Source of the DNA: Luteibacter sp.
Lineage (GTDB): Bacteria; Pseudomonadota; Gammaproteobacteria; Xanthomonadales; Rhodanobacteraceae
Direction: 5' to 3'
DNA length: 64,000 nucleotides
Assembly: GCF_009912395.1 (NCBI RefSeq)
Contig: NZ_WNDO01000001.1
Span: forward strand, 372,001-436,000
In this document: positions 1-64,000 of the stretch, in pieces
Layout of the letters: the number at the start of each line of letters is the position of its first letter
Position numbering within the stretch: position 1 is the stretch's first letter
Notes under the pieces: generated by a model
What the model was told of the DNA's origin: nothing
Database searches by the model: none
What the model saw: the letters and a program-made list of their open reading frames with translations, nothing else
Made by a program: the position numbers and the translations under genes

Positions 1-1
1 C

Positions 2-1300
2 CGCCCGAACGTCAAATGGGCGGAGGAAATCCAACATGACGAACACATACCCATGCTGCTGCGTCGTGCGATGCAGGACTGCCGCACCGGACCCGCCGGC
101 CCTGTCTTCCTGTCGTTGCCGATCGATACGATGGAGCGCCCCACAGAAGCGGCGAGTGGTCAAAAGGCGCGGATCGAGAGGCGGATAATAGCCGGCTCCC
201 TCGAAGAAATGACCGCGATCCTCGCGTCGATCGAACCCGGGCGACTAGCCATCGTCGTCGGCGACGAGGTGGTGCCATCGGGCGCGGACGCCGAGGCCGT
301 TGAGCTGGCCGAGGTCCTCGGCGCCCCGGTCTTCGGTCCGTCCTGGCCCGGCCATATCCCCTTTCCGACCGCCCATCCCCAGTGGCGGGGGACACTGCCC
401 CCGAAGGCCTCCGATATGCGCGAGGCGCTTTTGGGGTTCGAGGCCGTGTTCCTCATCGGCGGCCATGCGCTGATCGGCTATCTCTATTCGCCAGGGCCTG
501 CCCTGCCGCCGGGCTGCCGCCTCCTGCAGCTCACCAGCGACGGCCATCAGTTGGGCCGCGTCCATGGCACGGCATTGGGCCTGGTGGGCGACATACGCTC
601 TTCATTGCAGTCCCTGCTGCCCCGATTGCGCGAGGCCATCGCGCCCATGGCGGAGGTGATCGGTACGCTACGCGACGCGGCTGTACGCGACAGGAATCAA
701 CGGCGTGTCCAGGTGGCCGACCGTGCGCGGCGTGAGTTCGACGCACCGGTGACCACGCCCTTCGTCGCTGCCCATGAAGCGATCAGGGCCATCGGTCCGG
801 ATATCTGGATCGTCGACGAGGCACCCGTCACGATCCCCCATGTCCGCACCTGCCTCGACTCTCACTCCGCCCGGCAATACCGCTTCACGCGCAGCGCAAT
901 CCTGGGATGGGGGATGCCCGCGGCGGTCGGCACCTCGCTGGGGCTCGATCGCAGTCCGGTCGTCTGCCTGGTGGGCGACGGGTCGGCGATGTATTCGCCG
1001 CAGGCCCTGTGGACCGCGGCCCATGAACGACTGCCGGTCACCTTCGTCGTGATGAACAACGGCGAGTACAACATTCTCAAGAACTACGCCCGGGGACAGT
1101 CGCATTACCGCAACGCGGGCACGAACCGCTTCATCGGCATGGATATCGCCGATCCCACCATAGACTTCCTCGCCCTTGCCACCTCGCTGGGCATTCCCAG
1201 TCGACGGATCGAGCGGGCAAGCGATATCGCAGGGGCGATCGAGGACGGCATCCGCTCGGGCCACCCCAACCTCATCGACCTACCGATCGGTGCTCCGTAG
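2..1300 (+). CDS. mdlC: Benzoylformate decarboxylase-like thiamine-diphosphate enzyme (5' partial)
   Basis: The reading frame is open from base 2, so the N-terminus lies before the window; 432 codons remain of a family usually about 530 residues long. The visible part has the central domain and the C-terminal thiamine-diphosphate domain. The cofactor motif starts at GDGSAMYS (bases 973 on) and ends at VVMNNGEYN (about 1050-1070), the usual GDG-x(24-27)-NN spacing. These enzymes decarboxylate 2-keto acids such as benzoylformate in aromatic degradation; the N-terminal catalytic residues cannot be inspected. Related acetolactate-synthase-like enzymes are the main alternative, but the LWTAAHERLP and MNNGEYN context fits benzoylformate decarboxylase best. 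The TAG stop (1298-1300) is contributed by a GTAG-type REP repeat that starts at base 1297. Confidence 0.8.
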   Translation, partial: RPNVKWAEEIQHDEHIPMLLRRAMQDCRTGPAGPVFLSLPIDTMERPTEAASGQKARIERRIIAGSLEEMTAILASIEPGRLAIVVGDEVVPSGADAEAVELAEVLGAPVFGPSWPGHIPFPTAHPQWRGTLPPKASDMREALLGFEAVFLIGGHALIGYLYSPGPALPPGCRLLQLTSDGHQLGRVHGTALGLVGDIRSSLQSLLPRLREAIAPMAEVIGTLRDAAVRDRNQRRVQVADRARREFDAPVTTPFVAAHEAIRAIGPDIWIVDEAPVTIPHVRTCLDSHSARQYRFTRSAILGWGMPAAVGTSLGLDRSPVVCLVGDGSAMYSPQALWTAAHERLPVTFVVMNNGEYNILKNYARGQSHYRNAGTNRFIGMDIADPTIDFLALATSLGIPSRRIERASDIAGAIEDGIRSGHPNLIDLPIGAP

Positions 1301-1362
1301 GAGCGCGCTTGCGCGCGATGGGGGCTCGCGGCACGCCTCATCGCGCGCAAGCGCGCTCCTAC
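1297..1362. repeat. GTAG-type REP palindrome pair
   Basis: Two inverted arms, GTAGGAGCGCGCTTGCGCGC and its reverse complement, flank an 18-20 bp loop. The same sequence recurs at 26607, 38431, 47023, 47180, 50416, 57367 and 58226. The GTAG terminus is typical of REPs associated with RAYT-type tyrosine transposases; no such transposase gene is in the window. The first TAG is the stop codon of the preceding decarboxylase gene. Confidence 0.9.
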
Positions 1363-1368
1363 GGGCAT

Positions 1369-1400
1369 AAAAAAAGCCCGCCGTTTCCGGCGGGCTTTTT
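1369..1400. terminator. Bidirectional intrinsic terminator
   Basis: A 5-A run, a GCCCGCCG stem, a short TTT-containing loop, the complementary CGGCGGGC stem and a 5-T run. It lies between two convergent genes (stops at 1300 on plus and 1419 on minus) and can end transcripts from either side. Confidence 0.92.
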
Positions 1401-1418
1401 GACTGGCTGAGGCCAGGA

Positions 1419-2768
1419 TTACTTCGCGGCGGTGCTTGCCGGCGCCGGAGCGGTACCGGCGGCGGCCGGAGCCGAGGAGGCAGCGGCCGGGGCCGCGTCT
1501 TCCTGCTTGATGCCGGCTTCCTGTTCCGGGGTCTGGTCCGGGAGGTTGTCGCCCTGCAGCGGCAGGTAGATCTCGAACTTCTGGTCCTCGTAACCCTCGA
1601 TGGTGCCGTGGTTGTTCGTCGGCGCCTTCACCTGGATGTCGTACGGACGGTAGGTGACGTCGTCGAACTTGTAACCATGGGTCTGCGAGTAGGCGGCGAG
1701 CATCTGGCGGGTCTGCGGGAGACCGGCGCCGGTGCCGTTCCATTCGGCCTTGAGGGCCTTGCCACCGAAGGCGAGGACGGCCTTGACGTTGCCGTCGACG
1801 ATCACGCGACCGAGCTTGTCCTTGCTACCCGGGGTGGCGCCATCGGCGGCCGGCGCGGCACCGGCGGTCGAGGCCTCGGCCGGGGCGGCGTCGACGGACG
1901 CACGCTGGGCGGCGGTCAGCTCGACATCCTGGCCGTTGATCTTCAGCGTGGTGGCATCGATCTCGGCGGCCACGTCGAACGTGTAGTTCTGGTCGCCCCA
2001 GTTCGTGGTGAACGTGATGCGCGGGCTGACGATGTTCACGCCGAGCTTCTTGGCGGCCGCCTGGATTTCGGCCATGGCCTTGTCCGACGCGGTGTCCACG
2101 TCATCGAGCGTACGCGGGGCGGTGGTCGACACGAACAGGATCGGCTTGGCCGGCTGCTCGGCGATCGACGGCACCAGCTTGCTGTAGTCGATGTTCGGGA
2201 TGGCAGCCATGACGTTCTGGAGGTTCGACAGGCTGAACTGGATCAGCGCGTCGGGGTCGCCATGGATGTAGAGGTTGGAGAAGCGGTCGACCAGGTTGAA
2301 GCCATAGCTGACGTCATAGGCCCAGTTCACCTTCACGAGCTTCTGGCTGCGGCCAGTGCGCTCGAGCTTGATGGTGAACTTCTTGTCGTGACCGCGCCAG
2401 CCGTTCTCCAGGTTCCAGACGATGACGCCCTTGCCGGCGTCGCTGATCTGGGCGAAGGAGGGGTCGATGGAAGCGATTTCGAGGGCGCCGTCGCCGATCT
2501 TCGGATCGGTGGCCTTCCAGGCAATCTTCGAACCCGGGCCGTAGGCCTTGCCGGACAGCTCGAACTGCATCTTCGGATCGAAGGTACGCAGGACGGTGTA
2601 GTCCGGGAAGCGACGGAAGTTACTGAAAACGTCGTAAACCTGGCGCAAGTCCTTGCTGATGAGCATTTCGCGCTCGACGTGTCCGGTCGAGGGCATCGCG
2701 ACGCCGACTACGACGCCGAGGACGGCGACGATGAGGATGGCGACAATAAATTCTAACAGACGCGTCAT
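1419..2768 (-). CDS. Membrane-anchored SRPBCC (polyketide cyclase-like) protein
   Basis: 449 residues from ATG at 2768, chosen because CGGAG lies just upstream and the longer frame has no family-like sequence. Residues about 4-24 form one hydrophobic anchor (LLEFIVAILIVAVLGVVVGV). An SRPBCC/START-like ligand-binding domain follows (about 30-175, with VYDVFSNFRRFPDY and GSKIAWKATD), then a region of about 200 residues resembling the GyrI/AraC effector-binding fold, interrupted by an Ala/Gly-rich linker, and an Ala/Pro-rich tail. No enzymatic activity can be assigned; binding of a hydrophobic ligand at the membrane is an inference from the fold. The gene ends at the shared terminator at 1369-1400 and lies downstream of a two-component pair on the same strand. 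Confidence 0.75.
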   Translation of the reverse strand: MTRLLEFIVAILIVAVLGVVVGVAMPSTGHVEREMLISKDLRQVYDVFSNFRRFPDYTVLRTFDPKMQFELSGKAYGPGSKIAWKATDPKIGDGALEIASIDPSFAQISDAGKGVIVWNLENGWRGHDKKFTIKLERTGRSQKLVKVNWAYDVSYGFNLVDRFSNLYIHGDPDALIQFSLSNLQNVMAAIPNIDYSKLVPSIAEQPAKPILFVSTTAPRTLDDVDTASDKAMAEIQAAAKKLGVNIVSPRITFTTNWGDQNYTFDVAAEIDATTLKINGQDVELTAAQRASVDAAPAEASTAGAAPAADGATPGSKDKLGRVIVDGNVKAVLAFGGKALKAEWNGTGAGLPQTRQMLAAYSQTHGYKFDDVTYRPYDIQVKAPTNNHGTIEGYEDQKFEIYLPLQGDNLPDQTPEQEAGIKQEDAAPAAASSAPAAAGTAPAPASTAAK

Positions 2769-2994
2769 TCCACGGTTCTCCGAACGTCTTTGAACAGGCT
2801 CCACGCGCGGTTGTGGACACCGGCGGTCACCCCTGGCGAATCGGCCCGTGGCAGGGGTTCGCCCGCGCCGAAAGGACTGATGGTACTTGCTCGCGACGGG
2901 GAACGCCATTGGGTCCCCTGCCCTTTTTTCCAAGCCGACACAAGTCGATTTTCGGCCGGCGGGGTGAAGGGGGTCACGCTTCGGTCAGCTTCTA

Positions 2995-3636
2995 CTAGAC
3001 AATGCCCAGTTCCAGGGCCTTCAGGACGGCCCGGGTGCGGTCGCGGACGCCCAGTTTGGAGAGGATATTGGACACGTGGTTCTTCACCGTGCCCTCGGCC
3101 ACCCGCAGCGAATTGGCGATTTCCTTGTTGCTGTAGCCACCCGACAGCAGGCGCAGGATCTCGGTTTCGCGCTCGGTGAGCGGATCGGGCTGCTCGAGGC
3201 TGGTGAACTGGTTCTGGATGCGCCCCACCCCGGCGAGCAGGCGCTGGGTCACCATCGGGGCTACCAGGGAACCGCCGGCGGCCACGGTGCGCACGGCCTC
3301 CACCAGCTGATCGAGCGAGACGTCCTTGAGCAGGTAGCCGCGGGCACCGGCCTTCAGGCCCGACAGCACGAGCTGGTCGTCGTCGAAGGTGGTGAGGATG
3401 ATGGTCGGCGGCAGCTCGTTGCGGCCACCGAGCGCCTGGAGGACTTCCAGGCCGCTCATGTTGGGCATGCGCAGGTCGAGGAGAACGACGTCGGGGCGCA
3501 CCTGCGGGATCGTCTGCACGGCCTGGGCGCCGTCGGCGCATTCGGCCACGACGCGGATGTCGCCAGCGAGGTCGAGCAGCGAGCGGATGCCCTGGCGAAC
3601 CAGGTTCTGGTCATCGACGAGACAGACGGAAATCAT
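2995..3636 (-). CDS. NarL/FixJ-family response regulator
   Basis: 213 residues. The N-terminal receiver has the acidic pair near residues 8-9 (VDDQ), the phospho-acceptor Asp54 in VLLDLRMPN and the conserved Lys in LLKDVSLD. The C-terminal LuxR-type helix-turn-helix (LTERETEILRLLSGGYSNKE, then VAEGTVKNHVSNILSKLGV) binds DNA. The ATG at 3636 overlaps the stop of the upstream histidine kinase by 4 bases (ATGA), so the two are translationally coupled and form a cognate pair. The target genes are unknown; the nearest candidate is the SRPBCC gene that follows on the same strand after about 225 bp. Confidence 0.95.
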   Translation of the reverse strand: MISVCLVDDQNLVRQGIRSLLDLAGDIRVVAECADGAQAVQTIPQVRPDVVLLDLRMPNMSGLEVLQALGGRNELPPTIILTTFDDDQLVLSGLKAGARGYLLKDVSLDQLVEAVRTVAAGGSLVAPMVTQRLLAGVGRIQNQFTSLEQPDPLTERETEILRLLSGGYSNKEIANSLRVAEGTVKNHVSNILSKLGVRDRTRAVLKALELGIV

Positions 3637-4907
3637 GATTGGCCCTCGGCAGGGGATGAGAGTTTGGCATGGGGCGCCGGGTCATGGTCATCCGCCAGCC
3701 CGTTATCGGACGACGAACGGAAAGGGGCATGGGCCAGCGTCGGTTCCACGCCCAACGGCAGGCGAGCCGTCAGGGCGAAACCGCCGGTGGGCCCCAGCCG
3801 GAAATCGAGGCTGCCGCCAAACTCGGCCAGCCGCTCGCGCATGCCGTTCAGGCCGTTGCCCGGTTGCAGCTGGCCGCCGCTGACACCGTCGTCCCGGGCG
3901 TCGAGGCAGAGCTCGTCCGGCCCCGTGTGGCGGAAGGTCAACCAGAGGTTGCGCGCGTTGGCGTGGCGCACGGTATTGGTCAGGATCTCCTGCACGCAGC
4001 GCAGCAGCATCTGCGCCCGACGCGGATCCTCGACACCGAAACGCTGGGGAATGCCCAGATGCACGGCCAGCCCCGGCACGCCCTCGGTGAGGCTGCGCAG
4101 GGCCTGAGTGAGATCGATGGCATCGTCCTGGCGCAGCTCGCTCACCACCTCGCGCACGTCGGCAAGCAGCTGCTTCGCCGTGCTCTGGGCCTTCAGCACG
4201 TGCCCGCGGGCCGTGTCGTTGGTGAGGTGGCTGGCCACTTCGAGGTTGAGGCTGAGCGCGGTCAGGTGATGGCCGACGAGGTCGTGCAGGTCGCGGGCGA
4301 TGCGCATGCGCTCAGCGATGCGGGTGGATTCCGCCAGCAGCGCACGCGTGGCGCGTAGCTCCGAATTGAGCCGACGCAGTTCCTCGCGCTCCTCGGCCTG
4401 CTGGTTCGCCACCATCGAGGTGATGAACATCAGCGCGGAAAAGCCGAAATACAGGCAGGACTGCATCAAGGCCGCCAGGAACGGCACCGGGAAGCCCATG
4501 AACACGGGAATCAGCGCCAGATGGGCGAACACCATCCAGGCCATGCCGACGGGCACGCTGACCAGCCACGGCACCACCGAGGCCACGATGGTGAGCAACA
4601 GGGCCGCGAGGCCGCTCTTGCTGAGCACGCCGATCGCCAGCGCGGAGCCGGTGAGGATCAGCAGCACCGCCATGCGTGTCAGGCCGTCGACGCGCAGGCC
4701 CAGATCGCGGGTGAACAGCCAGTAGACCAGGCCGAACACGAGGTAGCACGCGGTCCACATGAGCAGGGCGACATCGCCGATCTGCCCCGGGCCGGTGCCG
4801 GCACGCTGCATGGAAAGCGGGAGGCCGACGCAGAGGAACACGAAGTACGTGGCGTACCTCAGCAGGCGGACGTGGTTGAGCTGCACCTTGGACATGCCGG
4901 GCATCAT
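3633..4907 (-). CDS. DesK/NarX-type sensor histidine kinase
   Basis: About 424 residues from ATG at 4907; other in-frame starts are 4904, 4895 and a GTG at 4931, and none has a strong ribosome-binding site. The N-terminal third holds about six hydrophobic segments (for example YATYFVFLCVGLPLSM, LAALLLTIVASVVPWLVSV), so the sensor is in the membrane and no periplasmic domain is visible. A short coiled coil (QQAEEREELRRLNSELRATR) leads to the HisKA_3 box RIARDLHDLVGHHLTALSLN with phospho-acceptor His at about residue 208. The ATPase domain has the N-box (EILTNTVRHANA) and GNGLNGMRERLAEFGG. This is the partner of the response regulator it overlaps. The stimulus is not known. Confidence 0.93.
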   Translation of the reverse strand: MMPGMSKVQLNHVRLLRYATYFVFLCVGLPLSMQRAGTGPGQIGDVALLMWTACYLVFGLVYWLFTRDLGLRVDGLTRMAVLLILTGSALAIGVLSKSGLAALLLTIVASVVPWLVSVPVGMAWMVFAHLALIPVFMGFPVPFLAALMQSCLYFGFSALMFITSMVANQQAEEREELRRLNSELRATRALLAESTRIAERMRIARDLHDLVGHHLTALSLNLEVASHLTNDTARGHVLKAQSTAKQLLADVREVVSELRQDDAIDLTQALRSLTEGVPGLAVHLGIPQRFGVEDPRRAQMLLRCVQEILTNTVRHANARNLWLTFRHTGPDELCLDARDDGVSGGQLQPGNGLNGMRERLAEFGGSLDFRLGPTGGFALTARLPLGVEPTLAHAPFRSSSDNGLADDHDPAPHAKLSSPAEGQS

Positions 4908-5085
4908 AGGGCTTTGACGCGGCACCGCCACCTGACGGATGGCACGGGACGGCGGCTGGCAAGCGTTGGCTTTACAACGGTTTTACATCTTTACCGGCAC
5001 GCCACCACCCCGGCCGGCATGGCATAATGACGCGCATGCGGCGGCCCGGGGGCCGCCATTCCCGGAACCACCTGCGGAGCACTGA

Positions 5086-5682
5086 ATGGCCCCTGCCATC
5101 CGCGACGTGCGCGAGCACGATCTGGACGCCGTGTTGGCAATGAACAACGCGGGCGACACCAGCATCCTCGCCATGGATGCCACCCGGCTACGCCACCTGT
5201 ACGACATCGCCGATTATTTCCGCGTGGCCGAACAGGAAGGCCGCCTTCTCGGCTTTCTCATCGCCCTGCGCGAAAAAGCCGCCTACAACAGTCCGAACTA
5301 CCGCTGGTTCCAGTCCCATTACGACAGCTTCGTGTACATCGATCGCATCGTGATTGCCCACGAGTCGCGTGGCCATGGGCTGGGCCGCATTTTTTACTGC
5401 GATGTACAGAGTTATGCCGAGGTACGTGTGCCACTCCTGACCTGCGAAGTCTTCCTTGAACCCCGCAACGACCAGACCGTGCTGTTCCACGGCACCATGG
5501 GCTTCCAGGAAGTCGGCCAGCAGAACATGGGCGAAACCGGCCCGAAGGTGAGCCTGCTCGCCCGCGAGCTGCCCAGCTTCCCCTTCGTGCGCGAGCGTTA
5601 CCTGGAACACGGCGGCCTGCCCGATGTGGCCTGGCTGCGCGGACGCGAGCGTCCGGTCGACCGCAAGGGAGGCCATGCATGA
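5086..5682 (+). CDS. GNAT-family N-acetyltransferase
   Basis: 198 residues with the GNAT fold. Motif A, which binds the pyrophosphate of acetyl-CoA, is seen as RIVIAHESRGHGLGRIFYCD (RGHGLG), followed by a motif-B-like segment with FHGTMGFQEVGQQ. The substrate cannot be predicted. The stop overlaps the minC start by ATGA (5679-5682), so this is the first gene of the min cluster and is translationally coupled to minC. Proteins of this type next to minC recur in Xanthomonadales, but a role in division is not established. Confidence 0.85.
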   Translation: MAPAIRDVREHDLDAVLAMNNAGDTSILAMDATRLRHLYDIADYFRVAEQEGRLLGFLIALREKAAYNSPNYRWFQSHYDSFVYIDRIVIAHESRGHGLGRIFYCDVQSYAEVRVPLLTCEVFLEPRNDQTVLFHGTMGFQEVGQQNMGETGPKVSLLARELPSFPFVRERYLEHGGLPDVAWLRGRERPVDRKGGHA

Positions 5683-6452
5683 GCGCCCGCGCCGAATCCC
5701 TCGAAGCCATCTGCGACCTGCGCTTTGGCCAGGTCGGCATCGCCTGCGTGCGCCTGCGCCGCGTCGATGCCGCCGCACTGGCGGAGGAACTGGAACGCCG
5801 CGTGCGCACGTCGCCGCAGATGTTCCAGCGCACGGCCGTGGTGCTCGATCTCTCGCACCTGCCGCGCCTGCCGGACGACGGCATGGTCGACGCACTGCTC
5901 GAAGCGATCCGCAGCGCCGGCATGTTGCCGGTGGGCCTGGCCTACGGCACCAGCGAGACCGAAGCGCTCGCCGAGCGCATGGATCTGCCGCTGATCGCCA
6001 AGTTCCGCGCCCAATACGAACCGGCTCAGGCCGGTGCCATGCCGGTGCCCGCACCGGCACCGATCCGTGAATCCGCCGCGTCGGCCCCGCCGCCGTCGGC
6101 CGCCTTCGAGCCCGCTGCGCCGTCCACGGCGCAGCAGCACGTCGGCAACACCGTGCGCTCAGGCCAGCAGGTCTACGCGCGCGATCGCGATCTCGTGGTG
6201 ATGACCCCGGTGGCCAATGGCGCCGAAGTCATCGCCGACGGCTCCATCCATGTGTACGGACCGCTACGCGGCCGCGCCATGGCGGGAGCCCAGGGGGACG
6301 AGACGGCACGCATCTTCTGCACCGACTTCCGCGCCGAGCTGGTCGCGATCGCCGGGCATTACCGCGTGTTCGAGGACATCCCCAAGGAACTCGAGGGCCA
6401 GGCGGTGCAATGCTGGCTCGATAATGGAAAACTCATGATCGCGCGCCTCTGA
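5679..6452 (+). CDS. minC: Septum site-determining protein MinC
   Basis: 257 residues. The N-terminal MinC domain (about 1-105) inhibits FtsZ. A Pro/Ala-rich linker (about 110-150) joins it to the C-terminal beta-helix domain, which has the conserved VYGPLRGRAMAGA signature and a second glycine-rich turn (ARIFCTDFRAELVAIAGHYR). The C-terminal domain dimerises and binds MinD. The gene is coupled by ATGA to the acetyltransferase upstream, and minD starts 35 bp downstream. Together with MinD it blocks Z-ring formation at the poles. Confidence 0.97.
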   Translation: MSARAESLEAICDLRFGQVGIACVRLRRVDAAALAEELERRVRTSPQMFQRTAVVLDLSHLPRLPDDGMVDALLEAIRSAGMLPVGLAYGTSETEALAERMDLPLIAKFRAQYEPAQAGAMPVPAPAPIRESAASAPPPSAAFEPAAPSTAQQHVGNTVRSGQQVYARDRDLVVMTPVANGAEVIADGSIHVYGPLRGRAMAGAQGDETARIFCTDFRAELVAIAGHYRVFEDIPKELEGQAVQCWLDNGKLMIARL

Positions 6453-6487
6453 CGCCGGTCCTTACCTTATTTTCGCGGAGACATCCT

Positions 6488-7300
6488 TTGACTGAAATCA
6501 TCGTCGTCACCTCCGGCAAGGGCGGAGTCGGCAAGACCACCACCAGCGCCTCCCTCGCCACCGGCCTCGCCATCGAAGGCAAGAAGGTCGCCGTCATCGA
6601 CTTCGACGTCGGCCTGCGCAACCTCGACCTCATCATGGGCTGCGAGCGCCGTGTGGTGTACGACTTCGTCAACGTCGTGCATGGCGAGGCCACGCTCAAG
6701 CAGGCCCTGATCAAGGACAAGCGCTACGAGACTCTCTATGTGCTCGCCGCGTCGCAAACCCGCGACAAGGACGCACTGACCCAGGAAGGCGTCGAGAAGG
6801 TCCTCGAGGAACTGGCCAAGGAAAACTTCGACTTCGTCGTCTGCGACTCTCCCGCCGGTATCGAGAAGGGGGCGCACCTGGCGATGTATTTCGCCGACCA
6901 CGCCGTGGTCGTGGTGAATCCGGAAGTTTCCTCGGTCCGCGATTCGGATCGCATCCTGGGCCTGCTCTCCAGCAAGACCCGCCGCGCTGAAAAGGGCGAA
7001 GCGCCGATCAAGCAGCACCTGCTGCTGACCCGCTACAACCCGAACCGCGTCGAAGCCGGCGAGATGCTCAGCGTGAAGGACGTCGAGGAAATCCTCGGCA
7101 TCTCCGTGGTCGGCGTCATCCCGGAATCGGAGAACGTGCTGGCCGCGTCGAACGCCGGCGTGCCGGTGATCCTCGACGACAATTCCCAGGCTGGACACGC
7201 GTACAAGGACACGGTCGCCCGTATCCTCGGCAACGAACGTCCGCTGCGCTTCCTCGACCCGGTCAAGAAGGGCTTCTTCCAGCGCGTGTTCGGAGGCTAA
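6488..7300 (+). CDS. minD: Septum site-determining ATPase MinD
   Basis: 270 residues, the usual length. The deviant Walker A motif [13 protein letters not shown] is at residues 9-21, the switch region at [15 protein letters not shown] and the second switch at [12 protein letters not shown]. The C-terminal amphipathic helix ([14 protein letters not shown]) is the membrane-targeting sequence. ATP-bound dimers sit on the inner membrane, recruit MinC and are displaced by MinE. minE starts two bases after the stop codon. Confidence 0.98.
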
Positions 7301-7302
7301 GC

Positions 7303-7566
7303 ATGGGCATCCTCGATTTCCTGAAGCGCAAACCCGAACCGAGCGCAGGCGTCGCCAGAGAGCGACTGCGCATCATCGTCGCCCAGGAGCGCTCGACGCG
7401 CGGCGGTCCCGACTACCTGCCGCTGCTGCGCAACGAGCTGCTGGAAGTGATCCGCAAGTACGTCAACGTCGACGTCGAGGCCGTGAACATCAACCTCGAA
7501 CGCGACAGCGGTCACGAAGTGCTCGAACTTTCGGTCGCCCTGCCGGAAGGCAAGACCGGCGCATGA
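7303..7566 (+). CDS. minE: Division topological specificity factor MinE
   Basis: 87 residues. The N-terminus ([12 protein letters not shown]) is the membrane-binding helix, followed by the anti-MinCD segment (about 13-32, [15 protein letters not shown]) and the topological-specificity domain ([17 protein letters not shown]). It stimulates MinD ATPase and drives pole-to-pole oscillation. It lies two bases after minD, and its stop overlaps the next start by ATGA (7563-7566). Confidence 0.97.
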
Positions 7567-8042
7567 ACGTCCCCGATCCCGCCGACGCGGTGCTCCGCGT
7601 CGGCGACATCGGCTTCGACGAACCGCGCACCCTGCTCGCCACCCATGGCCTCGACCTCGTGGCCGTGGGCGATGGCGACACCATTCCCGGCAGCTACTGG
7701 GGCGACACCGAGGCCGGCATCATCGGCACCACGGTCTATGCGCGGGCGGACACCCCGGTGCATTCGCTGCTCCACGAAGCCTGCCATCTCATCGTGCTGC
7801 CGGACGACCGGCGCGCGCTGGTGCATACCGACGCCACCGATTCCATCGAGGAAGAGGACGCCACCTGCTACCTGCAGATCGTGCTCGGCGGGCATCTGCC
7901 ATCCGTGGGCTCGACGCGCGTCATGGACGACATGGATCGCTGGGGTTACACGTACCGGCTCGGCTCCACGAAGGCGTGGTTCGAACAGGACGCCGAGGAA
8001 GCGAAGGCCTTCCTGCTCGCTCGCGGCCTCCCCGTCGCCTGA
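7563..8042 (+). CDS. Small putative HExxH zinc metalloprotein at the end of the min cluster
   Basis: 159 residues, soluble, no signal peptide. An HExxH zinc-binding motif is present as HEACH (about residues 75-79, context [14 protein letters not shown]), and an acidic stretch ([13 protein letters not shown]) lies about 20-30 residues downstream, where gluzincin-type peptidases place the third zinc ligand. The family name is not recognised with certainty and activity is inferred from the motif only. The ATG overlaps the minE stop (ATGA), so it is co-translated with the Min proteins. It is followed by REP-like hairpins that start at 8071. Confidence 0.7.
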
Positions 8043-8070
8043 TCAAATGACGCGCTAAAAGCCCACCTAC

Positions 8071-8247
8071 CGTCGTTCCAGCGAACGCTGGAACCCAGCG
8101 CGAAGCGATCGGTTATCGCGTCGCGGCCTCCTACGTAAAGCCGATGCGGCGCCCTCGCCCTACTGGCAAACCGAGGCGCTGGGTTCCTGTTTTCACAGGA
8201 ACGACGAGCTCGCGAACCGTCGTTCCAGCGAACGCTGGAACCCAGCG
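8071..8247. repeat. Composite hairpin repeat, locus 1
   Basis: Three hairpins of one family: type A at 8071-8100 and 8218-8247 (CGTCGTTCC, inner arms AGCGAACGCT, GGAACCCAGCG), and a reversed type B at 8177-8206 (same outer arms, inner TGTGAAAACA). Spacing is A to B 106 bp and B to A 41 bp. The same order, inverted, is found at 9660-9839 on the other side of the Bcr/CflA gene, and a larger array is at 50499-50825. Confidence 0.9.
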
Positions 8248-8274
8248 CCCCGGTTCGCCAGCATCGCAACAAGC

Positions 8275-9543
8275 TCACATCGGCTCGTCAGCCTCGATCT
8301 CGGCCGCCACCTCGGCGGCGGCCGCTGCCTTGGCCTGGGCGACGCGACGTCGTTCCATCGCCACGTACCACACCCACCCCGACAGACCGAGCAGACACAG
8401 GGCGGTCCCACCCAAGGCTAGTACCAGCATGTCGCTGGAAAGCATCGGCGAGAGCACGCCCGCAACGAAGGCCGTCATCATCAGGCTGCCGAAGGTCTGC
8501 ATCGACGAGGCGTTGCCGCGCTGCTCGGGAAACCGGTCGAGCAACAAGATGGCCAGCGTCGGGAAGGCAATCTGCACGCCGCAACCATAGAGGGCCAGCG
8601 GCAGCGTGGACCACGGCACACGCGGATGGTCGAGCGCCAGCGCCAGGATGATGTTGAGCGCGCACGAGGACAGCATCGCCACGTAGCCCCAACCCACCGT
8701 GCGGATCGCACTCACCCGGCCGGCGACACGGCCGGAAATGAAGGCACCGCTGACCATGCCCACCACCACCGGAACAAACAGCCAGGGAAAGCCGTCGGCT
8801 CCCAGGTGCAGCACGTCGCGGATCAGATGCGGAGCCGAGGCGATGTAGAGGAACAGCCCCGAGAAGTTGATCGAGCCGGCGATCGCCAGGGGCCAGAACG
8901 GCCGGTCGCCGAGGATCTGCAGGTAACCGCGCATCAGCGGGCGCGGCCGGAACACCGTGCGCTTTTCCACCGGGTGGGATTCGTCCAGGTAGCGCCAGGT
9001 CGCGGCCACCAGCAGCACGGTGAACCCGCACAGCGCCCAGAACATGCCACGCCATCCGTCGATACCCAGCAGCCACGCGCCGACGATGGGCGCGATGGCC
9101 AGCGCGATACCGAAGATCATCATCACCTTCGACATCATGCGCTGCGCGTCTTCGCCGTTCATCGTGTCGCGGACCACCGCCCGCCCCACGACGATGCCGG
9201 CGCCACCGCAGATACCCTGGAGGATGCGGCAGGCGACCAGGAAGCCGAAGCTCGTCGCCAACGCGGCGCCCAGCGACGCCACCGCGTAGACCGCCATGGC
9301 GATCACGATCACGGGCTTGCGGCCATAAGCGTCCGAGATCGCCCCATGGAACAGGCTCATCACGCCGTAGGCCATGAGATAGACGCTGAGCAGCTGCTGC
9401 AGCGCGACCTCGCCCACGGAGAACGATGTCCCGATATCCGGGAAGCCCGGAAAGATGGCGTCGATGGAGAACGGCCCGATCATGGTCAGGGCCGCGAGCA
9501 GGAACGGCAGATAGCGCCGCGAATCGCGGGGCGCGAGAGTCAT
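8275..9543 (-). CDS. Bcr/CflA-family multidrug efflux MFS transporter
   Basis: 422 residues with about 12 hydrophobic segments. The loop 2-3 motif reads ISDAYGRKPVIVIA, and the drug:proton antiporter motif C-like region is in the fifth segment (GIALAIAPIVGAWLL). The opening FLLAALTMIGPFSIDAIFPG is characteristic of Bcr/CflA transporters, which export drugs such as bicyclomycin or chloramphenicol by proton antiport in the inner membrane. The substrate here is unknown. The ATG at 9543 is preceded by an imperfect inverted repeat (9547-9578). The gene stands alone between inverted copies of a composite hairpin repeat. Confidence 0.9.
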   Translation of the reverse strand: MTLAPRDSRRYLPFLLAALTMIGPFSIDAIFPGFPDIGTSFSVGEVALQQLLSVYLMAYGVMSLFHGAISDAYGRKPVIVIAMAVYAVASLGAALATSFGFLVACRILQGICGGAGIVVGRAVVRDTMNGEDAQRMMSKVMMIFGIALAIAPIVGAWLLGIDGWRGMFWALCGFTVLLVAATWRYLDESHPVEKRTVFRPRPLMRGYLQILGDRPFWPLAIAGSINFSGLFLYIASAPHLIRDVLHLGADGFPWLFVPVVVGMVSGAFISGRVAGRVSAIRTVGWGYVAMLSSCALNIILALALDHPRVPWSTLPLALYGCGVQIAFPTLAILLLDRFPEQRGNASSMQTFGSLMMTAFVAGVLSPMLSSDMLVLALGGTALCLLGLSGWVWYVAMERRRVAQAKAAAAAEVAAEIEADEPM

Positions 9544-9546
9544 GCG

Positions 9547-9578
9547 ACTGGATTTCTATACGGGGATAGGAAATCAGT
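9547..9578. promoter_or_regulatory. Imperfect inverted repeat upstream of the efflux gene
   Basis: Arms ACTGGATTTCTA and TAGGAAATCAGT flank a short centre just 3 bp upstream of the efflux start codon, in a locally AT-rich stretch. Position and symmetry suggest an operator or translational control hairpin; no regulator gene is adjacent. Confidence 0.35.
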
Positions 9579-9659
9579 ATATAGGCAATTCCACCGGCCC
9601 CTCACGTCTTCGCAGCGGGCAAGCCGATGTGCCCGTGTCGTGATGCTGACGGACCGGGG

Positions 9660-9839
9660 CGCTGGGTTCCAGCGTTCGCTGGAACGACGGTCTCCCAGAC
9701 CTCGTCGTTCCTGTGAAAACAGGAACCCAGCGCCCCGGTTCGCCAGCACGGAGAGGGCGCTGCATCGGCTTTTGCGTAGGAGGCCTCGACGCGATAACCG
9801 ATCGCCCCGCGCTGGGTTCCAGCGTTCGCTGGAACGACG
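9660..9839. repeat. Composite hairpin repeat, locus 2 (inverted relative to locus 1)
   Basis: Reversed type A hairpins at 9660-9689 and 9810-9839 and a type B hairpin at 9703-9732. Read on the minus strand the order and spacers match 8071-8247 closely, including the 75-bp spacer containing CGATCGGTTATCGCGTCG. It fills most of the 369 bp between the efflux gene and crcB. Confidence 0.9.
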
Positions 9840-9912
9840 GGCGGCCGGCCGCCCTCGCCGGACCGACCGGAAAGGCAGATAATCGGGGACATCGATCCAT
9901 CTCGGGGGTAAC

Positions 9913-10305
9913 GTGGGTTACACCGGATTCCTGGCCGTCGGCATCGGCGGCGTCCTGGGCTGCTGGCTTCGCTGGTGGCTGGCCATCGTGCTCAACCCGA
10001 TCTCACCCAACGTACCGCTGGGGACGCTCGCGGCCAACCTGGTCGGCGGCCTGTTGATGGGTGTCGCACTCGGCGTGTTCGACCATTTCCAGTCGCTGCC
10101 CACCGAGGCCCGACTGCTGGTGGCTACAGGGTTCCTCGGCGGCCTAACCACCTTCTCCACCTTTTCCGCGGAGGCTACCGGCCTGCTGCTGCGTGCGCAG
10201 TACGCCTGGTTCGTCGGCCACGTGGCGCTGAACCTGTTCGGCTCGCTGATCATGACGATCGGCGGCCTCATGATCACACGCGGGGTACTCAGGCACTTCA
10301 GCTAG
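9913..10305 (+). CDS. crcB: Fluoride channel CrcB/Fluc
   Basis: 130 residues with four hydrophobic segments, the full length of the family. The signature GFLGGLTTFSTFSAE, whose Phe residues line the fluoride pathway, is present, as is the early GGVLGCWLRWW segment. Dual-topology dimers export fluoride. The GTG start at 9913 has GGGGG 4-8 bases upstream. Fluoride riboswitches often precede crcB, but the space upstream is occupied by hairpin repeats and no such fold was recognised. Confidence 0.93.
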   Translation: MGYTGFLAVGIGGVLGCWLRWWLAIVLNPISPNVPLGTLAANLVGGLLMGVALGVFDHFQSLPTEARLLVATGFLGGLTTFSTFSAEATGLLLRAQYAWFVGHVALNLFGSLIMTIGGLMITRGVLRHFS

Positions 10306-10351
10306 CGTCAGGCCGCGCGGGGCGGCACGAGGGTCAGACGGGAATCAGGAC

Positions 10352-11473
10352 ATGCACAACGATTCGTCTCTCAAGGCACGCGCTCAATCCCTCCTCGAAC
10401 AGGCCGGCGTCACGATCGGGGGGAAACGTCCCACCGACATCGTCGTCCACGATGAACGCACCTATGCGCGCGTCTTCGCCCACGGCTCGCTCGGACTCGG
10501 CGAGGCCTACATGGACGGCTGGTGGGACACCGCCGACCTGCCCGGCTTCTTCAACCGGGTGCTGACCTCGCATCTGGACCAGTCACTACGCACGCTCGAC
10601 ACCTTGCTCATGCACCTGCGCGCCCGCTTCATGAACATGCAGCGCGGCGACCACGCCTGGGATGTCGGCCGCCAGCACTACGACCTGGGTAACGACCTGT
10701 TCGAGGCCATGCTCGGCCAGCGCCTGGTCTACTCCTGCGGCTACTGGGCCGATGCGGACAACCTCGACGATGCGCAGGAAGCAAAGCTCGACCTGATCTG
10801 CCGCAAGCTCCAGCTCCGCGAAGGCCAGCATGTGCTTGATATCGGCTGCGGCTGGGGCGAGGCACTGAAATACGCCGCCGAACGCTACGGCGTGAGCGGC
10901 GTTGGCGTCACCGTCTCGAAGGAACAGGCCGACTATGCACGGGAGCTCTGCAAGGGCCTCCCCATCGAGATCCGCCTGCAGGACTACCACCAGCTCGACG
11001 AGCCCTTCGACGCGGTGCTGTCCGTAGGGATGTTCGAACACGTGGGCCAGAAGAACTACCGTAGCTGGTTCGAGGTGACGCGTCGCTGCCTGAAACCGGA
11101 TGGCCTCGCCCTGCTCCACTGCATCGGCAGCAACGGCCACCCGGGACGCCCGGACCCGTGGATCGAGAAGTACATCTTCCCCAACTCGGTCATCCCCGCG
11201 ATGAGCCAGGTGGCGACCGCGCTGGAAGATCTCTTCATCGTGGAGGACTGGCACAACTTCGGTCCCGACTACGACCGTACGCTGATGGCCTGGCTCGCGA
11301 ACATCGACCGCGCGTGGCCGGATCTGGGCACCCGCTACGACGAGCGCTTCCGCCGCATGTGGCATTTCTACCTGGGCTGCTCGGCCGGCGTGTTCCGCAG
11401 CCGGCGCGACCAGCTCTGGCAGCTGACGCTCTCGCCGAACGGCGTCCGAGGTGGCTACCGCGTGCCGCGCTGA
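10352..11473 (+). CDS. cfa: Cyclopropane-fatty-acyl-phospholipid synthase
   Basis: 373 residues. An N-terminal substrate-binding region (YMDGWWD, RHYDLGND-like GRQHYDLGNDLFEAML) precedes a class I methyltransferase domain with the S-adenosylmethionine motif VLDIGCGWGEALKYA at about residues 160-175. Also typical are YSCGYW and SVGMFEHVGQKNY. It transfers a methylene group from S-adenosylmethionine to double bonds of membrane phospholipid acyl chains, a stationary-phase and acid-stress adaptation. It starts 46 bp after crcB on the same strand. Confidence 0.95.
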   Translation: MHNDSSLKARAQSLLEQAGVTIGGKRPTDIVVHDERTYARVFAHGSLGLGEAYMDGWWDTADLPGFFNRVLTSHLDQSLRTLDTLLMHLRARFMNMQRGDHAWDVGRQHYDLGNDLFEAMLGQRLVYSCGYWADADNLDDAQEAKLDLICRKLQLREGQHVLDIGCGWGEALKYAAERYGVSGVGVTVSKEQADYARELCKGLPIEIRLQDYHQLDEPFDAVLSVGMFEHVGQKNYRSWFEVTRRCLKPDGLALLHCIGSNGHPGRPDPWIEKYIFPNSVIPAMSQVATALEDLFIVEDWHNFGPDYDRTLMAWLANIDRAWPDLGTRYDERFRRMWHFYLGCSAGVFRSRRDQLWQLTLSPNGVRGGYRVPR

Positions 11474-11511
11474 AGACATAACGACGACTTTCGCCCCGGT
11501 AGGGTCCGTCG

Positions 11512-13146
11512 ATGGCCGAGACACCGGGACAGCACGGCGAACCGATCATGGAGAGCGATGTCCCCGCGCGGCTGGACCGCCTGCGCTGGGGGCGTTTCCA
11601 CACCCTGGTCGCCGTGGCGCTGGGCATCACCTGGGTGCTCGATGGCCTGGAAGTGACCATCACCGGATCGATCGCCGGTGCGCTGAAATCCAGCCCGGTC
11701 CTCCACCTCACGGACGAACAGGTCGGCCTCGCCGGCAGCCTGTATCTGGTCGGCGCGGTGCTCGGCGCGCTGTTCTTTGGCTGGCTGACCGACCGCCTGG
11801 GGCGCAAGAAGCTCTTCACTATCACCCTGGGCCTGTACCTCACGGCCACGGCCGCGACCGCGCTGTCGCCGGACTTCACCACTTTCGTGATCTTCCGCCT
11901 GCTCACGGGCGCCGGTATCGGCGGCGAGTACGCGGCGATCAATTCCGCCATCCAGGAACTGATCCCGGCGCGGTACCGCGGCCATACCGATCTGGTCATC
12001 AACGGCAGTTTCTGGATCGGCGCGGCGCTGGGCGCGCTCGGCGCCGTTGGCCTGCTCGACACCGGCTGGGTGTCCGCCGAGATCGGCTGGCGCCTGACCT
12101 TCGGCATCGGGGCCGTGCTCGGCCTGGGCATCCTGCTGCTACGCCGGTGGATACCGGAAAGCCCACGCTGGCTGATGTTGCACGGACGCATTGCCGAGGC
12201 AAACGCGGTAGTCGCCGATATCGAGCGACGGCTCGGCGTGGCCCCGCCGACCGAGGCCTTGCCGGTGCTCCGCCTGCATCCGCATTCGCTCACGCTTGCC
12301 GATGTCGCACGCACGCTCTTTCGCGGGTACCCGCGGCGCACCGTGCTCGGCGTGGTGTTGATGGCAACCCAGGCCTTCTTCTACAACGCAATCTTCTTCA
12401 CCTACGCCCTGGTACTCGGCCGCTTCTATGGCGTATCCGATGCCAGCGTCGGTCTCTACCTGCTGCCGTTCGCCGCCGGCAATTTCCTCGGCCCACTGCT
12501 GCTGGGACGGCTGTTCGATACATGGGGACGCCGGCCCATGATCGTCACGACCTATGCGCTTTCCGGCCTGCTGCTCTTCGCGACCGCGTGGCTGTTCGTC
12601 CATGGCTGGCTCGACGCGCGCACGCAGACCATCGCGTGGAGCATCGTGTTCTTCTTCGCCTCGGCGGCGGCGAGTTCCGCCTACCTCACGGTCAGCGAGA
12701 GTTTCCCGCTCGAACTACGCGCGCTGGCAATCGCGCTGTTCTATGCGTTCGGCACCGCGCTCGGTGGCGTGGGCGGCCCCTGGTTGTTCGGCACGCTGAT
12801 CGGCAGCGGCGAACGCACCTCCATCGGCTGGGGATACGCGTTGGGCGCATCCCTCATGCTGATCGGTGCGCTCGCGGCGTGGCTACTTGGAATCGCAGCC
12901 GAGCGGCGATCCCTCGAGGACGTCGCCGCCCCCTCGGACGGGCGCGCTGAATCGCGCAGGTGGCGCTTGGCCATGTCCGTCACGAATCGCAACGCGGGCC
13001 GCGGATCGTCCAGGCGAAAGGTATGCAGGCAGGCGCCACTCCACTGCGCCAGCACCTGCGACCAGGGCAGCGACTGGCGCTTGCGCAGCGCCCGTACGGA
13101 GGCGAGGTCGTGGTACAGGTCCACGCAACGCTTCGCTTCCGGGTAA
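11512..13146 (+). CDS. MFS transporter (sugar/metabolite porter type) with run-on C-terminus
   Basis: 544 residues by reading frame. About 12 hydrophobic segments end near residue 465 (GALAAWLLGIAAERRSL). Motifs include TDRLGRKKLFT between segments 2 and 3, GIGGEYAAINSAIQELIPA, and PESPRWLMLHGR in the central loop, as in the sugar/niacin/aromatic-acid porters. The substrate is unknown. The last roughly 75 residues, after about base 12930, are low in hydrophobicity, rich in Arg/Ser and antisense to the end of the convergent ATP-grasp gene; they look like read-through because no stop occurs at the expected end. Confidence 0.85.
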   Translation: MAETPGQHGEPIMESDVPARLDRLRWGRFHTLVAVALGITWVLDGLEVTITGSIAGALKSSPVLHLTDEQVGLAGSLYLVGAVLGALFFGWLTDRLGRKKLFTITLGLYLTATAATALSPDFTTFVIFRLLTGAGIGGEYAAINSAIQELIPARYRGHTDLVINGSFWIGAALGALGAVGLLDTGWVSAEIGWRLTFGIGAVLGLGILLLRRWIPESPRWLMLHGRIAEANAVVADIERRLGVAPPTEALPVLRLHPHSLTLADVARTLFRGYPRRTVLGVVLMATQAFFYNAIFFTYALVLGRFYGVSDASVGLYLLPFAAGNFLGPLLLGRLFDTWGRRPMIVTTYALSGLLLFATAWLFVHGWLDARTQTIAWSIVFFFASAAASSAYLTVSESFPLELRALAIALFYAFGTALGGVGGPWLFGTLIGSGERTSIGWGYALGASLMLIGALAAWLLGIAAERRSLEDVAAPSDGRAESRRWRLAMSVTNRNAGRGSSRRKVCRQAPLHCASTCDQGSDWRLRSARTEARSWYRSTQRFASG

Positions 13147-14132
13147 TGCCGCAGGGCACGCGTCACGGGCATGCCCAGCGCATCCTGCCATGCCATCTCG
13201 CAGACGTTCACGCCGTTGCGCGCGGCGAATTCTACGTACGTCCACGCGCGTGTGTTCACCTCGAGAATGCGGAACTCGCCGTCGCGTGGATCGCGCTTGA
13301 ACTCCGCGCTGAAGATGCCCCGGTAATGCAGTCCGTCCAGCAAATGGCGCAGGTGGCGCAATGCTTCGGGGACATCGGACAGCGGCACCGAAACGCAGCA
13401 GGAACTGTTGCCGAAGTCCGGCGGCGACATGTGCAGGCGCTGGCGCGCGAACACCCCCACGTAGTCGCCGTGCAGGTCGCGGAAACCGTCGATAAAGAAA
13501 TGTTCGGTCGCCGGCCCGGGGACGTACTCCTGCGCCATCACCTCGAAACCCTGCGCATGCAGCCGCAGCCAGGTCTCGCGCAGCTCGTCGCGCCGCGTCA
13601 CCCATAGCCCCTTCACGCCGATCACGTCGCTAAAGCGCTGCGAATTGACCGGTTTGACGAACACGCGATCCAATTCACCGAAAGGAATCCGCTCGACATC
13701 ATCGAGCGAAGCGAGCCGGTAGGTGCGCGGATGCGAGATGCCCTTATCCGCAAGATGGGCGGCGAACGCCGCCTTGTCCTGGAGCAGTGCCTGTACCCCC
13801 CGGGTGGACGTGCTCACCAGAAAGCGATGCCCCAGCAGCGATTCGGCAAGTTCGCTGGCCCACAGGGCGGCATCGTCCGCGCCGGGCACGATCACCGCCT
13901 TCTCGATCGGCATCGCATCCAGCGCCGCATAGGCCTGGGGACCCGGGCGACCATCCCATGGCGTATCGCCCGGCGTCGGGCGGTACCAGCGGGAACGGGT
14001 CACCAGGTCGTCCGCCGGTGCGGCGACATATACGGGGATGTTGGCCATGCGCAGGCTGCGCAGCACGCCGAGCGCGGTCGGCCCACGCCCCATCACGATC
14101 GCCGGAACCCTTCCCTTGCTCCCACCGTCCAT
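12741..14132 (-). CDS. ATP-grasp domain protein (carboxylate-amine ligase type) with run-on C-terminus
   Basis: 463 residues from ATG at 14132, chosen over the longer frame because GGGGGTGG lies just upstream. The N-terminus (IVMGRGPTALGVLRSLRMAN) resembles the pre-ATP-grasp fold of PylC/PurK-like ligases. The ATP-grasp core has the DKAAFAAHLADKGI entry, a lysine in VFVKPVNSQRFSD, the EVMAQEYVPGP hinge, and metal-binding acidic residues in GIFSAEFKRD and RILEVNTRAW. These enzymes join a carboxylate to an amine through an acyl-phosphate; substrate unknown. Recognisable sequence ends near base 12940 (MAKRHLRDSAR); the remaining 65 or so Pro/Ser-rich residues are antisense to the MFS gene and may have no function. 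Confidence 0.8.
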   Translation of the reverse strand: MDGGSKGRVPAIVMGRGPTALGVLRSLRMANIPVYVAAPADDLVTRSRWYRPTPGDTPWDGRPGPQAYAALDAMPIEKAVIVPGADDAALWASELAESLLGHRFLVSTSTRGVQALLQDKAAFAAHLADKGISHPRTYRLASLDDVERIPFGELDRVFVKPVNSQRFSDVIGVKGLWVTRRDELRETWLRLHAQGFEVMAQEYVPGPATEHFFIDGFRDLHGDYVGVFARQRLHMSPPDFGNSSCCVSVPLSDVPEALRHLRHLLDGLHYRGIFSAEFKRDPRDGEFRILEVNTRAWTYVEFAARNGVNVCEMAWQDALGMPVTRALRHYPEAKRCVDLYHDLASVRALRKRQSLPWSQVLAQWSGACLHTFRLDDPRPALRFVTDMAKRHLRDSARPSEGAATSSRDRRSAAIPSSHAASAPISMRDAPNAYPQPMEVRSPLPISVPNNQGPPTPPSAVPNA

Positions 14133-14227
14133 TGCCACCCCCGACGCGGGGCACGATGCCGGAATGGCAAGCCCTGCGGAGCGCAATGTGACACCGGGCC
14201 GAACAGCCCGGTAGCTCGCCAGTTGGC

Positions 14228-15103
14228 CTAGTCCGAACCGCCAGCCACGCCCTGTCGACGCCGCGCAGCCAGCGCCGCCTCGATCGCGGCGTCCATGGAC
14301 AGGGTGTCGGGATGATCGCCGAGGTCCATGACCTCGTCGAGGTCGTCGCCCGATCGATTGGCGGCATCGGCATCGATGGCGATCGCGTACTTCACGATCT
14401 TCACGGGACGGCCGTGGGCATCGAAGACCGGGTTGTAAGTCGCCTGCAACCAGACGACCTTGCCGTTGCGTCCGAGGCGGCGATAGAGCGCCGCGTCGTG
14501 CAGGCCGGAACGTAGCCGTCGCCAGAAGGTGATGTAGGCGTCGGAGCGGCTTTCGGCTTCGTCCACGAACATGCTGTGGTGGCGTCCCAGCAACTCGTCA
14601 CTGCGATAGCCCATGAGTTCGAGGAACGTGTCGTTCGCCGACAGCAGCATCCCGTCGAGCGAGAACTCCACGACAGCCTGCCCGCGACCGGTATCGGCGA
14701 GTCGCTGGGCAAGGTCGAGGGAGCGCAGGTGCTCGGCGGTCACGTCGACCGCGTACATCATCACGCTCGATACGCCACCGTGCCCGTCGCCGAGCGGAAG
14801 ATAGGACCCGTGCAACCAGGCCACCTGCCCGGAAGGACCCACGGCACGAAAGGTGCCGGTCATCGGCTCGCCCCGACCGACGCCGCGCCACAGGCGCTCC
14901 TCGTCGTCGTTCTGGATGAAACGGGCGTGCGGCAGGCCCAGCACGGCCTCCGCGCGGCACCCCAGCGCGGCAAGGAATCGCTCGTTGGCCGAGCGGATGA
15001 CGCCATCGGGGCCGAACTCCACCACGGCCTGGCAACGCGACAGGCAGCCGAGGATCGCTCGCTCCGGGCGGGCGCGTCGGCCGAACCAATCGAACATTCC
15101 CAT
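14228..15103 (-). CDS. Tandem-PAS sensory protein without an output domain
   Basis: 291 residues from ATG at 15103, which has TGGGG about 7 bases upstream. Two PAS domains (about 20-125 and 140-245) share the same pattern: VVEFGPDGVIRSANERFLAA and VVEFSLDGMLLSANDTFLEL, each ending in a PAC-like strand (AVDVTAEHLR, YAIAIDADA). These match the PAS repeats at the N-terminus of energy-taxis receptors and BdlA-like proteins, but the methyl-accepting signalling domain is absent; the C-terminus is a short acidic/Ala-rich helix. A probable sigma-28 promoter upstream supports a link to motility or chemotaxis. Signal and partner are unknown. Confidence 0.85.
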   Translation of the reverse strand: MGMFDWFGRRARPERAILGCLSRCQAVVEFGPDGVIRSANERFLAALGCRAEAVLGLPHARFIQNDDEERLWRGVGRGEPMTGTFRAVGPSGQVAWLHGSYLPLGDGHGGVSSVMMYAVDVTAEHLRSLDLAQRLADTGRGQAVVEFSLDGMLLSANDTFLELMGYRSDELLGRHHSMFVDEAESRSDAYITFWRRLRSGLHDAALYRRLGRNGKVVWLQATYNPVFDAHGRPVKIVKYAIAIDADAANRSGDDLDEVMDLGDHPDTLSMDAAIEAALAARRRQGVAGGSD

Positions 15104-15139
15104 GCACTGCCCCACACGTCATCGTGATTACGAAAACGG

Positions 15140-15168
15140 TTATCGACCGGCGGATGCACCGGCTTTAG
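15140..15168 (-). promoter_or_regulatory. Probable sigma-28 (FliA) promoter
   Basis: On the minus strand CTAAAG (15163-15168) and GTCGATAA (15140-15147) resemble the FliA consensus TAAAGTTT-N11-GCCGATAA, with one base more spacing. The predicted start of transcription would be about 30 bases before the ATG of the tandem-PAS gene. Confidence 0.6.
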
Positions 15169-15404
15169 CCCCCTGTGGCGGGGACCATGATGCGCCTTTT
15201 CGCCATGCGGGTAGAGGCGGCTCCGGCAAGAATGAACAAGGGACCACGGTGGCAACCAACGGCGCTCCGGCCCTCGCTGACAGTGCCAAACCCTTGGGCG
15301 CCAATGGACACACCCCCTTCCCCAGGCTCCACGTGAAGACCGAACGTGGTCCCGGTCACGCCAGGCGATAACGGATCCGCACTTGTTCCCCCCGGGCGGC
15401 TAAC
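15169..15404. other. Intergenic stretch without recognised gene
   Basis: The gap between the divergent tandem-PAS gene and the small plus-strand gene is about 300 bp in all. Apart from the sigma-28 promoter, nothing was recognised here: no long palindrome, terminator or RNA fold. A short piece (CAACGGCGCTC) recalls part of an SAH riboswitch, but the partner stem is missing. Confidence 0.5.
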
Positions 15405-15653
15405 ATGGCATGGTCCATGGAGATCCACAGGGGAATCGGGCGCGTGCAGTCACGTAATTTCGCAGTATCCGTCGTACAGCCGGGCGGCAAGGCCGCCCTC
15501 GAGATCGAATTCAACGAAAAGGTCCACGGCCTTTCCGGCGACACGCTGTGGCTGTCGCTGGAGGAATCGGCCACGGCCGAGGACGCCGAAGCGCTGCGCG
15601 CGCTGCTCGAGCGGATCGGTCACCGCATCACGGTAACGAACGTACGCTCCTGA
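15405..15653 (+). CDS. Small hypothetical protein
   Basis: 82 residues (an internal ATG at 15417 would give 78). It is soluble, with no signal peptide or membrane segment; the sequence alternates short beta-like stretches (NFAVSVVQPGGKAALEIEFN, DTLWLSLEES) with an acidic helix (TAEDAEALRALLERIG). The family is not recognised. Codon usage looks like the neighbours. Its last 26 bases overlap the convergent small membrane protein gene. Confidence 0.55.
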   Translation: MAWSMEIHRGIGRVQSRNFAVSVVQPGGKAALEIEFNEKVHGLSGDTLWLSLEESATAEDAEALRALLERIGHRITVTNVRS

Positions 15654-16062
15654 CCGGAGCCTTCGCGGTGTCCGCCACGGCCACCGCCAACGGCCGAAGG
15701 TGCGGCGAAAGCCGGTGGTTCACGCCGTGCACCCGGCCGCAGCCCAGGCAGCGCCGGGTTTTCCCCAGGCCCTCGCGGGTCGGACGGGCCGCACCCAGCA
15801 CGCAGCCGCACACATAGCAGGCGGCGACGGCGCCCCGCTCCCACTGACGCACGCGCATCGCCTGCATCGCCGCCAGGGCGGCCGCCAACGTCACGCCACC
15901 GGCGAACAGCCAGCGCGGCAGCTGCGAATACAGTGACGTGATGCCGAAATCGCCCGGCCATTCCTGCGCGGCGTGCGCCGCCAGGGCCGTCACGGCGCCC
16001 GTGGCCAGCGCAAGCGCGCTGGGCAGACACATCCGGAAATACATGCGGCCCACGTGAGACAT
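15628..16062 (-). CDS. Small membrane protein with cysteine pairs
   Basis: 144 residues from ATG at 16062, which has AAGGGGAA at good distance. Two hydrophobic segments are seen (about 10-30 and 50-70, the second AGGVTLAAALAAMQ). They are followed by CYVCGCV and RCLGCGRVH, two CxxC pairs about 25 residues apart that could form a zinc ribbon or bind metal. The family is not recognised; function unknown. The 3' end overlaps the convergent small gene by 26 bases. Confidence 0.6.
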   Translation of the reverse strand: MSHVGRMYFRMCLPSALALATGAVTALAAHAAQEWPGDFGITSLYSQLPRWLFAGGVTLAAALAAMQAMRVRQWERGAVAACYVCGCVLGAARPTREGLGKTRRCLGCGRVHGVNHRLSPHLRPLAVAVADTAKAPVRSVRSLP

Positions 16063-16167
16063 TGGATTCCCCTTCCCGGTATGCCCGGTCGGGGCCAGCA
16101 TGTGGGCGCCGGGGTCTAGCGATCGTGAACGAACCGCACGGGAGGCTTCCCGTGCGGCTCCAGGGCC

Positions 16168-16848
16168 TCAGATGCCAGGGGAGCGCGTATAGCGGTCCCA
16201 CAGGGTATCCACGCTGGCGCCCGTGATCTGTACCCAGGTGTTGGCGGTGTAGCGACGACCGCGCAAGGCGGCGTCGAAACGCTGCACGGCACCCGGGAAA
16301 TGCTGCTCCACCCAGACCAGGAATCGCGCGGTCACCCGGTAGCTGTCCGTGTACTTCTGGCCGGCCTGGTAGGCCGGCAGCGACCAGCCCGCCGCCGCGT
16401 TGTTCACTCCGTAACGATAGCGGGCGTAGTCGGCGATGCCCTCCACCAACCAGCCGGGAATGTTCTGCTGGCCATAGTCCTGCACGATGTGCATGGACTC
16501 GTGGGTGACCGTATCGGTGTCCTTCGGGTGCGAAATCATGTACTTCGCACTGTAGGTTTCCGTCGCGTTCGCCGTGGCGGCCACCCCGTCGTACGACGGG
16601 TCGAGCACGAAGGTGACGGTCTTCGAGGTATCCGGGTTGAAGTCGCGCGCCTCCTCGGGATAGATCGTGAAGAAGGTGCTCACCATCGTATCGACGGTGG
16701 ACTGCGCCACGCCCGAATTCTTGTCGGTCACGACGAGCGTGTAGCCGCCTCGCTGGTAGGTCTTCGTCGTATCGGCCGACGCCGTGGCGGCGACGGACAG
16801 GGACAATGCGAGGACGACCGGTACCACGAAACGCTTGGCATGCTGCAT
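16168..16848 (-). CDS. Secreted basic-secretory-protein (BSP)-like metallopeptidase
   Basis: 226 residues from ATG at 16848, preceded by AGGAG at 8 bases; the longer frame lacks a signal peptide. The N-terminus (KRFVVPVVLALSLSVAATAS then ADT) is a Sec signal peptide. The zinc motif HESMH is at residues 116-120, followed about 15 residues later by GWLVEGIADYARYRYG, the pattern of the BSP family (HExxH ... WLxEGxADxxR). Predicted to be an exported protease of unknown substrate. It lies on the same strand as, and about 85 bp upstream of, nothing else coding; the S10 peptidase gene starts further back and ends at 16932. Confidence 0.85.
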   Translation of the reverse strand: MQHAKRFVVPVVLALSLSVAATASADTTKTYQRGGYTLVVTDKNSGVAQSTVDTMVSTFFTIYPEEARDFNPDTSKTVTFVLDPSYDGVAATANATETYSAKYMISHPKDTDTVTHESMHIVQDYGQQNIPGWLVEGIADYARYRYGVNNAAAGWSLPAYQAGQKYTDSYRVTARFLVWVEQHFPGAVQRFDAALRGRRYTANTWVQITGASVDTLWDRYTRSPGI

Positions 16849-16931
16849 GGTGGATACTCCTGCGTGGATGGTCGTCGCATGATGGATGTCATCATCCACG
16901 CGTTTCGCCACCTTCGTCACACTTGCGGCCA

Positions 16932-18401
16932 TCAATGGATGAAGCGCCGCAGATCGGCGGCAAGCGCCGCACGCTGTGTCGGATCGTCACCGATCGTATG
17001 GCCTGCCGGATAGGCGTGTGTCGTCCAGCGCGCAGGATCGACACCCGCATGCGACAGCGCATACTGCCCCGCTTCCCATGGTGTGTTGGTGTCGAAGTAG
17101 CCGCCCGCCGTGAACAGCCGCAATCGTGGATCCGCCTGCATCGCGGCAGCGATATAGGCCACCGTCGAAGTCGGATGCGTGGCGTCGCTGCCATAGCGCC
17201 ATTGCCTGTTGATCGTGAGGTTCAGCGCGCGATACAGCGCCACGGGTGCATAGCCGAGGCTGCGCAGATAGTCGTCCATCACCACGGACGACCGACGCCC
17301 CAGGCTCATGCCCGGATCGTCGTACGGGACCGGCAACCCGTCCAGTGAACCATCGACGGCCATCCGTGTGTCCAGGCGCCCTACGTGCTTGCCCGGCTCT
17401 GCCAATACCGCATCGCGGAAGGCATCGGCGGACAGTCGCAGGTGCGCGGCTTCCAGCCGTGACGCCGACACCCCGATGCGACGACCCGTCTCGACCGCCA
17501 CCTCGTGCAGTTCGTCGGGCGTCAGGCGATCGCCTTCGAGCAACGCGCCCATGTAGCGTGTCCTTGCAAAACCAAGCGCCTGGTCGTAAGCGTCCTTCGC
17601 CGAGGGTGCCCGCTCGTCCTGCCGGCCGTGGAACCAGGCCGTGGCCGCGTAGCTGGGCAACACGGCCATCGCCTCCACGTCATCGTTGTCGATACCGCCG
17701 ACGAAGAGCGACAGCAGCACCACGCCGGACAGGTGCAACCTTGGGTACGGCTGGTCCTCGTGCAGCATCGCCAGCGCACGCGTGGTGCCGTAGCTTTCGC
17801 CGATCACGTACTGCGGCGAGTCGTCGCGACCGTTCTCGCGCAACCAGTGCGCGATCAGGCCGACGAAGAATCGTGCGTCCCCTTCCATGGTCCAAAAGCC
17901 GTCGGCATCGCCACCCTCGACGGGAAAGCTCGCGCCCGTACCGAGCGGGTCGATGAAGACCAGATCCGTGACGTCCAGCAGGCTGGCCGGGTTGTCGCGC
18001 AGCGTACCGCGGGTGGCGTCGTAGACCTTCGGGCCCAGGCCTTCCATGTGTAACGGCCATGACGACGCGCCGGGCCCCCCATTGAAGACGAAGGTGACCG
18101 GCCGCCGAGCGGCCTTGTCGCCCTTGACGACGTAGGCATACGTCACCGCCACGCCCGCCGGCTTACCGTCGGCACCGTCTACGGGATACTCGGCCACGGT
18201 GGCCCGATAAGCGATCCGGCGCCCACCGACATCGAGCACATGGTCGCTCACGACGCAGCGCGTACTCACATCGGGGCGCGTACGCGTGGGCGCGAAGGCG
18301 GCTTTCGCCGCCTCCGCCGCCGACAGGTCGGCCATGGCGATGCAAGGCAACGAGGTCAGCGTACCGAGAGCGAAAAGGAAGGAGGCAAACGAAGAGCGCA
18401 T
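16932..18401 (-). CDS. Secreted serine carboxypeptidase-like enzyme (peptidase S10)
   Basis: 489 residues from ATG at 18401, chosen because a Sec signal peptide starts there (SSFASFLFALGTLTSLPC then AMA). The alpha/beta-hydrolase fold has the S10 oxyanion segment VFNGGPGASSWPLHMEGLGP, nucleophile Ser203 in IGESYGTTRA, Asp437 in GGYFDTNTPW and His468 in AGHTIGD, so the triad is complete. S10 enzymes remove C-terminal residues from peptides at acidic pH; it probably acts in the periplasm or outside. The BSP-like protease gene follows 83 bp downstream on the same strand, suggesting a peptide-degrading pair. Confidence 0.9.
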   Translation of the reverse strand: MRSSFASFLFALGTLTSLPCIAMADLSAAEAAKAAFAPTRTRPDVSTRCVVSDHVLDVGGRRIAYRATVAEYPVDGADGKPAGVAVTYAYVVKGDKAARRPVTFVFNGGPGASSWPLHMEGLGPKVYDATRGTLRDNPASLLDVTDLVFIDPLGTGASFPVEGGDADGFWTMEGDARFFVGLIAHWLRENGRDDSPQYVIGESYGTTRALAMLHEDQPYPRLHLSGVVLLSLFVGGIDNDDVEAMAVLPSYAATAWFHGRQDERAPSAKDAYDQALGFARTRYMGALLEGDRLTPDELHEVAVETGRRIGVSASRLEAAHLRLSADAFRDAVLAEPGKHVGRLDTRMAVDGSLDGLPVPYDDPGMSLGRRSSVVMDDYLRSLGYAPVALYRALNLTINRQWRYGSDATHPTSTVAYIAAAMQADPRLRLFTAGGYFDTNTPWEAGQYALSHAGVDPARWTTHAYPAGHTIGDDPTQRAALAADLRRFIH

Positions 18402-18494
18402 GGGAACAAAATCCGTGACGATTCCCGGTGCGGCAGCAACAAGCATGCCATGCATGCCCGGCCACCACCGCCCTCTCGCGGTTCCATTCGGGGG

Positions 18495-18525
18495 TCCGCG
18501 GACCGTCTCCGTACATGTCCGCGGA
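18495..18525. promoter_or_regulatory. Paired TCCGCGGA palindromes in divergent promoter region
   Basis: Two identical 8-bp palindromes, 18495-18502 and 18518-18525, are 23 bp apart and also form a longer inverted repeat (TCCGCGGAC and GTCCGCGGA). They lie between the divergent S10 peptidase gene and the response-regulator gene, about 75 bp before the latter. Spacing near two helical turns would suit tandem binding of a response-regulator dimer. No experimental parallel is known to me. Confidence 0.4.
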
Positions 18526-18599
18526 CAACACCTCCCAGACAGGGGGTTGCCAAACTGGTCGGTACTGGATTACAAGCCCTCACCACCCACACCCTAATC

Positions 18600-19303
18600 A
18601 TGACGATGCGCTGCCTGCTGATCGAGGACGATATGCCCACCGCCTTCCTGGTACGGGAAGGTCTCGTGGAAGCGGGCATCGGGTCGAGTTGTCGCACGAC
18701 GGCATCGACGGGATGGTTCGCGCCTGCGGCGAACCCTGGGACCTGATCGTGCTCGACCGCATGTTGCCGGGTGAATATGACGGCCTTGATATCGTGGCCG
18801 CGCTGCGCTCGCGCGACGACCGCACTCCCGTGCTGGTGCTCAGCGCGCTGAGCAGCCTCGACGAACGCATTCGCGGACTGCGCGCCGGCGGCGACGATTA
18901 CCTCACCAAGCCTTTTTCCCTCGACGAACTTCTGGCGCGCGTCGATGCGCTGGCGCGACGTGCGAATCCGCAGGGCGAAAGCGAGCGTCTTGCCGTCGGC
19001 GACCTTGTCCTGCATCCGCGCATGCGCCGCATCTATCTCGGCGAACGTCAGCTGGCCCTGCAACCCCGTGAATACATGTTGCTGGAATACCTGATCCGCC
19101 ACCGCGGCGAGGTGGTGACCCGCAAGATGTTGTTGACCGCGGTCTGGGGTTACCACTTCGATCCGGAAACCAATATCATCGACGTGCAGATGAGCCGGCT
19201 GCGCAGCAAGCTCGAACGCGAAGGCGTGCCGCCGATCATCCGGACCGTGCGCGGCGCGGGCTTCACCATCGGCACGCCGGACGGCTCCGACGACGATGGC
19301 TGA
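18600..19303 (+). pseudogene. OmpR/CusR-type response regulator, broken by a one-base frameshift
   Basis: The start frame from ATG at 18600 (or 18606) encodes MRCLLIEDDMPTAFLVREGL followed by VEAGI, then leaves the family pattern. From about base 18678 the correct sequence (RVELSHDGIDGMVRACGEPW, VLDRMLPGEYDGLD, the YLTKPF lysine, and a winged-helix C-terminus ending VRTVRGAGF) continues in another frame. One missing C in GCGGGC/ATCGGG explains the shift. No single frame gives a full receiver: the start frame ends at 18746, and the downstream frame lacks the acidic pair. Either a real mutation or a sequencing error. The 3' end overlaps the kinase gene by 8 bases, so it was its cognate regulator, probably controlling the RND genes. 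Confidence 0.8.
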
Positions 19304-20669
19304 GTTCCGCCACTCCGTAGTGTTCCGCATGTCGGCCAGCTACGGCGTGGTACTCCTGCTCTCCGTCGCCTTGATCTCCGCCGTGTTCTACGTGGGCACT
19401 GCGGGTCTGCTAGGTCGCAACATCGATACCCAACTGCGTGGCACGCTTCGCCAGCTGGTGGATACACGCCAGCAGCACGGTGCCGATGCGCTGGTGCGCC
19501 AGATCCACGCCCTGCTCAGCGATGATCGCGACATCGACACCGAGATCTACCTGCTGACCGACACGCAAGGGCGCAAGACCATCGGCAACCTCACCGCATG
19601 GCCCAGCGCCGCTACCCAACCCGACGGCCTGCGGACTATCCAGGTACAACGCCTTGGCCGCGACGCGTCGAGCCGCCTGCTCGCCTATCGCTTTGCCGAT
19701 GGCAGCCGCCTGCTGGTGGGGCGCGACATGCACGACGTGCGCGAGCTCGAACGCATGGTGATCGAAGCCCTTGCGCTCGGCGGCGGCCTGGTGATCCTGC
19801 TCGCGACGGCGGGCGCCCTGCTCTTCCGCGCCCAGTTGCAACGCCAGCTCAACGCCATCCACCGCGTTACCACCGAAGTGTCCGGCGGACGCCTCGACCG
19901 GCGCATCGCCATCGGTGAATCACGCGACGAATTCGCCCGCGTCGCCGGCGACGTGAACGACATGCTCGACCAGATCGAGCGACTCATGGACAGCGCGCGC
20001 AACGTCTCCAACGCCATCGCGCACGACCTGCGCACCCCGCTGGGGCGTATCCGCAGCTCGCTCGAACAAGCCCTGCGCTCGCCCCATAAGGAAGACCGCC
20101 TGACCTCGGGAGCCGAGGGCGCGATCGCCGAGATCGACAACCTCATCACCCTGCTCGACAAGCTGTTGCAGATCGCCGAGGCGGAATCGGGCGTCCGCCT
20201 GCAAAGTTTCGCCCCGGTGCCGATGCGGGAGCTGGTCGAGGACATGGTGGACCTGTACCGCCCCGCCGCCGAGGCCCGGGACATCGCGATCGACGCCGAG
20301 GTGGTCGGCGAGCCGGTGGCGATGGCCGACCACCACCTCGTGGCCGGCATGCTCGCCAATCTGCTGGACAATGCCCTGAAGTATGCCGGCGATGGCGCAC
20401 GGGTCAGGGTAACGGCCGCCCGCGACCAGGACATGGTGGCCCTCAGCATCCGTGACGACGGCCCCGGCATGCCTGAGGATGCCCTCGCCCGGGCCACCGA
20501 ACGCTTCTTTCGCGTCGACGCCAGCCGCCATCGACCGGGCAACGGCCTCGGCCTCAGTATCGTCGCCGCCGTGGTGGCCCTGCACCGCGGCCGCCTGGTC
20601 CTGCGCAACACCTCGCCGGGGCTCGAGGTCTGCCTGCTGTTGCCGATCGCAAACCTTTCCGAATCGTAA
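19296..20669 (+). CDS. Heavy-metal-type sensor histidine kinase (CusS/CzcS-like)
   Basis: 457 residues. Two membrane segments (about 15-37 and 157-177) bracket a periplasmic sensor domain of about 120 residues. A HAMP linker (QLNAIHRVTTEVSGGRLDRR) precedes the HisKA box NAIAHDLRTPLGRIRSSLE with phospho-acceptor His243. The ATPase domain has LLDNALKYAGDG (N-box), RDDGPGMPED (G1) and GNGLGLSIVAAVV (G2). The organisation matches kinases that sense periplasmic metal or stress and control RND efflux. The start overlaps the regulator frame, and the RND genes begin 145 bp downstream. With the regulator frameshifted, its signalling output in this strain is doubtful. Confidence 0.92.
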   Translation: MAEFRHSVVFRMSASYGVVLLLSVALISAVFYVGTAGLLGRNIDTQLRGTLRQLVDTRQQHGADALVRQIHALLSDDRDIDTEIYLLTDTQGRKTIGNLTAWPSAATQPDGLRTIQVQRLGRDASSRLLAYRFADGSRLLVGRDMHDVRELERMVIEALALGGGLVILLATAGALLFRAQLQRQLNAIHRVTTEVSGGRLDRRIAIGESRDEFARVAGDVNDMLDQIERLMDSARNVSNAIAHDLRTPLGRIRSSLEQALRSPHKEDRLTSGAEGAIAEIDNLITLLDKLLQIAEAESGVRLQSFAPVPMRELVEDMVDLYRPAAEARDIAIDAEVVGEPVAMADHHLVAGMLANLLDNALKYAGDGARVRVTAARDQDMVALSIRDDGPGMPEDALARATERFFRVDASRHRPGNGLGLSIVAAVVALHRGRLVLRNTSPGLEVCLLLPIANLSES

Positions 20670-20814
20670 CTGTGCACGCCTGCGGAGCGCCTTTAAGGTG
20701 GTTCGCGTGTCCCCGCGTCTGACTTTCCCCATCGACGCCCCCCTGCCGATATGACGCGGGTGACACCTTCTTTCGCCGGCCTCCGCACCGGCTAACCACC
20801 CGGATGATGTCGAT

Positions 20815-21978
20815 ATGAAGAACACGGGCGGAAGGCTCGTCACGGCCGCGTGCCTGCTCACTGCACTCGCGCTGGCCATCGGTTTTCGCCACGGCGGCAT
20901 CGCCACGGCCTCCGCTACGGCGAGCATGCCGGCCAGCGATCTGCAAACCGTGACGATCGACGCCGAGCAGGCGAAACAAGTCCATGTCACCACGACCAGC
21001 GAGCGCGACTTCGCGCCAAGCGTGGAGGCCACGGGTCGCGTCGACTTCGACCAGGACCGACTCGCCCAGGTCACCTCGCCCTATGCGGGTCGGGTGCGCG
21101 ACGTGTTCGTGCGCGCCGGTGCCAGCGTGACGCGCGGCCAGCCGCTGTTCTCTGTGGACAGCCCGGACCTCGCCCAGGCCGAAGGCAGCCTGGTCGGCAC
21201 GACGGGCGCCCGCGAGCAGGCGCGCGTCGCCTTGAAGCGCGCGAAGGACATGGCGGCCGTGCAGGCCAATGCGCCTCGCGATCTCGAACAGGCCACCGCC
21301 GACGAGCAGACGGCGGAAGGCAACTACCAGGCGGCACGCCGCGCCTTGCACCTGTTCGGCAAAAACGATGCCGAGATCGATCGCATCGCCAGCCAGCGCA
21401 CGGTGGATGGCGTGCTGCGCATCGACAGCCCCATCGCCGGCGTGGTGTCCCAGCGCAACATCGCCCCCGGCGACCTCGTGCAGCCCGGCACCGGCGTGCC
21501 GTTCTCCATCGCGGTGCACGACTCTCTCTGGCTGGTGGCCGATGTGGCGGAGACCGACGCCATGCAGGTCCGTGTCGGCCAGCCGCTGCATGCCAACGTC
21601 GCGGGCAAGGCGCTCGACGCCACCGTCAGCTACGTGGCCGACAGCTCGGATGCGAACACGCATCGCGTAACCGTCCGTGGCGTCCTCGACGCGCATCCAG
21701 AGGGCGTGCGCGCACAGATGCTCGCCGACGTCTCCATCCGTACCGCGACGCCGGAGCGGCATATCGCCGTACCGGAGGACGCCGTAGTCCGCGAATCCGA
21801 CGGCGGTATGGTGGTGTTCACCACCGATGACGGCCTGACCTTCACCCGCCGCCCGGTGCACCTGGGTGAACCGCGTGACGGTTACTACCCCGTCCTGTCC
21901 GGCCTGCCCGGTCATGGTCGTATCGCCGCCGAAGGCGCGCTCTTCCTGAGCAACGCCCTCACGCTTCGCGCCCGCTAG
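20815..21978 (+). CDS. RND efflux periplasmic adaptor (membrane fusion protein)
   Basis: 387 residues. An N-terminal hydrophobic segment (LVTAACLLTALALAIGF) acts as signal or anchor. Adaptor features follow: a lipoyl-like half-motif (SPYAGRVRDVFVRAGASVTRG), a helical hairpin (ARVALKRAKDMAAVQANAPR through EIDRIASQ), the second lipoyl half (IDSPIAGVVSQRNIAPGDLV) and beta-barrel and membrane-proximal domains to the end. It joins the inner-membrane pump to the outer-membrane channel encoded next. The family resembles CusB/CzcB adaptors; no metal-binding Met or His cluster is evident near the N-terminus. Confidence 0.92.
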   Translation: MKNTGGRLVTAACLLTALALAIGFRHGGIATASATASMPASDLQTVTIDAEQAKQVHVTTTSERDFAPSVEATGRVDFDQDRLAQVTSPYAGRVRDVFVRAGASVTRGQPLFSVDSPDLAQAEGSLVGTTGAREQARVALKRAKDMAAVQANAPRDLEQATADEQTAEGNYQAARRALHLFGKNDAEIDRIASQRTVDGVLRIDSPIAGVVSQRNIAPGDLVQPGTGVPFSIAVHDSLWLVADVAETDAMQVRVGQPLHANVAGKALDATVSYVADSSDANTHRVTVRGVLDAHPEGVRAQMLADVSIRTATPERHIAVPEDAVVRESDGGMVVFTTDDGLTFTRRPVHLGEPRDGYYPVLSGLPGHGRIAAEGALFLSNALTLRAR

Positions 21979-21992
21979 TCACAGGAACGCTC

Positions 21993-24900
21993 GTGCTCAG
22001 AGGTATCGTCGCTTTCGCGCTGACTCGCCGCGCCATCGTCCTGATGGCGCTGGCCGCTTTCGCCGTGGCCGGCCTGGCCGCCTATGCCCGGCTCAACATC
22101 GAGGCCTACCCCAATCCCGCGCCCGTGATCCTGGAGATCACCGCGCAGTCGCCGGGCCTGTCCGCCGAGGAGATGGAACGCAGCTTCACGCGCCCGATGG
22201 AACTTGGGCTGGCGACCGTGCCCGGCGTGCAGAGCATCCGCTCCACGTCGTTCTACGGCCTGTCGTTCGTCCGCGTGACCTTCCGCTACGGCACGGACTA
22301 TTACTTCGACTACACGCAGGCCGCGCTCGCCCTGCAGCAGAACGTCAGCCTGCCGAACAACGTGCAACCGCAGATCCAGGCATCCAGCCTGGTCGGCGAG
22401 ATCATGCGCTACCAGCTCGTCGGTCCGAAGGGCATGAGTCTGACCGAACTGCGCACCTTGCAGGACTGGGTGGTGACCCGCCGCCTGCTTTCGGTGCCGG
22501 GCATCGCGCAGGTGGTGACCTGGGGCGGCACGACGAAGGAATACGACGTCGAAGCCGACCTGCATCGACTGCAAGGGTATGGCGTGACGCTGCCCCAGCT
22601 GGTCGCCGCCATCAGCAATGCCAATACCAACGTCGGCGGTCGTACGGTCAACATCGGCCAGCAGTCGGTGAACATCCGCGGCATCGGCCTGGTTCGCGAT
22701 GTCGAGGACATCGGCGAGGTCGTGCTCAGCCAGAACAACGGCAATCCCGTCCGCGTGAAAGACGTCGCCACGGTGAAGATCGGCGCGGTGCCCCGCCTGG
22801 GCAAGGCCGGTCGCGACCACCAGGACGACGTGGTCACCGGCATCGTCGTGATGAACCGGACGATGCAGACCAACGACGTCGTCGCCGCGGTGAAGGATGA
22901 AGTCGACAAGCTCAACAGCGACGGCACGCTGCCCCATGGCGTCACCCTGCAACCGTTCTACGACCGCTCCACCCTGGTCGGCGTCACCACCCATACGGTG
23001 CTACACAACCTCATCTTCGGCTGCGTGCTGGTGTTCCTCATCCAGTGGGTTTTCCTGGGCGACCTGCGCAGCGCCGTGATCGTCAGCGCCAACATCCCCG
23101 TGGCGCTGTTCTTCAGCATCATCATCCTCGTGTTGATGGGCGACTCGGCGAACCTGCTTTCGCTGGGCGCGGTGGACTTCGGCATCATCGTCGACTCGGC
23201 GGTGATCCTCATCGAGAACGTGTTCCGCAATTTCCAGAAATCGGCGGACGAGCGGAAAACCCTGTTGCACGACAGCGCCCAGGGCGAACTGCGCGAGTAC
23301 CTGCATGGCCCCGCCGCCCGGGGCTGGACAGATCGCTTGCGCCTGCTCTTCATCAGCACCTTGCAGGTGGACCGCGCCGTGCTGTTCTCCTCGGCGATCA
23401 CGGTCGCGGCCTTTATTCCGCTGTTCACCATGCAAGGCGTAGAAGGCCAGATCTTCAACCCGATGGCGCGCACCTACGCCTATGCCTTGTCCGGCGCGCT
23501 GCTGGTGACCTTCACCATCTCGCCCGTGCTGGCTTCGTTGCTACTGCCGCGCCACATCGAGGAAGTGGAGACCTGGTTCGTCCGCGCCATCCGCCGCGTC
23601 TATTCGCCGGCGCTGCGCTGGGCCCTGGAACGCCGCCGCACCACCGTGACCCTGGGTGTGGTGTTCCTCGGTCTGGCCGCCCTGCTCTCCACGCGGGTCG
23701 GCACCGAATTCCTGCCGGCGCTGGAAGAAGGCAACCTGTGGATCCGCGCGACGATGCCCACGACGATCTCGCTCGAGGGCGGCGAGGACAAGGTGCACGT
23801 GCTGCGCGAGATTCTGCTGAAGCATCCCGAGGTCGTCACCGTCGTCTCGCAGCACGGTCGCCCTGACGACGGCAGTGACGCCTCCGGGTTCTACAACGTG
23901 GAGCTGTTCGTACCGCTGAAGCCGCAGGATCAATGGCCGGCCGGCCACACCAAGGACAAGCTCGTCGCGGAACTCACCCATGAGTTCGAGGATGCGCTGC
24001 CCGGCGTGGACTTCAATTTCTCGCAGTACATCCAGGACAACATCGAGGAAGGCCTGTCCGGCGTGAAGGGCGCCAACTCGGTGAAGATCGTCGGTCCGGA
24101 CCTCAACGTGCTGGAAAACCTCGCCGACCAGGTCCAGAACCAGATGAAGCAAGTCCGCGGCGTGGAGAACCTGGGCGTGTTCCATGTGCTGGGTCAGCCG
24201 AACCTCAACATCACGGTGGATCGCAAGAAGGCCGCGCGCTTTGGCCTGAACACCGGCGACGTCAATACCGTGGTGCAGGCCGCGGCCGCCGGCACCGAGG
24301 CTACCGTGGTGCAGGAAGGCGACCGGCAGTTCCCGCTGGTGGTGCGTCTCGCGCCGGAATACCGAAAGAGCCTGCGCGACATCGGCAACATCCAGGTCAA
24401 TTACACCCGGACTGACGGCGGCACGGGCTACGTACCGCTGCGCGATATCGCGGATATCACCCTCGATACCGGTGCCTCGTACATCTATCACGAGCGCAAC
24501 GAACGGTTCGTGCCCGTGAAGTTCAGCGTGCGTGGCCGCGACCTCGGCGGTACGGTGACCGAGGCGCAGGAGCGGATCGCGCAGCATGTCGCGATGCCGC
24601 CGGGTTACCACCTCGTGTGGGCTGGCGAGTTCGAGGATCTTCAGCAGGCGAAGCATCGCCTGGCGATCGTGCTCCCGATCGCGATGGGACTGATCCTTGC
24701 GCTGCTGTTCGCGCTGTTCAATTCGCTGCGAGATAGCCTGCTCACCCTGGCGGCAATTCCGTTCTCCATCGCGGGCGGCATCGTGGCGCTCTATGTCACG
24801 GGGCTGGACCTCAGCGTCTCGGCGGCTATTGGCTTCGTCTCGCTGTTCGGCGTCTCGGTCATGAACGGCATTCTCGTCATCACCTACTTCAACCATCTCG

Positions 24901-25178
24901 TCTTCGAAGGCCTTACACCGCTAGAGGCGATGTACCGGGCGGCGGAGCAGCGCATGCGCCCGATGCTGATGACCGCCCTGTCCGCGTGCATCGGCCTGCT
25001 TCCGGCCGCGTTGTCGCATGGCATCGGCAGCCAGGTGCAGCGCCCGCTGGCCACCGTGGTGGTGGGCGGCATGTTGATCGGCCCGGTGATGCTGCTGGTC
25101 GTGGCGCCTGCGCTCCAGGTGATGGTGGTGGAGTGGTCGCAGAAACGCCGGCGTCGCCGCACGGGAGACGCATCATGA
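21993..25178 (+). CDS. RND efflux pump, heavy-metal (CzcA/CusA) type
   Basis: 1061 residues, the length of the family. The GTG start at 21993 has AGGAA 6 bases upstream. Two repeated halves each carry one N-terminal membrane segment, a large periplasmic porter domain and a cluster of five more segments. The fourth-segment motif is VDFGIIVDSAVILIENVFRN, whose Asp-Asp-Glu pattern marks the heavy-metal subclass and relays protons. The substrate may be a divalent or monovalent metal or, since RND specificity shifts easily, another compound. It lies 14 bp after the adaptor, and its stop overlaps the next start (ATGA). Confidence 0.93.
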   Translation: MLRGIVAFALTRRAIVLMALAAFAVAGLAAYARLNIEAYPNPAPVILEITAQSPGLSAEEMERSFTRPMELGLATVPGVQSIRSTSFYGLSFVRVTFRYGTDYYFDYTQAALALQQNVSLPNNVQPQIQASSLVGEIMRYQLVGPKGMSLTELRTLQDWVVTRRLLSVPGIAQVVTWGGTTKEYDVEADLHRLQGYGVTLPQLVAAISNANTNVGGRTVNIGQQSVNIRGIGLVRDVEDIGEVVLSQNNGNPVRVKDVATVKIGAVPRLGKAGRDHQDDVVTGIVVMNRTMQTNDVVAAVKDEVDKLNSDGTLPHGVTLQPFYDRSTLVGVTTHTVLHNLIFGCVLVFLIQWVFLGDLRSAVIVSANIPVALFFSIIILVLMGDSANLLSLGAVDFGIIVDSAVILIENVFRNFQKSADERKTLLHDSAQGELREYLHGPAARGWTDRLRLLFISTLQVDRAVLFSSAITVAAFIPLFTMQGVEGQIFNPMARTYAYALSGALLVTFTISPVLASLLLPRHIEEVETWFVRAIRRVYSPALRWALERRRTTVTLGVVFLGLAALLSTRVGTEFLPALEEGNLWIRATMPTTISLEGGEDKVHVLREILLKHPEVVTVVSQHGRPDDGSDASGFYNVELFVPLKPQDQWPAGHTKDKLVAELTHEFEDALPGVDFNFSQYIQDNIEEGLSGVKGANSVKIVGPDLNVLENLADQVQNQMKQVRGVENLGVFHVLGQPNLNITVDRKKAARFGLNTGDVNTVVQAAAAGTEATVVQEGDRQFPLVVRLAPEYRKSLRDIGNIQVNYTRTDGGTGYVPLRDIADITLDTGASYIYHERNERFVPVKFSVRGRDLGGTVTEAQERIAQHVAMPPGYHLVWAGEFEDLQQAKHRLAIVLPIAMGLILALLFALFNSLRDSLLTLAAIPFSIAGGIVALYVTGLDLSVSAAIGFVSLFGVSVMNGILVITYFNHLVFEGLTPLEAMYRAAEQRMRPMLMTALSACIGLLPAALSHGIGSQVQRPLATVVVGGMLIGPVMLLVVAPALQVMVVEWSQKRRRRRTGDAS

Positions 25179-26611
25179 TGCGCCGTCTCATGCTCGCCTC
25201 GGCCATCGCCGCGCTATGCGCTGGCTGCGCGGCCGGCCCTGACTACACGCGCCCGTCCCTGCCTTCGCCGTCCACGTACACCCGGGGTGACACACCCGCC
25301 TCGATCGGCGCCGATACCGGCACGACGCAGCGATTCAGCGCCGCGCCGATCCAGGACGACTGGTGGACGATGTTCGGCTCCGCCGCCCTCGACGCACGTG
25401 TCCGCCAGGCCCTTGCCCACAACGCGTCGCTAGACGCCGCCAAGGCCGCGCTGGATGCCGCTAGGGAGAATGTGGCGGCGCAACGCGCCACCTATTTCCC
25501 TTCCGCGCAGCTCAGCTATGCACCCTCGCGGCAACGCGATGCCGTGGGTACCCTGTCGCCCACGCTTTCGAACAACGCGACCTATTACAGCCTCCACACG
25601 GCGCGCCTGGACGTCAGCTACGCACCGGACGTCTTCGGCCTGAACCGGCGTACCGTGGAATCCCTCACCGCCCAGGCAGACGGACAGCGCTACCAGCTGG
25701 AAGCCGCGAAGCTCAGCATCGCCACCAACGTGGTCGGCGCCGCGATCACCGAGGCCTCGTTGCAGTCGCAGATCGAAGCGACCCAGGCCGTCATCGCGGA
25801 TGGCGAGCATGCGCTGGCGATCCTGCGCGACCAGGCTCGCCTCGGTTATGCCTCAGCGATGGACGTGGCCGCGCAGGAAAGCGCCCTGGCGCAGGCGCGC
25901 CAGGGCCTGCCCGGGCTACGCAAGCAACTGGCGCAGAATCGCGACCTGCTCGCCGTGCTGTGCGGTGACGCGCCCAGCGATGCGGGCGCGCCGGAGTTCA
26001 CGCTGGACGGGCTCCATCTGCCGGAGAGCCTGCCCGAGGTCGTGCCCGCGGCATTGGTGGATCACCGCCCCGACGTGCGCGCCGCCGAAGCGGACGTGCA
26101 TGCGGCGAGTGCGGAGGTCGGCGTCGCGCTGGCCAGCCGCCTGCCGCAGCTGAACCTCACCGCGAGCTACGGCAGCAGCGCCACGACGTTTTCGCGGATG
26201 TTCACCGATGACAACGTGTTCTGGTCGCTGGCCGGCAGCGTGACGCAAAGCGTGTTCGACTTTGGTGCGCTCAAGCACAAGCAGCGCGCGGCCGAGGCGG
26301 GACTGAGGCAATCCGCGGCGCAGTATCGCGGCGTGGTGCTGGCGGCATTCCAGGACGTAGCGGATACCTTGTACGCCCTGGAAGAGGATGCCCATGCCTA
26401 TGCCGCGGCGAACGACGCGGAGCGCGCGGCCGAACGCACCATGACGCTCACGGGCGAACAGCAGAAGCTGGGTTATGTCGGGGTGCTCGCGGCGATCAAC
26501 GCGCGGCAGGCGTGGCAGCAGGCGCGTATCGCACGCATCCAGGCGCAAGCGGAACGGCTATCGGATTCGGCGGCGCTGGTACAGGCGCTGGGCGGCGGCT
26601 GGAAAATGTAG
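25175..26611 (+). CDS. Outer-membrane efflux lipoprotein, NodT/OprM family
   Basis: 478 residues from ATG at 25175; this start is set by the ATGA overlap with the pump gene and a GGGAG site. The signal peptide ends in the lipobox LCAGC, giving lipidated Cys18, followed by AAGPDYTRPSLP, typical of NodT proteins. Two long coiled-coil halves rich in Ala, Gln and Glu (DAAKAALDAARENVAAQRAT and AEADVHAASAEVGVALASRL) form the TolC-like trimeric channel. It completes the tripartite RND system. The TAG stop (26609-26611) lies inside a GTAG-type REP palindrome. Confidence 0.92.
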   Translation: MMRRLMLASAIAALCAGCAAGPDYTRPSLPSPSTYTRGDTPASIGADTGTTQRFSAAPIQDDWWTMFGSAALDARVRQALAHNASLDAAKAALDAARENVAAQRATYFPSAQLSYAPSRQRDAVGTLSPTLSNNATYYSLHTARLDVSYAPDVFGLNRRTVESLTAQADGQRYQLEAAKLSIATNVVGAAITEASLQSQIEATQAVIADGEHALAILRDQARLGYASAMDVAAQESALAQARQGLPGLRKQLAQNRDLLAVLCGDAPSDAGAPEFTLDGLHLPESLPEVVPAALVDHRPDVRAAEADVHAASAEVGVALASRLPQLNLTASYGSSATTFSRMFTDDNVFWSLAGSVTQSVFDFGALKHKQRAAEAGLRQSAAQYRGVVLAAFQDVADTLYALEEDAHAYAAANDAERAAERTMTLTGEQQKLGYVGVLAAINARQAWQQARIARIQAQAERLSDSAALVQALGGGWKM

Positions 26612-26652
26612 GAGCGCGCTTGCGCGCGATCGCGCGCAAGCGCGCTCCTACA
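26607..26652. repeat. GTAG-type REP, perfect 46-bp palindrome
   Basis: TGTAGGAGCGCGCTTGCGCG and its exact reverse complement meet with no loop at CGAT-CG. The left arm supplies the stop codon of the outer-membrane channel gene. It lies between convergent genes and is nearly identical to the palindrome at 58226-58273. Confidence 0.93.
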
Positions 26653-26658
26653 GAGATC

Positions 26659-26685
26659 GTCCCCACGCATATCATGCGTGGGGAC
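26659..26685. terminator. Strong hairpin after the mannosidase operon
   Basis: A perfect 12-bp stem (GTCCCCACGCAT and complement) with a 3-base loop, 8 bases downstream of the GH92 stop on the minus strand. There is no T-run, so it may be a transcript-stabilising hairpin or a Rho-assisted end rather than a classic terminator. Confidence 0.55.
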
Positions 26686-26692
26686 GACGCCA

Positions 26693-29134
26693 TCAGGCCT
26701 GCTTGTCGGCCGCCGAGCCGTACGACGGCGGGCGGTCGGCGAGGGCCTTGCCGAAGCTCTCGTTGGGCTTGTCGCCCATCACGAAGGTCAGCGTGCCGCC
26801 GGCCACGAGCTCGGCGTGCGAGATCCAGGTCTTCGTCCACGGCTGGCCGTTCCAGGTGACGGACTGGATGTACGGACGATCCGCGCCGTTCTCCTTCGCC
26901 TCGATGGTCAGCGTCTTGCCACCGCCAAGCTGGATCTGCGCGCGGTCGATCACCGGGCTGCCGAACACGTAGTTCGTGCTCACCGGATCCACCGAGTAGA
27001 TGCCCATCGCGCTCATGATGTACCACGCGCTCATCTGGCCGCAGTCTTCGTTGCCCGGCAGGCCGTCCGGCTCCGGCAGGTACATCGTGTCGAGCAGCAT
27101 GCGCACGCGCGCCTGCGTCTTGTGGTGCGAACCGCTGTAGGCATACAGATAGGGCATGTGATGCCCCGGCTCGTTGCCGAACGCGTACTGGCCAACCATG
27201 CCCGCGATATCCGGCGGCGCGTTGTCCGGCAGGCGCGGATCGGCCGTGAACAGCTCGTCGAGCTTCTTCTCGAAGGCCTGCTCGCCGCCGAACAGCGTCA
27301 TGTAGTGATACACGTCGTGCTGGTTGAGGAAGGTGGCCTGCCAGGCGTTCGACTCGGTGAAGTCGCGCCAGCGGTTCGAGTGGCCGATCGAGATCGGGTC
27401 GAACGGTTCGATCCACTTGCCGTCGGCGTCGCGCGGGCGGGTGAACTGGGTGTCCTTGTCGAACACGTTCGCGTAGTTGCGCGAACGCTTGCGCAGCAGC
27501 TCGGCGTCGTCGGTGTGGCCGAGCGCCTCGGCCATGTGCGCGACGGCCCAGTCGTCATAGGCGTATTCGAGCGTCTTGCTGACGGCCTCGCCTTCCTTAT
27601 CGCTGGGGATGTAGCCCATCTTGCGGTAGTAGGTGAGACCGAAGTAGTCGTCCTGCATGGCGCGACGACGGAACACCGGCCAAGCCTTGGCATAGTCGAT
27701 GCCCTTGATGCCCTTGGCCTGCGCTTCGGCCAGCACTACGGCGGAGTGGTAGCCGATCATGCAGACCGTCTCCACGCCCTGCAGCGGCCACACCGGCGCA
27801 CCGCTGGGGCTTTCCACCGCGAGGCGGACGAGGCCGTCGACGAGGTCGGGCACGCGGTCGGCCTGGTACAGGGTGAACAGCGGATGCTCGGCGCGGTAGG
27901 TGTCCCACAGCGAGTAGGTGCTGTAGTTGTGGCGGCCTTCCGGCAGGTTATGCACCGCCTTGTCCATGCCGCGGTAACGGCCGTCGATGTCGCTGAACAC
28001 GGTCGGCGCGAGCATCGAGTGGTAGAGCGAGCTGTAGAACGTCTTGCGGATCTTGTCCGAGGTGGTGTCGATGTGGATCTTCGACAGCTCGGTGGTCCAC
28101 TCGGCTTCGGCCGACGCGCGCACGCCGTCGAAGTCCCAACCCGGGATCTCGCCGTCGAGGTTGCGCATGGCACCGTCGATGTCCACGCCCGAGATGCCCA
28201 CCTTGACCAGCAGCGGCTCCTTCGAGGCGTGGTCGAAATGGATGGCGGCCTTGAGCAGGTCGCTCTTGGCCTCGCTCGTGCCCTTCGGCAGCGCCTTCTC
28301 GCCGTCGTACAGGGTGACGGCGCTGAACGGACGCGAGACCTTCATCGCGAAGTAGATCACGCGACCCGAGGCCCACTGGTACACACGGCGACCGCCGACC
28401 AGGGTGTCGTTGCCGATCACACGCAGTTCGACGTCGCTGACGCGCGTGGCTTCCTTCGGGTTGTCCTGGAAGCCATGGGTCATGTCCAGGAGCAGATGCG
28501 CGTCACCTTCCTTGCCGAAGGTGTAGCGATGGATGCCCGCGCGCAGCGTGGCGGTGAGCTCGGCCAGGATGTCGTGCTTGGTCAGCTTCACGCGGTAGTA
28601 GCCCGGGTGCGCCTGCTCGCCCGTGTAGTGCGAACGGAAACCCTTTACGCCGGTCTTGTAGCCCTTGGGGGCCTTCTCGCCGCTGATCTTGGCGGCATCG
28701 AAGCGCGACACGTAGTTCACGCCGTCGAAATCGCGATCGCCCGGCTGGAGCAGCACCGGACCCATCGTCGGCATCACCAGGAAGTCGAGCATGTCGGCCG
28801 CACCGGTACCGGACAGGTGCGTGTGCGAGAAGCCCATGATGGAGCCGTCGCCCTGGTGGTAGCCGGACGAACCGTCCCACTCCGCGTTATAGGTATCGGG
28901 GCTCAGCTGCATCATGCCGAACGGCCGCGTCGCACCCGGATAGGTGTGACCGTGACCGCCCGTGCCGACAAAGACGTCGACGTAGCCCAGGACACCTTCC
29001 ACGGCGGTGCCGCCGCCGGCGGAAGGCGTATTCACGGCACGCTGCACGCCATGGGCGAGCGCGGAGAGGGAGCCGAGCTGGCCGATGGCGGTGGCCGCTG
29101 CCATGCCCTGGAGAAAACGTCGACGTGTAACCAT
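26693..29134 (-). CDS. GH92 family alpha-mannosidase (exported)
   Basis: 813 residues from ATG at 29134, with TTGGAG upstream. The N-terminus has a twin-arginine motif (TRRRFLQG) and hydrophobic stretch, so export by Tat is likely. The GH92 N-terminal domain starts with VFVGTGGHGHTYPGATRPFG, and the catalytic (alpha/alpha)6 domain has GNEDCGQMSAWYIMSAMGIY near the end, the acidic segment that supplies catalytic residues, and NEPGHHMPYLYAYSG. GH92 enzymes are calcium-dependent inverting exo-alpha-mannosidases, mostly alpha-1,2 (some alpha-1,3 or 1,6), active on N-glycans and mannans. It starts 23 bp after the GH125 gene and is the last gene of the operon. Confidence 0.93.
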   Translation of the reverse strand: MVTRRRFLQGMAAATAIGQLGSLSALAHGVQRAVNTPSAGGGTAVEGVLGYVDVFVGTGGHGHTYPGATRPFGMMQLSPDTYNAEWDGSSGYHQGDGSIMGFSHTHLSGTGAADMLDFLVMPTMGPVLLQPGDRDFDGVNYVSRFDAAKISGEKAPKGYKTGVKGFRSHYTGEQAHPGYYRVKLTKHDILAELTATLRAGIHRYTFGKEGDAHLLLDMTHGFQDNPKEATRVSDVELRVIGNDTLVGGRRVYQWASGRVIYFAMKVSRPFSAVTLYDGEKALPKGTSEAKSDLLKAAIHFDHASKEPLLVKVGISGVDIDGAMRNLDGEIPGWDFDGVRASAEAEWTTELSKIHIDTTSDKIRKTFYSSLYHSMLAPTVFSDIDGRYRGMDKAVHNLPEGRHNYSTYSLWDTYRAEHPLFTLYQADRVPDLVDGLVRLAVESPSGAPVWPLQGVETVCMIGYHSAVVLAEAQAKGIKGIDYAKAWPVFRRRAMQDDYFGLTYYRKMGYIPSDKEGEAVSKTLEYAYDDWAVAHMAEALGHTDDAELLRKRSRNYANVFDKDTQFTRPRDADGKWIEPFDPISIGHSNRWRDFTESNAWQATFLNQHDVYHYMTLFGGEQAFEKKLDELFTADPRLPDNAPPDIAGMVGQYAFGNEPGHHMPYLYAYSGSHHKTQARVRMLLDTMYLPEPDGLPGNEDCGQMSAWYIMSAMGIYSVDPVSTNYVFGSPVIDRAQIQLGGGKTLTIEAKENGADRPYIQSVTWNGQPWTKTWISHAELVAGGTLTFVMGDKPNESFGKALADRPPSYGSAADKQA

Positions 29135-29157
29135 GAATCGCTCCAATGGGCGGCGCG

Positions 29158-30591
29158 TCAGACGCGCCGCAGTGAATCGGGGTTCGTACCGGCGAGGTGC
29201 ACGACCAGTTCGCCGAACAACGTGTTTGCCCAGGCGAACCAGCTGCGCGTGTACTTAGCCGGATCGTCCTGGTCGAAGGCTTCGTGCATGAAGCCGGTAC
29301 CGGCGTGCGTGGTCTTGAGCCAGTGCAGGCACTGGCGGATCTCGGCCACGTCGTCGGTGGTGAAGGCCTTCATCATGATCGACATCGGCCAGATCATGCG
29401 CAGGCCTTCGTGGGGGCCGCCGACGCCTTCACCGGCTGTGCCCTTGAAGAAGTACGGATTGTGCGTGCTCCACACCTGCGCACGGGTGCGCTCGTAGCGG
29501 GCGTCGCGCGGCGTGCATTCCAGGTACGGCAGCCCGAGCAGACTGGGGACGTTGGCATCGTCCATGAACAGCTGCTGCCCGTAGCCATCGACCTCGTAGG
29601 CCCAGTAGTCGCCCTGCTCGCCTTTGATCACGCCGTACTGTTCGATCGCGGCGGCGACCTCGTCGGCCAGCGCGTTGCACTCGCTGGCGAACGCGGTATC
29701 ACCGTAGAGCGTGCCGTGCATCTGCGCGAGGCGGCGCAGGATAATCACGGCGAATAGATTGCCGGGGATGTTGAACGGATACAGCGTCGCGTCGTCCGAC
29801 GGGCGGAACATCGCGTGGATCATGCCCACCGGCCGCGTCGGGTTACCGTAGCCGTGCAGGAACTGGCTCTCGGTCGGATGCGGCGACGGGCATTCGAAAT
29901 GGTAGGGGCCGGGGCCGTCCTTGCGCTGCTGTTCGCGGAAGGTGCGCACGATCAGCTTCGACGCTTCGCGCCAGCTGTCGTCGAACGGCTCGCGGTCGCC
30001 TGTGGCCTGCCAGTAGCCATGCGCCAGGCGCACGGGATAGCACAGCGAATCGATTTCCCATTTGCGCTCGGCGACGCCAGGGCGCATGTCGGTGTCGTCG
30101 GACTGCGCCCATTCCAGCGTGCTCTTCGCCTTCGGGTCGGGCAGGAAGGCGTTGGCGTAGGGATCGATCGTGATGCAGCGCGCCTGGCGACGGATCAGGC
30201 CACGGAAGAGCTTGCGCAGCGCGGCGTCCTTCGCGACCAGCGGCAGGTAGGGCCAGACCTGGGCGGAGGAATCGCGCAGCCACATGGCGTCGATGTCGCC
30301 GGTGACGACGAAGGTATCTTCGAAGCCGTCGAGGCGACCGACCTCGACCGTGGTGTCGAGCGTGTTGGGGAAGCAGTTCTCGAACAGCCACGCCAGCTCA
30401 GGATCCGCAATCTTCTTCTTGGTGGACGCGATCAGCGCCTCGACCGCCGGGCTGGTGAACTTGCGACGCTCGACCGGCGGGCGCTTGCTGACGAAACGCT
30501 GGGCGGCGAACGCGGTACCCACGCCACCGGCAAGGGCCAGGCCGGGGGTCAGCGACATCCATTTGAGCAGGTTACGGCGGCTCGGGTTCAA
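29158..30591 (-). CDS. GH125 family exo-alpha-1,6-mannosidase
   Basis: 477 residues starting at an unusual TTG (30589-30591), whose T-T-G overlaps the TGA of the GH2 gene as TTGA and has AAGGAG 8 bases upstream; the longer frame is antisense read-through of the GH2 gene. A twin-arginine signal is present (SRRNLLKWMSLTPGLALAGG). Family features are GDIDAMWLRDSSAQVWPYL, FLPDPKAKSTLEWAQSDDTD, and MIWPMSIMMKAFTT. GH125 enzymes remove alpha-1,6-linked mannose with inversion, exposing the N-glycan core. It sits between the beta-mannosidase and the GH92 gene in the operon. Confidence 0.92.
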   Translation of the reverse strand: MNPSRRNLLKWMSLTPGLALAGGVGTAFAAQRFVSKRPPVERRKFTSPAVEALIASTKKKIADPELAWLFENCFPNTLDTTVEVGRLDGFEDTFVVTGDIDAMWLRDSSAQVWPYLPLVAKDAALRKLFRGLIRRQARCITIDPYANAFLPDPKAKSTLEWAQSDDTDMRPGVAERKWEIDSLCYPVRLAHGYWQATGDREPFDDSWREASKLIVRTFREQQRKDGPGPYHFECPSPHPTESQFLHGYGNPTRPVGMIHAMFRPSDDATLYPFNIPGNLFAVIILRRLAQMHGTLYGDTAFASECNALADEVAAAIEQYGVIKGEQGDYWAYEVDGYGQQLFMDDANVPSLLGLPYLECTPRDARYERTRAQVWSTHNPYFFKGTAGEGVGGPHEGLRMIWPMSIMMKAFTTDDVAEIRQCLHWLKTTHAGTGFMHEAFDQDDPAKYTRSWFAWANTLFGELVVHLAGTNPDSLRRV

Positions 30592-33212
30592 GGCGTGCTC
30601 TCCTTCAGTGCATCGACCAGCGACATGGCCGAAAGGGCCTTGCGCAGCGTGGCGGCGTCGACCTTGCCCTGCACGGCGATCTCGCGGCTTTCGCCGGGCA
30701 GCAGGTCGAACGCGTTGTCGGCGAGGCGCACGTCGAGGTCTCCGGTGTCGATCCATACGGCACGGGCCAGGCGCTTGGCCTTCACCGTCACCACCAGACC
30801 CTGACCGGACTCGCGCACGTCCCATTGCAGTTCGGGCTTGGGCAGTGCCAGTTCACGCGCCGCGCCCAAATAAAGCAGGTGGCGAGCGACCGGCGTGCCC
30901 TGCTCCACCAGTTCGAAGGACACCACGGTGTGCTTCGGGTCGGCGCCCTTGAGCAGGGCCGCGTCGTCGAGCTTCAGCACCGGGGTGCTGGCGAGCGCCG
31001 CGGCATGCACCGGCTGGCTGGACTCGCGCAGCAACTTGCCACCCATGTCGTAGACCCGCAGGCGCAACGAGGCGTCGAACGCGGCAGTGCGATCGGACAC
31101 CGCGAACACGTCGGTCACGCCCTGACGGCGCAGCGGCACCACGTCCACCGGGGCGTAGAAACGCTTCGCATGGAATTGCAGCGCCTTCCAGCGGTTGAAG
31201 TAGTCCACGCTGGCCCAGGACGCGCCCGGCCAGACGTCGTTGAGCTGCCAGTAGAGCGAACCCATGCTGCGCGGACGCGCGCTGCGCAGGTGCTCGGCGG
31301 CCAGCTCGATGCCTTCGGCCTGCATCACCTGGCTCAGGTAGACGAACGACGGGAAGTCCTTCGGCTCGCCGTATTCCTGGCGGATGTACAGCAGCAGGCG
31401 CTGGTTGCCGTCACCATTGGCGAACTTTTGGTGGGCACGCATCACCTTCGATTCCGGCTGCATGTCTTCCGGCTTGGCGAAGGCCTTGATCGTGGCCATC
31501 ACCGGGAACGACTGCAGACCGTACTCGGACTGGAAGCGCGGCGTGATATCGAGGTAATGCGAAATCGGCTCGGAGCCCGACCAGACCTTCCAGTAGTGGA
31601 AGTCGCCGTCGTTCTCGACGTTGGCGGGGCCTTCGTAGTCGGTGCTGGGCGAGCTGGCCCAGTACGGCACCTGCGGCGAGAGGTCCTTCACGACCTTGCG
31701 CAGGGTCTTGTCGAAGATCTCGCGCATGCCGTCGTCGATGCGCTTGACCTCGTCGGCGTTCACGAACTTGCGGAAGTCCTGGCGATCCGGCCAGTCGTCC
31801 CAACCGGTCTGCACTTCGTTGTTGCCGGCCCAGAGCACGATGGACGGATGGTCGCGCAGGCGCGTGACCTGCTCCACCGCCTCGATGCGGGTGCTCTCGC
31901 GGAACGCGGCGTCATACGGCGTAATCGCGCCGCCGAACATGAAGTCCTGCCAGATCATCAAGCCCATGCGGTCGGCCAGGGCGTAGAAAGTGTCGTCCTG
32001 GTAGGTGCCGCCGCCCCACATGCGCAGCATGTTCATGTTGGCGTCGTGCGCGGAACGCAGGATCGCCTCCATCCGCTCGGGCGTCACGCGCGAGGGGAAG
32101 CTGTCGAACGGGATGAGGTTGGCGCCCTTGGCGAAGATGGGCACGCCGTTGACTACGAAGGCGAAGCCACGGCCCCACTGATCCTTCTCGCGACGCAGCT
32201 CGACGCTGCGCAAGCCGGTGTCGCGCTCGGCGCTCGCTACTGTCGCGCCATCGCTGGTGACTTCGGCATGGAATGTATAGAGGTTCGGTTCGCCATAACC
32301 GACCGGCCACCAGCGCTGCGGATGGGCGATCGCCACCGGCAGGGCCACGTGGTTTTCGCCCTTGGCCAGCGTGACGCCGCGCTCTTCGTGACCGTGGCTG
32401 CCATCGGGCGCCGTCCAGTCCACCTTGAGCATCACCGGGCCACCCTTGTCGGCGCGCACGTCGAACTGCGCTTCGAGCTGGGCGTTGTCGGCGTCGACAT
32501 GCTGCTGGGCGACATGGAAGTCGGCCAGGCGCATCGCGTCCCAGCTTTCCAGGCGCACCGGCTGCCAGATGCCGGCCGTGACATAGCGCGGACCCCAATC
32601 CCAGCCGTACTGGTAGTTGGCCTTGCGCACGTAATTGGAGGTCTGCTTGCCCTTGGGCTCGTCGCCGAAGGCGGAGTCGAACTCGCCCGGCAAGGAATAC
32701 GGCTGCTTCATCAGCCAGGGCTGCAGGCGCGAGATGGGCGACTGGAAATGGACTTCCAGCGTGTTGCCACTCTTGCGCAGGGTGTCCTTCACGGGCAGGC
32801 GCCACTGGCGGAACATGTTGTCCGCTGCGACGAGCTTCTTCCCGTTGAGGGTGACCTCGGCGAAGGTATCGAGACCGTCGAAAACGAGATCGACGTGACC
32901 GCGTGCCAGGCTGGCCGCGTCCACGTCGAAGTCGAGTCGGTAATCCCAGTTGGCGAGGCCGATCCATTGCAGGCCGGCCTCGTTGTCCCGCCAGAACGGA
33001 TCTTCGATCCGTCCCAGCGCCAGCAGGTCCGTCTGGACGGCCCCCGGCACATGGGCCGGTTGCCAGTCCTTGAGGTTCGCATGCGCGTCGGCTTCCGCCC
33101 CAGGGGCGAGACGGAAGCGCCAGCCGGCGGAGAGGTCTCTCTCCGTCGGCGGCGTGGCACTGGCCGCTCCAGCGGCAAGCCAGAGCACCAGGGCCAACGA
33201 CGCGCGGCGCAT
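30588..33212 (-). CDS. GH2 family beta-mannosidase (exported)
   Basis: 874 residues from ATG at 33212, chosen because TGATG links it to the stop of the receptor gene; a GTG just before it is less likely. A Sec signal peptide (RRASLALVLWLAAGAASA) is seen, then the GH2 sugar-binding domain, an immunoglobulin-like domain and the TIM barrel. The acid/base is Glu466 in WAGNNEVQTG and the nucleophile Glu563 in FQSEYGLQSFP; MLRMWGGGTYQDD is typical of beta-mannosidases. It would hydrolyse the beta-1,4 mannose linked to the chitobiose core of N-glycans or mannan oligosaccharides. Translation is coupled to both neighbours. Confidence 0.95.
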   Translation of the reverse strand: MRRASLALVLWLAAGAASATPPTERDLSAGWRFRLAPGAEADAHANLKDWQPAHVPGAVQTDLLALGRIEDPFWRDNEAGLQWIGLANWDYRLDFDVDAASLARGHVDLVFDGLDTFAEVTLNGKKLVAADNMFRQWRLPVKDTLRKSGNTLEVHFQSPISRLQPWLMKQPYSLPGEFDSAFGDEPKGKQTSNYVRKANYQYGWDWGPRYVTAGIWQPVRLESWDAMRLADFHVAQQHVDADNAQLEAQFDVRADKGGPVMLKVDWTAPDGSHGHEERGVTLAKGENHVALPVAIAHPQRWWPVGYGEPNLYTFHAEVTSDGATVASAERDTGLRSVELRREKDQWGRGFAFVVNGVPIFAKGANLIPFDSFPSRVTPERMEAILRSAHDANMNMLRMWGGGTYQDDTFYALADRMGLMIWQDFMFGGAITPYDAAFRESTRIEAVEQVTRLRDHPSIVLWAGNNEVQTGWDDWPDRQDFRKFVNADEVKRIDDGMREIFDKTLRKVVKDLSPQVPYWASSPSTDYEGPANVENDGDFHYWKVWSGSEPISHYLDITPRFQSEYGLQSFPVMATIKAFAKPEDMQPESKVMRAHQKFANGDGNQRLLLYIRQEYGEPKDFPSFVYLSQVMQAEGIELAAEHLRSARPRSMGSLYWQLNDVWPGASWASVDYFNRWKALQFHAKRFYAPVDVVPLRRQGVTDVFAVSDRTAAFDASLRLRVYDMGGKLLRESSQPVHAAALASTPVLKLDDAALLKGADPKHTVVSFELVEQGTPVARHLLYLGAARELALPKPELQWDVRESGQGLVVTVKAKRLARAVWIDTGDLDVRLADNAFDLLPGESREIAVQGKVDAATLRKALSAMSLVDALKESTP

Positions 33213-35872
33213 CACAGTTTCAAGCCCAGCGACACCGTGTAGGTACGACCGTTCTTGTACGCGTTGAGCGGCTGGCTCGGCGTGTTGTCGTACTGGTAGT
33301 AGGTTTCGTCGAGCAGATTGGTACCCTCCAGCGACACGCGCATATGGTCGTTGATCTGGTAGCCGATGGAGGCATCCAGTTCACGGAAGATGCCCGTGAT
33401 CTGCTGCGACTGCAACTGCGCGATCTGGGTGAAGTACGCCGAACGCCAGCTGTAGGTCACGCGAGCGCTCCACGGACCCTGCTCGAAGAACGGCGACAGG
33501 TTGAAGGAGTTCTTCGAGTTGTACGGCAGCGGGAAGTCGTTGCTGGTATCCGCATCCGAGTACGTGTAGTTGGCGAGCATGCCGAAACCGTACTTGAAGT
33601 TCTGCTGGTAGGTCAGCGACACACCCTTCACCTTGGCCAGGCCGCCGTTGTACGGCACGGTCATCTGGTAGACAGCGTCCTTCTGCGTGGTCACGTCGAA
33701 CTGGGTCTGCGGCACCACGCTGTTGAGAATGTAGCCCGAGATACGGCGATAGAACAGCTCGGCCGACAGCACGCTGTTTTCGGCGAAGTACCACTCGGCC
33801 GAGAAGTCGTAGTTGGTCGACTTGTACGGCTTCAGGTCCACGTTGCCACCGGAACCCTGGAAATGGGTATCGTCGAGGGCGACGTACGGCGTCATCTGCT
33901 GGTAGCGCGGACGAGCGATCGTCTTGGCCGCGCCGAAGCGCAGGGTGACGTTCTCGGCAGCGTCGTAGGCGATGTTCAGCGACGGCAGCCAGTCGTGGTA
34001 GCTCGTACGCTTGTTCACTGCCGCGTACTGGTTGTTACCGATGCTCTGGTAGCCGTTGACCGTGTCGCGGGTGCGGAAGTAACGCACACCGAGGTTGCCG
34101 CGGTAGTCGTCACCCGAGAAGTCGCCCTGGATGTAGAACGCACGGTTCTGCTTGGCGATGCTGTAGGTGGCCTTCGGATCAAGCGCGTAACCGTAGTGAT
34201 CCTTCTGCGCGTTCACGTAGTCCTTGAGGCCGCGCTTGTTGATCGTCGTCCAGTCGGTCATGTTGCCCGACGGCGACAGACCATCGAGGAAGCCGCTGGG
34301 CGTGCCGCCACCGGCGATGGCGGACAGCGGAAAGCCGGTCTTGTCGAGGTCGACGAAGTTGGACGAGTAGGCGTCCTGGCCGTCGAGGTGGTTGGTTGCC
34401 TTGATGCCAGTTTCGATCTGGTTGAACGGACCCCAGCTCACGTCGTGCGCGAAGTCGGCCTGGAAGTAACGCTCGCGATCGTAGGTCGGCGCATGGCTGT
34501 AGCCACCGCCATTGATCAGCGACGGGGTTCCGCCGTTGTTGAAGTTGATCTGCGGATGCTGACCGTCCAGGTTGAAGTCGTAGCCGCTGTTGTTCTTGAA
34601 CTGGGCGTTCCAGATGCCTTCCGAACCGCCGGTGGAACCGGTGTAGCCGATCTGGCTCGACGCGGTCCAACCATCGCCGTACCAGTCGGCGCGCAGCTGC
34701 GCGGAGCCGGTGTTCACTGTGGAATCGCGCTCGTAACCGTCGAGGTAGGTCGGTGCGCCCGCACCATAGGTACCGGAGGTCGCGATGCCGTTATCGAAGC
34801 CCAGCGCGGTGGCGTCCTTGGCATTGTTCGACCATTCGCCGTAATGGCTCTGGTTGAAGTTGTTGAACTTCTCGGTGACGTACAAGCCGGTGAAGTTCAG
34901 CTCGAAGCCTTCGTTCGGCTTCCACTGTACGCCGGTCGACACGCCGTCACGCTTGCGCTGCTGCTGGAACCAGGCGGTATTGACGGCCGTCGGGTAGACG
35001 CCCTTCTGGTCCGGCGAAACCACGCCCGGATTGAACGTATGCAGCTCCGGATGCGTATCGGTCGGATCGTTGACGCGCTGGTAACCGAAGACCTCGGTGC
35101 CCTGGCGATCGATGATGCGGTCCGAATGCATGATCGAACCGAGCACGCCGAAGGTGTTGTCCTGGTTCTTCCAGCTGTAGAGGACCGAGGCGTTCGGCTT
35201 GCCGGTGTCGGCGCGGTCGTTGTAGCTGTAGCTGACGGTGCCAGTCAGCGTGTTGGCCTTGAGGTCCAACGGGCGACGAGTGTTGACGATGACCGTGCCG
35301 CCGATGCTGCCCTCGTCGATGTTCGCCTGCGGGGTCTTGTAGACCTGGGCGTTACCGATGATTTCCGAGGTGAGCAGGCTGTAGTCGAACGAGCGGCTAT
35401 CCGGGTTGTTCGGATCGGACGTCCAGTTCGTGGAAGCCAAGGTCTGGCCGTTGAGCAGCAGGCGGTTCAGGGCCGGGTCGGTGCCCAGGATGCTGACCTT
35501 GTCGCCTTCGCCGAAGTTGCGGTCGACGCTGATACCCGGCAGGTGGGACAGCGACTCGGCCACGTTGGTGTCCGGGAACTTGCCCACGTCTTCGGCCGAG
35601 ATGGCTTCGACGATGGAGTCGGAGTTGCGCTTGAGGTCGAGCGACTTCTGCAGGCTCGCGCGAATACCGGTGACGGTGACGCCGTTGAGGTTGGCGGCGT
35701 CCTGCGGGGACGCGGCGCCCGGGGCGTTGGCCGAGGGATCGTCCTTCTTCTTGGCAGCGGCGCTGGTCTTCGCGGGCGGGGTCGTCGTGGCCGAGTCCTG
35801 CGCCATCACGCTGCCCGTGGCGAACAGCCCGGCCAGGATGGCCATGGATAGTGCGCTGATACGGTGGTTCAC
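33212..35872 (-). CDS. TonB-dependent outer-membrane receptor of the mannoside operon
   Basis: 886 residues starting at GTG (35870-35872) with AGGAG 7 bases upstream and a signal peptide immediately after (NHRISALSMAILAGLFATGS then VMAQ). After an Ala/Lys/Pro-rich linker the plug domain begins (VTVTGIRASLQKSLDLKR, DTNVAESLSHLPGISVDR), followed by a 22-strand barrel ending in the aromatic-type C-terminus YTVSLGLKL. This pattern matches the Xanthomonadales sugar-uptake (CUT-type) receptors that import oligosaccharides. The first gene of the operon, its stop overlaps the GH2 start (TGATG). The ligand, inferred from context, is a mannose-containing glycan. Confidence 0.92.
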   Translation of the reverse strand: MNHRISALSMAILAGLFATGSVMAQDSATTTPPAKTSAAAKKKDDPSANAPGAASPQDAANLNGVTVTGIRASLQKSLDLKRNSDSIVEAISAEDVGKFPDTNVAESLSHLPGISVDRNFGEGDKVSILGTDPALNRLLLNGQTLASTNWTSDPNNPDSRSFDYSLLTSEIIGNAQVYKTPQANIDEGSIGGTVIVNTRRPLDLKANTLTGTVSYSYNDRADTGKPNASVLYSWKNQDNTFGVLGSIMHSDRIIDRQGTEVFGYQRVNDPTDTHPELHTFNPGVVSPDQKGVYPTAVNTAWFQQQRKRDGVSTGVQWKPNEGFELNFTGLYVTEKFNNFNQSHYGEWSNNAKDATALGFDNGIATSGTYGAGAPTYLDGYERDSTVNTGSAQLRADWYGDGWTASSQIGYTGSTGGSEGIWNAQFKNNSGYDFNLDGQHPQINFNNGGTPSLINGGGYSHAPTYDRERYFQADFAHDVSWGPFNQIETGIKATNHLDGQDAYSSNFVDLDKTGFPLSAIAGGGTPSGFLDGLSPSGNMTDWTTINKRGLKDYVNAQKDHYGYALDPKATYSIAKQNRAFYIQGDFSGDDYRGNLGVRYFRTRDTVNGYQSIGNNQYAAVNKRTSYHDWLPSLNIAYDAAENVTLRFGAAKTIARPRYQQMTPYVALDDTHFQGSGGNVDLKPYKSTNYDFSAEWYFAENSVLSAELFYRRISGYILNSVVPQTQFDVTTQKDAVYQMTVPYNGGLAKVKGVSLTYQQNFKYGFGMLANYTYSDADTSNDFPLPYNSKNSFNLSPFFEQGPWSARVTYSWRSAYFTQIAQLQSQQITGIFRELDASIGYQINDHMRVSLEGTNLLDETYYQYDNTPSQPLNAYKNGRTYTVSLGLKL

Positions 35873-36108
35873 ATCGATCTCCTGGGGATTGGATCGGATG
35901 GCCGGAACAAGTCGCTCGCGCGCACCGGTTCCCCTGCTCCGCTGATTTGGTTTTCGCGAAGCGAACGCCACCGCGCTGGCTCGCGCCAGCGTTCGAAGAC
36001 GTTCGATTCCTTGAATGTCGCCTGCCCTGTTCCGCTTCGCCGCGCCTCGACATGGGGAGGAGGCGGGCGGCGATAACCCAGTGCCATTGCACCGTTGTTA
36101 CGCAGCGG

Positions 36109-36137
36109 ATTTTTAGGGCCACTGACAACGTTGTCAA
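36109..36137 (-). promoter_or_regulatory. Promoter of the mannoside operon
   Basis: On the minus strand a consensus -35 TTGACA (36132-36137) and a -10 TAAAAA (36110-36115) are 16 bp apart, or AAAAAT at 17 bp. Transcription would start near 36102, giving a leader of about 230 bases before the receptor GTG. The -35 lies inside the palindromic operator. Confidence 0.6.
36123..36136. promoter_or_regulatory. LacI-type palindromic operator
   Basis: TGACAACGTTGTCA, a perfect 14-bp palindrome with the central CG step typical of LacI/GalR-family operators. It overlaps the -35 and spacer of the mannoside operon promoter, so binding should repress. The regulator gene is not in this window. Confidence 0.7.
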
Positions 36138-36597
36138 CCAATTTTTTAACTCGATCTAAGGATAACCAAATGTGATCAAGCCATTGATTTATCTATAAAT
36201 CGTGAAAATACCAAAATAGTGCAGTGCGGAAATTCTTAGAGTTGATTTGGATCGATCCATCTTTGATCAAGACGCTCGATATGCGCGTTCAACTCACTGT
36301 TTTTATATCCATTTTAGTGATGCACTTGATTCAAAGTGGTACAAACCGCCTTGGACGCGCCTGCTTGCTGCAATGCAGCGAAAAAACATGTGTGGATCCG
36401 GCAATCCGTACCTGATCTATCCAACGCGACGCGTCATGAGACCCCTACCGTCCGCAGATTCCAACGAAGTCCAACGCGCGGATAAACGCCCTGTGCACGT
36501 TCGTAAGGGATTACGGCGGCAGACAGCGCGCAGTCACCCTGCGAAACGGAATCTGGCGCCATGTCGGATCGATCCCCGATCCGGGACTGAGGCCACC
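36138..36597. other. AT-rich intergenic region
   Basis: About 460 bp between the divergent receptor and DUF3300 genes, clearly poorer in G and C up to about 36420 than the rest of the window. It contains a perfect inverted repeat GATTTAT-CT-ATAAATC (36186-36201). A plus-strand frame is open from 36247 into the DUF3300 gene, but its N-terminal part shows no signal peptide and atypical codons, so I regard it as non-coding. No gene or confident plus-strand promoter was recognised. Confidence 0.6.
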
Positions 36598-38337
36598 ATG
36601 AAACGAAGCACCAGGGATGTCTTCCTTATGTCGGCGCTGTCGGTCGCGACGATCGGCCTGCTCGCCGGTTGTCAGCGCCAGGCGCCCGACGACGCGGCGC
36701 AACAGCCGCCTCCCGCGCCCGCCCAGAGCAGCGCACAGACGCCACCGCCGCCGGCTTATCAGCCGCCGACCGCGGACCAGCTGTACGCGCTGGTCTCGCC
36801 GATCGCGCTGTTCCCCGACAAGCTCGTCGCGCTGACGCTCGCAGCGTCCACGCACCCCGATGACGTGAACGGGGCGCGGGGTTTCCTTGAAGGCAATCGC
36901 AACCTGACCGGCTCGGCTCTTATCGACGCGGCCGATTCGCAACCGTGGGATCCGAGCGTCAAGGCGTTGGTGGCTTTTCCGGGCGTGGTCGACCAGCTGG
37001 CCACCAACGCCGACTGGACGGCCGCCCTCGGTGCCGCCTACGCCGCGGAACCGACGGACGTGATGAACGCGATCCAGGTGATGCGCCAGCGTGCACGGGC
37101 GCACGGCTCGCTGAAGGACAGCGCTCAACAGAAGGTCCAGGTGGTGGAGACCGCGCCGCCGCCCACTGTCGTGGAAGAGCGCCGTATCGTCGAGGCACCC
37201 GCGCAGACGATCGAGATCGAACCCGCCGAACCGAATGTCGTCTACGTGCCGCAATACGACCCCGACGTGGTCTACGGCGAGCCGGTGTATTCGCGCGTCT
37301 ACACCACCGAACGCTGGTACGAACCGCCGGTGAGCCGCGGTGACCTCGTCGCGACCGGGCTGGTGTCGTTCGGCGTCGGCGTGCTGGTCGGCGAGATGTT
37401 CTCGCACAGCCACCATGACCACTCCTGGGGCTGGAACGCCTGGAACACCTCATGGGGCGGTCCGCGCGGCGCGCCGTTCTCGCGGCCGGCCGTGGTCTAC
37501 GACAATCATCCCTACGTCGTTAACCGCAACACGGTGATCAACAACTACACGAACATCAATCGGTCGGTGCACATCGACAACCGCCATAACTTCGGCAATA
37601 CCAACAACGTCACGAACAACGTGACCAACAACATCAACAACGTCCACAACAACCCGGTCAACAACATAAGCAACGTCCGTAACGAGATCCACAACGGACA
37701 GGGACCCGGCCCAGCGGCGACACCTCGGGCCGACTTCGCGCATATGCAGCGTCCGAACTTCAGCCCGGCGATGATGCACGCCACGGCGCCCAATGCCCGT
37801 CCTGCGTTGCCAGCGGCCAATGCGTCGCCGTTACGCAACGCGATCGCGGAACCGCACCCGCAACAGATCGCAGGTCCGCAGGCGGGCGCACACCCTATGC
37901 CCAACCAGCGCCCGATGCCCGGCCCGACATCGCATATGCCCGAGGCGGCCGCGGCGATGCCGCGCAACGAACACGCGCCTGGGCAGGGGCCGCAACCGCC
38001 ACGCGAAGCACCGCACATGGCGCCGCGCATGGACATGGCCAACCACCCGCATCAGCAACCCCAGCAGGCGCCGGCACCACACAACATGCCTCAGCCTGAA
38101 GCCAGGCCACAGCAACGCTTCGAACCTCAGGCCCAGCCGCGCCACGAGCCGCCGCCGCGCATGCAGCCTCGCGAGGAACCGCGTCCGGAACCGCGCATGC
38201 AGCAGCCACGTCCCGAGCCGCGCATGGAGCAGCGTCCTCAGCCCCAGCACGCCGAACCCCGCCCGCAGCAGCACCCGGAACCGCATCACGAGGAGCACCA
38301 CGACTCGAACAAGGACCAGGACAAGCACGACCATTGA
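36598..38337 (+). CDS. DUF3300 lipoprotein with Asn-rich and Pro/Gln/His-rich tail
   Basis: 579 residues from ATG at 36598, set by a lipoprotein signal peptide (KRSTRDVFLMSALSVATIGL then LAGC, lipidated Cys near residue 23). After a Pro/Gln linker the DUF3300 domain spans about 60-255 (TADQLYALVSPIALFPDKLV, LVAFPGVVDQLATNADW). A hydrophobic stretch (LVATGLVSFGVGVLVGEMFS) may insert in a membrane. The rest is low complexity: an Asn-rich segment with repeated NNVTNN/NNINNV (about 305-365) and a long Pro/Gln/Arg/Glu tail with PRPEPRM-type repeats. Function of the family is unknown; location in the periplasm or outer membrane is inferred. Confidence 0.85.
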   Translation: MKRSTRDVFLMSALSVATIGLLAGCQRQAPDDAAQQPPPAPAQSSAQTPPPPAYQPPTADQLYALVSPIALFPDKLVALTLAASTHPDDVNGARGFLEGNRNLTGSALIDAADSQPWDPSVKALVAFPGVVDQLATNADWTAALGAAYAAEPTDVMNAIQVMRQRARAHGSLKDSAQQKVQVVETAPPPTVVEERRIVEAPAQTIEIEPAEPNVVYVPQYDPDVVYGEPVYSRVYTTERWYEPPVSRGDLVATGLVSFGVGVLVGEMFSHSHHDHSWGWNAWNTSWGGPRGAPFSRPAVVYDNHPYVVNRNTVINNYTNINRSVHIDNRHNFGNTNNVTNNVTNNINNVHNNPVNNISNVRNEIHNGQGPGPAATPRADFAHMQRPNFSPAMMHATAPNARPALPAANASPLRNAIAEPHPQQIAGPQAGAHPMPNQRPMPGPTSHMPEAAAAMPRNEHAPGQGPQPPREAPHMAPRMDMANHPHQQPQQAPAPHNMPQPEARPQQRFEPQAQPRHEPPPRMQPREEPRPEPRMQQPRPEPRMEQRPQPQHAEPRPQQHPEPHHEEHHDSNKDQDKHDH

Positions 38338-38430
38338 TGCGGATGGCTTCGTGGCGGGCTCGTTCGCGGCGCCCGGATGCGCCGTACGCTGAGGCCGCCT
38401 TGTAGGAATCGCCGATGCGATCCGTTTCAC

Positions 38431-38513
38431 CTGTAGGAGCGCGCTTGCGCGCGATCCGCGGCAGCGGCAATCTGGCCCGCTACGCGGGATCGCGCGCAAG
38501 CGCGCTCCTACAG
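38431..38513. repeat. GTAG-type REP pair with 35-40 bp loop
   Basis: CTGTAGGAGCGCGCTTGCGC and its reverse complement bracket a loop with CTGGCCCGCTACGCGGG. It lies between the convergent DUF3300 and zwf genes. Part of the loop recurs as a decayed copy at 52555-52600. Confidence 0.9.
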
Positions 38514-38534
38514 GGCACTGTGGGATGCCATACG

Positions 38535-38567
38535 AAAGAGGCCCCGCCGGAGCGGGGCCTCTTTTGT
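38535..38567. terminator. Intrinsic terminator between convergent genes
   Basis: AAAGAGGCCCCGC, a 4-base loop, GCGGGGCCTCTTTT. The T-run is best on the plus strand, but the hairpin ends with TTT on the minus strand too, so it may also end the zwf transcript (stop at 38587). Confidence 0.85.
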
Positions 38568-38586
38568 TATCGCATAACGGATATCG

Positions 38587-40371
38587 TTACTTGCCGCGTG
38601 TGCGGCTCGTCGTCGTACGTTTGCGGGCGGCGGTCTTCTTGACTGCCGTTTTCTTCGCTGCAGCCTTGCGCGCCGGGGCCTTCTTCGTCACGACCGCGGC
38701 GACAACCTTCTTGGCGGCCGCGCGCTTCTTCGCCGTCTTCTTTGCCGTGGCGCGCTTCTTCGTCGCCGGTGCCGCCGGCTGGGCCGATGCATCCGTCTTC
38801 GAACGCGAGGTCTTGCGACCGACCGGCTCGTTGGACGAATGCAGCGGACGCCACGAACGGCCGCCCATCGCGAGCAGCGTATCGGACGAGGCCGGACCCG
38901 CACTGCCGGAGGCATAGTTGGGGAAGTCGGCCGGCGTGCGCTGCGCCCAGTCGTCGAGCACCGGCTGCACCGCGCGCCAGCAGGCTTCGACCATGTCGGC
39001 ACGCTGGAACAGCGTTGCGTCGCCGGTCATGCAATCGTAGAGCAGCGTTTCGTAGCCCACGGCCGGTTCGGCGCGGAACCAGTCGGCATACTTGAAGTCC
39101 ATGCGTACCGGCGCGAGTTCCACGCGCGGACCGGGGCGCTTCACGTCGAACTGCAACGAGATGCCTTCATCCGGCTGGATCTGCAACACCAGCCAGTCCG
39201 GACCGAACGCGTCCATGCCCGTGCCGCGGAACGGGGCGAACGGCGCGGACTTGAAGCGGATCGCGATCTCAGTGGTGCGGCGACCCATGTGCTTGCCGGT
39301 GCGCAGGTAGAACGGCACGCCGGACCAGCGCCAGGTGTCGATGGAGAGCTTCATCGCCACGAAGGTCTCGGTGACCGAGTCCGGCGCCACGTCCGGCTCG
39401 TCGCGATAGGCGCGCGCCAGCTCGCCGTTCACCGCGCCCGGGCCGTACTGACCACGCACGGCATCTTCCGGAAGAATCGGGCGAATCGCTTCGATCGTCT
39501 CCGCCTTGCGGGTACGCACGGCTTCGGCGTCGAACGAGGTCGGCGGCTCCATCGCTACCATCGCCAGCAGCTGGAACAGGTGGTTGGGCACCATGTCGCG
39601 CATCGCGCCGGTCTGTTCGTAGAACGAGCCGCGACGCTCCACGCCCACCGTCTCCGCGACGGTAATCTGCACGTGGTCGATGCGGTCGCGGTTCCAGATC
39701 GGCTCGAACAGGCCGTTGGCGAAACGGAAGGCCATGATGTTCTGCACCGTTTCCTTACCCAGGAAATGGTCGATGCGGTAGATCTGGTCTTCGCGAAGCA
39801 CCTTGAGGATGCGTTCGTTGAGCGCGTGGGCCGAGGCGAGATCGTGGCCGAACGGCTTCTCGATGATCACGCGACGCCAATAGCGGCCCTCGGGGCCGCC
39901 GTCGTCCACGAGATCCGCGTCGCGCAGCTTCTCGATCACGTCGCCGAAGAAACGTTCCGGCGTGGCGAGGTAGAACAGCACGTTGCCCTGGGTACCACGC
40001 TTGCGATCGATGTCGCGCAGGCGGGTGGCGAGGCTCTGGAACGCGGAGGTGTCGTCGAAGTCGCCCGCGTGGTAACTCATTTGCGAACTGAGCCAGCCCC
40101 AGGCGTCCTCGTCGAGCTTGCCGCCACCGTTGGCGACATAACGCTCAAGCGCGGTGTGCAGGTTCTTGCGCCAGGCGTTATCACTCATCTTGCCGTGGTT
40201 GAAACCGACGACGGCGAAGTTGTCGGACAACAGGCCGGTGCGGCGCATGTTGTACAGCGCGGGCACGACGAGGCGGCTGGTGAGGTCGCCGGCGGCGCCG
40301 AAGATCACGACGGTACACGGATCGGCCGGATGAGCCCGCGAGCTGGCTCGCTTCGGTTGGGCTTGGCTCAT
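38587..40371 (-). CDS. zwf: Glucose-6-phosphate dehydrogenase with histone-H1-like C-terminal tail
   Basis: 594 residues, about 100 more than the usual 490. The NADP-binding motif GAAGDLTSR is at residues 25-33 and the substrate site [13 protein letters not shown] is conserved; the dehydrogenase part runs to about residue 505 ([12 protein letters not shown]). It oxidises glucose 6-phosphate to 6-phosphogluconolactone with NADP, the entry to the pentose-phosphate and Entner-Doudoroff routes. Residues 518-594 are a Lys/Ala-rich tail of KKxA-type repeats with about 19 Lys, 9 Arg and one Asp, like histone H1 or AlgP C-termini. The ATG has AAGGAG upstream and overlaps the GH15 stop (ATGA). Confidence 0.95.
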
Positions 40372-42194
40372 GCACTAACTCCTTGGGGAACAGAGGATTC
40401 GGGGGTGGAGTGGACATCCGCCGTCGCACTGCTGCCACGCGCCAGGCTATAGGCCGCGTTGACCAGCGCGACATGCGAAAAGGCCTGCGGGAAGTTACCC
40501 AGCAGACGCTTCGAATGCGGATCGTACTCCTCCGCGAGCAATCCGAGGTCATTGGCGAGGCCGATCAGGCGCGAGAACAGCTCGCGCGCATCGGCCATGC
40601 GCCCCTGTTGCACATAGTTTTCCACCAGCCAGAAGCTGCACGGCAGGAACTGACCCTCGCCCGGCGGCAGGCCGTCCACCCCGCTGCGCGTGTCGTAGCG
40701 AAGCACGAAACTATCGACGAGCAGATCCTCTTCCACGGCCTTCACCGTGGCGACGATGCGCGGATCGTCCGCCGGCAGGAAATCGGTGAGGGTGACCAGC
40801 AGCAGGCTGGCATCCATCTCGGTGGAACCATAGGCCTGGGTGAAGCAGCCACGCTTCGGGTCCACGCCCTTGGCGAGGATGTCGGCCTTGATCTCGTCGG
40901 CGATAGTCTGCCAGCGCTTGGCCAGGTGCGGATCGCGGCCACTGAAGTCCTGCTCGGCCGCGCGCTGGAAAGCGAGCCAGGCCATGACCTTCGAATGGAC
41001 GAAGTGCTGCGATTCGCCACGAATTTCCCAGATGCCCTCGTCGGGCTTGCGCCAGATGCTGGCGAGATGGTCGAGGAAGACCGACTGCACCTCGTCGGAA
41101 TCCGAAGACAACTCCACGCCGTGCTTCACGGCATGCGAGAACGCGCCAACGAGTTCGCCGAAGATGTCGAGCTGGAACTGCGCCGAGGCCGCGTTACCGA
41201 CACGAACGGGCCGGGCCCCTTCGTAACCGGACAGCCAGGGCAGTTCGTATTCCTCCAGGCGACGCTCGCCCGCCAGGCCGTAGAGCACCTGCAACTGATC
41301 TGGGGAGCCCGCCACCGCGCGGCGTACCCAGTCGCGCCAGGCGCTGGCTTCCTCGTGGTAGCCGGCATTGACCAGCGCGGAAAGGACGAAGGTGGCGTCG
41401 CGCGCCCAGCAGTAGCGGTAATCCCAGTTGCGTTCGCCGCCCAACTGTTCGGGCAAGGACGTGGTGGGCGCCGCGACGATGCCACCGGTGGGCAGGTAGC
41501 TCAGGCCCTTCAGCACCACCAGCGAGCGGCGGACGATATCGTTCCACTCGCCGACCTCCATGCAACGGCCGGACCAGTCTTCCCAGTACGCGAGGGATTT
41601 CTCCAGCGCTGCGACCGGGTCGATGGCGTCGGGAGGCGGCAGGTGCGACGGTCCCCAGGCCAGCACGAAGGGCACGGTCTCCCCGGCCGAGACGGCAAAG
41701 CGGGCGATGCTGTGCATGCCCTCGCCTTCCACGGCCACCGGGCTGCGCACCACGACGAGGTCGGGACCGGCCACCGCGGTCAGGGTCTGCTCGTCGACGC
41801 GGCTCACCCAAGGTACGGCGTTGCCGTAGTCGAAGCGCAGGGTGAATATCGTCTGGAAATCCACGCGACCTTCGAGGCCCTCGACGATGCGTGTCACGCC
41901 GACCTGCTCGCCCGCGAAGGGCATGAAGTCGATCACCCGGGCGCGTCCAGTGGCGGTGCGCCATTCGGTTTCGAGCACCAGGCTGCCGTCGATGTACTGG
42001 CGGGTGGAGGTCGCCTCGGGGTCTGAGGGCGCGAGTCGCCAGTAACCGTTGCTTTTGTCGCCAAGCAGGGCGGCGAAGCAGGCGGCGGAATCGAAGCGCG
42101 GCAGGCAGAGCCAGTCGATCGAGCCGTCACGGGATACCAGGGCCGCGCTCCGGCAATTGCCGAGCATCGCGTAATCTTCGATCCGGGAAGCCAT
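40368..42194 (-). CDS. GH15 family glucoamylase/trehalase-like enzyme
   Basis: 608 residues, no signal peptide, so cytoplasmic. A beta-sandwich N-domain starts with [20 protein letters not shown] (the hallmark of bacterial GH15 proteins), and the (alpha/alpha)6 domain has [18 protein letters not shown], a catalytic Glu in [12 protein letters not shown] and the second in GLLAEEYDP. Known relatives hydrolyse trehalose, malto-oligosaccharides or dextrin to glucose; the substrate cannot be decided here. Translation is coupled to zwf by ATGA, suggesting that released glucose, once phosphorylated, enters the oxidative route. Confidence 0.93.
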
Positions 42195-42295
42195 CGTGTC
42201 CTCATTTTTTCGAACGCCAACCCTTTCACGTTAGCGGGCGAGGCGTTAGGAGGACGTGTCGGCGCCTATCGCGGATGCGATCCGCGATACATGGA

Positions 42296-43951
42296 TCAAT
42301 GGGACGACGTGGCCGTCTTCGGCCCCCGGGCCGCCTCGAACATACTGTGCGCCAGTTCTTCCTCGCCGTAGAGCACCTCGCTGGCACCCAGGCCCGACAG
42401 ATGGGCCACACATTCCTGCGAATGGGCACGGGCGACGATGGGCAGGTCGGGGCGGAGGGCCCGGGCGGCCCGCACGATCTGGCCACCTTCGAAAGGATCG
42501 GGAACGGCCACGATCAGGGCGCGGGCACCGGCAAGGTTCGCCTCGGCCAGCACCGGCGCGGAGGCCGCGTTGCCGATCACCACCTGCGCACGTGCGTCGT
42601 CGCGCAAGGTGCGGACGGCATCCTCGTCCGTTTCGATGACCAGGATCGGGGCACCCGCCGAAACAAGTTCGGAAAACACCCGGCGACCGACACGGCCGAA
42701 ACCGACCAGGACCGTATGGCCCTTCACGTCCGGATGCTCATCCGGTGCGTCGGCATCGTTCTTCGCCACCCACTTGTCGAGCGCAAGGAACAACAGCGGA
42801 TTGACGAGGATCGAGACGATGGCTGCCGCGAGCAAGACATCGCGGGCCTGTTCGCTAAGCAGACCCTGCGACACGCCGAGGCTGGCCAGGATGAAAGAGA
42901 ACTCGCCGATCTGCGCCAGGCTGGTGGCAATGGTGAGCGCGGTCTTGGGCGGACGACCGAAGGCGCGCACGATGGCATAGGCCGCCACCGATTTGCCAAA
43001 GATGATGATGAAGCAGGCCGCGAGCACGATCCACGGATGCTCGACCAGCACATGCGGATTGAACAGCATGCCGATGGAAACGAAGAACAACACGGCGAAC
43101 GCATCGCGCAGCGGCAGGGTTTCCTCGGCGGCCTGCTGCGAGAGCTTGGACTCGCCCATCATCATGCCGGCGAAGAACGCACCCAGTTCGAACGACACAT
43201 CGAACAGCTTCGCCGCACCGAAGGCGACGCCGAGGGCAATCGCGAGCACGGCAAGGCGGAACAGTTCGCGCGAGCCGGTGGCCGATACCGCCTGCAAGGT
43301 CCACGGAATGAGGCGCTTGCCAACGATGAGCATCACCGCGACGAACAGGCCGACCTTGCCGATCGTCCAGGCAACGGTACCCAGCAGTGCGGCGGTCGTC
43401 GGCGTCTCACCACCGTTTTCCGCGCCAAGGAATCCCCCGATGGCCGGCAGGAGCACCAGCGCCAGCACCATGGCGAGGTCTTCCACGATCAGCCAGCCCA
43501 CGGCGATGCGGCCGCGGTCGCTGTCGAGCAGGCGACGCTCTTCCATGGCCCGCAGCAGCACGACCGTACTGGCCACCGACAGGGCCAGGCCGAAGACGAA
43601 ACCCTGCGCCATCGGCCAGCCAAGCGACCAGCCCAGCAGCATGCCCAGGCCGGTTGCCACGCCCATCTGCACGGCCGCGCCGGGGATGGAGATGGCTTTC
43701 ACGGAGAGCAGGTCTTTCAGCGAGAAATGCAGGCCCACGCCGAACATGAGCAGGATCACGCCGAGGTCGGCCAGTTCCTGCGCGATATGGGCGTCGGCGA
43801 CATATCCGGGCGTGAAGGGACCGGCGACCACGCCGGCGAGCAGGTAGCCCGCGAGCACCGGCAGACGCAGCCGGTTGGCGATGGCACCGAAGATGAAGGC
43901 GAGTACAAGGCCACCGACAATGGTGGCGATGAGTGGCGTGGCGTCGTGCAT
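42296..43951 (-). CDS. KefB/YbaL-type monovalent cation:proton antiporter
   Basis: 551 residues. About 12 membrane segments of the CPA2 Na+/H+ exchanger domain (LAGYLLAGVVAGPFTPGYVA, VGWLIVEDLAMVLALVLLPA) occupy residues 1-390. A TrkA-N (Rossmann, NAD-binding) domain follows at about 405-520 with GHTVLVGFGRVGRRVFSEL, which gates transport by nucleotide or redox state. It exchanges K+ or Na+ for protons in the inner membrane. The order LxxALxxVAxxP differs from KefC and is closest to YbaL. It is a single gene, about 100 bp from the GH15 gene. Confidence 0.9.
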   Translation of the reverse strand: MHDATPLIATIVGGLVLAFIFGAIANRLRLPVLAGYLLAGVVAGPFTPGYVADAHIAQELADLGVILLMFGVGLHFSLKDLLSVKAISIPGAAVQMGVATGLGMLLGWSLGWPMAQGFVFGLALSVASTVVLLRAMEERRLLDSDRGRIAVGWLIVEDLAMVLALVLLPAIGGFLGAENGGETPTTAALLGTVAWTIGKVGLFVAVMLIVGKRLIPWTLQAVSATGSRELFRLAVLAIALGVAFGAAKLFDVSFELGAFFAGMMMGESKLSQQAAEETLPLRDAFAVLFFVSIGMLFNPHVLVEHPWIVLAACFIIIFGKSVAAYAIVRAFGRPPKTALTIATSLAQIGEFSFILASLGVSQGLLSEQARDVLLAAAIVSILVNPLLFLALDKWVAKNDADAPDEHPDVKGHTVLVGFGRVGRRVFSELVSAGAPILVIETDEDAVRTLRDDARAQVVIGNAASAPVLAEANLAGARALIVAVPDPFEGGQIVRAARALRPDLPIVARAHSQECVAHLSGLGASEVLYGEEELAHSMFEAARGPKTATSSH

Positions 43952-44334
43952 GGGCGGCTCCCTGAGTCGTCGTTGGCCGCCACCGGGAGGTCACGGCATG
44001 CACCCTCGTCATCGTCACGTCGAACGGGCGAACGTATCGAATAGGGGCTAACCCCGAAGGTTTGGGGACGGCCCCGCTTCGATGCAAGCGTCGTCGGCGA
44101 TTTTTTTCAGGCGTGGCGCGGGGTTGAGAATAACCTCAAGCTCGTAATGTGATGCAAGAGGTCGGCTGCCGTGGGAGCGGACCGTGTCCGCGAACCCTCG
44201 ACGCGGCTATCGCGAATGAGGCCATGCACAGCATACTGCGGGTATCCCGCGTCATATGCCAAATGCCGGCTGCCGCCGGATCGCGGACACGGTCCGCTCC
44301 CACCGAAAAACGGACCGGGATCGGCGGCAGGCCG
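43952..44334. other. Intergenic region with an inverted repeat of a third REP-like family
   Basis: About 383 bp with no gene recognised. It holds the inverted repeat 44171-44303 and a 7-T run near 44101-44107, the latter without a matching stem. Confidence 0.6.
44171..44303. repeat. REP-like inverted repeat, GTGGGAGCGGACC family
   Basis: GTGGGAGCGGACCGTGTCCG at the left and its complement at the right (23-bp arms ending CGCGA/TCGCG) enclose about 87 bp. The arms also contain an internal palindrome CGGACCGTGTCCG. The sequence is distinct from the GTAG family but has the same plan. Only one copy is in the window. Confidence 0.8.
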
Positions 44335-46149
44335 TTACTCCGCCTGGGTCAGCACCGCCAGGAAGTCCTTGCCGTATCGCTTGAGCTTGTTCTCACCTAC
44401 GCCGCTGATCGCACCGAGTTCGTCCTCGTCCTGCGGCAGCGAGCGGAGCATCGCCAGCAAGGTGGCGTCGTGGAAGATGACGTAGGCCGGCACGCCGTGG
44501 GTGCGTGCCAGTTCGGCGCGCACACGGCGCAGTTCGTTCCACAACGGCATCTCGATCTCCTCGATGCCCAGGGACGCACCCGACGCCGCGGGCGAGGATT
44601 TCGTGGTGCGACGGCCGCGCGCGGGACGGGCGTCCTCGCGCAGCCAGACCTTCACTTCGCCCTTAAGCACGGGGCCACTGCGCGACGACAGCCGCAGCGT
44701 GCCGTAGCCCTCGGGATCGGCCTCGATGAGCCCGGCGGCCAGCAACTGGCGGAACACCGAGCGCCACTGCGTGGCGTCCATGTCGGTGCCGACGCCGAAT
44801 ACGGTGAGGCGGTCGTGACCCATGTCACGCACGCGGTCGCCGGTTTCGCCACGCAGGATCTCGATGAGATGGCCGGCGCCGTAGCGTTGGCCACTGCGGT
44901 AGATGCATGACATCGCCTTCTGCGCAGCGACCGTGGCGTCCCAGGTCTTCGGCGGCACGAGGCAGTTGTCGCAGTTGCCGCAAGGCTGCGGATAGACCTC
45001 GCCGAAAGCTTCCAGCAGGAGCTGGCGGCGGCAGCGTGTGGCTTCCGCGTAACCGAGCAGGGCGTCGAGCTTCAGGCGCTCGATGCGCTTGCGGTCGTCG
45101 CCGGATTCGGACTGCGAGATCATCTGGCTCATCGTCACGACGTCGCCCAGGCCGTAGACCATCCAGGCTTCGGCGGCGAGGCCATCGCGCCCCGCTCGGC
45201 CGGTCTCCTGGTAATAGCCTTCCATGCTGCGCGGCAGGTCGAGGTGGGCGACGAAGCGCACGTCGGGCTTGTCGATGCCCATGCCGAAGGCCACGGTCGC
45301 CACCATCACGATGGCGTCCTCGCGCAGGAAGCGCTGCTGGTGACGCATGCGCGTGTCGCCGTCGAGGCCCGCGTGATACGGCAAGGCTTCCACGCCCGCC
45401 TCCGAAAGCCAGGCGGCGGTCTCATCCACCTTGCGGCGGCTGAGGCAGTAGATGATGCCGGCCTCGCCACGATGCGCATCGAGGAAGTCGAGCAACTGGC
45501 GGCGGCCGTTCTCGCGCGGTGCCACGCGGTAGCGGATGTTCGGGCGGTCGAAGCTGGAGACGAAGCGTCGGGCCTCCTGGAGGCCGAGCCGTTCCACGAT
45601 CTCCTCGCGGGTGCGCTCGTCGGCGGTGGCCGTGAGCGCGATGCGCGGCACTTCGGGGAAGCGCTCGTGCAGGATGGTGAGCTCGCGGTATTCCGGGCGG
45701 AAGTCGTGGCCCCATTGCGAGACGCAGTGCGCCTCGTCGATGGCGAACAGCGCGATGGGGATGCGATCGAGCAAGGCCAGAAAGCGACCGGTAAGCAGGC
45801 GCTCGGGCGCGACATAGAGCATGTCGAGCTCACCGGCGACGAGGAGGTCCTCGATCTCGCGCTGGGTGACGGCGTCCAGGCTGGAGTTGAGGTAGCGCGC
45901 CTTCACGCCCGCTTCGAGCAGGGCGTCGACCTGGTCCTGCATCAACGCGATCAGCGGCGACACGACGATGCCGGTGCCGTAACGCATGAGCGCGGGAATC
46001 TGATAGCACAGCGACTTGCCGCCACCGGTAGGCATCAGCACGAGGGCGTCGCCGCCGCCGGCCACCTCGTCGACGATCGCCTGTTGCTGGCCGCGGAACG
46101 CGGGATAACCGAATACGGAGTGGAGGAGGTCGAGAGCCTGGGACTGCAT
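44335..46149 (-). CDS. recQ: ATP-dependent DNA helicase RecQ
   Basis: 604 residues, the usual length. Helicase motifs are in order: Q-motif region ([17 protein letters not shown]), Walker A ([16 protein letters not shown]), DEAH box ([18 protein letters not shown]), motif VI ([10 protein letters not shown]). The RQC zinc-binding cysteines are in [12 protein letters not shown] and [10 protein letters not shown]. The HRDC domain ([20 protein letters not shown]) is at the C-terminus. It unwinds 3'-5' in recombination and repair of stalled forks. The ATG start at 46149 and the alkyltransferase-like gene upstream on the same strand (stop 46179) are only about 30 bp apart, so both may form one repair operon. 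Confidence 0.97.
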
Positions 46150-46178
46150 CCGCGAATGCTAGCAAACCACGCCCGGTC

Positions 46179-46565
46179 TCAGCCGCCCGGCCAGCCCCAG
46201 ATCGCGCGATCGAGGTCGTGGTCGAGGCCGAACGCGCTCATCGGCACGCGACCGTCCTTCACGGTGACGCCCTCGGCTTTCAGTCGCTTGCATTGCTCGC
46301 GGTAACCGCGTGTCCCGGCAGGGATACCGATCTTTCCGTCGGAGCGCAGCACGCGATGCCATGGCAGGTCGGGACGGTTGGGCGCCTCGCCCAGCACCCG
46401 GCCGATCAATCGGGCGCGACCGGGGTAGCCGGCGCGGGCGGCGATGGCGCCGTAGCTGGCGACACGCCCACGGGGAATGGCGGCCACGGCCTGGAGGATG
46501 CGGCTCGCCCGCAGCTCGCGGGCCTCGTCGTCGTCGAGTTCATCGATCATGGGCGGGACGTGCAT
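46179..46565 (-). CDS. Alkyltransferase-like (ATL) DNA-damage recognition protein
   Basis: About 128 residues from ATG at 46565; ATG at 46550 would give 123, and neither has a clear ribosome site. The methylguanine-methyltransferase DNA-binding domain is present (VAAIPRGRVASYGAIAARAG, ARLIGRVLGEAPNR), but the active-site PCHRV reads PWHRVLRSDG: Trp replaces the acceptor Cys. This marks ATL proteins, which bind and flip alkylguanine without removing the alkyl group and hand lesions to nucleotide excision repair. It lies directly upstream of recQ. Confidence 0.88.
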   Translation of the reverse strand: MHVPPMIDELDDDEARELRASRILQAVAAIPRGRVASYGAIAARAGYPGRARLIGRVLGEAPNRPDLPWHRVLRSDGKIGIPAGTRGYREQCKRLKAEGVTVKDGRVPMSAFGLDHDLDRAIWGWPGG

Positions 46566-46622
46566 GCGAGGGAAACGAACGTGAGCGTACCATCGGGGTC
46601 CCGAAAGACGGACCCGACGGCC

Positions 46623-47027
46623 ATGCGTCACTTCGAGGCAATCCGCTCCCACCTGGGCGGCATCCACAAGCTCCGCCAGAACGAGCCCTACGTCATCAGT
46701 TTCGACGTGGCCCTGCGCGGCGGTCGGCACCAGGGCATCTACCTGGCCGAACTGGAGGACGACGACGGCCGGCGTTACCTGCGCCTGTCCACGCCCATCG
46801 GCCCGCTGGCCGGACTGGACGCCCGGCGCTGCCTGCGTTTCAACTGGGAGCAGCGCACCGGCTACCTGGCCGAGGCCGACCTGGATGGGTCGCCCTATCT
46901 GCACCTGTGCGAGAACCGGCCCTACGACTCGCTGGACGAACGCGAACTGGCGCGGTTGATCGATGTGCTGGGGGTCACGGGCGACCAGTTGGAGCAGGTC
47001 GTCAACGGCGAGGCTGACGCCCTGTAG
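46623..47027 (+). CDS. Conserved hypothetical protein, about 134 residues
   Basis: Start at ATG 46623, divergent from the ATL gene 57 bp away. Soluble, no signal peptide. Pattern of beta strands (YVISFDVALRGGRHQGIYLA, RYLRLSTPIGPLA) and a C-terminal helical part (DERELARLIDVLGVTGDQLE) recalls YbjN/CesT-like chaperone folds, but this is weak and no family is assigned. The TAG stop (47025-47027) falls in a GTAG-type REP arm. Confidence 0.65.
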   Translation: MRHFEAIRSHLGGIHKLRQNEPYVISFDVALRGGRHQGIYLAELEDDDGRRYLRLSTPIGPLAGLDARRCLRFNWEQRTGYLAEADLDGSPYLHLCENRPYDSLDERELARLIDVLGVTGDQLEQVVNGEADAL

Positions 47028-47053
47028 GGATCGCGCGCAAGCGCGCTCCTACA
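47023..47053. repeat. GTAG-type REP, single reversed arm
   Basis: A TGTAGGGATCGCGCGCAAGC-type arm ending in GCGCTCCTACA. Its TGTAG end supplies the stop codon of the hypothetical gene. A forward arm follows at 47180-47203. Confidence 0.85.
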
Positions 47054-47086
47054 ACATCCCGCAATCGTCGATGCATCCTGCAACCT

Positions 47087-47179
47087 GGCGATCAGCGAGG
47101 CCCCGCCACGTATCGCGCAACCCACCGATCGGCGATGCCCCGCCGGGTATCCGGTGTAACCCGGCGATCAGCGATGCCC
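47087..47179. repeat. 38-bp degenerate tandem repeat, about 2.4 copies
   Basis: Units at 47087-47124, 47125-47162 and a partial third from 47163 share GGCGATCAGCGA, GCCCCGCC, GTATC and AACCC at the same places. The array fills the space between two REP arms. Confidence 0.65.
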
Positions 47180-47203
47180 TGTAGGAGCGCGCTTGCGCGT
47201 GAT
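47180..47203. repeat. GTAG-type REP, single forward arm
   Basis: GTAGGAGCGCGCTTGCGCGT plus GAT, about 20 bp before the convergent Pit gene's stop. It pairs in principle with 47030-47053. Confidence 0.85.
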
Positions 47204-47225
47204 TCCCCCAAGGCATCGACCCGTA

Positions 47226-48350
47226 TCAGAAGAACAGGCGCCCCAGCTTCACCAGCCCATAGCCGATACCCGCCGTGATCGGCAGCGTAAGGATCCAGGC
47301 CCAGACCATGCGCTCCACCACCGACCAGCGGATGGCATTGAGACGCTTGGCGGCGCCCACGCCCATGATCGAGGCGGACACGTTGTGCGTGGTGGAGACC
47401 GGCACGCCCAGCATCGAGGCCGTGAGGATCACGGCCGCCGAGCTGCCCTCGGCCGCGAAGCCGTTGATCGGGTGCAGCTTGACCATCTTGTGGCCCAGGG
47501 TCTTGATGATCCGCCAGCCGCCACCGGCCGTGCCGGCCGCCATGGTCAGCGCGCAGACCACCTTCACCCACACCGGGATCGGGAAGCCGCCGGCCGCGTT
47601 GGGGTCGTGCGGGATGCGCAGGAAGTCGAGAAAGACCGGCAGGTGGTCGAACTGCCCGGCCGCCGTCGCACCGGCGAGGGCCAGCGCGATGATGCCCATG
47701 CTCTTCTGCGCGTCGTTCATGCCGTGCGACAGGCCCATGGCGCTGGCGGAGAGGATCTGCGCCTTGCCAAAGAAGCTGTTCACGAACGGCGTGCGACCCA
47801 GGCGATGCAGGAAGCCCTTGCGGCTGGAGAAGAAGCCCAGCAACGCGTAGAGCCCGCCCATGATGAGGAAACCGATCACGAAGCCCAGGAAGGGCGAGAC
47901 GATCATCGGCACGATCACCTTGGGTAGCACGCCCTTGCCGAGCCACCAGTGCTCCCCGCCCTGCCACCAGATGATCGAATGGAAGTTTCCATCGGACGCC
48001 GCCAGGGCGGCACCGCACAGGCCACCGACCAGCGCGTGGCTGGAGCTGGACGGCAGACCCAGCCACCAGGTGATGAGGTTCCAGATGGTCGCACCCAAAA
48101 GCGCGCTGATCAGCAGGTGCGAGCCGACATCGACCACGCCGGTGTCGATCAGGCCCGAGGCGATGGTGGCGGCCACGGCCGTGCCCCACAGGGCGCCGGC
48201 GAGATTGGTGACGGCCGCCAGCAGGACGGCCTGACCGGGCGTGAGTACCTTGGTGGCGACCACGGTGGCGATGGAATTCGCCGTGTCGTGGAAGCCATTG
48301 ATGTACGTGAACGCGAGGGCGATCAGGACGACCGCGAGAACCATGCTCAT
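47226..48350 (-). CDS. PitA-type inorganic phosphate transporter
   Basis: 374 residues with about ten membrane segments in two related halves. Signatures are INGFHDTANSIATVVATK near the N-terminus, LPSSSSHALVGGLCGAAL, SHGMNDAQKSMGIIALALA in the second half and GVPVSTTHNVSASIMGVG. It takes up phosphate, as a metal-phosphate complex, with protons across the inner membrane. The DUF47 gene ends 13 bp upstream, the usual partner arrangement. Confidence 0.93.
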   Translation of the reverse strand: MSMVLAVVLIALAFTYINGFHDTANSIATVVATKVLTPGQAVLLAAVTNLAGALWGTAVAATIASGLIDTGVVDVGSHLLISALLGATIWNLITWWLGLPSSSSHALVGGLCGAALAASDGNFHSIIWWQGGEHWWLGKGVLPKVIVPMIVSPFLGFVIGFLIMGGLYALLGFFSSRKGFLHRLGRTPFVNSFFGKAQILSASAMGLSHGMNDAQKSMGIIALALAGATAAGQFDHLPVFLDFLRIPHDPNAAGGFPIPVWVKVVCALTMAAGTAGGGWRIIKTLGHKMVKLHPINGFAAEGSSAAVILTASMLGVPVSTTHNVSASIMGVGAAKRLNAIRWSVVERMVWAWILTLPITAGIGYGLVKLGRLFF

Positions 48351-48363
48351 GGGACGGCCGCCG

Positions 48364-48993
48364 TCAGGAGTTCTTGAGCACGATGGAATAGACGACGTTG
48401 CCGACGTCGCGACACTTGTCGACCGCCTTCTCGACCAGCTCGAAGAGATCCTTCGCCAGCACGGCGCGGATCGGGTCGGAGCCTTCGGCGTAGAGGGTGC
48501 GGTAGGGTTCGAGCAGCAGGCGGTCGGCCTCGGATTCCAGCGCCTGGAGCTGGTCGCGGAGCTTCTTCACCGGGTCGATCTTCAGGCCGTGGCGGAGCTG
48601 GCCGATCATGGCCACCACGACATCGGCGGAGCGCTCCAGCAGGACGGCGCGCTGGCTGAAGTCGATACCCTGGAGGCGCTCGGCGACGATGATGTAGCGT
48701 TCGGCGAACTTCTCGATGGTCTTGGGAATCTTGTACAGGGCCGAGTTCAGGGCCTCGATGTCCTCGCGATCCAGCGCGGTCACGAAGGTGTTGACCAGCT
48801 CTTCGCCGATCTGGCCGTGCAGGGCCTTCTCGCGGGCGCGGGCGGTGCTGAAGGCCGCCATCACGGGCGTGCGGTCGGGCTGGGTGACCAGTTCCCGCAT
48901 GGCCTTCGCGCTCTCGCGGGCGGCTTCGGCGCTGGCCTCGAGCAGGCCATAGAACTTGTCGCCCTTACCGAAGATCGTCTGGAGTGAAAACAT
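48364..48993 (-). CDS. DUF47 (PhoU-like) phosphate transport partner
   Basis: 209 residues from ATG at 48993; the long reading frame beyond it is antisense to the next gene. All-helical, acidic, with the family opening SLQTIFGKGDKFYGLLEASA and the ALNSALYKIPKTIEKFAERY segment. DUF47 proteins are PhoU-like and encoded next to Pit transporters, where they are thought to control transporter activity or assembly. No membrane segment. Translation with Pit is likely coupled through the 13-bp gap. Confidence 0.92.
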   Translation of the reverse strand: MFSLQTIFGKGDKFYGLLEASAEAARESAKAMRELVTQPDRTPVMAAFSTARAREKALHGQIGEELVNTFVTALDREDIEALNSALYKIPKTIEKFAERYIIVAERLQGIDFSQRAVLLERSADVVVAMIGQLRHGLKIDPVKKLRDQLQALESEADRLLLEPYRTLYAEGSDPIRAVLAKDLFELVEKAVDKCRDVGNVVYSIVLKNS

Positions 48994-49099
48994 GGGGTTG
49001 CCTGGGGGGACCGTGAATAATATGACCGATATGTTACCGGACACCTTCGTGCGACCGCAGCATCCCCCCGGCACGCCGGGTCTGGTATAAGGCCCGCGC

Positions 49100-50419
49100 A
49101 TGTTCACCGAACTCCTGCTGGTCCTGCTCCTTTCCCTCGGCAACGGCTTCTTCGCCCTGTCCGAGATGTCCGTGGTCGCCTCGCGCAAGAGCCGCCTGAA
49201 GCAGATGGCACGGGACAGCCGCCGTGCCCGCACGGCCCTGCAACTTGCCGAATCCCCGGAACGCTTCCTGTCCACCGTCCAGATCGGCATGACCCTGATC
49301 ATCCTGGTCACGGGCGCCTTGGCCGGCGATCGCCTGGCGGAGCACTTCGCCGAGTTGATCCACGGCGACGGCCCGGCCTGGCTAGAGCCGTACATGCGGG
49401 TGCTGGGCTGGCTGGCCGGCTTCCTGTTGATGTCGCTGGTGCAGATCGTGATCGGCGAGCTGGTGCCCAAGCGGGCGGCCCTCACCGCGCCCGAGCGCAT
49501 CGCCTGCCAGATCGCCATGCCGATGCTGGTGATCTCGCGGATCGTGCTGCCCATGGTCTGGCTGCTCAACCACCTTTCCACCGGCATCCTGCGGCTGCTG
49601 CGCCTGCATCGGCGCGGTTCCTCGGCGGCGACGGAAGAGGAGATCCGCCTGCTGGTGGCCGAGAGCGCCGAGCAGGGCATCCTCGACAGCGACGAGCGAA
49701 ACATGGTCAACCGCGTGCTGCGCCTGGGCGACCGCGCCGTCGGCTCGGTGATGACCCCGCGCATGAAAATCGCCTGGCTGGATATCGCCGCCTCCCGCGA
49801 GGACAACCTCGAGGTGCTGCGCGCCACCCCGTATTCGCGCTATCCGGTGTACCGCCGCGACGAAAGCGAGGTGGTGGGCACGGTCGAGGTGAAATCACTC
49901 ATCCGCTCGCTGGAAGGCGGCGAGGTGGACATCTTCGCCCACATCGCCCGTCCGCTCTTCGTGCCCGCCACCGCCCGCGCCCTCGACCTGCTGGAGGCGT
50001 TTCGCGACGCCGATACCCAGTTGGCCCTGGCCGTGGACGAATATGGCGATATCGAAGGCCTCGTGACGCTCAACGACCTGCTCTCCGCCGTGGTCGGCGC
50101 CACTGCGCCGGGGGCGGACGACATCGACCAGGACGGCCCCATCATCCGTCGCGAGGACGGCAGCTGGCTGATCGACGGTTCCCTGCCCGCCGACGACTTG
50201 CGCGAGCTGCTCCAGCTCGACCGCCTACCCAACGAGGAAGAACACGATTTCCGCACGGTGGCAGGCATGGTCACTACCCAGTTCGGCCATATCCCCCATG
50301 CCGGCGAAGCCTTCGACTGGCAGGGCCATCGCTTCGAGGTGGTGGACATGGACGGCGCGCGGATCGACAAGGTGATGGTCAGCCCGACGCCATCGGCACA
50401 CGAGCCCGATCCATTGTAG
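49100..50419 (+). CDS. CNNM/CorC-HlyC-type CBS-domain membrane protein
   Basis: 439 residues. The N-terminal DUF21/CNNM membrane domain (about 1-190, segments LLLVLLLSLGNGFFALSEMS and MTLIILVTGALAGDRLAE) is followed by a CBS pair (about 205-330, VGSVMTPRMKIAWLDI, LALAVDEYGDIEGLVTLNDL) and a C-terminal transporter-associated domain (DGSLPADDLRELLQLDRLPN). Such proteins (once called hemolysins) are linked to Mg2+/Co2+ export. It is divergent from the DUF47 gene. The TAG stop (50417-50419) belongs to a GTAG-type REP arm. Confidence 0.9.
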   Translation: MFTELLLVLLLSLGNGFFALSEMSVVASRKSRLKQMARDSRRARTALQLAESPERFLSTVQIGMTLIILVTGALAGDRLAEHFAELIHGDGPAWLEPYMRVLGWLAGFLLMSLVQIVIGELVPKRAALTAPERIACQIAMPMLVISRIVLPMVWLLNHLSTGILRLLRLHRRGSSAATEEEIRLLVAESAEQGILDSDERNMVNRVLRLGDRAVGSVMTPRMKIAWLDIAASREDNLEVLRATPYSRYPVYRRDESEVVGTVEVKSLIRSLEGGEVDIFAHIARPLFVPATARALDLLEAFRDADTQLALAVDEYGDIEGLVTLNDLLSAVVGATAPGADDIDQDGPIIRREDGSWLIDGSLPADDLRELLQLDRLPNEEEHDFRTVAGMVTTQFGHIPHAGEAFDWQGHRFEVVDMDGARIDKVMVSPTPSAHEPDPL

Positions 50420-50438
50420 GAGCTCGCTTGCGCGCGAC
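50416..50438. repeat. GTAG-type REP, single forward arm
   Basis: GTAGGAGCTCGCTTGCGCGC plus GA, with one change (CTC for CGC). It overlaps the stop of the CorC-type gene. No returning arm is seen. Confidence 0.8.
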
Positions 50439-50498
50439 TCCACCGTCGTTCCCACGCAAAAGCCGATGCAGCGCTCTCGCCTTACTGGTCAACCGAGG

Positions 50499-50825
50499 CG
50501 CTGGGTTCCTGTTTTCACAGGAACGACGGGGCTGGGAGACCGTCGTTCCAGCGAACGCTGGAACCCAGCGCGGGGCGGTCGGTTGTCGCGTCGCGGCTTC
50601 CTACGCAAAAGCCGATGCGACGCCCTCGCCATGCTGGCGAACCGAGGCGCTGGGTTCCTGTTTTCACAGGAACGACGAGCACGCGATCCGTCGTTCCAGC
50701 GAACGCTGGAACCCAGCGCGATGCGATCGGTTGTCGCGTCGAGGTCCCCTACGCAAAAGCCGATGCGGCGCCCTCGCCCTACTGGCAAACCGAGGCGCTG
50801 GGTTCCTGTTTTCACAGGAACGACG
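50499..50825. repeat. Composite hairpin repeat, locus 3: tandem 148-149-bp units
   Basis: Reversed type B hairpins at 50499-50528, 50648-50677 and 50796-50825 alternate with type A hairpins at 50541-50570 and 50689-50718. Successive units are 149 and 148 bp apart and the spacers are nearly identical (CGGTTGTCGCGTCG, CTACGCAAAAGCCGATGC, CGCCCTCGCC). It fills most of the 412 bp between the CorC-type gene and trmJ and ends 6 bases before the trmJ stop. Confidence 0.92.
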
Positions 50826-50831
50826 AGCGAG

Positions 50832-51596
50832 TCAATCGCCCTTCTTCGCCATCCCCGCCATGCGCTGCGCATCGGCAAGGATGCCGTGCAGGATGCGCAG
50901 CTCGCGCAGTTCGGGACGCGCACGCAGGAACAGCTTGCGCAGTTTCAGCATGATGGTGGTGGGCGAGCGGCCCTTATGGAACTCGATATCGTCGAGGGTT
51001 TCGGCCAGATGGGTGAAGAAACGCTCCACCTGCTCGGCATCGGCCGGCACCTCGTCCGGGTCGGCCGGGGCCTCGGGCTCCTTCGCCTGCTCGGCCACCA
51101 GGGCCATGCGGATCTCGTAGGCCACCACCTGCACGGCCTGCGAAAGGTTCAACGAGCTGAAATCGTCCACACTGGGGATGCGCACCATCGCGTGGCAGCG
51201 CGACAGCTCGTCGTTCTCCAGGCCCGTACGCTCGTTGCCGAAGACCAGGGCCACCTGCTCGCCACGCCGGGCGGCGGCGATGGCCTGGGCGGCGCCCTCG
51301 CGCGGGTCCAGCTCCGGCAGGTTCACACCGCGGCGGCGGGCGGACAGGCCCAGCGCGAAGGTCGTGCCGGCCAGTCCCGAGACCAGGTCCTCATGGATGG
51401 CCGCGTTGGCCAGCACGTCGTCGGCCCCCGCCGCCAGCGCGGTCGCCTCGGGGTCGGGGAAGCGATGCGGGGCCACCAGGGTCATCCGGTCGAAGCCCAT
51501 CGTGCGGATGGCGCGGGCGGCCGAGCCGATGTTTCCCGAATGGGAGGTTCGGACGAGGACGAAGCGGAGACGGTCGTGCAGCTCGGACAGGGCCAT
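50832..51596 (-). CDS. trmJ: tRNA (cytidine/uridine-2'-O-)-methyltransferase TrmJ
   Basis: 254 residues from ATG at 51596; the much longer reading frame upstream is antisense to suhB. The SPOUT fold is shown by FVLVRTSHSGNIGSAARAIR near the N-terminus, LVFGNERTGLENDELSRC in the middle and IPSVDDFSSLNLSQAVQVVA in the knotted region. It methylates the 2'-OH of position 32 in several tRNAs. The C-terminal helical extension (about 165-250) is the usual dimer/tRNA-binding part. It is divergent from suhB. Confidence 0.93.
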   Translation of the reverse strand: MALSELHDRLRFVLVRTSHSGNIGSAARAIRTMGFDRMTLVAPHRFPDPEATALAAGADDVLANAAIHEDLVSGLAGTTFALGLSARRRGVNLPELDPREGAAQAIAAARRGEQVALVFGNERTGLENDELSRCHAMVRIPSVDDFSSLNLSQAVQVVAYEIRMALVAEQAKEPEAPADPDEVPADAEQVERFFTHLAETLDDIEFHKGRSPTTIMLKLRKLFLRARPELRELRILHGILADAQRMAGMAKKGD

Positions 51597-51731
51597 GCGG
51601 ATCAAAGGGGCTGTGGGGCGAACCGGAAAGTCTACACCGCCCCTCGGCTTGGGCCTCACCGTCCCCGGTGGTAGACTTCCCGGTCGTTGCGGCCCTGACC
51701 GCACCCCCGTTCTTTTGCCAAGCCGATCCCC

Positions 51732-52541
51732 ATGCCAAGACCCGCCGTCAACGTCGCGGCGCGCGCCGCGCGCTCCGCAGGAAACATCATCCTGCGCTAT
51801 ATGAATCGCATCGAGGGCCTCTCGGTCGTCGAGAAGCAGCGTATGGACTTCGCCTCCGAGGTCGATCGCCTCGCCGAAGCCGAGATCGTCAAGGAACTCC
51901 GTCGCGCCTACCCCACCCACGCCATCCTGGCCGAGGAATCGGGTCAGATCGGCAAGGGTCCGCTGACCTGGGTCATCGATCCGCTGGACGGCACGCACAA
52001 TTACCTGCGCGGCATTCCCCACTTCTCCGTATCCATCGCACTGCTCGACAAGGGCGAACCGGTGTACGGCGTGGTCTTCGATCCGCTGCGCGACGAGCTG
52101 TTCACTGCCAGCAAGGGTGATGGCGCCTACCTCAACGACCGCCGCATCCGCGTCGGCCGTCGTGACGGCATCGCCGGCGCCCTGCTCGGCACGGGCTACC
52201 CGTACCGCGCGCGCAACCACCTCGAATCGCAGCTGGCCATGACCAGCGCGCTGCTGCGCGAAGCCGAGGACATCCGCCGCATGGGTTCGGCCGCCCTCGA
52301 CCTGGCCTACGTGGCCGCCGGTCGCCTGGACGGCTACTTCGAGCCGGGCCTGAACGTGTGGGATATCGGTGCGGGCGCGCTACTGGTGCGCGAGGCGGGC
52401 GGCGTCTACAACGACTTCGCCGGTCGCGAAGGCCTGCCGGAAAGCGGCAACCTCATCGCCGGTAACCATAAGGTGGCGGCGGCGATGACCGAGGTGATCG
52501 GGGCCAATGCGACGCCGCGTTTGCTGGGCGTGTCGGAGTAA
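51732..52541 (+). CDS. suhB: Inositol monophosphatase family protein SuhB
   Basis: 269 residues. The metal-binding signature reads VIDPLDGTHNYLRGIPHFSV (usually GTTNF), preceded by ILAEESG (first metal Glu) and followed by NVWDIGAGALLVREAGG near the C-terminus, so all metal ligands are present. SuhB hydrolyses inositol phosphates and, in enterobacteria, also takes part in ribosomal RNA antitermination. It stands alone, facing the hda gene, with a decayed REP between them. Confidence 0.93.
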   Translation: MPRPAVNVAARAARSAGNIILRYMNRIEGLSVVEKQRMDFASEVDRLAEAEIVKELRRAYPTHAILAEESGQIGKGPLTWVIDPLDGTHNYLRGIPHFSVSIALLDKGEPVYGVVFDPLRDELFTASKGDGAYLNDRRIRVGRRDGIAGALLGTGYPYRARNHLESQLAMTSALLREAEDIRRMGSAALDLAYVAAGRLDGYFEPGLNVWDIGAGALLVREAGGVYNDFAGREGLPESGNLIAGNHKVAAAMTEVIGANATPRLLGVSE

Positions 52542-52554
52542 CGAACGCTTATCC

Positions 52555-52600
52555 CGCGGCGGCCGCCTATCTGGCCCGCTGTCGCGGGATCGCTACATTT
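52555..52600. repeat. Decayed REP-like hairpin
   Basis: ATCCCGC and GCGGGAT form the ends of a hairpin between the convergent suhB and hda genes. The inner CTGGCCCGCT and CGCGGGATCG match part of the REP at 38431-38513, so it looks like a remnant. It ends over the last bases of hda. Confidence 0.5.
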
Positions 52601-53291
52601 GCTTTAGGAGGTTGCGCAGGAACGGCACGGTGACGCGCCGTTGTGCGGCCAGCGTCGCGCGATCGAGGGTGTCGAGCAGGTCGAGCAGCGCGCCCAGGTC
52701 GCGCGCGTGGTGGGCGAAGAGCCAGTCGAGGACGGTGTCGTCCAGCTCGATGCTGCGGCCCTTCGCATGCTCACGCAGCACATGGCGGCGCTCGGCATCG
52801 TCCATGGGCTTGAGCAGCACCTGGGTCAGCGAACCCAGGCGCGAACGCAGGTCGGGCAAGGCGATGCCCACCGACGAAGGTGCCGCGCTCGCGGCAAACA
52901 GCAACGTGCACCCTTCCGCGCGATAGCGGTTGAAGGTGTCGAACAGGGCGTGCTCTGCATCGGCCTCGCCCGCCACGGAATCCAGGTCGTCAATCGCCAG
53001 CACGTCGCTGCCGGCCATGCCGCGGATCGCTTCCGCGCGCGGACCACGCAAGACGGCCAGGGGAAGGTACTGCGCCGTGCGACCGGCATCGATCGCCGCC
53101 TGGCAGGCGGCGATGAGCAGGTGCGTACGGCCGCTGCCCAGCGGACCGGCCATGAACACCCACGGCGCATCGGCGGACGCCGCCGCCGCGCGCAACGCTT
53201 CGACCGCGGCGGCATTGCCAGCGGCATGGAAATGCTCGAAGCGCTGGCGACGCGGCCAGCGCAGGGCGAGCGGGAGTTGCTGACTCGTCAT
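52593..53291 (-). CDS. hda: DnaA regulatory inactivator Hda
   Basis: 232 residues with the AAA+ domain of DnaA but no DNA-binding domain. The N-terminus QQLPLALRWPRRQRFEHF has the clamp-binding QxxLP-type motif (QLPLAL) used to contact the DnaN clamp. Walker A is GPLGSGRTHLL, Walker B region DVLAIDDLDSV, and a C-terminal arginine-finger region is present. With clamp-DNA it stimulates DnaA-ATP hydrolysis to prevent re-initiation. The ATG overlaps the stop of the permease gene (4 bases). Confidence 0.94.
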   Translation of the reverse strand: MTSQQLPLALRWPRRQRFEHFHAAGNAAAVEALRAAAASADAPWVFMAGPLGSGRTHLLIAACQAAIDAGRTAQYLPLAVLRGPRAEAIRGMAGSDVLAIDDLDSVAGEADAEHALFDTFNRYRAEGCTLLFAASAAPSSVGIALPDLRSRLGSLTQVLLKPMDDAERRHVLREHAKGRSIELDDTVLDWLFAHHARDLGALLDLLDTLDRATLAAQRRVTVPFLRNLLKQM

Positions 53292-54457
53292 GTATTTCCG
53301 TCGTCGGGGAGCATCGGACGTGGCCCCCGGGTATTCACCTTGACGTCGACGTCCACATCGACATCCACCTTCGCCGGATCCGGATCGGGCCTTGCGGCCG
53401 GCTCCGTGTAGAGATCGCTCTCCCGGTAACGAGCGAAGACGTAACGCAACAATACCACTACGACCGAGGCCGCAGGCAGGGCCAGCAGCACGCCGAGGAA
53501 ACCGAACAGGTGACCCCCCGCCAGCACGGCGAAGATCACCGCCACCGGATGCAGGCCGATCTTGCCGCCGACCAGTCGGGGCACCAGCACGTAGCCTTCC
53601 AGCAGCTGGCCGACGGTGAACACGACGCAGACCAGGATGATGTGCATCCAGTCGCCATACTGGACCAGCGCGGCGATCATCGCGGCGACGAAGCCGATCA
53701 TGAAGCCGAGGTAAGGCACGAAGCTCAGCAGGCCGGCGATCATGCCGATCAGCGGACCGATGGAAATACCGACGGCGGTCAAGGCGATGCCGTAGAAAAC
53801 GCCCAGCGCCAGCATCACCAGCAACTGGCCGCGGACGAAGGCGCCCAGCACCTGGTCGGACTCACGCGACAGGCGCACCACGGTCGGCTCGATCGAGCGC
53901 GGCAGCAGTCGCTGAATGTGAGCGATCATCGTGTCCCAGTCGCGCAGCAGGTAGAAGGCCACGACGGGGATCAGCACCAGGTTGGTCAGCCAGGTGATGA
54001 CGCCCATGCCCGACTGGGTCACCTTGGCGACGGTACGCGCGGCGATGCTGCCGATCGAGCCCATGTGCTCGCGGATCGCCGCCAGCACCTTGTCGGCGTT
54101 GAAGGTATCCGGCTCCAGGTGCAGGCGCTGCTGGACCCATGGCAAGGCCGTGCCGCGTGCCCACTCGACGTAGTGCGGCAGGTTCTCGGAAAGGTTTTCG
54201 ACCTGGTGCGAGATCAACGGCACCAGCAGGAGCAGCACCCCGATGAAGACCACCGCGATCACGGTGAACACGATGCTTACCGCCCACGCGCGCCCCATGC
54301 CCAGGCGTTGGAGGCGGTCGGCCAGCGGATCGCCCAGGTAGGCCAGCATCGCCGCGATGGCGAACGGCATGAGCACCGGCGCCAGCAGCCAGATCACGAA
54401 CACGACGACGGCGGTGAGGCCCAGCAACTGCCAGCGGCGGGAATTATCGTGGGTCAT
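53288..54457 (-). CDS. AI-2E/PerM-family membrane protein
   Basis: 389 residues with about eight membrane segments: two at the N-terminus (VVFVIWLLAPVLMPFAIAAM), a long soluble loop, and a C-terminal cluster (IGPLIGMIAGLLSFVPYLGF). The PYLG and GxxxLVPRLVG segments are typical of the AI-2 exporter/PerM group; the transported substrate is uncertain. The C-terminal tail (about 355-389) is cytoplasmic, with the odd acidic repeat VDVDVDVDVKV encoded by a short hexanucleotide-like repeat. It overlaps hda, an arrangement conserved in Xanthomonadales. Confidence 0.88.
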   Translation of the reverse strand: MTHDNSRRWQLLGLTAVVVFVIWLLAPVLMPFAIAAMLAYLGDPLADRLQRLGMGRAWAVSIVFTVIAVVFIGVLLLLVPLISHQVENLSENLPHYVEWARGTALPWVQQRLHLEPDTFNADKVLAAIREHMGSIGSIAARTVAKVTQSGMGVITWLTNLVLIPVVAFYLLRDWDTMIAHIQRLLPRSIEPTVVRLSRESDQVLGAFVRGQLLVMLALGVFYGIALTAVGISIGPLIGMIAGLLSFVPYLGFMIGFVAAMIAALVQYGDWMHIILVCVVFTVGQLLEGYVLVPRLVGGKIGLHPVAVIFAVLAGGHLFGFLGVLLALPAASVVVVLLRYVFARYRESDLYTEPAARPDPDPAKVDVDVDVDVKVNTRGPRPMLPDDGNT

Positions 54458-54557
54458 GCGATTCCTTCAGAGGCATGAGGGGCAATCCGCCATCATCCGT
54501 AGGCGGAAGTGACGGCACTGTCGCGGATCATGCCCCTTACGGGCGAATCCTGCCGCG

Positions 54558-55547
54558 TCAGGGAACCCAGCGTACGGCGAGGTCGGCGCCGTCGTGCGCG
54601 CCGGCCTCCAGGACATGACCGCCGGAGGCATAGCCCGCGACGATCCGGGCCAGAGGCGCACTGGCACTCACGCTCATCAGGACGCCATCGGGCGACGCCG
54701 CCAGGGGAGCGATCGAGCGCACGGCCGGGTCGTTCTGGAAGGTGGACAACAGGCCCGCGTAGTCGGTCGCCGAGCGCAGGCCCGACACCCAGATCTTGCC
54801 GCTGGAGCTGCCGCCCTGGGCCGCCGCGAACTGGCGGTCCAGCTTGTCGGCCATGGCATTGGCGCCATTGGTGAGCAGGGAAGCACGGGCTTCGCCGCTG
54901 TCGGTCCAACTGCTCGAACGGCCATTGGCCAGCAGGGTCCAGTCGATGCTCTGGTCGGCATTGAGGTGGCCGAGCAGCACGGTGCCGGTGTTGTACTGGC
55001 GGGCCACGCTGGCCAGCGCGGCCGCGTCGCCCTTGCCCAGCGCGTCGACATCCACCGCCGCGTCGGCGCGGGGGGTTGCCGTCTGGTAGCCGCGGGTATC
55101 GGCCATCTGGGCCAGCGGGGTGATGTCCTGGGTGCCGAGCGCCTTGCCGGAACTGTCGCGGACCACCACCAGCACCGGTGGCTTCGGCGCGGTGACGGAG
55201 GCATCGCCCACCGCCAGCACGCGGCGGATGGCGCCGGGGTCGAAGACAATCTCCAGGCTCAGGGGCGCGCCGTTGGCTCCCCCGGTACGGGCGTACTGGT
55301 ACTGCTGGACCAGGCCACCCGGCTGCTTGATGGCATCGGCGTAGCCCGGCTTGCTGCGCGGGTCCGCCCCGTTGCTGGCGCGGGCGAGCACCTGGGTGAG
55401 GCCGTTGGCGAAGGCCTGGTCGCGCACGGCCGCGCTGGTGTCCGCCACCGGCACGGTCACCGTGTAGAGGGGGGCCTGGGCCATCGCCGTGCCCACGAAC
55501 AGGGACAGGACGATCAGCAGGAGGGCGAAGAGGCGGACTGGGCGCAT
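54558..55547 (-). CDS. DUF2066 periplasmic protein
   Basis: 329 residues from ATG at 55547. A signal peptide ([19 protein letters not shown] then QA) is present. The DUF2066 domain covers about 25-220 ([30 protein letters not shown]-like [20 protein letters not shown]). The function is unknown. The gene is divergent from purM and precedes perM-hda by about 100 bp, a conserved neighbourhood that suggests housekeeping. Confidence 0.85.
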
Positions 55548-55685
55548 GGTCGTGACGTCTGCTCTATGAAGGCGGGAAGTCTGCCCAAAGCGTGTCATGG
55601 CGTCCATCCAGGGCGCGTGAGAACCCCGGAGGCCGGGCCGCTTGCTGCTATCATGCACGGTTTCCAATACGTGCCGGAACCGTCC

Positions 55686-56723
55686 ATGTCCTCCGATCAG
55701 GGCTCCCTCACCTACCGCGACGCGGGCGTCGATATCGACGCGGGCAACGCGCTCGTCGAGCGCATCAAGCCGATGGTCAAGCGCACCTTCCGTCCCGAAG
55801 TCATGGGCGGGCTGGGCGGCTTCGGCGGCCTGTTCGACCTCTCCGGCCGTTATAAGGAACCCGTGCTGGTCTCGGGCACCGACGGCGTCGGCACCAAGCT
55901 CAAGCTGGCCCACCAGCTCGACCGCCACGACACCATTGGCATCGACCTGGTCGGCATGTGCGTCAACGATGTCCTGGTCCAGGGCGCCGAGCCGCTGTTC
56001 TTCCTCGACTACTTCGCCACCGGCAAGCTGCACGTCGATACGGCCGCCGCCGTTGTCTCGGGCATCGCCCGTGGCTGCGAACTGGCCGGCTGCGCCCTCA
56101 TCGGTGGCGAAACGGCCGAAATGCCGGACATGTACCCGCCGGGCGAGTACGACCTGGCCGGCTTCACCGTCGGCGCGGTCGAGAAGTCGGCCATGAACGA
56201 CGGTTCGAAGATCGTCGCCGGCGACGTCATCCTGGGCGTGGATTCCTCCGGCCCGCACTCCAACGGCTACTCGCTCATCCGCCGCATCCTCGAGCGTGCC
56301 GGTTCGCCGCTGGACAGCGATATCGGCGGCGTGAAGCTGGTCGATGCCCTGATGGCCCCGACCACCATCTACGTGAAGCCGATCCTCGACCTGCTGTCGA
56401 AGGTCGACGTCCACGGCATGGCCCACATCACCGGTGGCGGCCTGAAGGAAAACATCATCCGCGTGGTGCCGGACGGCCTCGGCCTGTCCATCGACGCCAG
56501 CTCGTGGGAACTGCCGCCCGTGTTCCAGTGGCTGCAGCGCGAAGGCAACGTCGCCCGCGACGAGATGTGGCGCACCTTCAACTGCGGCATCGGCTTCACC
56601 GTGCTCATCTCGGCCGACCAGGTCGAAGCAACGCAGGCCGTGCTGAACGGCCATGGCCTTGCCTCGCGGGTCATCGGCACGGTCGTCGCCGCCTCGGGCG
56701 ACGAGCGCGTCCATATCGCCTGA
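55686..56723 (+). CDS. purM: Phosphoribosylformylglycinamidine cyclo-ligase PurM
   Basis: 345 residues. Motifs: [20 protein letters not shown] (ATP/metal loop), [40 protein letters not shown] and [17 protein letters not shown]. It closes formylglycinamidine ribotide to aminoimidazole ribotide, step five of purine synthesis, with ATP. The ATG was chosen over an upstream extension, which is antisense to the DUF2066 gene. purN starts 8 bp downstream. Confidence 0.97.
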
Positions 56724-56731
56724 GTCCGCAC

Positions 56732-57370
56732 GTGGATCGTCCCCTGCGCGTCGCCGCGCTCGCCTCCGGGCGCGGCAGCAACCTCGCCGCGCTCATCGCC
56801 GCGCGGTTGCCGGTCGAGTTCGTGCTGGTCGGCAGCGACAAGGCCAAGGCCGGCGCGCTGACCGTCGCCGCCGAGGCCGGCATCCCGACCGTGCATGTGA
56901 GCCCCCGCGATTTCGCGGATCGCGTCAGCTTCGATCGCGCCTTGTTCGGCAAGGTCGCCGAGGCGAAGCCCGACCTGCTCGTGCTGGCGGGCTACATGCG
57001 CATCATCGACGCGAGCGTGGTGGCCGACTGGGAAGGCCGGGCGATCAATATCCACCCGTCGCTGCTGCCGAAGTACCGGGGTCTGCATACCCATCGCCAA
57101 TGCCTCGACGCTGGCGACACGGAACATGGCGCCAGCGTGCATTTCGTCACCGCCGAGCTGGACGGCGGCCCGGTGATCGCGCAGGCGCGTATTCCGGTGA
57201 TGCCAGGGGATACCGAGGACGCCCTGGCCGAGCGGCTCCTGGTCGAAGAGCACCGATTGCTTCCTGCCGTCGTGAAGGCCATCGCTTCGGGCCGACTGGG
57301 CTGGTCGAACGGCCCCACCTTCGACAATCAATCCCTATCCAGCCCCCTGTCGCTGCGCACGCTGTTGTAG
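56732..57370 (+). CDS. purN: Phosphoribosylglycinamide formyltransferase PurN
   Basis: 212 residues from GTG at 56732. The Rossmann start VAALASGRGSNLAALI binds ribotide, and the catalytic Asn, His and Asp lie in INIHPSLLPKYRG, THRQCLDAG and VTAELDGGPVIAQ. It uses 10-formyltetrahydrofolate to formylate glycinamide ribotide, step three of purine synthesis. It is 8 bp after purM and co-transcribed. The TAG stop (57368-57370) is the GTAG end of a REP repeat. Confidence 0.96.
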   Translation: MDRPLRVAALASGRGSNLAALIAARLPVEFVLVGSDKAKAGALTVAAEAGIPTVHVSPRDFADRVSFDRALFGKVAEAKPDLLVLAGYMRIIDASVVADWEGRAINIHPSLLPKYRGLHTHRQCLDAGDTEHGASVHFVTAELDGGPVIAQARIPVMPGDTEDALAERLLVEEHRLLPAVVKAIASGRLGWSNGPTFDNQSLSSPLSLRTLL

Positions 57371-57457
57371 GAGCGCGCTTGCGCGCGATGGGTGCTGGCG
57401 ACAACGCCCGAATCAGACGGCATCGCGAACTGGGATCGCGCGCAAGCGCGCTCCTAC
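57367..57457. repeat. GTAG-type REP pair with about 45-bp loop
   Basis: GTAGGAGCGCGCTTGCGCGC plus GAT at the left and its complement ending GCTCCTAC at the right. It supplies the purN stop and separates purN from the DUF3108 gene. Confidence 0.9.
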
Positions 57458-57515
57458 ACGACCCCGGCGAGGGAAGCGTCGACCGGCGTTCAGACGATGT
57501 GGCTATATTGAGCCC

Positions 57516-58217
57516 ATGAAGACGCCCACCCTCCTCCGTGCCGGCCTCGCGCTGGCTCTCGCCCTGCCCGTCGCCGCGTTTGCCGCCGATGTGCCGCAGT
57601 CCTTCACCGCCACCTATCACGTGCTCCAGGGCGGCAGCCCGATGGGCGATGCCACGCTCACCCTGAAGCCGACCGCCAACGGCCAGTTCGAATACACCAA
57701 CAAGGCCCAGGGCACGTCCGGCCTCGCCGCAGCGCTCGGGGCCAGCGTGTCGGAGACGTCGGTGTTCACCTGGTCGGGCAAGGTCCCGCAGGCCGTGTCT
57801 TATCGCTACGAAATGGCCTCGGCACTGAAGCCGAAAAGCCGTTCGCTGACGATCGAGGGCGGCAACGTGCAGGTGCAGGACAACAAGAAATCGTATAGCT
57901 ATCCCGCCCAACCCGGCATGGTCGAGCGCAACACCCTGCCGCTCGCCCTTGGCGTGGCGCTGCGTGGTGGTGCGAAGGAAGCCAGCTTCCCGGTCGCCGT
58001 GAAACAGGCGGTGGAGCAGCAGGCGTTCAAGGTCGCCGGCAACGAGAAGGTGACGGTGCCAGCCGGCACGTTCGACGCCGTGCGCGTGGCGCGCGCCGAT
58101 GGCGATGCGGGTTTCAGCGCGTGGTACGCGCCGACGAAGTATCCGGTGCCGGTGAAGCTCGCGCAGAGCGACGGCGGCGACCTGACCCTGGAACTGGTCA
58201 AGTTCGAAGGCCGATAA
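57516..58217 (+). CDS. DUF3108 periplasmic protein
   Basis: 233 residues with a Sec signal peptide (LLRAGLALALALPVAAFA then ADV). The mature part is rich in beta strands (FTATYHVLQGGSPMGDATLT, VTVPAGTFDAVRVARADGDA, TKYPVPVKLAQSDGGDLTLE), the DUF3108 pattern. Members sit beside purN in many Xanthomonadales and other proteobacteria; the function is unknown. It ends with TAA, 8 bases before the next REP. Confidence 0.9.
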   Translation: MKTPTLLRAGLALALALPVAAFAADVPQSFTATYHVLQGGSPMGDATLTLKPTANGQFEYTNKAQGTSGLAAALGASVSETSVFTWSGKVPQAVSYRYEMASALKPKSRSLTIEGGNVQVQDNKKSYSYPAQPGMVERNTLPLALGVALRGGAKEASFPVAVKQAVEQQAFKVAGNEKVTVPAGTFDAVRVARADGDAGFSAWYAPTKYPVPVKLAQSDGGDLTLELVKFEGR

Positions 58218-58225
58218 GTCAGGCG

Positions 58226-58273
58226 CTGTAGGAGCGCGCTTGCGCGCGATCGCGCGCAAGCGCGCTCCTACAG
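58226..58273. repeat. GTAG-type REP, perfect 48-bp palindrome
   Basis: CTGTAGGAGCGCGCTTGCGC and its exact complement meet without a loop. Its core is identical to 26607-26652. A 20-bp tandem repeat begins 2 bp later. Confidence 0.93.
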
Positions 58274-58275
58274 GT

Positions 58276-59950
<1,675 letters not shown>

Positions 59951-60122
59951 GGGTTCTCCGGTAAGGGGGTCGCTGCGGCCGGGCGGAGGTTCCGAAACGG
60001 AGCCTGAATCGCCGGTCGATGGCAGCGACGATAAAATGAGAATATGTAATGGTAATGGAAATCCGGTGTCGCAGAAATGGACATCCCGGGTTCGCCGCCC
60101 CGACCCGGACCCCAGAGGCCGC

Positions 60123-61136
60123 ATGAACGCCCGTACCGCTCCGCACGCCGATCAGCCCCTCGTGAACGCCGATACCGTCGTCCGCAGCGCACGCACCGTC
60201 ATCGCCACCGAGGCCGCGGCCATTCGGGCGCTCGAGGCCCGCGTGGACGCCGCGTTCGTCACCGCCTGCCAGATGATCCTGCAATGCAAGGGTCGCGTAG
60301 TCGTGTCCGGCATGGGCAAGTCGGGCCATATCGCCCGCAAGGTGGCCGCCACCCTCGCCTCCACCGGCACGCCGTCGTTCTTCGTGCACCCGGGAGAAGC
60401 CAGCCACGGCGACCTGGGCATGATCCAGCCGGACGACATCCTGCTGGCCATTTCCTATTCGGGCGAAACCGACGAACTGCTCTTCATCCTGCCCGCTATC
60501 AAGCGCCAGGGCATTCCGCTGATCTCCATCACCGGCAACCCGAAGTCCTCCCTGGCCAACCAGGCCGAGGTGAACCTCGACGCCAACGTGACCTGCGAGG
60601 CCTGCCCGCACGGCCTCGCGCCCACGGCGAGCACCACCGCCGCGCTGGTCATGGGCGATGCCCTGGCCGTGGCGCTGCTGGAAGCCCGGGGCTTCACCTC
60701 CGACGACTTCGCCCGCTCGCACCCGGCCGGCAGCCTCGGTCGCCGCCTGCTCCTGCGCATCTCCGACGTCATGCACTCGGGCGCCGACGTGCCGCGCGTA
60801 TCGCTGGGTGCCTCGCTGAGCGAGGCGCTGGTCGAAATGACCCGCAAGCACCTGGGCATGACCGCCGTGGTGGATGCCGAGGACCGCCTGCTGGGTGTGT
60901 TCACCGACGGCGACCTGCGTCGCGCCCTCGACGACGAAGGCGTGGACCTGCGCGGTGCCACGGTGGCCCAGCTCATGACCCGCGGCCCGAAGACCATCGG
61001 TCCCGACAAGCTCGCCGGCGAAGCCGCCCAGGTCATGGAGCGCCATGGCATCCACTCGCTGCTTGTCGCCGACGATGACGGCCGCGTGGTCGGCGCCCTG
61101 AACATCCACGACCTGCTGCGCGCCCGCGTCGTCTGA
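60123..61136 (+). CDS. kdsD: Arabinose-5-phosphate isomerase KdsD
   Basis: 337 residues. An N-terminal SIS sugar-isomerase domain (VVVSGMGKSGHIARKVAATL, HPGEASHGDLGMI, ISYSGETDELLF, LAPTASTTAALVMGDALAVA) is followed by two CBS domains (about 215-335, VMHSGADVPRVSL and LGVFTDGDLRRALDD). It converts ribulose 5-phosphate to arabinose 5-phosphate, the first step to Kdo of lipopolysaccharide. The gene is divergent from the bolA-like gene and begins the kdsD-kdsC-lptCAB-rpoN group, as in E. coli. Confidence 0.96.
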   Translation: MNARTAPHADQPLVNADTVVRSARTVIATEAAAIRALEARVDAAFVTACQMILQCKGRVVVSGMGKSGHIARKVAATLASTGTPSFFVHPGEASHGDLGMIQPDDILLAISYSGETDELLFILPAIKRQGIPLISITGNPKSSLANQAEVNLDANVTCEACPHGLAPTASTTAALVMGDALAVALLEARGFTSDDFARSHPAGSLGRRLLLRISDVMHSGADVPRVSLGASLSEALVEMTRKHLGMTAVVDAEDRLLGVFTDGDLRRALDDEGVDLRGATVAQLMTRGPKTIGPDKLAGEAAQVMERHGIHSLLVADDDGRVVGALNIHDLLRARVV

Positions 61137-61179
61137 CGCCCTCGCGGCGCCGGCTCCCCGTCCCCTTATTCTTCCGACC

Positions 61180-61728
61180 ATGGCCTATACCCACTACACC
61201 CCGATTCCCGCCGATGTCGCCGAACGCGCCGCCCGTGTGCGCGTGGCGGTCTTCGACGTGGACGGCACCCTCACCGACGGCCGCCTCTGGTACGCCGAGG
61301 ACGGCCGCGAGACGAAGGTCTTCCACGTCCATGACGGCCTCGGCCTGAAGCGCCTCCAGGAAAATGGGGTCAAGGTCGCCATCATCACCGCCCGGATCAG
61401 CCACCCGGTGTCGCTGCGTGCCGAGGAACTCGGCATCCAGCACGTCTACCAGGGGCAAAAGGACAAGCGCGCCTGCCTCAAGGAACTGCTCGACGCCCTG
61501 CGGCTGACGCCCGAGCAGGCCGCCTTCGTGGGCGACGACCTGCCCGACCTGCCCGCCATGGGCATCGCCGGCCTGGCGGTCGCCACCGCCAACGCCCACC
61601 CCTGGGTGGCCGAGCGCGCCCACTGGCGTACGCGCCTGTCCGGCGGCTACGGCGCCGCCCGCGAGGTGGCCGACATGATCCTCGCCGCGCAGGGCAAGGC
61701 CGAAGCCGAGCGGGATCGCTGGCTGTGA
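61180..61728 (+). CDS. kdsC: 3-deoxy-D-manno-octulosonate 8-phosphate phosphatase KdsC
   Basis: 182 residues, HAD superfamily type C0 (no cap). Motif I is VFDVDGTLTDGRLWY, motif II IITARIS, and motif III/IV VGDDLPDLPAMGIAGLAVA. It removes phosphate from Kdo 8-phosphate to give Kdo. It lies 43 bp after kdsD; the stop overlaps the lptC start as GTGA (61725-61728). Confidence 0.96.
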   Translation: MAYTHYTPIPADVAERAARVRVAVFDVDGTLTDGRLWYAEDGRETKVFHVHDGLGLKRLQENGVKVAIITARISHPVSLRAEELGIQHVYQGQKDKRACLKELLDALRLTPEQAAFVGDDLPDLPAMGIAGLAVATANAHPWVAERAHWRTRLSGGYGAAREVADMILAAQGKAEAERDRWL

Positions 61729-62324
61729 GCGTGCTCAATTTCTTCAAGGACCGCAGCACTGCAGGCATGGCCGGCATCCTGGCCGTCGCCCTCGGCGCGA
61801 GTGTCCTGCTGTATTACTGGGTCGCCCCCGAGAAGAAAGTGCAGGATTTCATCGGGCCGCCGCGCTCGGGGTATGTCCTCACCAACTTCCACCTCGACTC
61901 CTTCAACGAGGAAGGCAAGAACGCCTTCACCCTGATCGCGCCCCACCTGGAGCGCCGCGAAGGCGACGATTCGCTCTACATCAATGCGCCGGACTTCGTG
62001 CTGCCGTCGGTCAAGGAACCGACCGCGCCGCCGTGGAAGGGCCATTCCGAATACGGCTGGGTCAACAAGGACGGCACCCTGCTCAAGTTGCAGGGCAAGG
62101 TCCACATGGACCGCATCGCCTTCGAGACCAACCCGCCCGCCAGCATCGACACCTCCGAGGTCACCGCGTGGCCGAAGGAGAACCGCCTGGAAACCGCCGA
62201 GGCGGCGCGTATCGTGCAGGGAACCTCTACAATGGACGGCGTCGGCATGCGCGCCAACCTCGATACCAAGCATTTGGAGCTACTCGATGCAGTCCACACC
62301 GTCTACATGCCGCGCAAGCGCTAA
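61725..62324 (+). CDS. lptC: LPS export ABC transporter periplasmic protein LptC
   Basis: 199 residues from GTG at 61725, overlapping the kdsC stop. One N-terminal membrane segment (MAGILAVALGASVLLYYWV) anchors a periplasmic beta-jellyroll ([53 protein letters not shown]). It hands lipopolysaccharide from LptBFG to LptA. The 3' end overlaps lptA by 38 bases. Confidence 0.93.
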   Translation: MSVLNFFKDRSTAGMAGILAVALGASVLLYYWVAPEKKVQDFIGPPRSGYVLTNFHLDSFNEEGKNAFTLIAPHLERREGDDSLYINAPDFVLPSVKEPTAPPWKGHSEYGWVNKDGTLLKLQGKVHMDRIAFETNPPASIDTSEVTAWPKENRLETAEAARIVQGTSTMDGVGMRANLDTKHLELLDAVHTVYMPRKR

Positions 62325-62946
62325 GGTTGTCCTCGCGACGCTCGGCGTGGCGCTCCTGGCGAGCGGCACCGTCGTCGCCAAGCAGTCCGACCGCCAGCAG
62401 CCGATCAACGTCACCTCGACCTCGTTCGACGGCACGCAGCAGCAGCCCAACGGCAAGACGCCCGGCCACGTGATCTGGACCGGCAAGGTCGTGCTCACGC
62501 AGGGCACCCTGACGGTCACCGGCAACAAGGCCACCGGCTACCTCGACGGTGACAACCAGCTCACCCGCGTGGTCGTGGACGGCAACGCCACCATGAAGCA
62601 GCAGGACGAACAAAACCTGTGGATGCGCGGCAACGCCGACAACATCGACTACACGCCCGACAACGGCGATGCGAAGAACAGCTCCAGCGGCGTTGCCGTG
62701 CTCACGGGCCACGCCCACGTCGAAAAGGAAGTCGATCCGGCCGATCGCAAGAAGCTCAACCAGAGCAACGGCGACAAGCTCACGTACAACACCACCTCCA
62801 GCACGATGACCGGCGAAAGCAACGGCTCGGCTCCCGTGCACATGATCTTCCAGCCGAAGCAGCAGCCGGCCGCCGCCCCTGGCGCCGCTCCCGCCAAGCC
62901 CGCCACGCCGCCGGCCGCGCCGGCGCCCCAGACGAAGAAGCCCTGA
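62287..62946 (+). CDS. lptA: LPS transport periplasmic protein LptA
   Basis: 219 residues from ATG at 62287 inside lptC, with TTGGAG upstream. A signal peptide ([19 protein letters not shown] then KQ) precedes the OstA-like jellyroll ([49 protein letters not shown]). The C-terminus has a Pro/Ala-rich extension (about 190-219). LptA oligomers form the bridge that carries lipopolysaccharide across the periplasm. lptB starts 4 bp after the stop. Confidence 0.93.
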
Positions 62947-62950
62947 CACG

Positions 62951-63670
62951 ATGCTTTCAGCCCAAGGCCTGCAAAAGCGCTTCCGTGCGCGCCAGGTGGT
63001 CCGCGATTTCGCCTTCTCCATCCGCGAAGGCGAAGTGGTGGGCCTGCTCGGCCCCAACGGCGCGGGCAAGACCACCTGCTTCTACATGGTGGTAGGCCTG
63101 ATCCAGGCGGACGGTGGCGAAATCAAGCTCGACCAACAGGACATCACGGGCCTGCCCATGCACGCGCGCGCCAAGCTCGGCATTGGTTACCTGCCGCAGG
63201 AAGCCTCGGTGTTCCGTCGCCTGAGCGTCGCCGACAACATCCTGGCGGTGCTCGAACTGCGCGAAGGCATGACGCAGAAGCAGCGCGAAGACGAACTGGA
63301 AAGCCTGCTCGACGAACTCAAGATCACGCACATCGCCGAACAGAAGGGCATCAGCCTTTCCGGTGGCGAGCGCCGTCGTGTCGAGATCGCCCGTGCGCTG
63401 GCCGCGCGTCCGCGCTACATGCTGCTCGACGAACCCTTCGCGGGCGTCGACCCCATCTCCGTCGGCGAGATCCAGCGCATCGTGCGCCACCTCAAGGAGC
63501 GTGGCATCGGCGTGCTCATCACCGATCACAACGTGCGCGAGACGCTGGGCATCTGCGACCGTGCCTACATCCTCAACGACGGCGTGGTGCTGTCGCGCGG
63601 TACGCCCCAACACATCCTTGCCGACGAAAAGGTTCGCGAGGTGTACCTGGGACGTGAATTCCGCATCTGA
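62951..63670 (+). CDS. lptB: LPS export ABC transporter ATP-binding protein LptB
   Basis: 239 residues. Walker [19 protein letters not shown]-loop region [16 protein letters not shown], signature [17 protein letters not shown], Walker [17 protein letters not shown] and the switch His in [12 protein letters not shown] are all conserved. LptB powers extraction of lipopolysaccharide from the inner membrane together with LptFG, which are not in the window. The rpoN gene follows 99 bp downstream. Confidence 0.97.
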
Positions 63671-63769
63671 TCCGACGCGTTTCCGGCCGGAATGCCCGTT
63701 CTTGCCGAATGCTGGCCGGGGGGCACGCAAGGGGTTACGATGGTTCCGGCACCCTGATCAACGCAAGGC

Positions 63770-64000
63770 ATGAAACCCGGACTTCAGTTTCGCCTCCATC
63801 AGCAGCTCACGCTGACACCGCAGTTGCAACAGGCCATCCGCCTGCTGCAACTGTCGCAGCTTGAGCTCGAGGCCGAACTCCGCCAGATCGCGGAAGGCAA
63901 CCCCCTGCTCGAGTTCGCCGAGGACGCCGAGCCCGAACCCGAACCCGCCGCCGAGGAAGGTTTCCAGGCGAACGAATTCACCCATCGCGACGAGGCGCCC
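63770..64000 (+). CDS. rpoN: RNA polymerase sigma-54 factor RpoN (3' truncated by window end)
   Basis: The first 77 codons only. The N-terminal activator-contact region I is clear: [44 protein letters not shown], followed by an acidic region II ([14 protein letters not shown]). Sigma-54 directs enhancer-dependent transcription, e.g. for flagella, pili and nitrogen. It follows lptB as in most gammaproteobacteria. ATG at 63770 has AAGG upstream. Confidence 0.95.

Follow-up and report, generated by a model that had tools for sequence, protein, structure and literature searches.

Lysine- and alanine-rich polycation tails of the histone H1 type are known in bacteria on nucleoid proteins, on granule proteins and on enzymes acting on nucleic acids. 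The TopA of Streptomyces has reportedly, judging from a title, also been studied for a lysine-rich tail. The closest described systems are the C-terminal domains of AlgP and PhaF from Pseudomonas, in which a Lys/Ala-rich polycation is joined to another domain and, in AlgP, is predicted to be disordered. The accessible part of one study reports DNA binding by a fragment of the AlgP tail (PMC9239181), and in the accessible part of another the low-complexity regions of proteins with DNA-binding terms are enriched in lysine (PMC6821194). The Hc2 and bacterial H1-like families (PF07382, NF038052, NF038053) have a similar composition but are free-standing proteins. Among glucose-6-phosphate dehydrogenases (G6PDH), the nearest comparison is Pseudomonas putida, which has three isozymes, one of them, G6PDH-B, with a histidine (H68) at the cofactor-discriminating place (accessible part of PMC8546961).

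We describe a polycation tail of this type on a G6PDH, Zwf, encoded in a stretch of 64,000 nucleotides of Luteibacter sp. DNA, called here the window. The tail of AlgP is built of KPAA repeats, while that of Zwf is built of KKxA, AAKK and ARK units with few prolines, and its carrier, unlike AlgP and PhaF, is a metabolic dehydrogenase. Tails of this type are known, and G6PDH is an ordinary enzyme; a G6PDH with a lysine-rich tail was not found in open-licence papers. The open-licence literature on Luteibacter G6PDH, or on G6PDH in connection with the nucleoid, moonlighting or DNA binding, contained nothing on such a tail as judged from the listed entries, and lysine-rich disordered nucleoid tails in general were also not found in open-licence papers.

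The enzyme and its tail

The features of the locus are as follows.

40368..42194, minus strand: GH15 / trehalase-like gene, directly upstream of zwf, with a 4-base overlap
38587-40371, minus strand: Zwf reading frame, 594 amino acids, ATG start
38842..40371, minus strand: dehydrogenase core, residues 1-510, from Pfam, TIGR00871, motifs and AlphaFold2
38752..38841, minus strand: proximal tail, residues 511-540 (30 residues), linker-like
38587..38751, minus strand: distal polycation, residues 541-594, and stop codon
38532..38567, no strand assigned: inverted repeat with 16-nt arms just past the zwf stop, terminator-like

Zwf consists of a complete G6PDH core and a C-terminal tail. The full-length model TIGR00871 matches residues 18-508 with 589.7 bits (cut-off 400.6), and Pfam places G6PD_N at 22-211 and G6PD_C at 213-508, so the enzyme models stop at residue 508. 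The motif RIDHFLGKE begins at residue 199 and MVPNHLF at 260; R199, D201, H202, K206, N263 and H264 are invariant in 51 aligned sequences. We take RIDH[YF]LGKE to be the catalytic motif, and the histidine of the N-H motif is presumably functional in G6PDH. The AlphaFold2 model from 51 sequences (mean pLDDT 83.8) has a confident core (pTM 0.80), and the top solved structure by E-value is the G6PDH of Synechocystis with OpcA (9emm_B, TM 0.91 by target length).

The 84 residues of the tail (511-594) include 19 Lys, 9 Arg, one Asp and one Glu, compared with 15 Lys, 46 Arg, 41 Asp and 27 Glu in the 510 residues of the core. From the core composition 10.0 Lys and Arg would be expected and 28 are present (binomial P = 2.5e-7); the corresponding probability of two or fewer acidic residues is 5.8e-4. 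Third-position GC is 0.82 in the tail and 0.865 in the core. Residues 513-594 have pLDDT below 50, and the tail is predicted to be disordered. When all six frames of the window were scanned for K/A-rich stretches (50 residues with at least 11 Lys, at least 8 Ala and at most 3 acidic residues), it was the sole match. The Hc2 and H1-like models of Pfam and NCBIfam do not match Zwf at E 0.001, and the resemblance to these proteins is compositional; a match of the tail to a valine--tRNA ligase model is likewise of composition type only (23.8 bits, cut-off 1783).

The sequence-only reading had described an H1- or AlgP-like tail following a complete dehydrogenase, and both parts of this description agree with the domain limits and the Lys/Ala/Arg composition given above. 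Its segment 38587-38820 is indeed codons 518-594 with the stop, and contains 19 Lys, 9 Arg, one Asp and no Glu. An artefact of frame or assembly is ruled out, since 25 distinct proteins have the tail as an uninterrupted, in-frame extension.

Distribution and origin of the tail

A tailed zwf orthologue is present in 22 of the 23 genomes of the genus, with 82-100% identity, and all 22 Luteibacter orthologues have the tail; for one genome (G016) the tail was taken from the locus L006, which has matching coordinates. The 23rd genome, which is 80% complete, gave a single match of 33 bits. The survey of the family covered 197 genomes, 19 of them Luteibacter. The same type of zwf was found there in four genomes outside the genus at 58-70% identity, the next matches having at most 46%. 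Three of these four proteins extend 83, 67 and 95 residues past the matched core as a tail, and the fourth, L108, is tailless.

A wider set was formed by the best 80 of at least 586 homologue-encoding stretches, comprising 5 from Luteibacter, all tailed, and 75 others. None of these 75 has a K/A tail, and 74 of them have their C-terminus no more than 15 residues from the matched core. Most are labelled as Alphaproteobacteria or Proteobacteria, and some as Acidobacteria and Verrucomicrobia. In the phylum search (398 genomes, 293 matched, at most three candidates scored per genome), none of the best matches listed outside the Luteibacter genome itself ran past query residue 520 without an internal stop, it being understood that such a search would miss a tail too different from the query to be aligned; this is also where the P. 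putida enzymes differ from the present one. For the sequences examined, a widespread Zwf trait is thus ruled out, and the earlier remark that the tail is unusual for this enzyme was correct. The suggestion to look for it across Xanthomonadales must be narrowed: the tail belongs to one zwf type in some Rhodanobacteraceae and not to Xanthomonadales at large. The remaining one of the 75, the zwf of Rhodospirillales bacterium URHD0017 (L023:4953-7331), has a different kind of C-terminal extension, in which 273 in-frame residues resemble, as judged by eye, a HAD-type hydrolase.

In a quick tree of 105 sequences (midpoint root, some long branches flagged), the 25 distinct tailed proteins group in a single clade with SH-aLRT 99 amid tailless relatives, and the tailless L108 is outside it. 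The tail was therefore likely gained once. The simplest reading of the distribution is that a zwf type whose carriers here are mainly Alphaproteobacteria was acquired by Rhodanobacteraceae, horizontally as we infer, and that this gene would then have gained, a single time, a 3' extension encoding a disordered Lys/Ala/Arg polycation.

Other tail carriers and the putative target

It is important to consider which other proteins of the same genome have such tails. Besides Zwf, they were found on topoisomerase I, RNase R, a MetJ-like frame and two H1-like proteins.

L131:82-1728 (own genome C53): DNA topoisomerase I, K/A-rich tail, named from its C-terminal part
L132:1411-3090 (own genome C1): RNase R, K/A-rich tail, named from its C-terminal part
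L118:1309-2091 (own genome C12): free-standing Hc2-family histone-like protein, 260 amino acids, 74.9 bits (cut-off 40)
L129:1267-1902 (own genome C45): MetJ-like frame and K/A stretch; the C-terminal half is Pfam MetJ, the rest was assigned by eye

The names of RNase R and topoisomerase I are based on Pfam domains and TIGR00358 above their cut-offs, the full-length NCBIfam models being below theirs. The second H1-like protein (386 amino acids) scores 24.4 bits with Hc2, under the cut-off of 40. The final part of the 260-residue Hc2-family protein is not K/A-rich. An in-frame TGA breaks the MetJ-like frame; past it, without a change of frame, lies a long K/A-rich stretch with its own ATG. The gene may be broken, the sequence may contain an error, or the stretch may be an H1-like protein of its own. 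Two other weak matches of the Zwf tail in the genome, C22 (E 0.33) and C23 (E 2.5), have internal stops and no such tail when read out.

The carriers were searched with an H1-like protein of the genome as query and with a profile built from seven tails. The list is neither independent nor complete, because five of the six proteins recovered by the profile were themselves in it, only the Hc2-family protein being new, and because the H1-like query did not recover Zwf and found topoisomerase I and RNase R weakly (E 0.047 and 0.165). All five other carriers found are nucleic-acid proteins or H1-like, which is our chief ground for proposing that the Zwf tail targets nucleic acid. Such company favours nucleic acid as an association and not as proof. 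Topoisomerase I and RNase R are, like Zwf, enzymes with a C-terminal Lys/Ala tail in the same genome, but they act on nucleic acid and Zwf does not. The retention of the tail in relatives suggests an enzyme fixed to a negatively charged polymer, be it DNA, RNA or some other. Our preferred reading, to which we give a probability of roughly 0.5, is that the tail is a polycation, defined by its composition, that would tether this isozyme to nucleic acid.

The main rival to nucleic acid is polyphosphate, as chains or granules, to which the tail could bind and so place or regulate the isozyme in starvation. Two ppk1 genes are located in the genome about 5 kb apart (C13:55566-64771), and RNase R, which has a tail similar to that of Zwf, is in E. 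coli, together with YihI, a protein that binds polyphosphate through lysine-rich sequences (accessible part of PMC12345225). AlgP with its H1-like tail localises to polyphosphate granules (accessible part of PMC9239181). However, ppk1 is common (present in 7 of 14 control genomes), no direct link between the tailed zwf and polyphosphate was found in the data examined, and the tails on topoisomerase and the MetJ-like frame point to DNA. We consider polyphosphate an unlikely target on this balance. Anchoring to PHA granules was rejected, the only sign of it being a match to part of the PhaC_N model (115-171 of 173, 24.8 bits, cut-off 23.7).

Charge, cofactor and gene neighbourhood

The length of the tail ranges from 67 to 157 residues in the 25 proteins, and over 231 Luteibacter pairs its mean identity is 51%, compared with 91% for the core. 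The composition is much more uniform: Lys and Arg make up 0.25-0.35 of every tail (mean 0.32), and the net charge is from +10 to +43. The acidic residues total 76, and the first 30 positions of the tails account for 71 of them; the other five belong to L106 (four, all distal, in a tail with a net charge of only +10) and to L107 (one). Beyond tail residue 30, the 22 Luteibacter tails, with distal parts of 40-127 residues each, contain 548 Lys and Arg and no acidic residue among 1473. Ten close tail pairs, which overlap, show 15 differences between Lys and Arg and none between Lys and Glu.

These values were compared with a simulation in which substitutions, free of selection, indels and slippage, carried the window tail to the matching identity. 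The simulated means are 0.216 for K+R, 0.064 for D+E and 0.152 for net charge per residue; those observed are 0.320, 0.034 and 0.286. K+R and net charge per residue are each outside the simulated 5-95% range in 23 of the 24 other tails, although these are not 24 independent tests, the tails being related by descent. The net charge per residue exceeds all 500 runs in 13 tails. Whole-tail D+E is outside the range in just five of the 24; a clear depletion of acidic residues is confined to the distal part. The best reading is that the tail may be defined by charge composition, with its sequence free to drift. The sequence-only reading had looked to close relatives for conservation, and had set a tail varying highly in both length and charge against a role. 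The tail is present in them and its charge composition is kept, while its length and sequence vary widely, which amounts to half of what had been counted against a role.

It might be supposed that the tail is a non-adaptive low-complexity extension, maintained by repeat slippage and loose constraint. This would account for the variable length and sequence and for the weak departure of whole-tail D+E, and 12 of the 25 tails contain short tandem repeats in their DNA, usually with a 15-bp unit in about 2-4 copies. However, the other 13 have no tandem repeat at the threshold used, and the alanine codons are mixed (304 GCG, 203 GCC, 85 GCA, 67 GCT). The acid-free distal parts and the charge values that depart from the simulation also speak against this explanation, which is weakened by the charge constraint, and we regard it as disfavoured and improbable. 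Polycations are general ligands of polyanions, so the tail could instead act within the enzyme (oligomer state, kinetics, solubility) or on lipids or protein partners, for instance an acidic one; OpcA is a protein partner of a cyanobacterial G6PD, according to the title of 9emm. This is improbable for a tail that is predicted to be disordered, is not conserved in sequence, and has few hydrophobic or aromatic anchors (18 of the 1473 distal residues are any of FYWILMCHNQ).

On the preferred reading, the tail would act through its bulk charge and not its exact sequence: after a linker-like part of about 30 residues, the distal part, acid-free in Luteibacter, would bind nucleic acid non-specifically, and the enzyme, probably oligomeric and bearing several tails, would be kept on the nucleoid or on RNA. 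This would parallel the proposed action of the PhaF tail on PHA granules.

The genome has three zwf genes, and only the 38587-40371 copy encodes a tail. The products of the other two have 490 and 526 residues (493 from a later start) and end 5 and 6 residues after the matched core. As a correction to the earlier reading, the tailed enzyme is one of three isozymes. The position contacting the NADP 2'-phosphate is His59 and not the Arg of NADP-type G6PDH, a rule of cofactor choice taken from the accessible part of PMC8546961, where the P. putida isozyme with His at this place lacks cofactor specificity. Of the 25 tailed proteins, 23 have histidine at this site and the remaining two have Gly and Ile. 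Both paralogues of the same genome have Arg, as do 33 of 76 untailed proteins of the same zwf type, of which 18 have His. Because of His59, the tailed Zwf is predicted to be probably dual-cofactor or NAD-leaning, and this makes the previously proposed link to NADPH production doubtful. A single gain of an H1-like tail may have produced a putative nucleoid- or RNA-bound dehydrogenase, one that would make NAD(P)H at the chromosome or whose activity would follow the occupancy of the tail; we put this forward tentatively. A tail probably gained once and kept on one of three isozymes provides a natural experiment, with tailed and tailless enzymes in one cell, and the question of whether a polycation tail alone can relocate or regulate a metabolic enzyme becomes directly testable.

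The GH15-type gene is found immediately upstream of the tailed zwf in all 27 Luteibacter loci (some of them duplicates) and in two of the three tailed genera outside Luteibacter; in the third, L107, none was seen within the 1.5 kb examined. The two genes may form an operon. Among the 75 other homologues, from the best 80 of at least 586, a GH15 relative is near zwf in the flanking DNA of 13, and in the two of these 13 that were read out a probable 6-phosphogluconolactonase gene, named by eye, is located between them. This linkage and the intervening gene hint at a module leading from trehalose or glucose to 6-phosphogluconate.

The terminator-like site past the zwf stop, on the minus strand at 38553-38541, is weak, two such sites occurring in the 601 bases scanned with 0.7 expected by chance. 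Between zwf and a DUF3300 gene there is a further inverted repeat at 38430-38514, with 38-nt arms that are 89% complementary and separated by 9 nt, which resembles a REP-type element.
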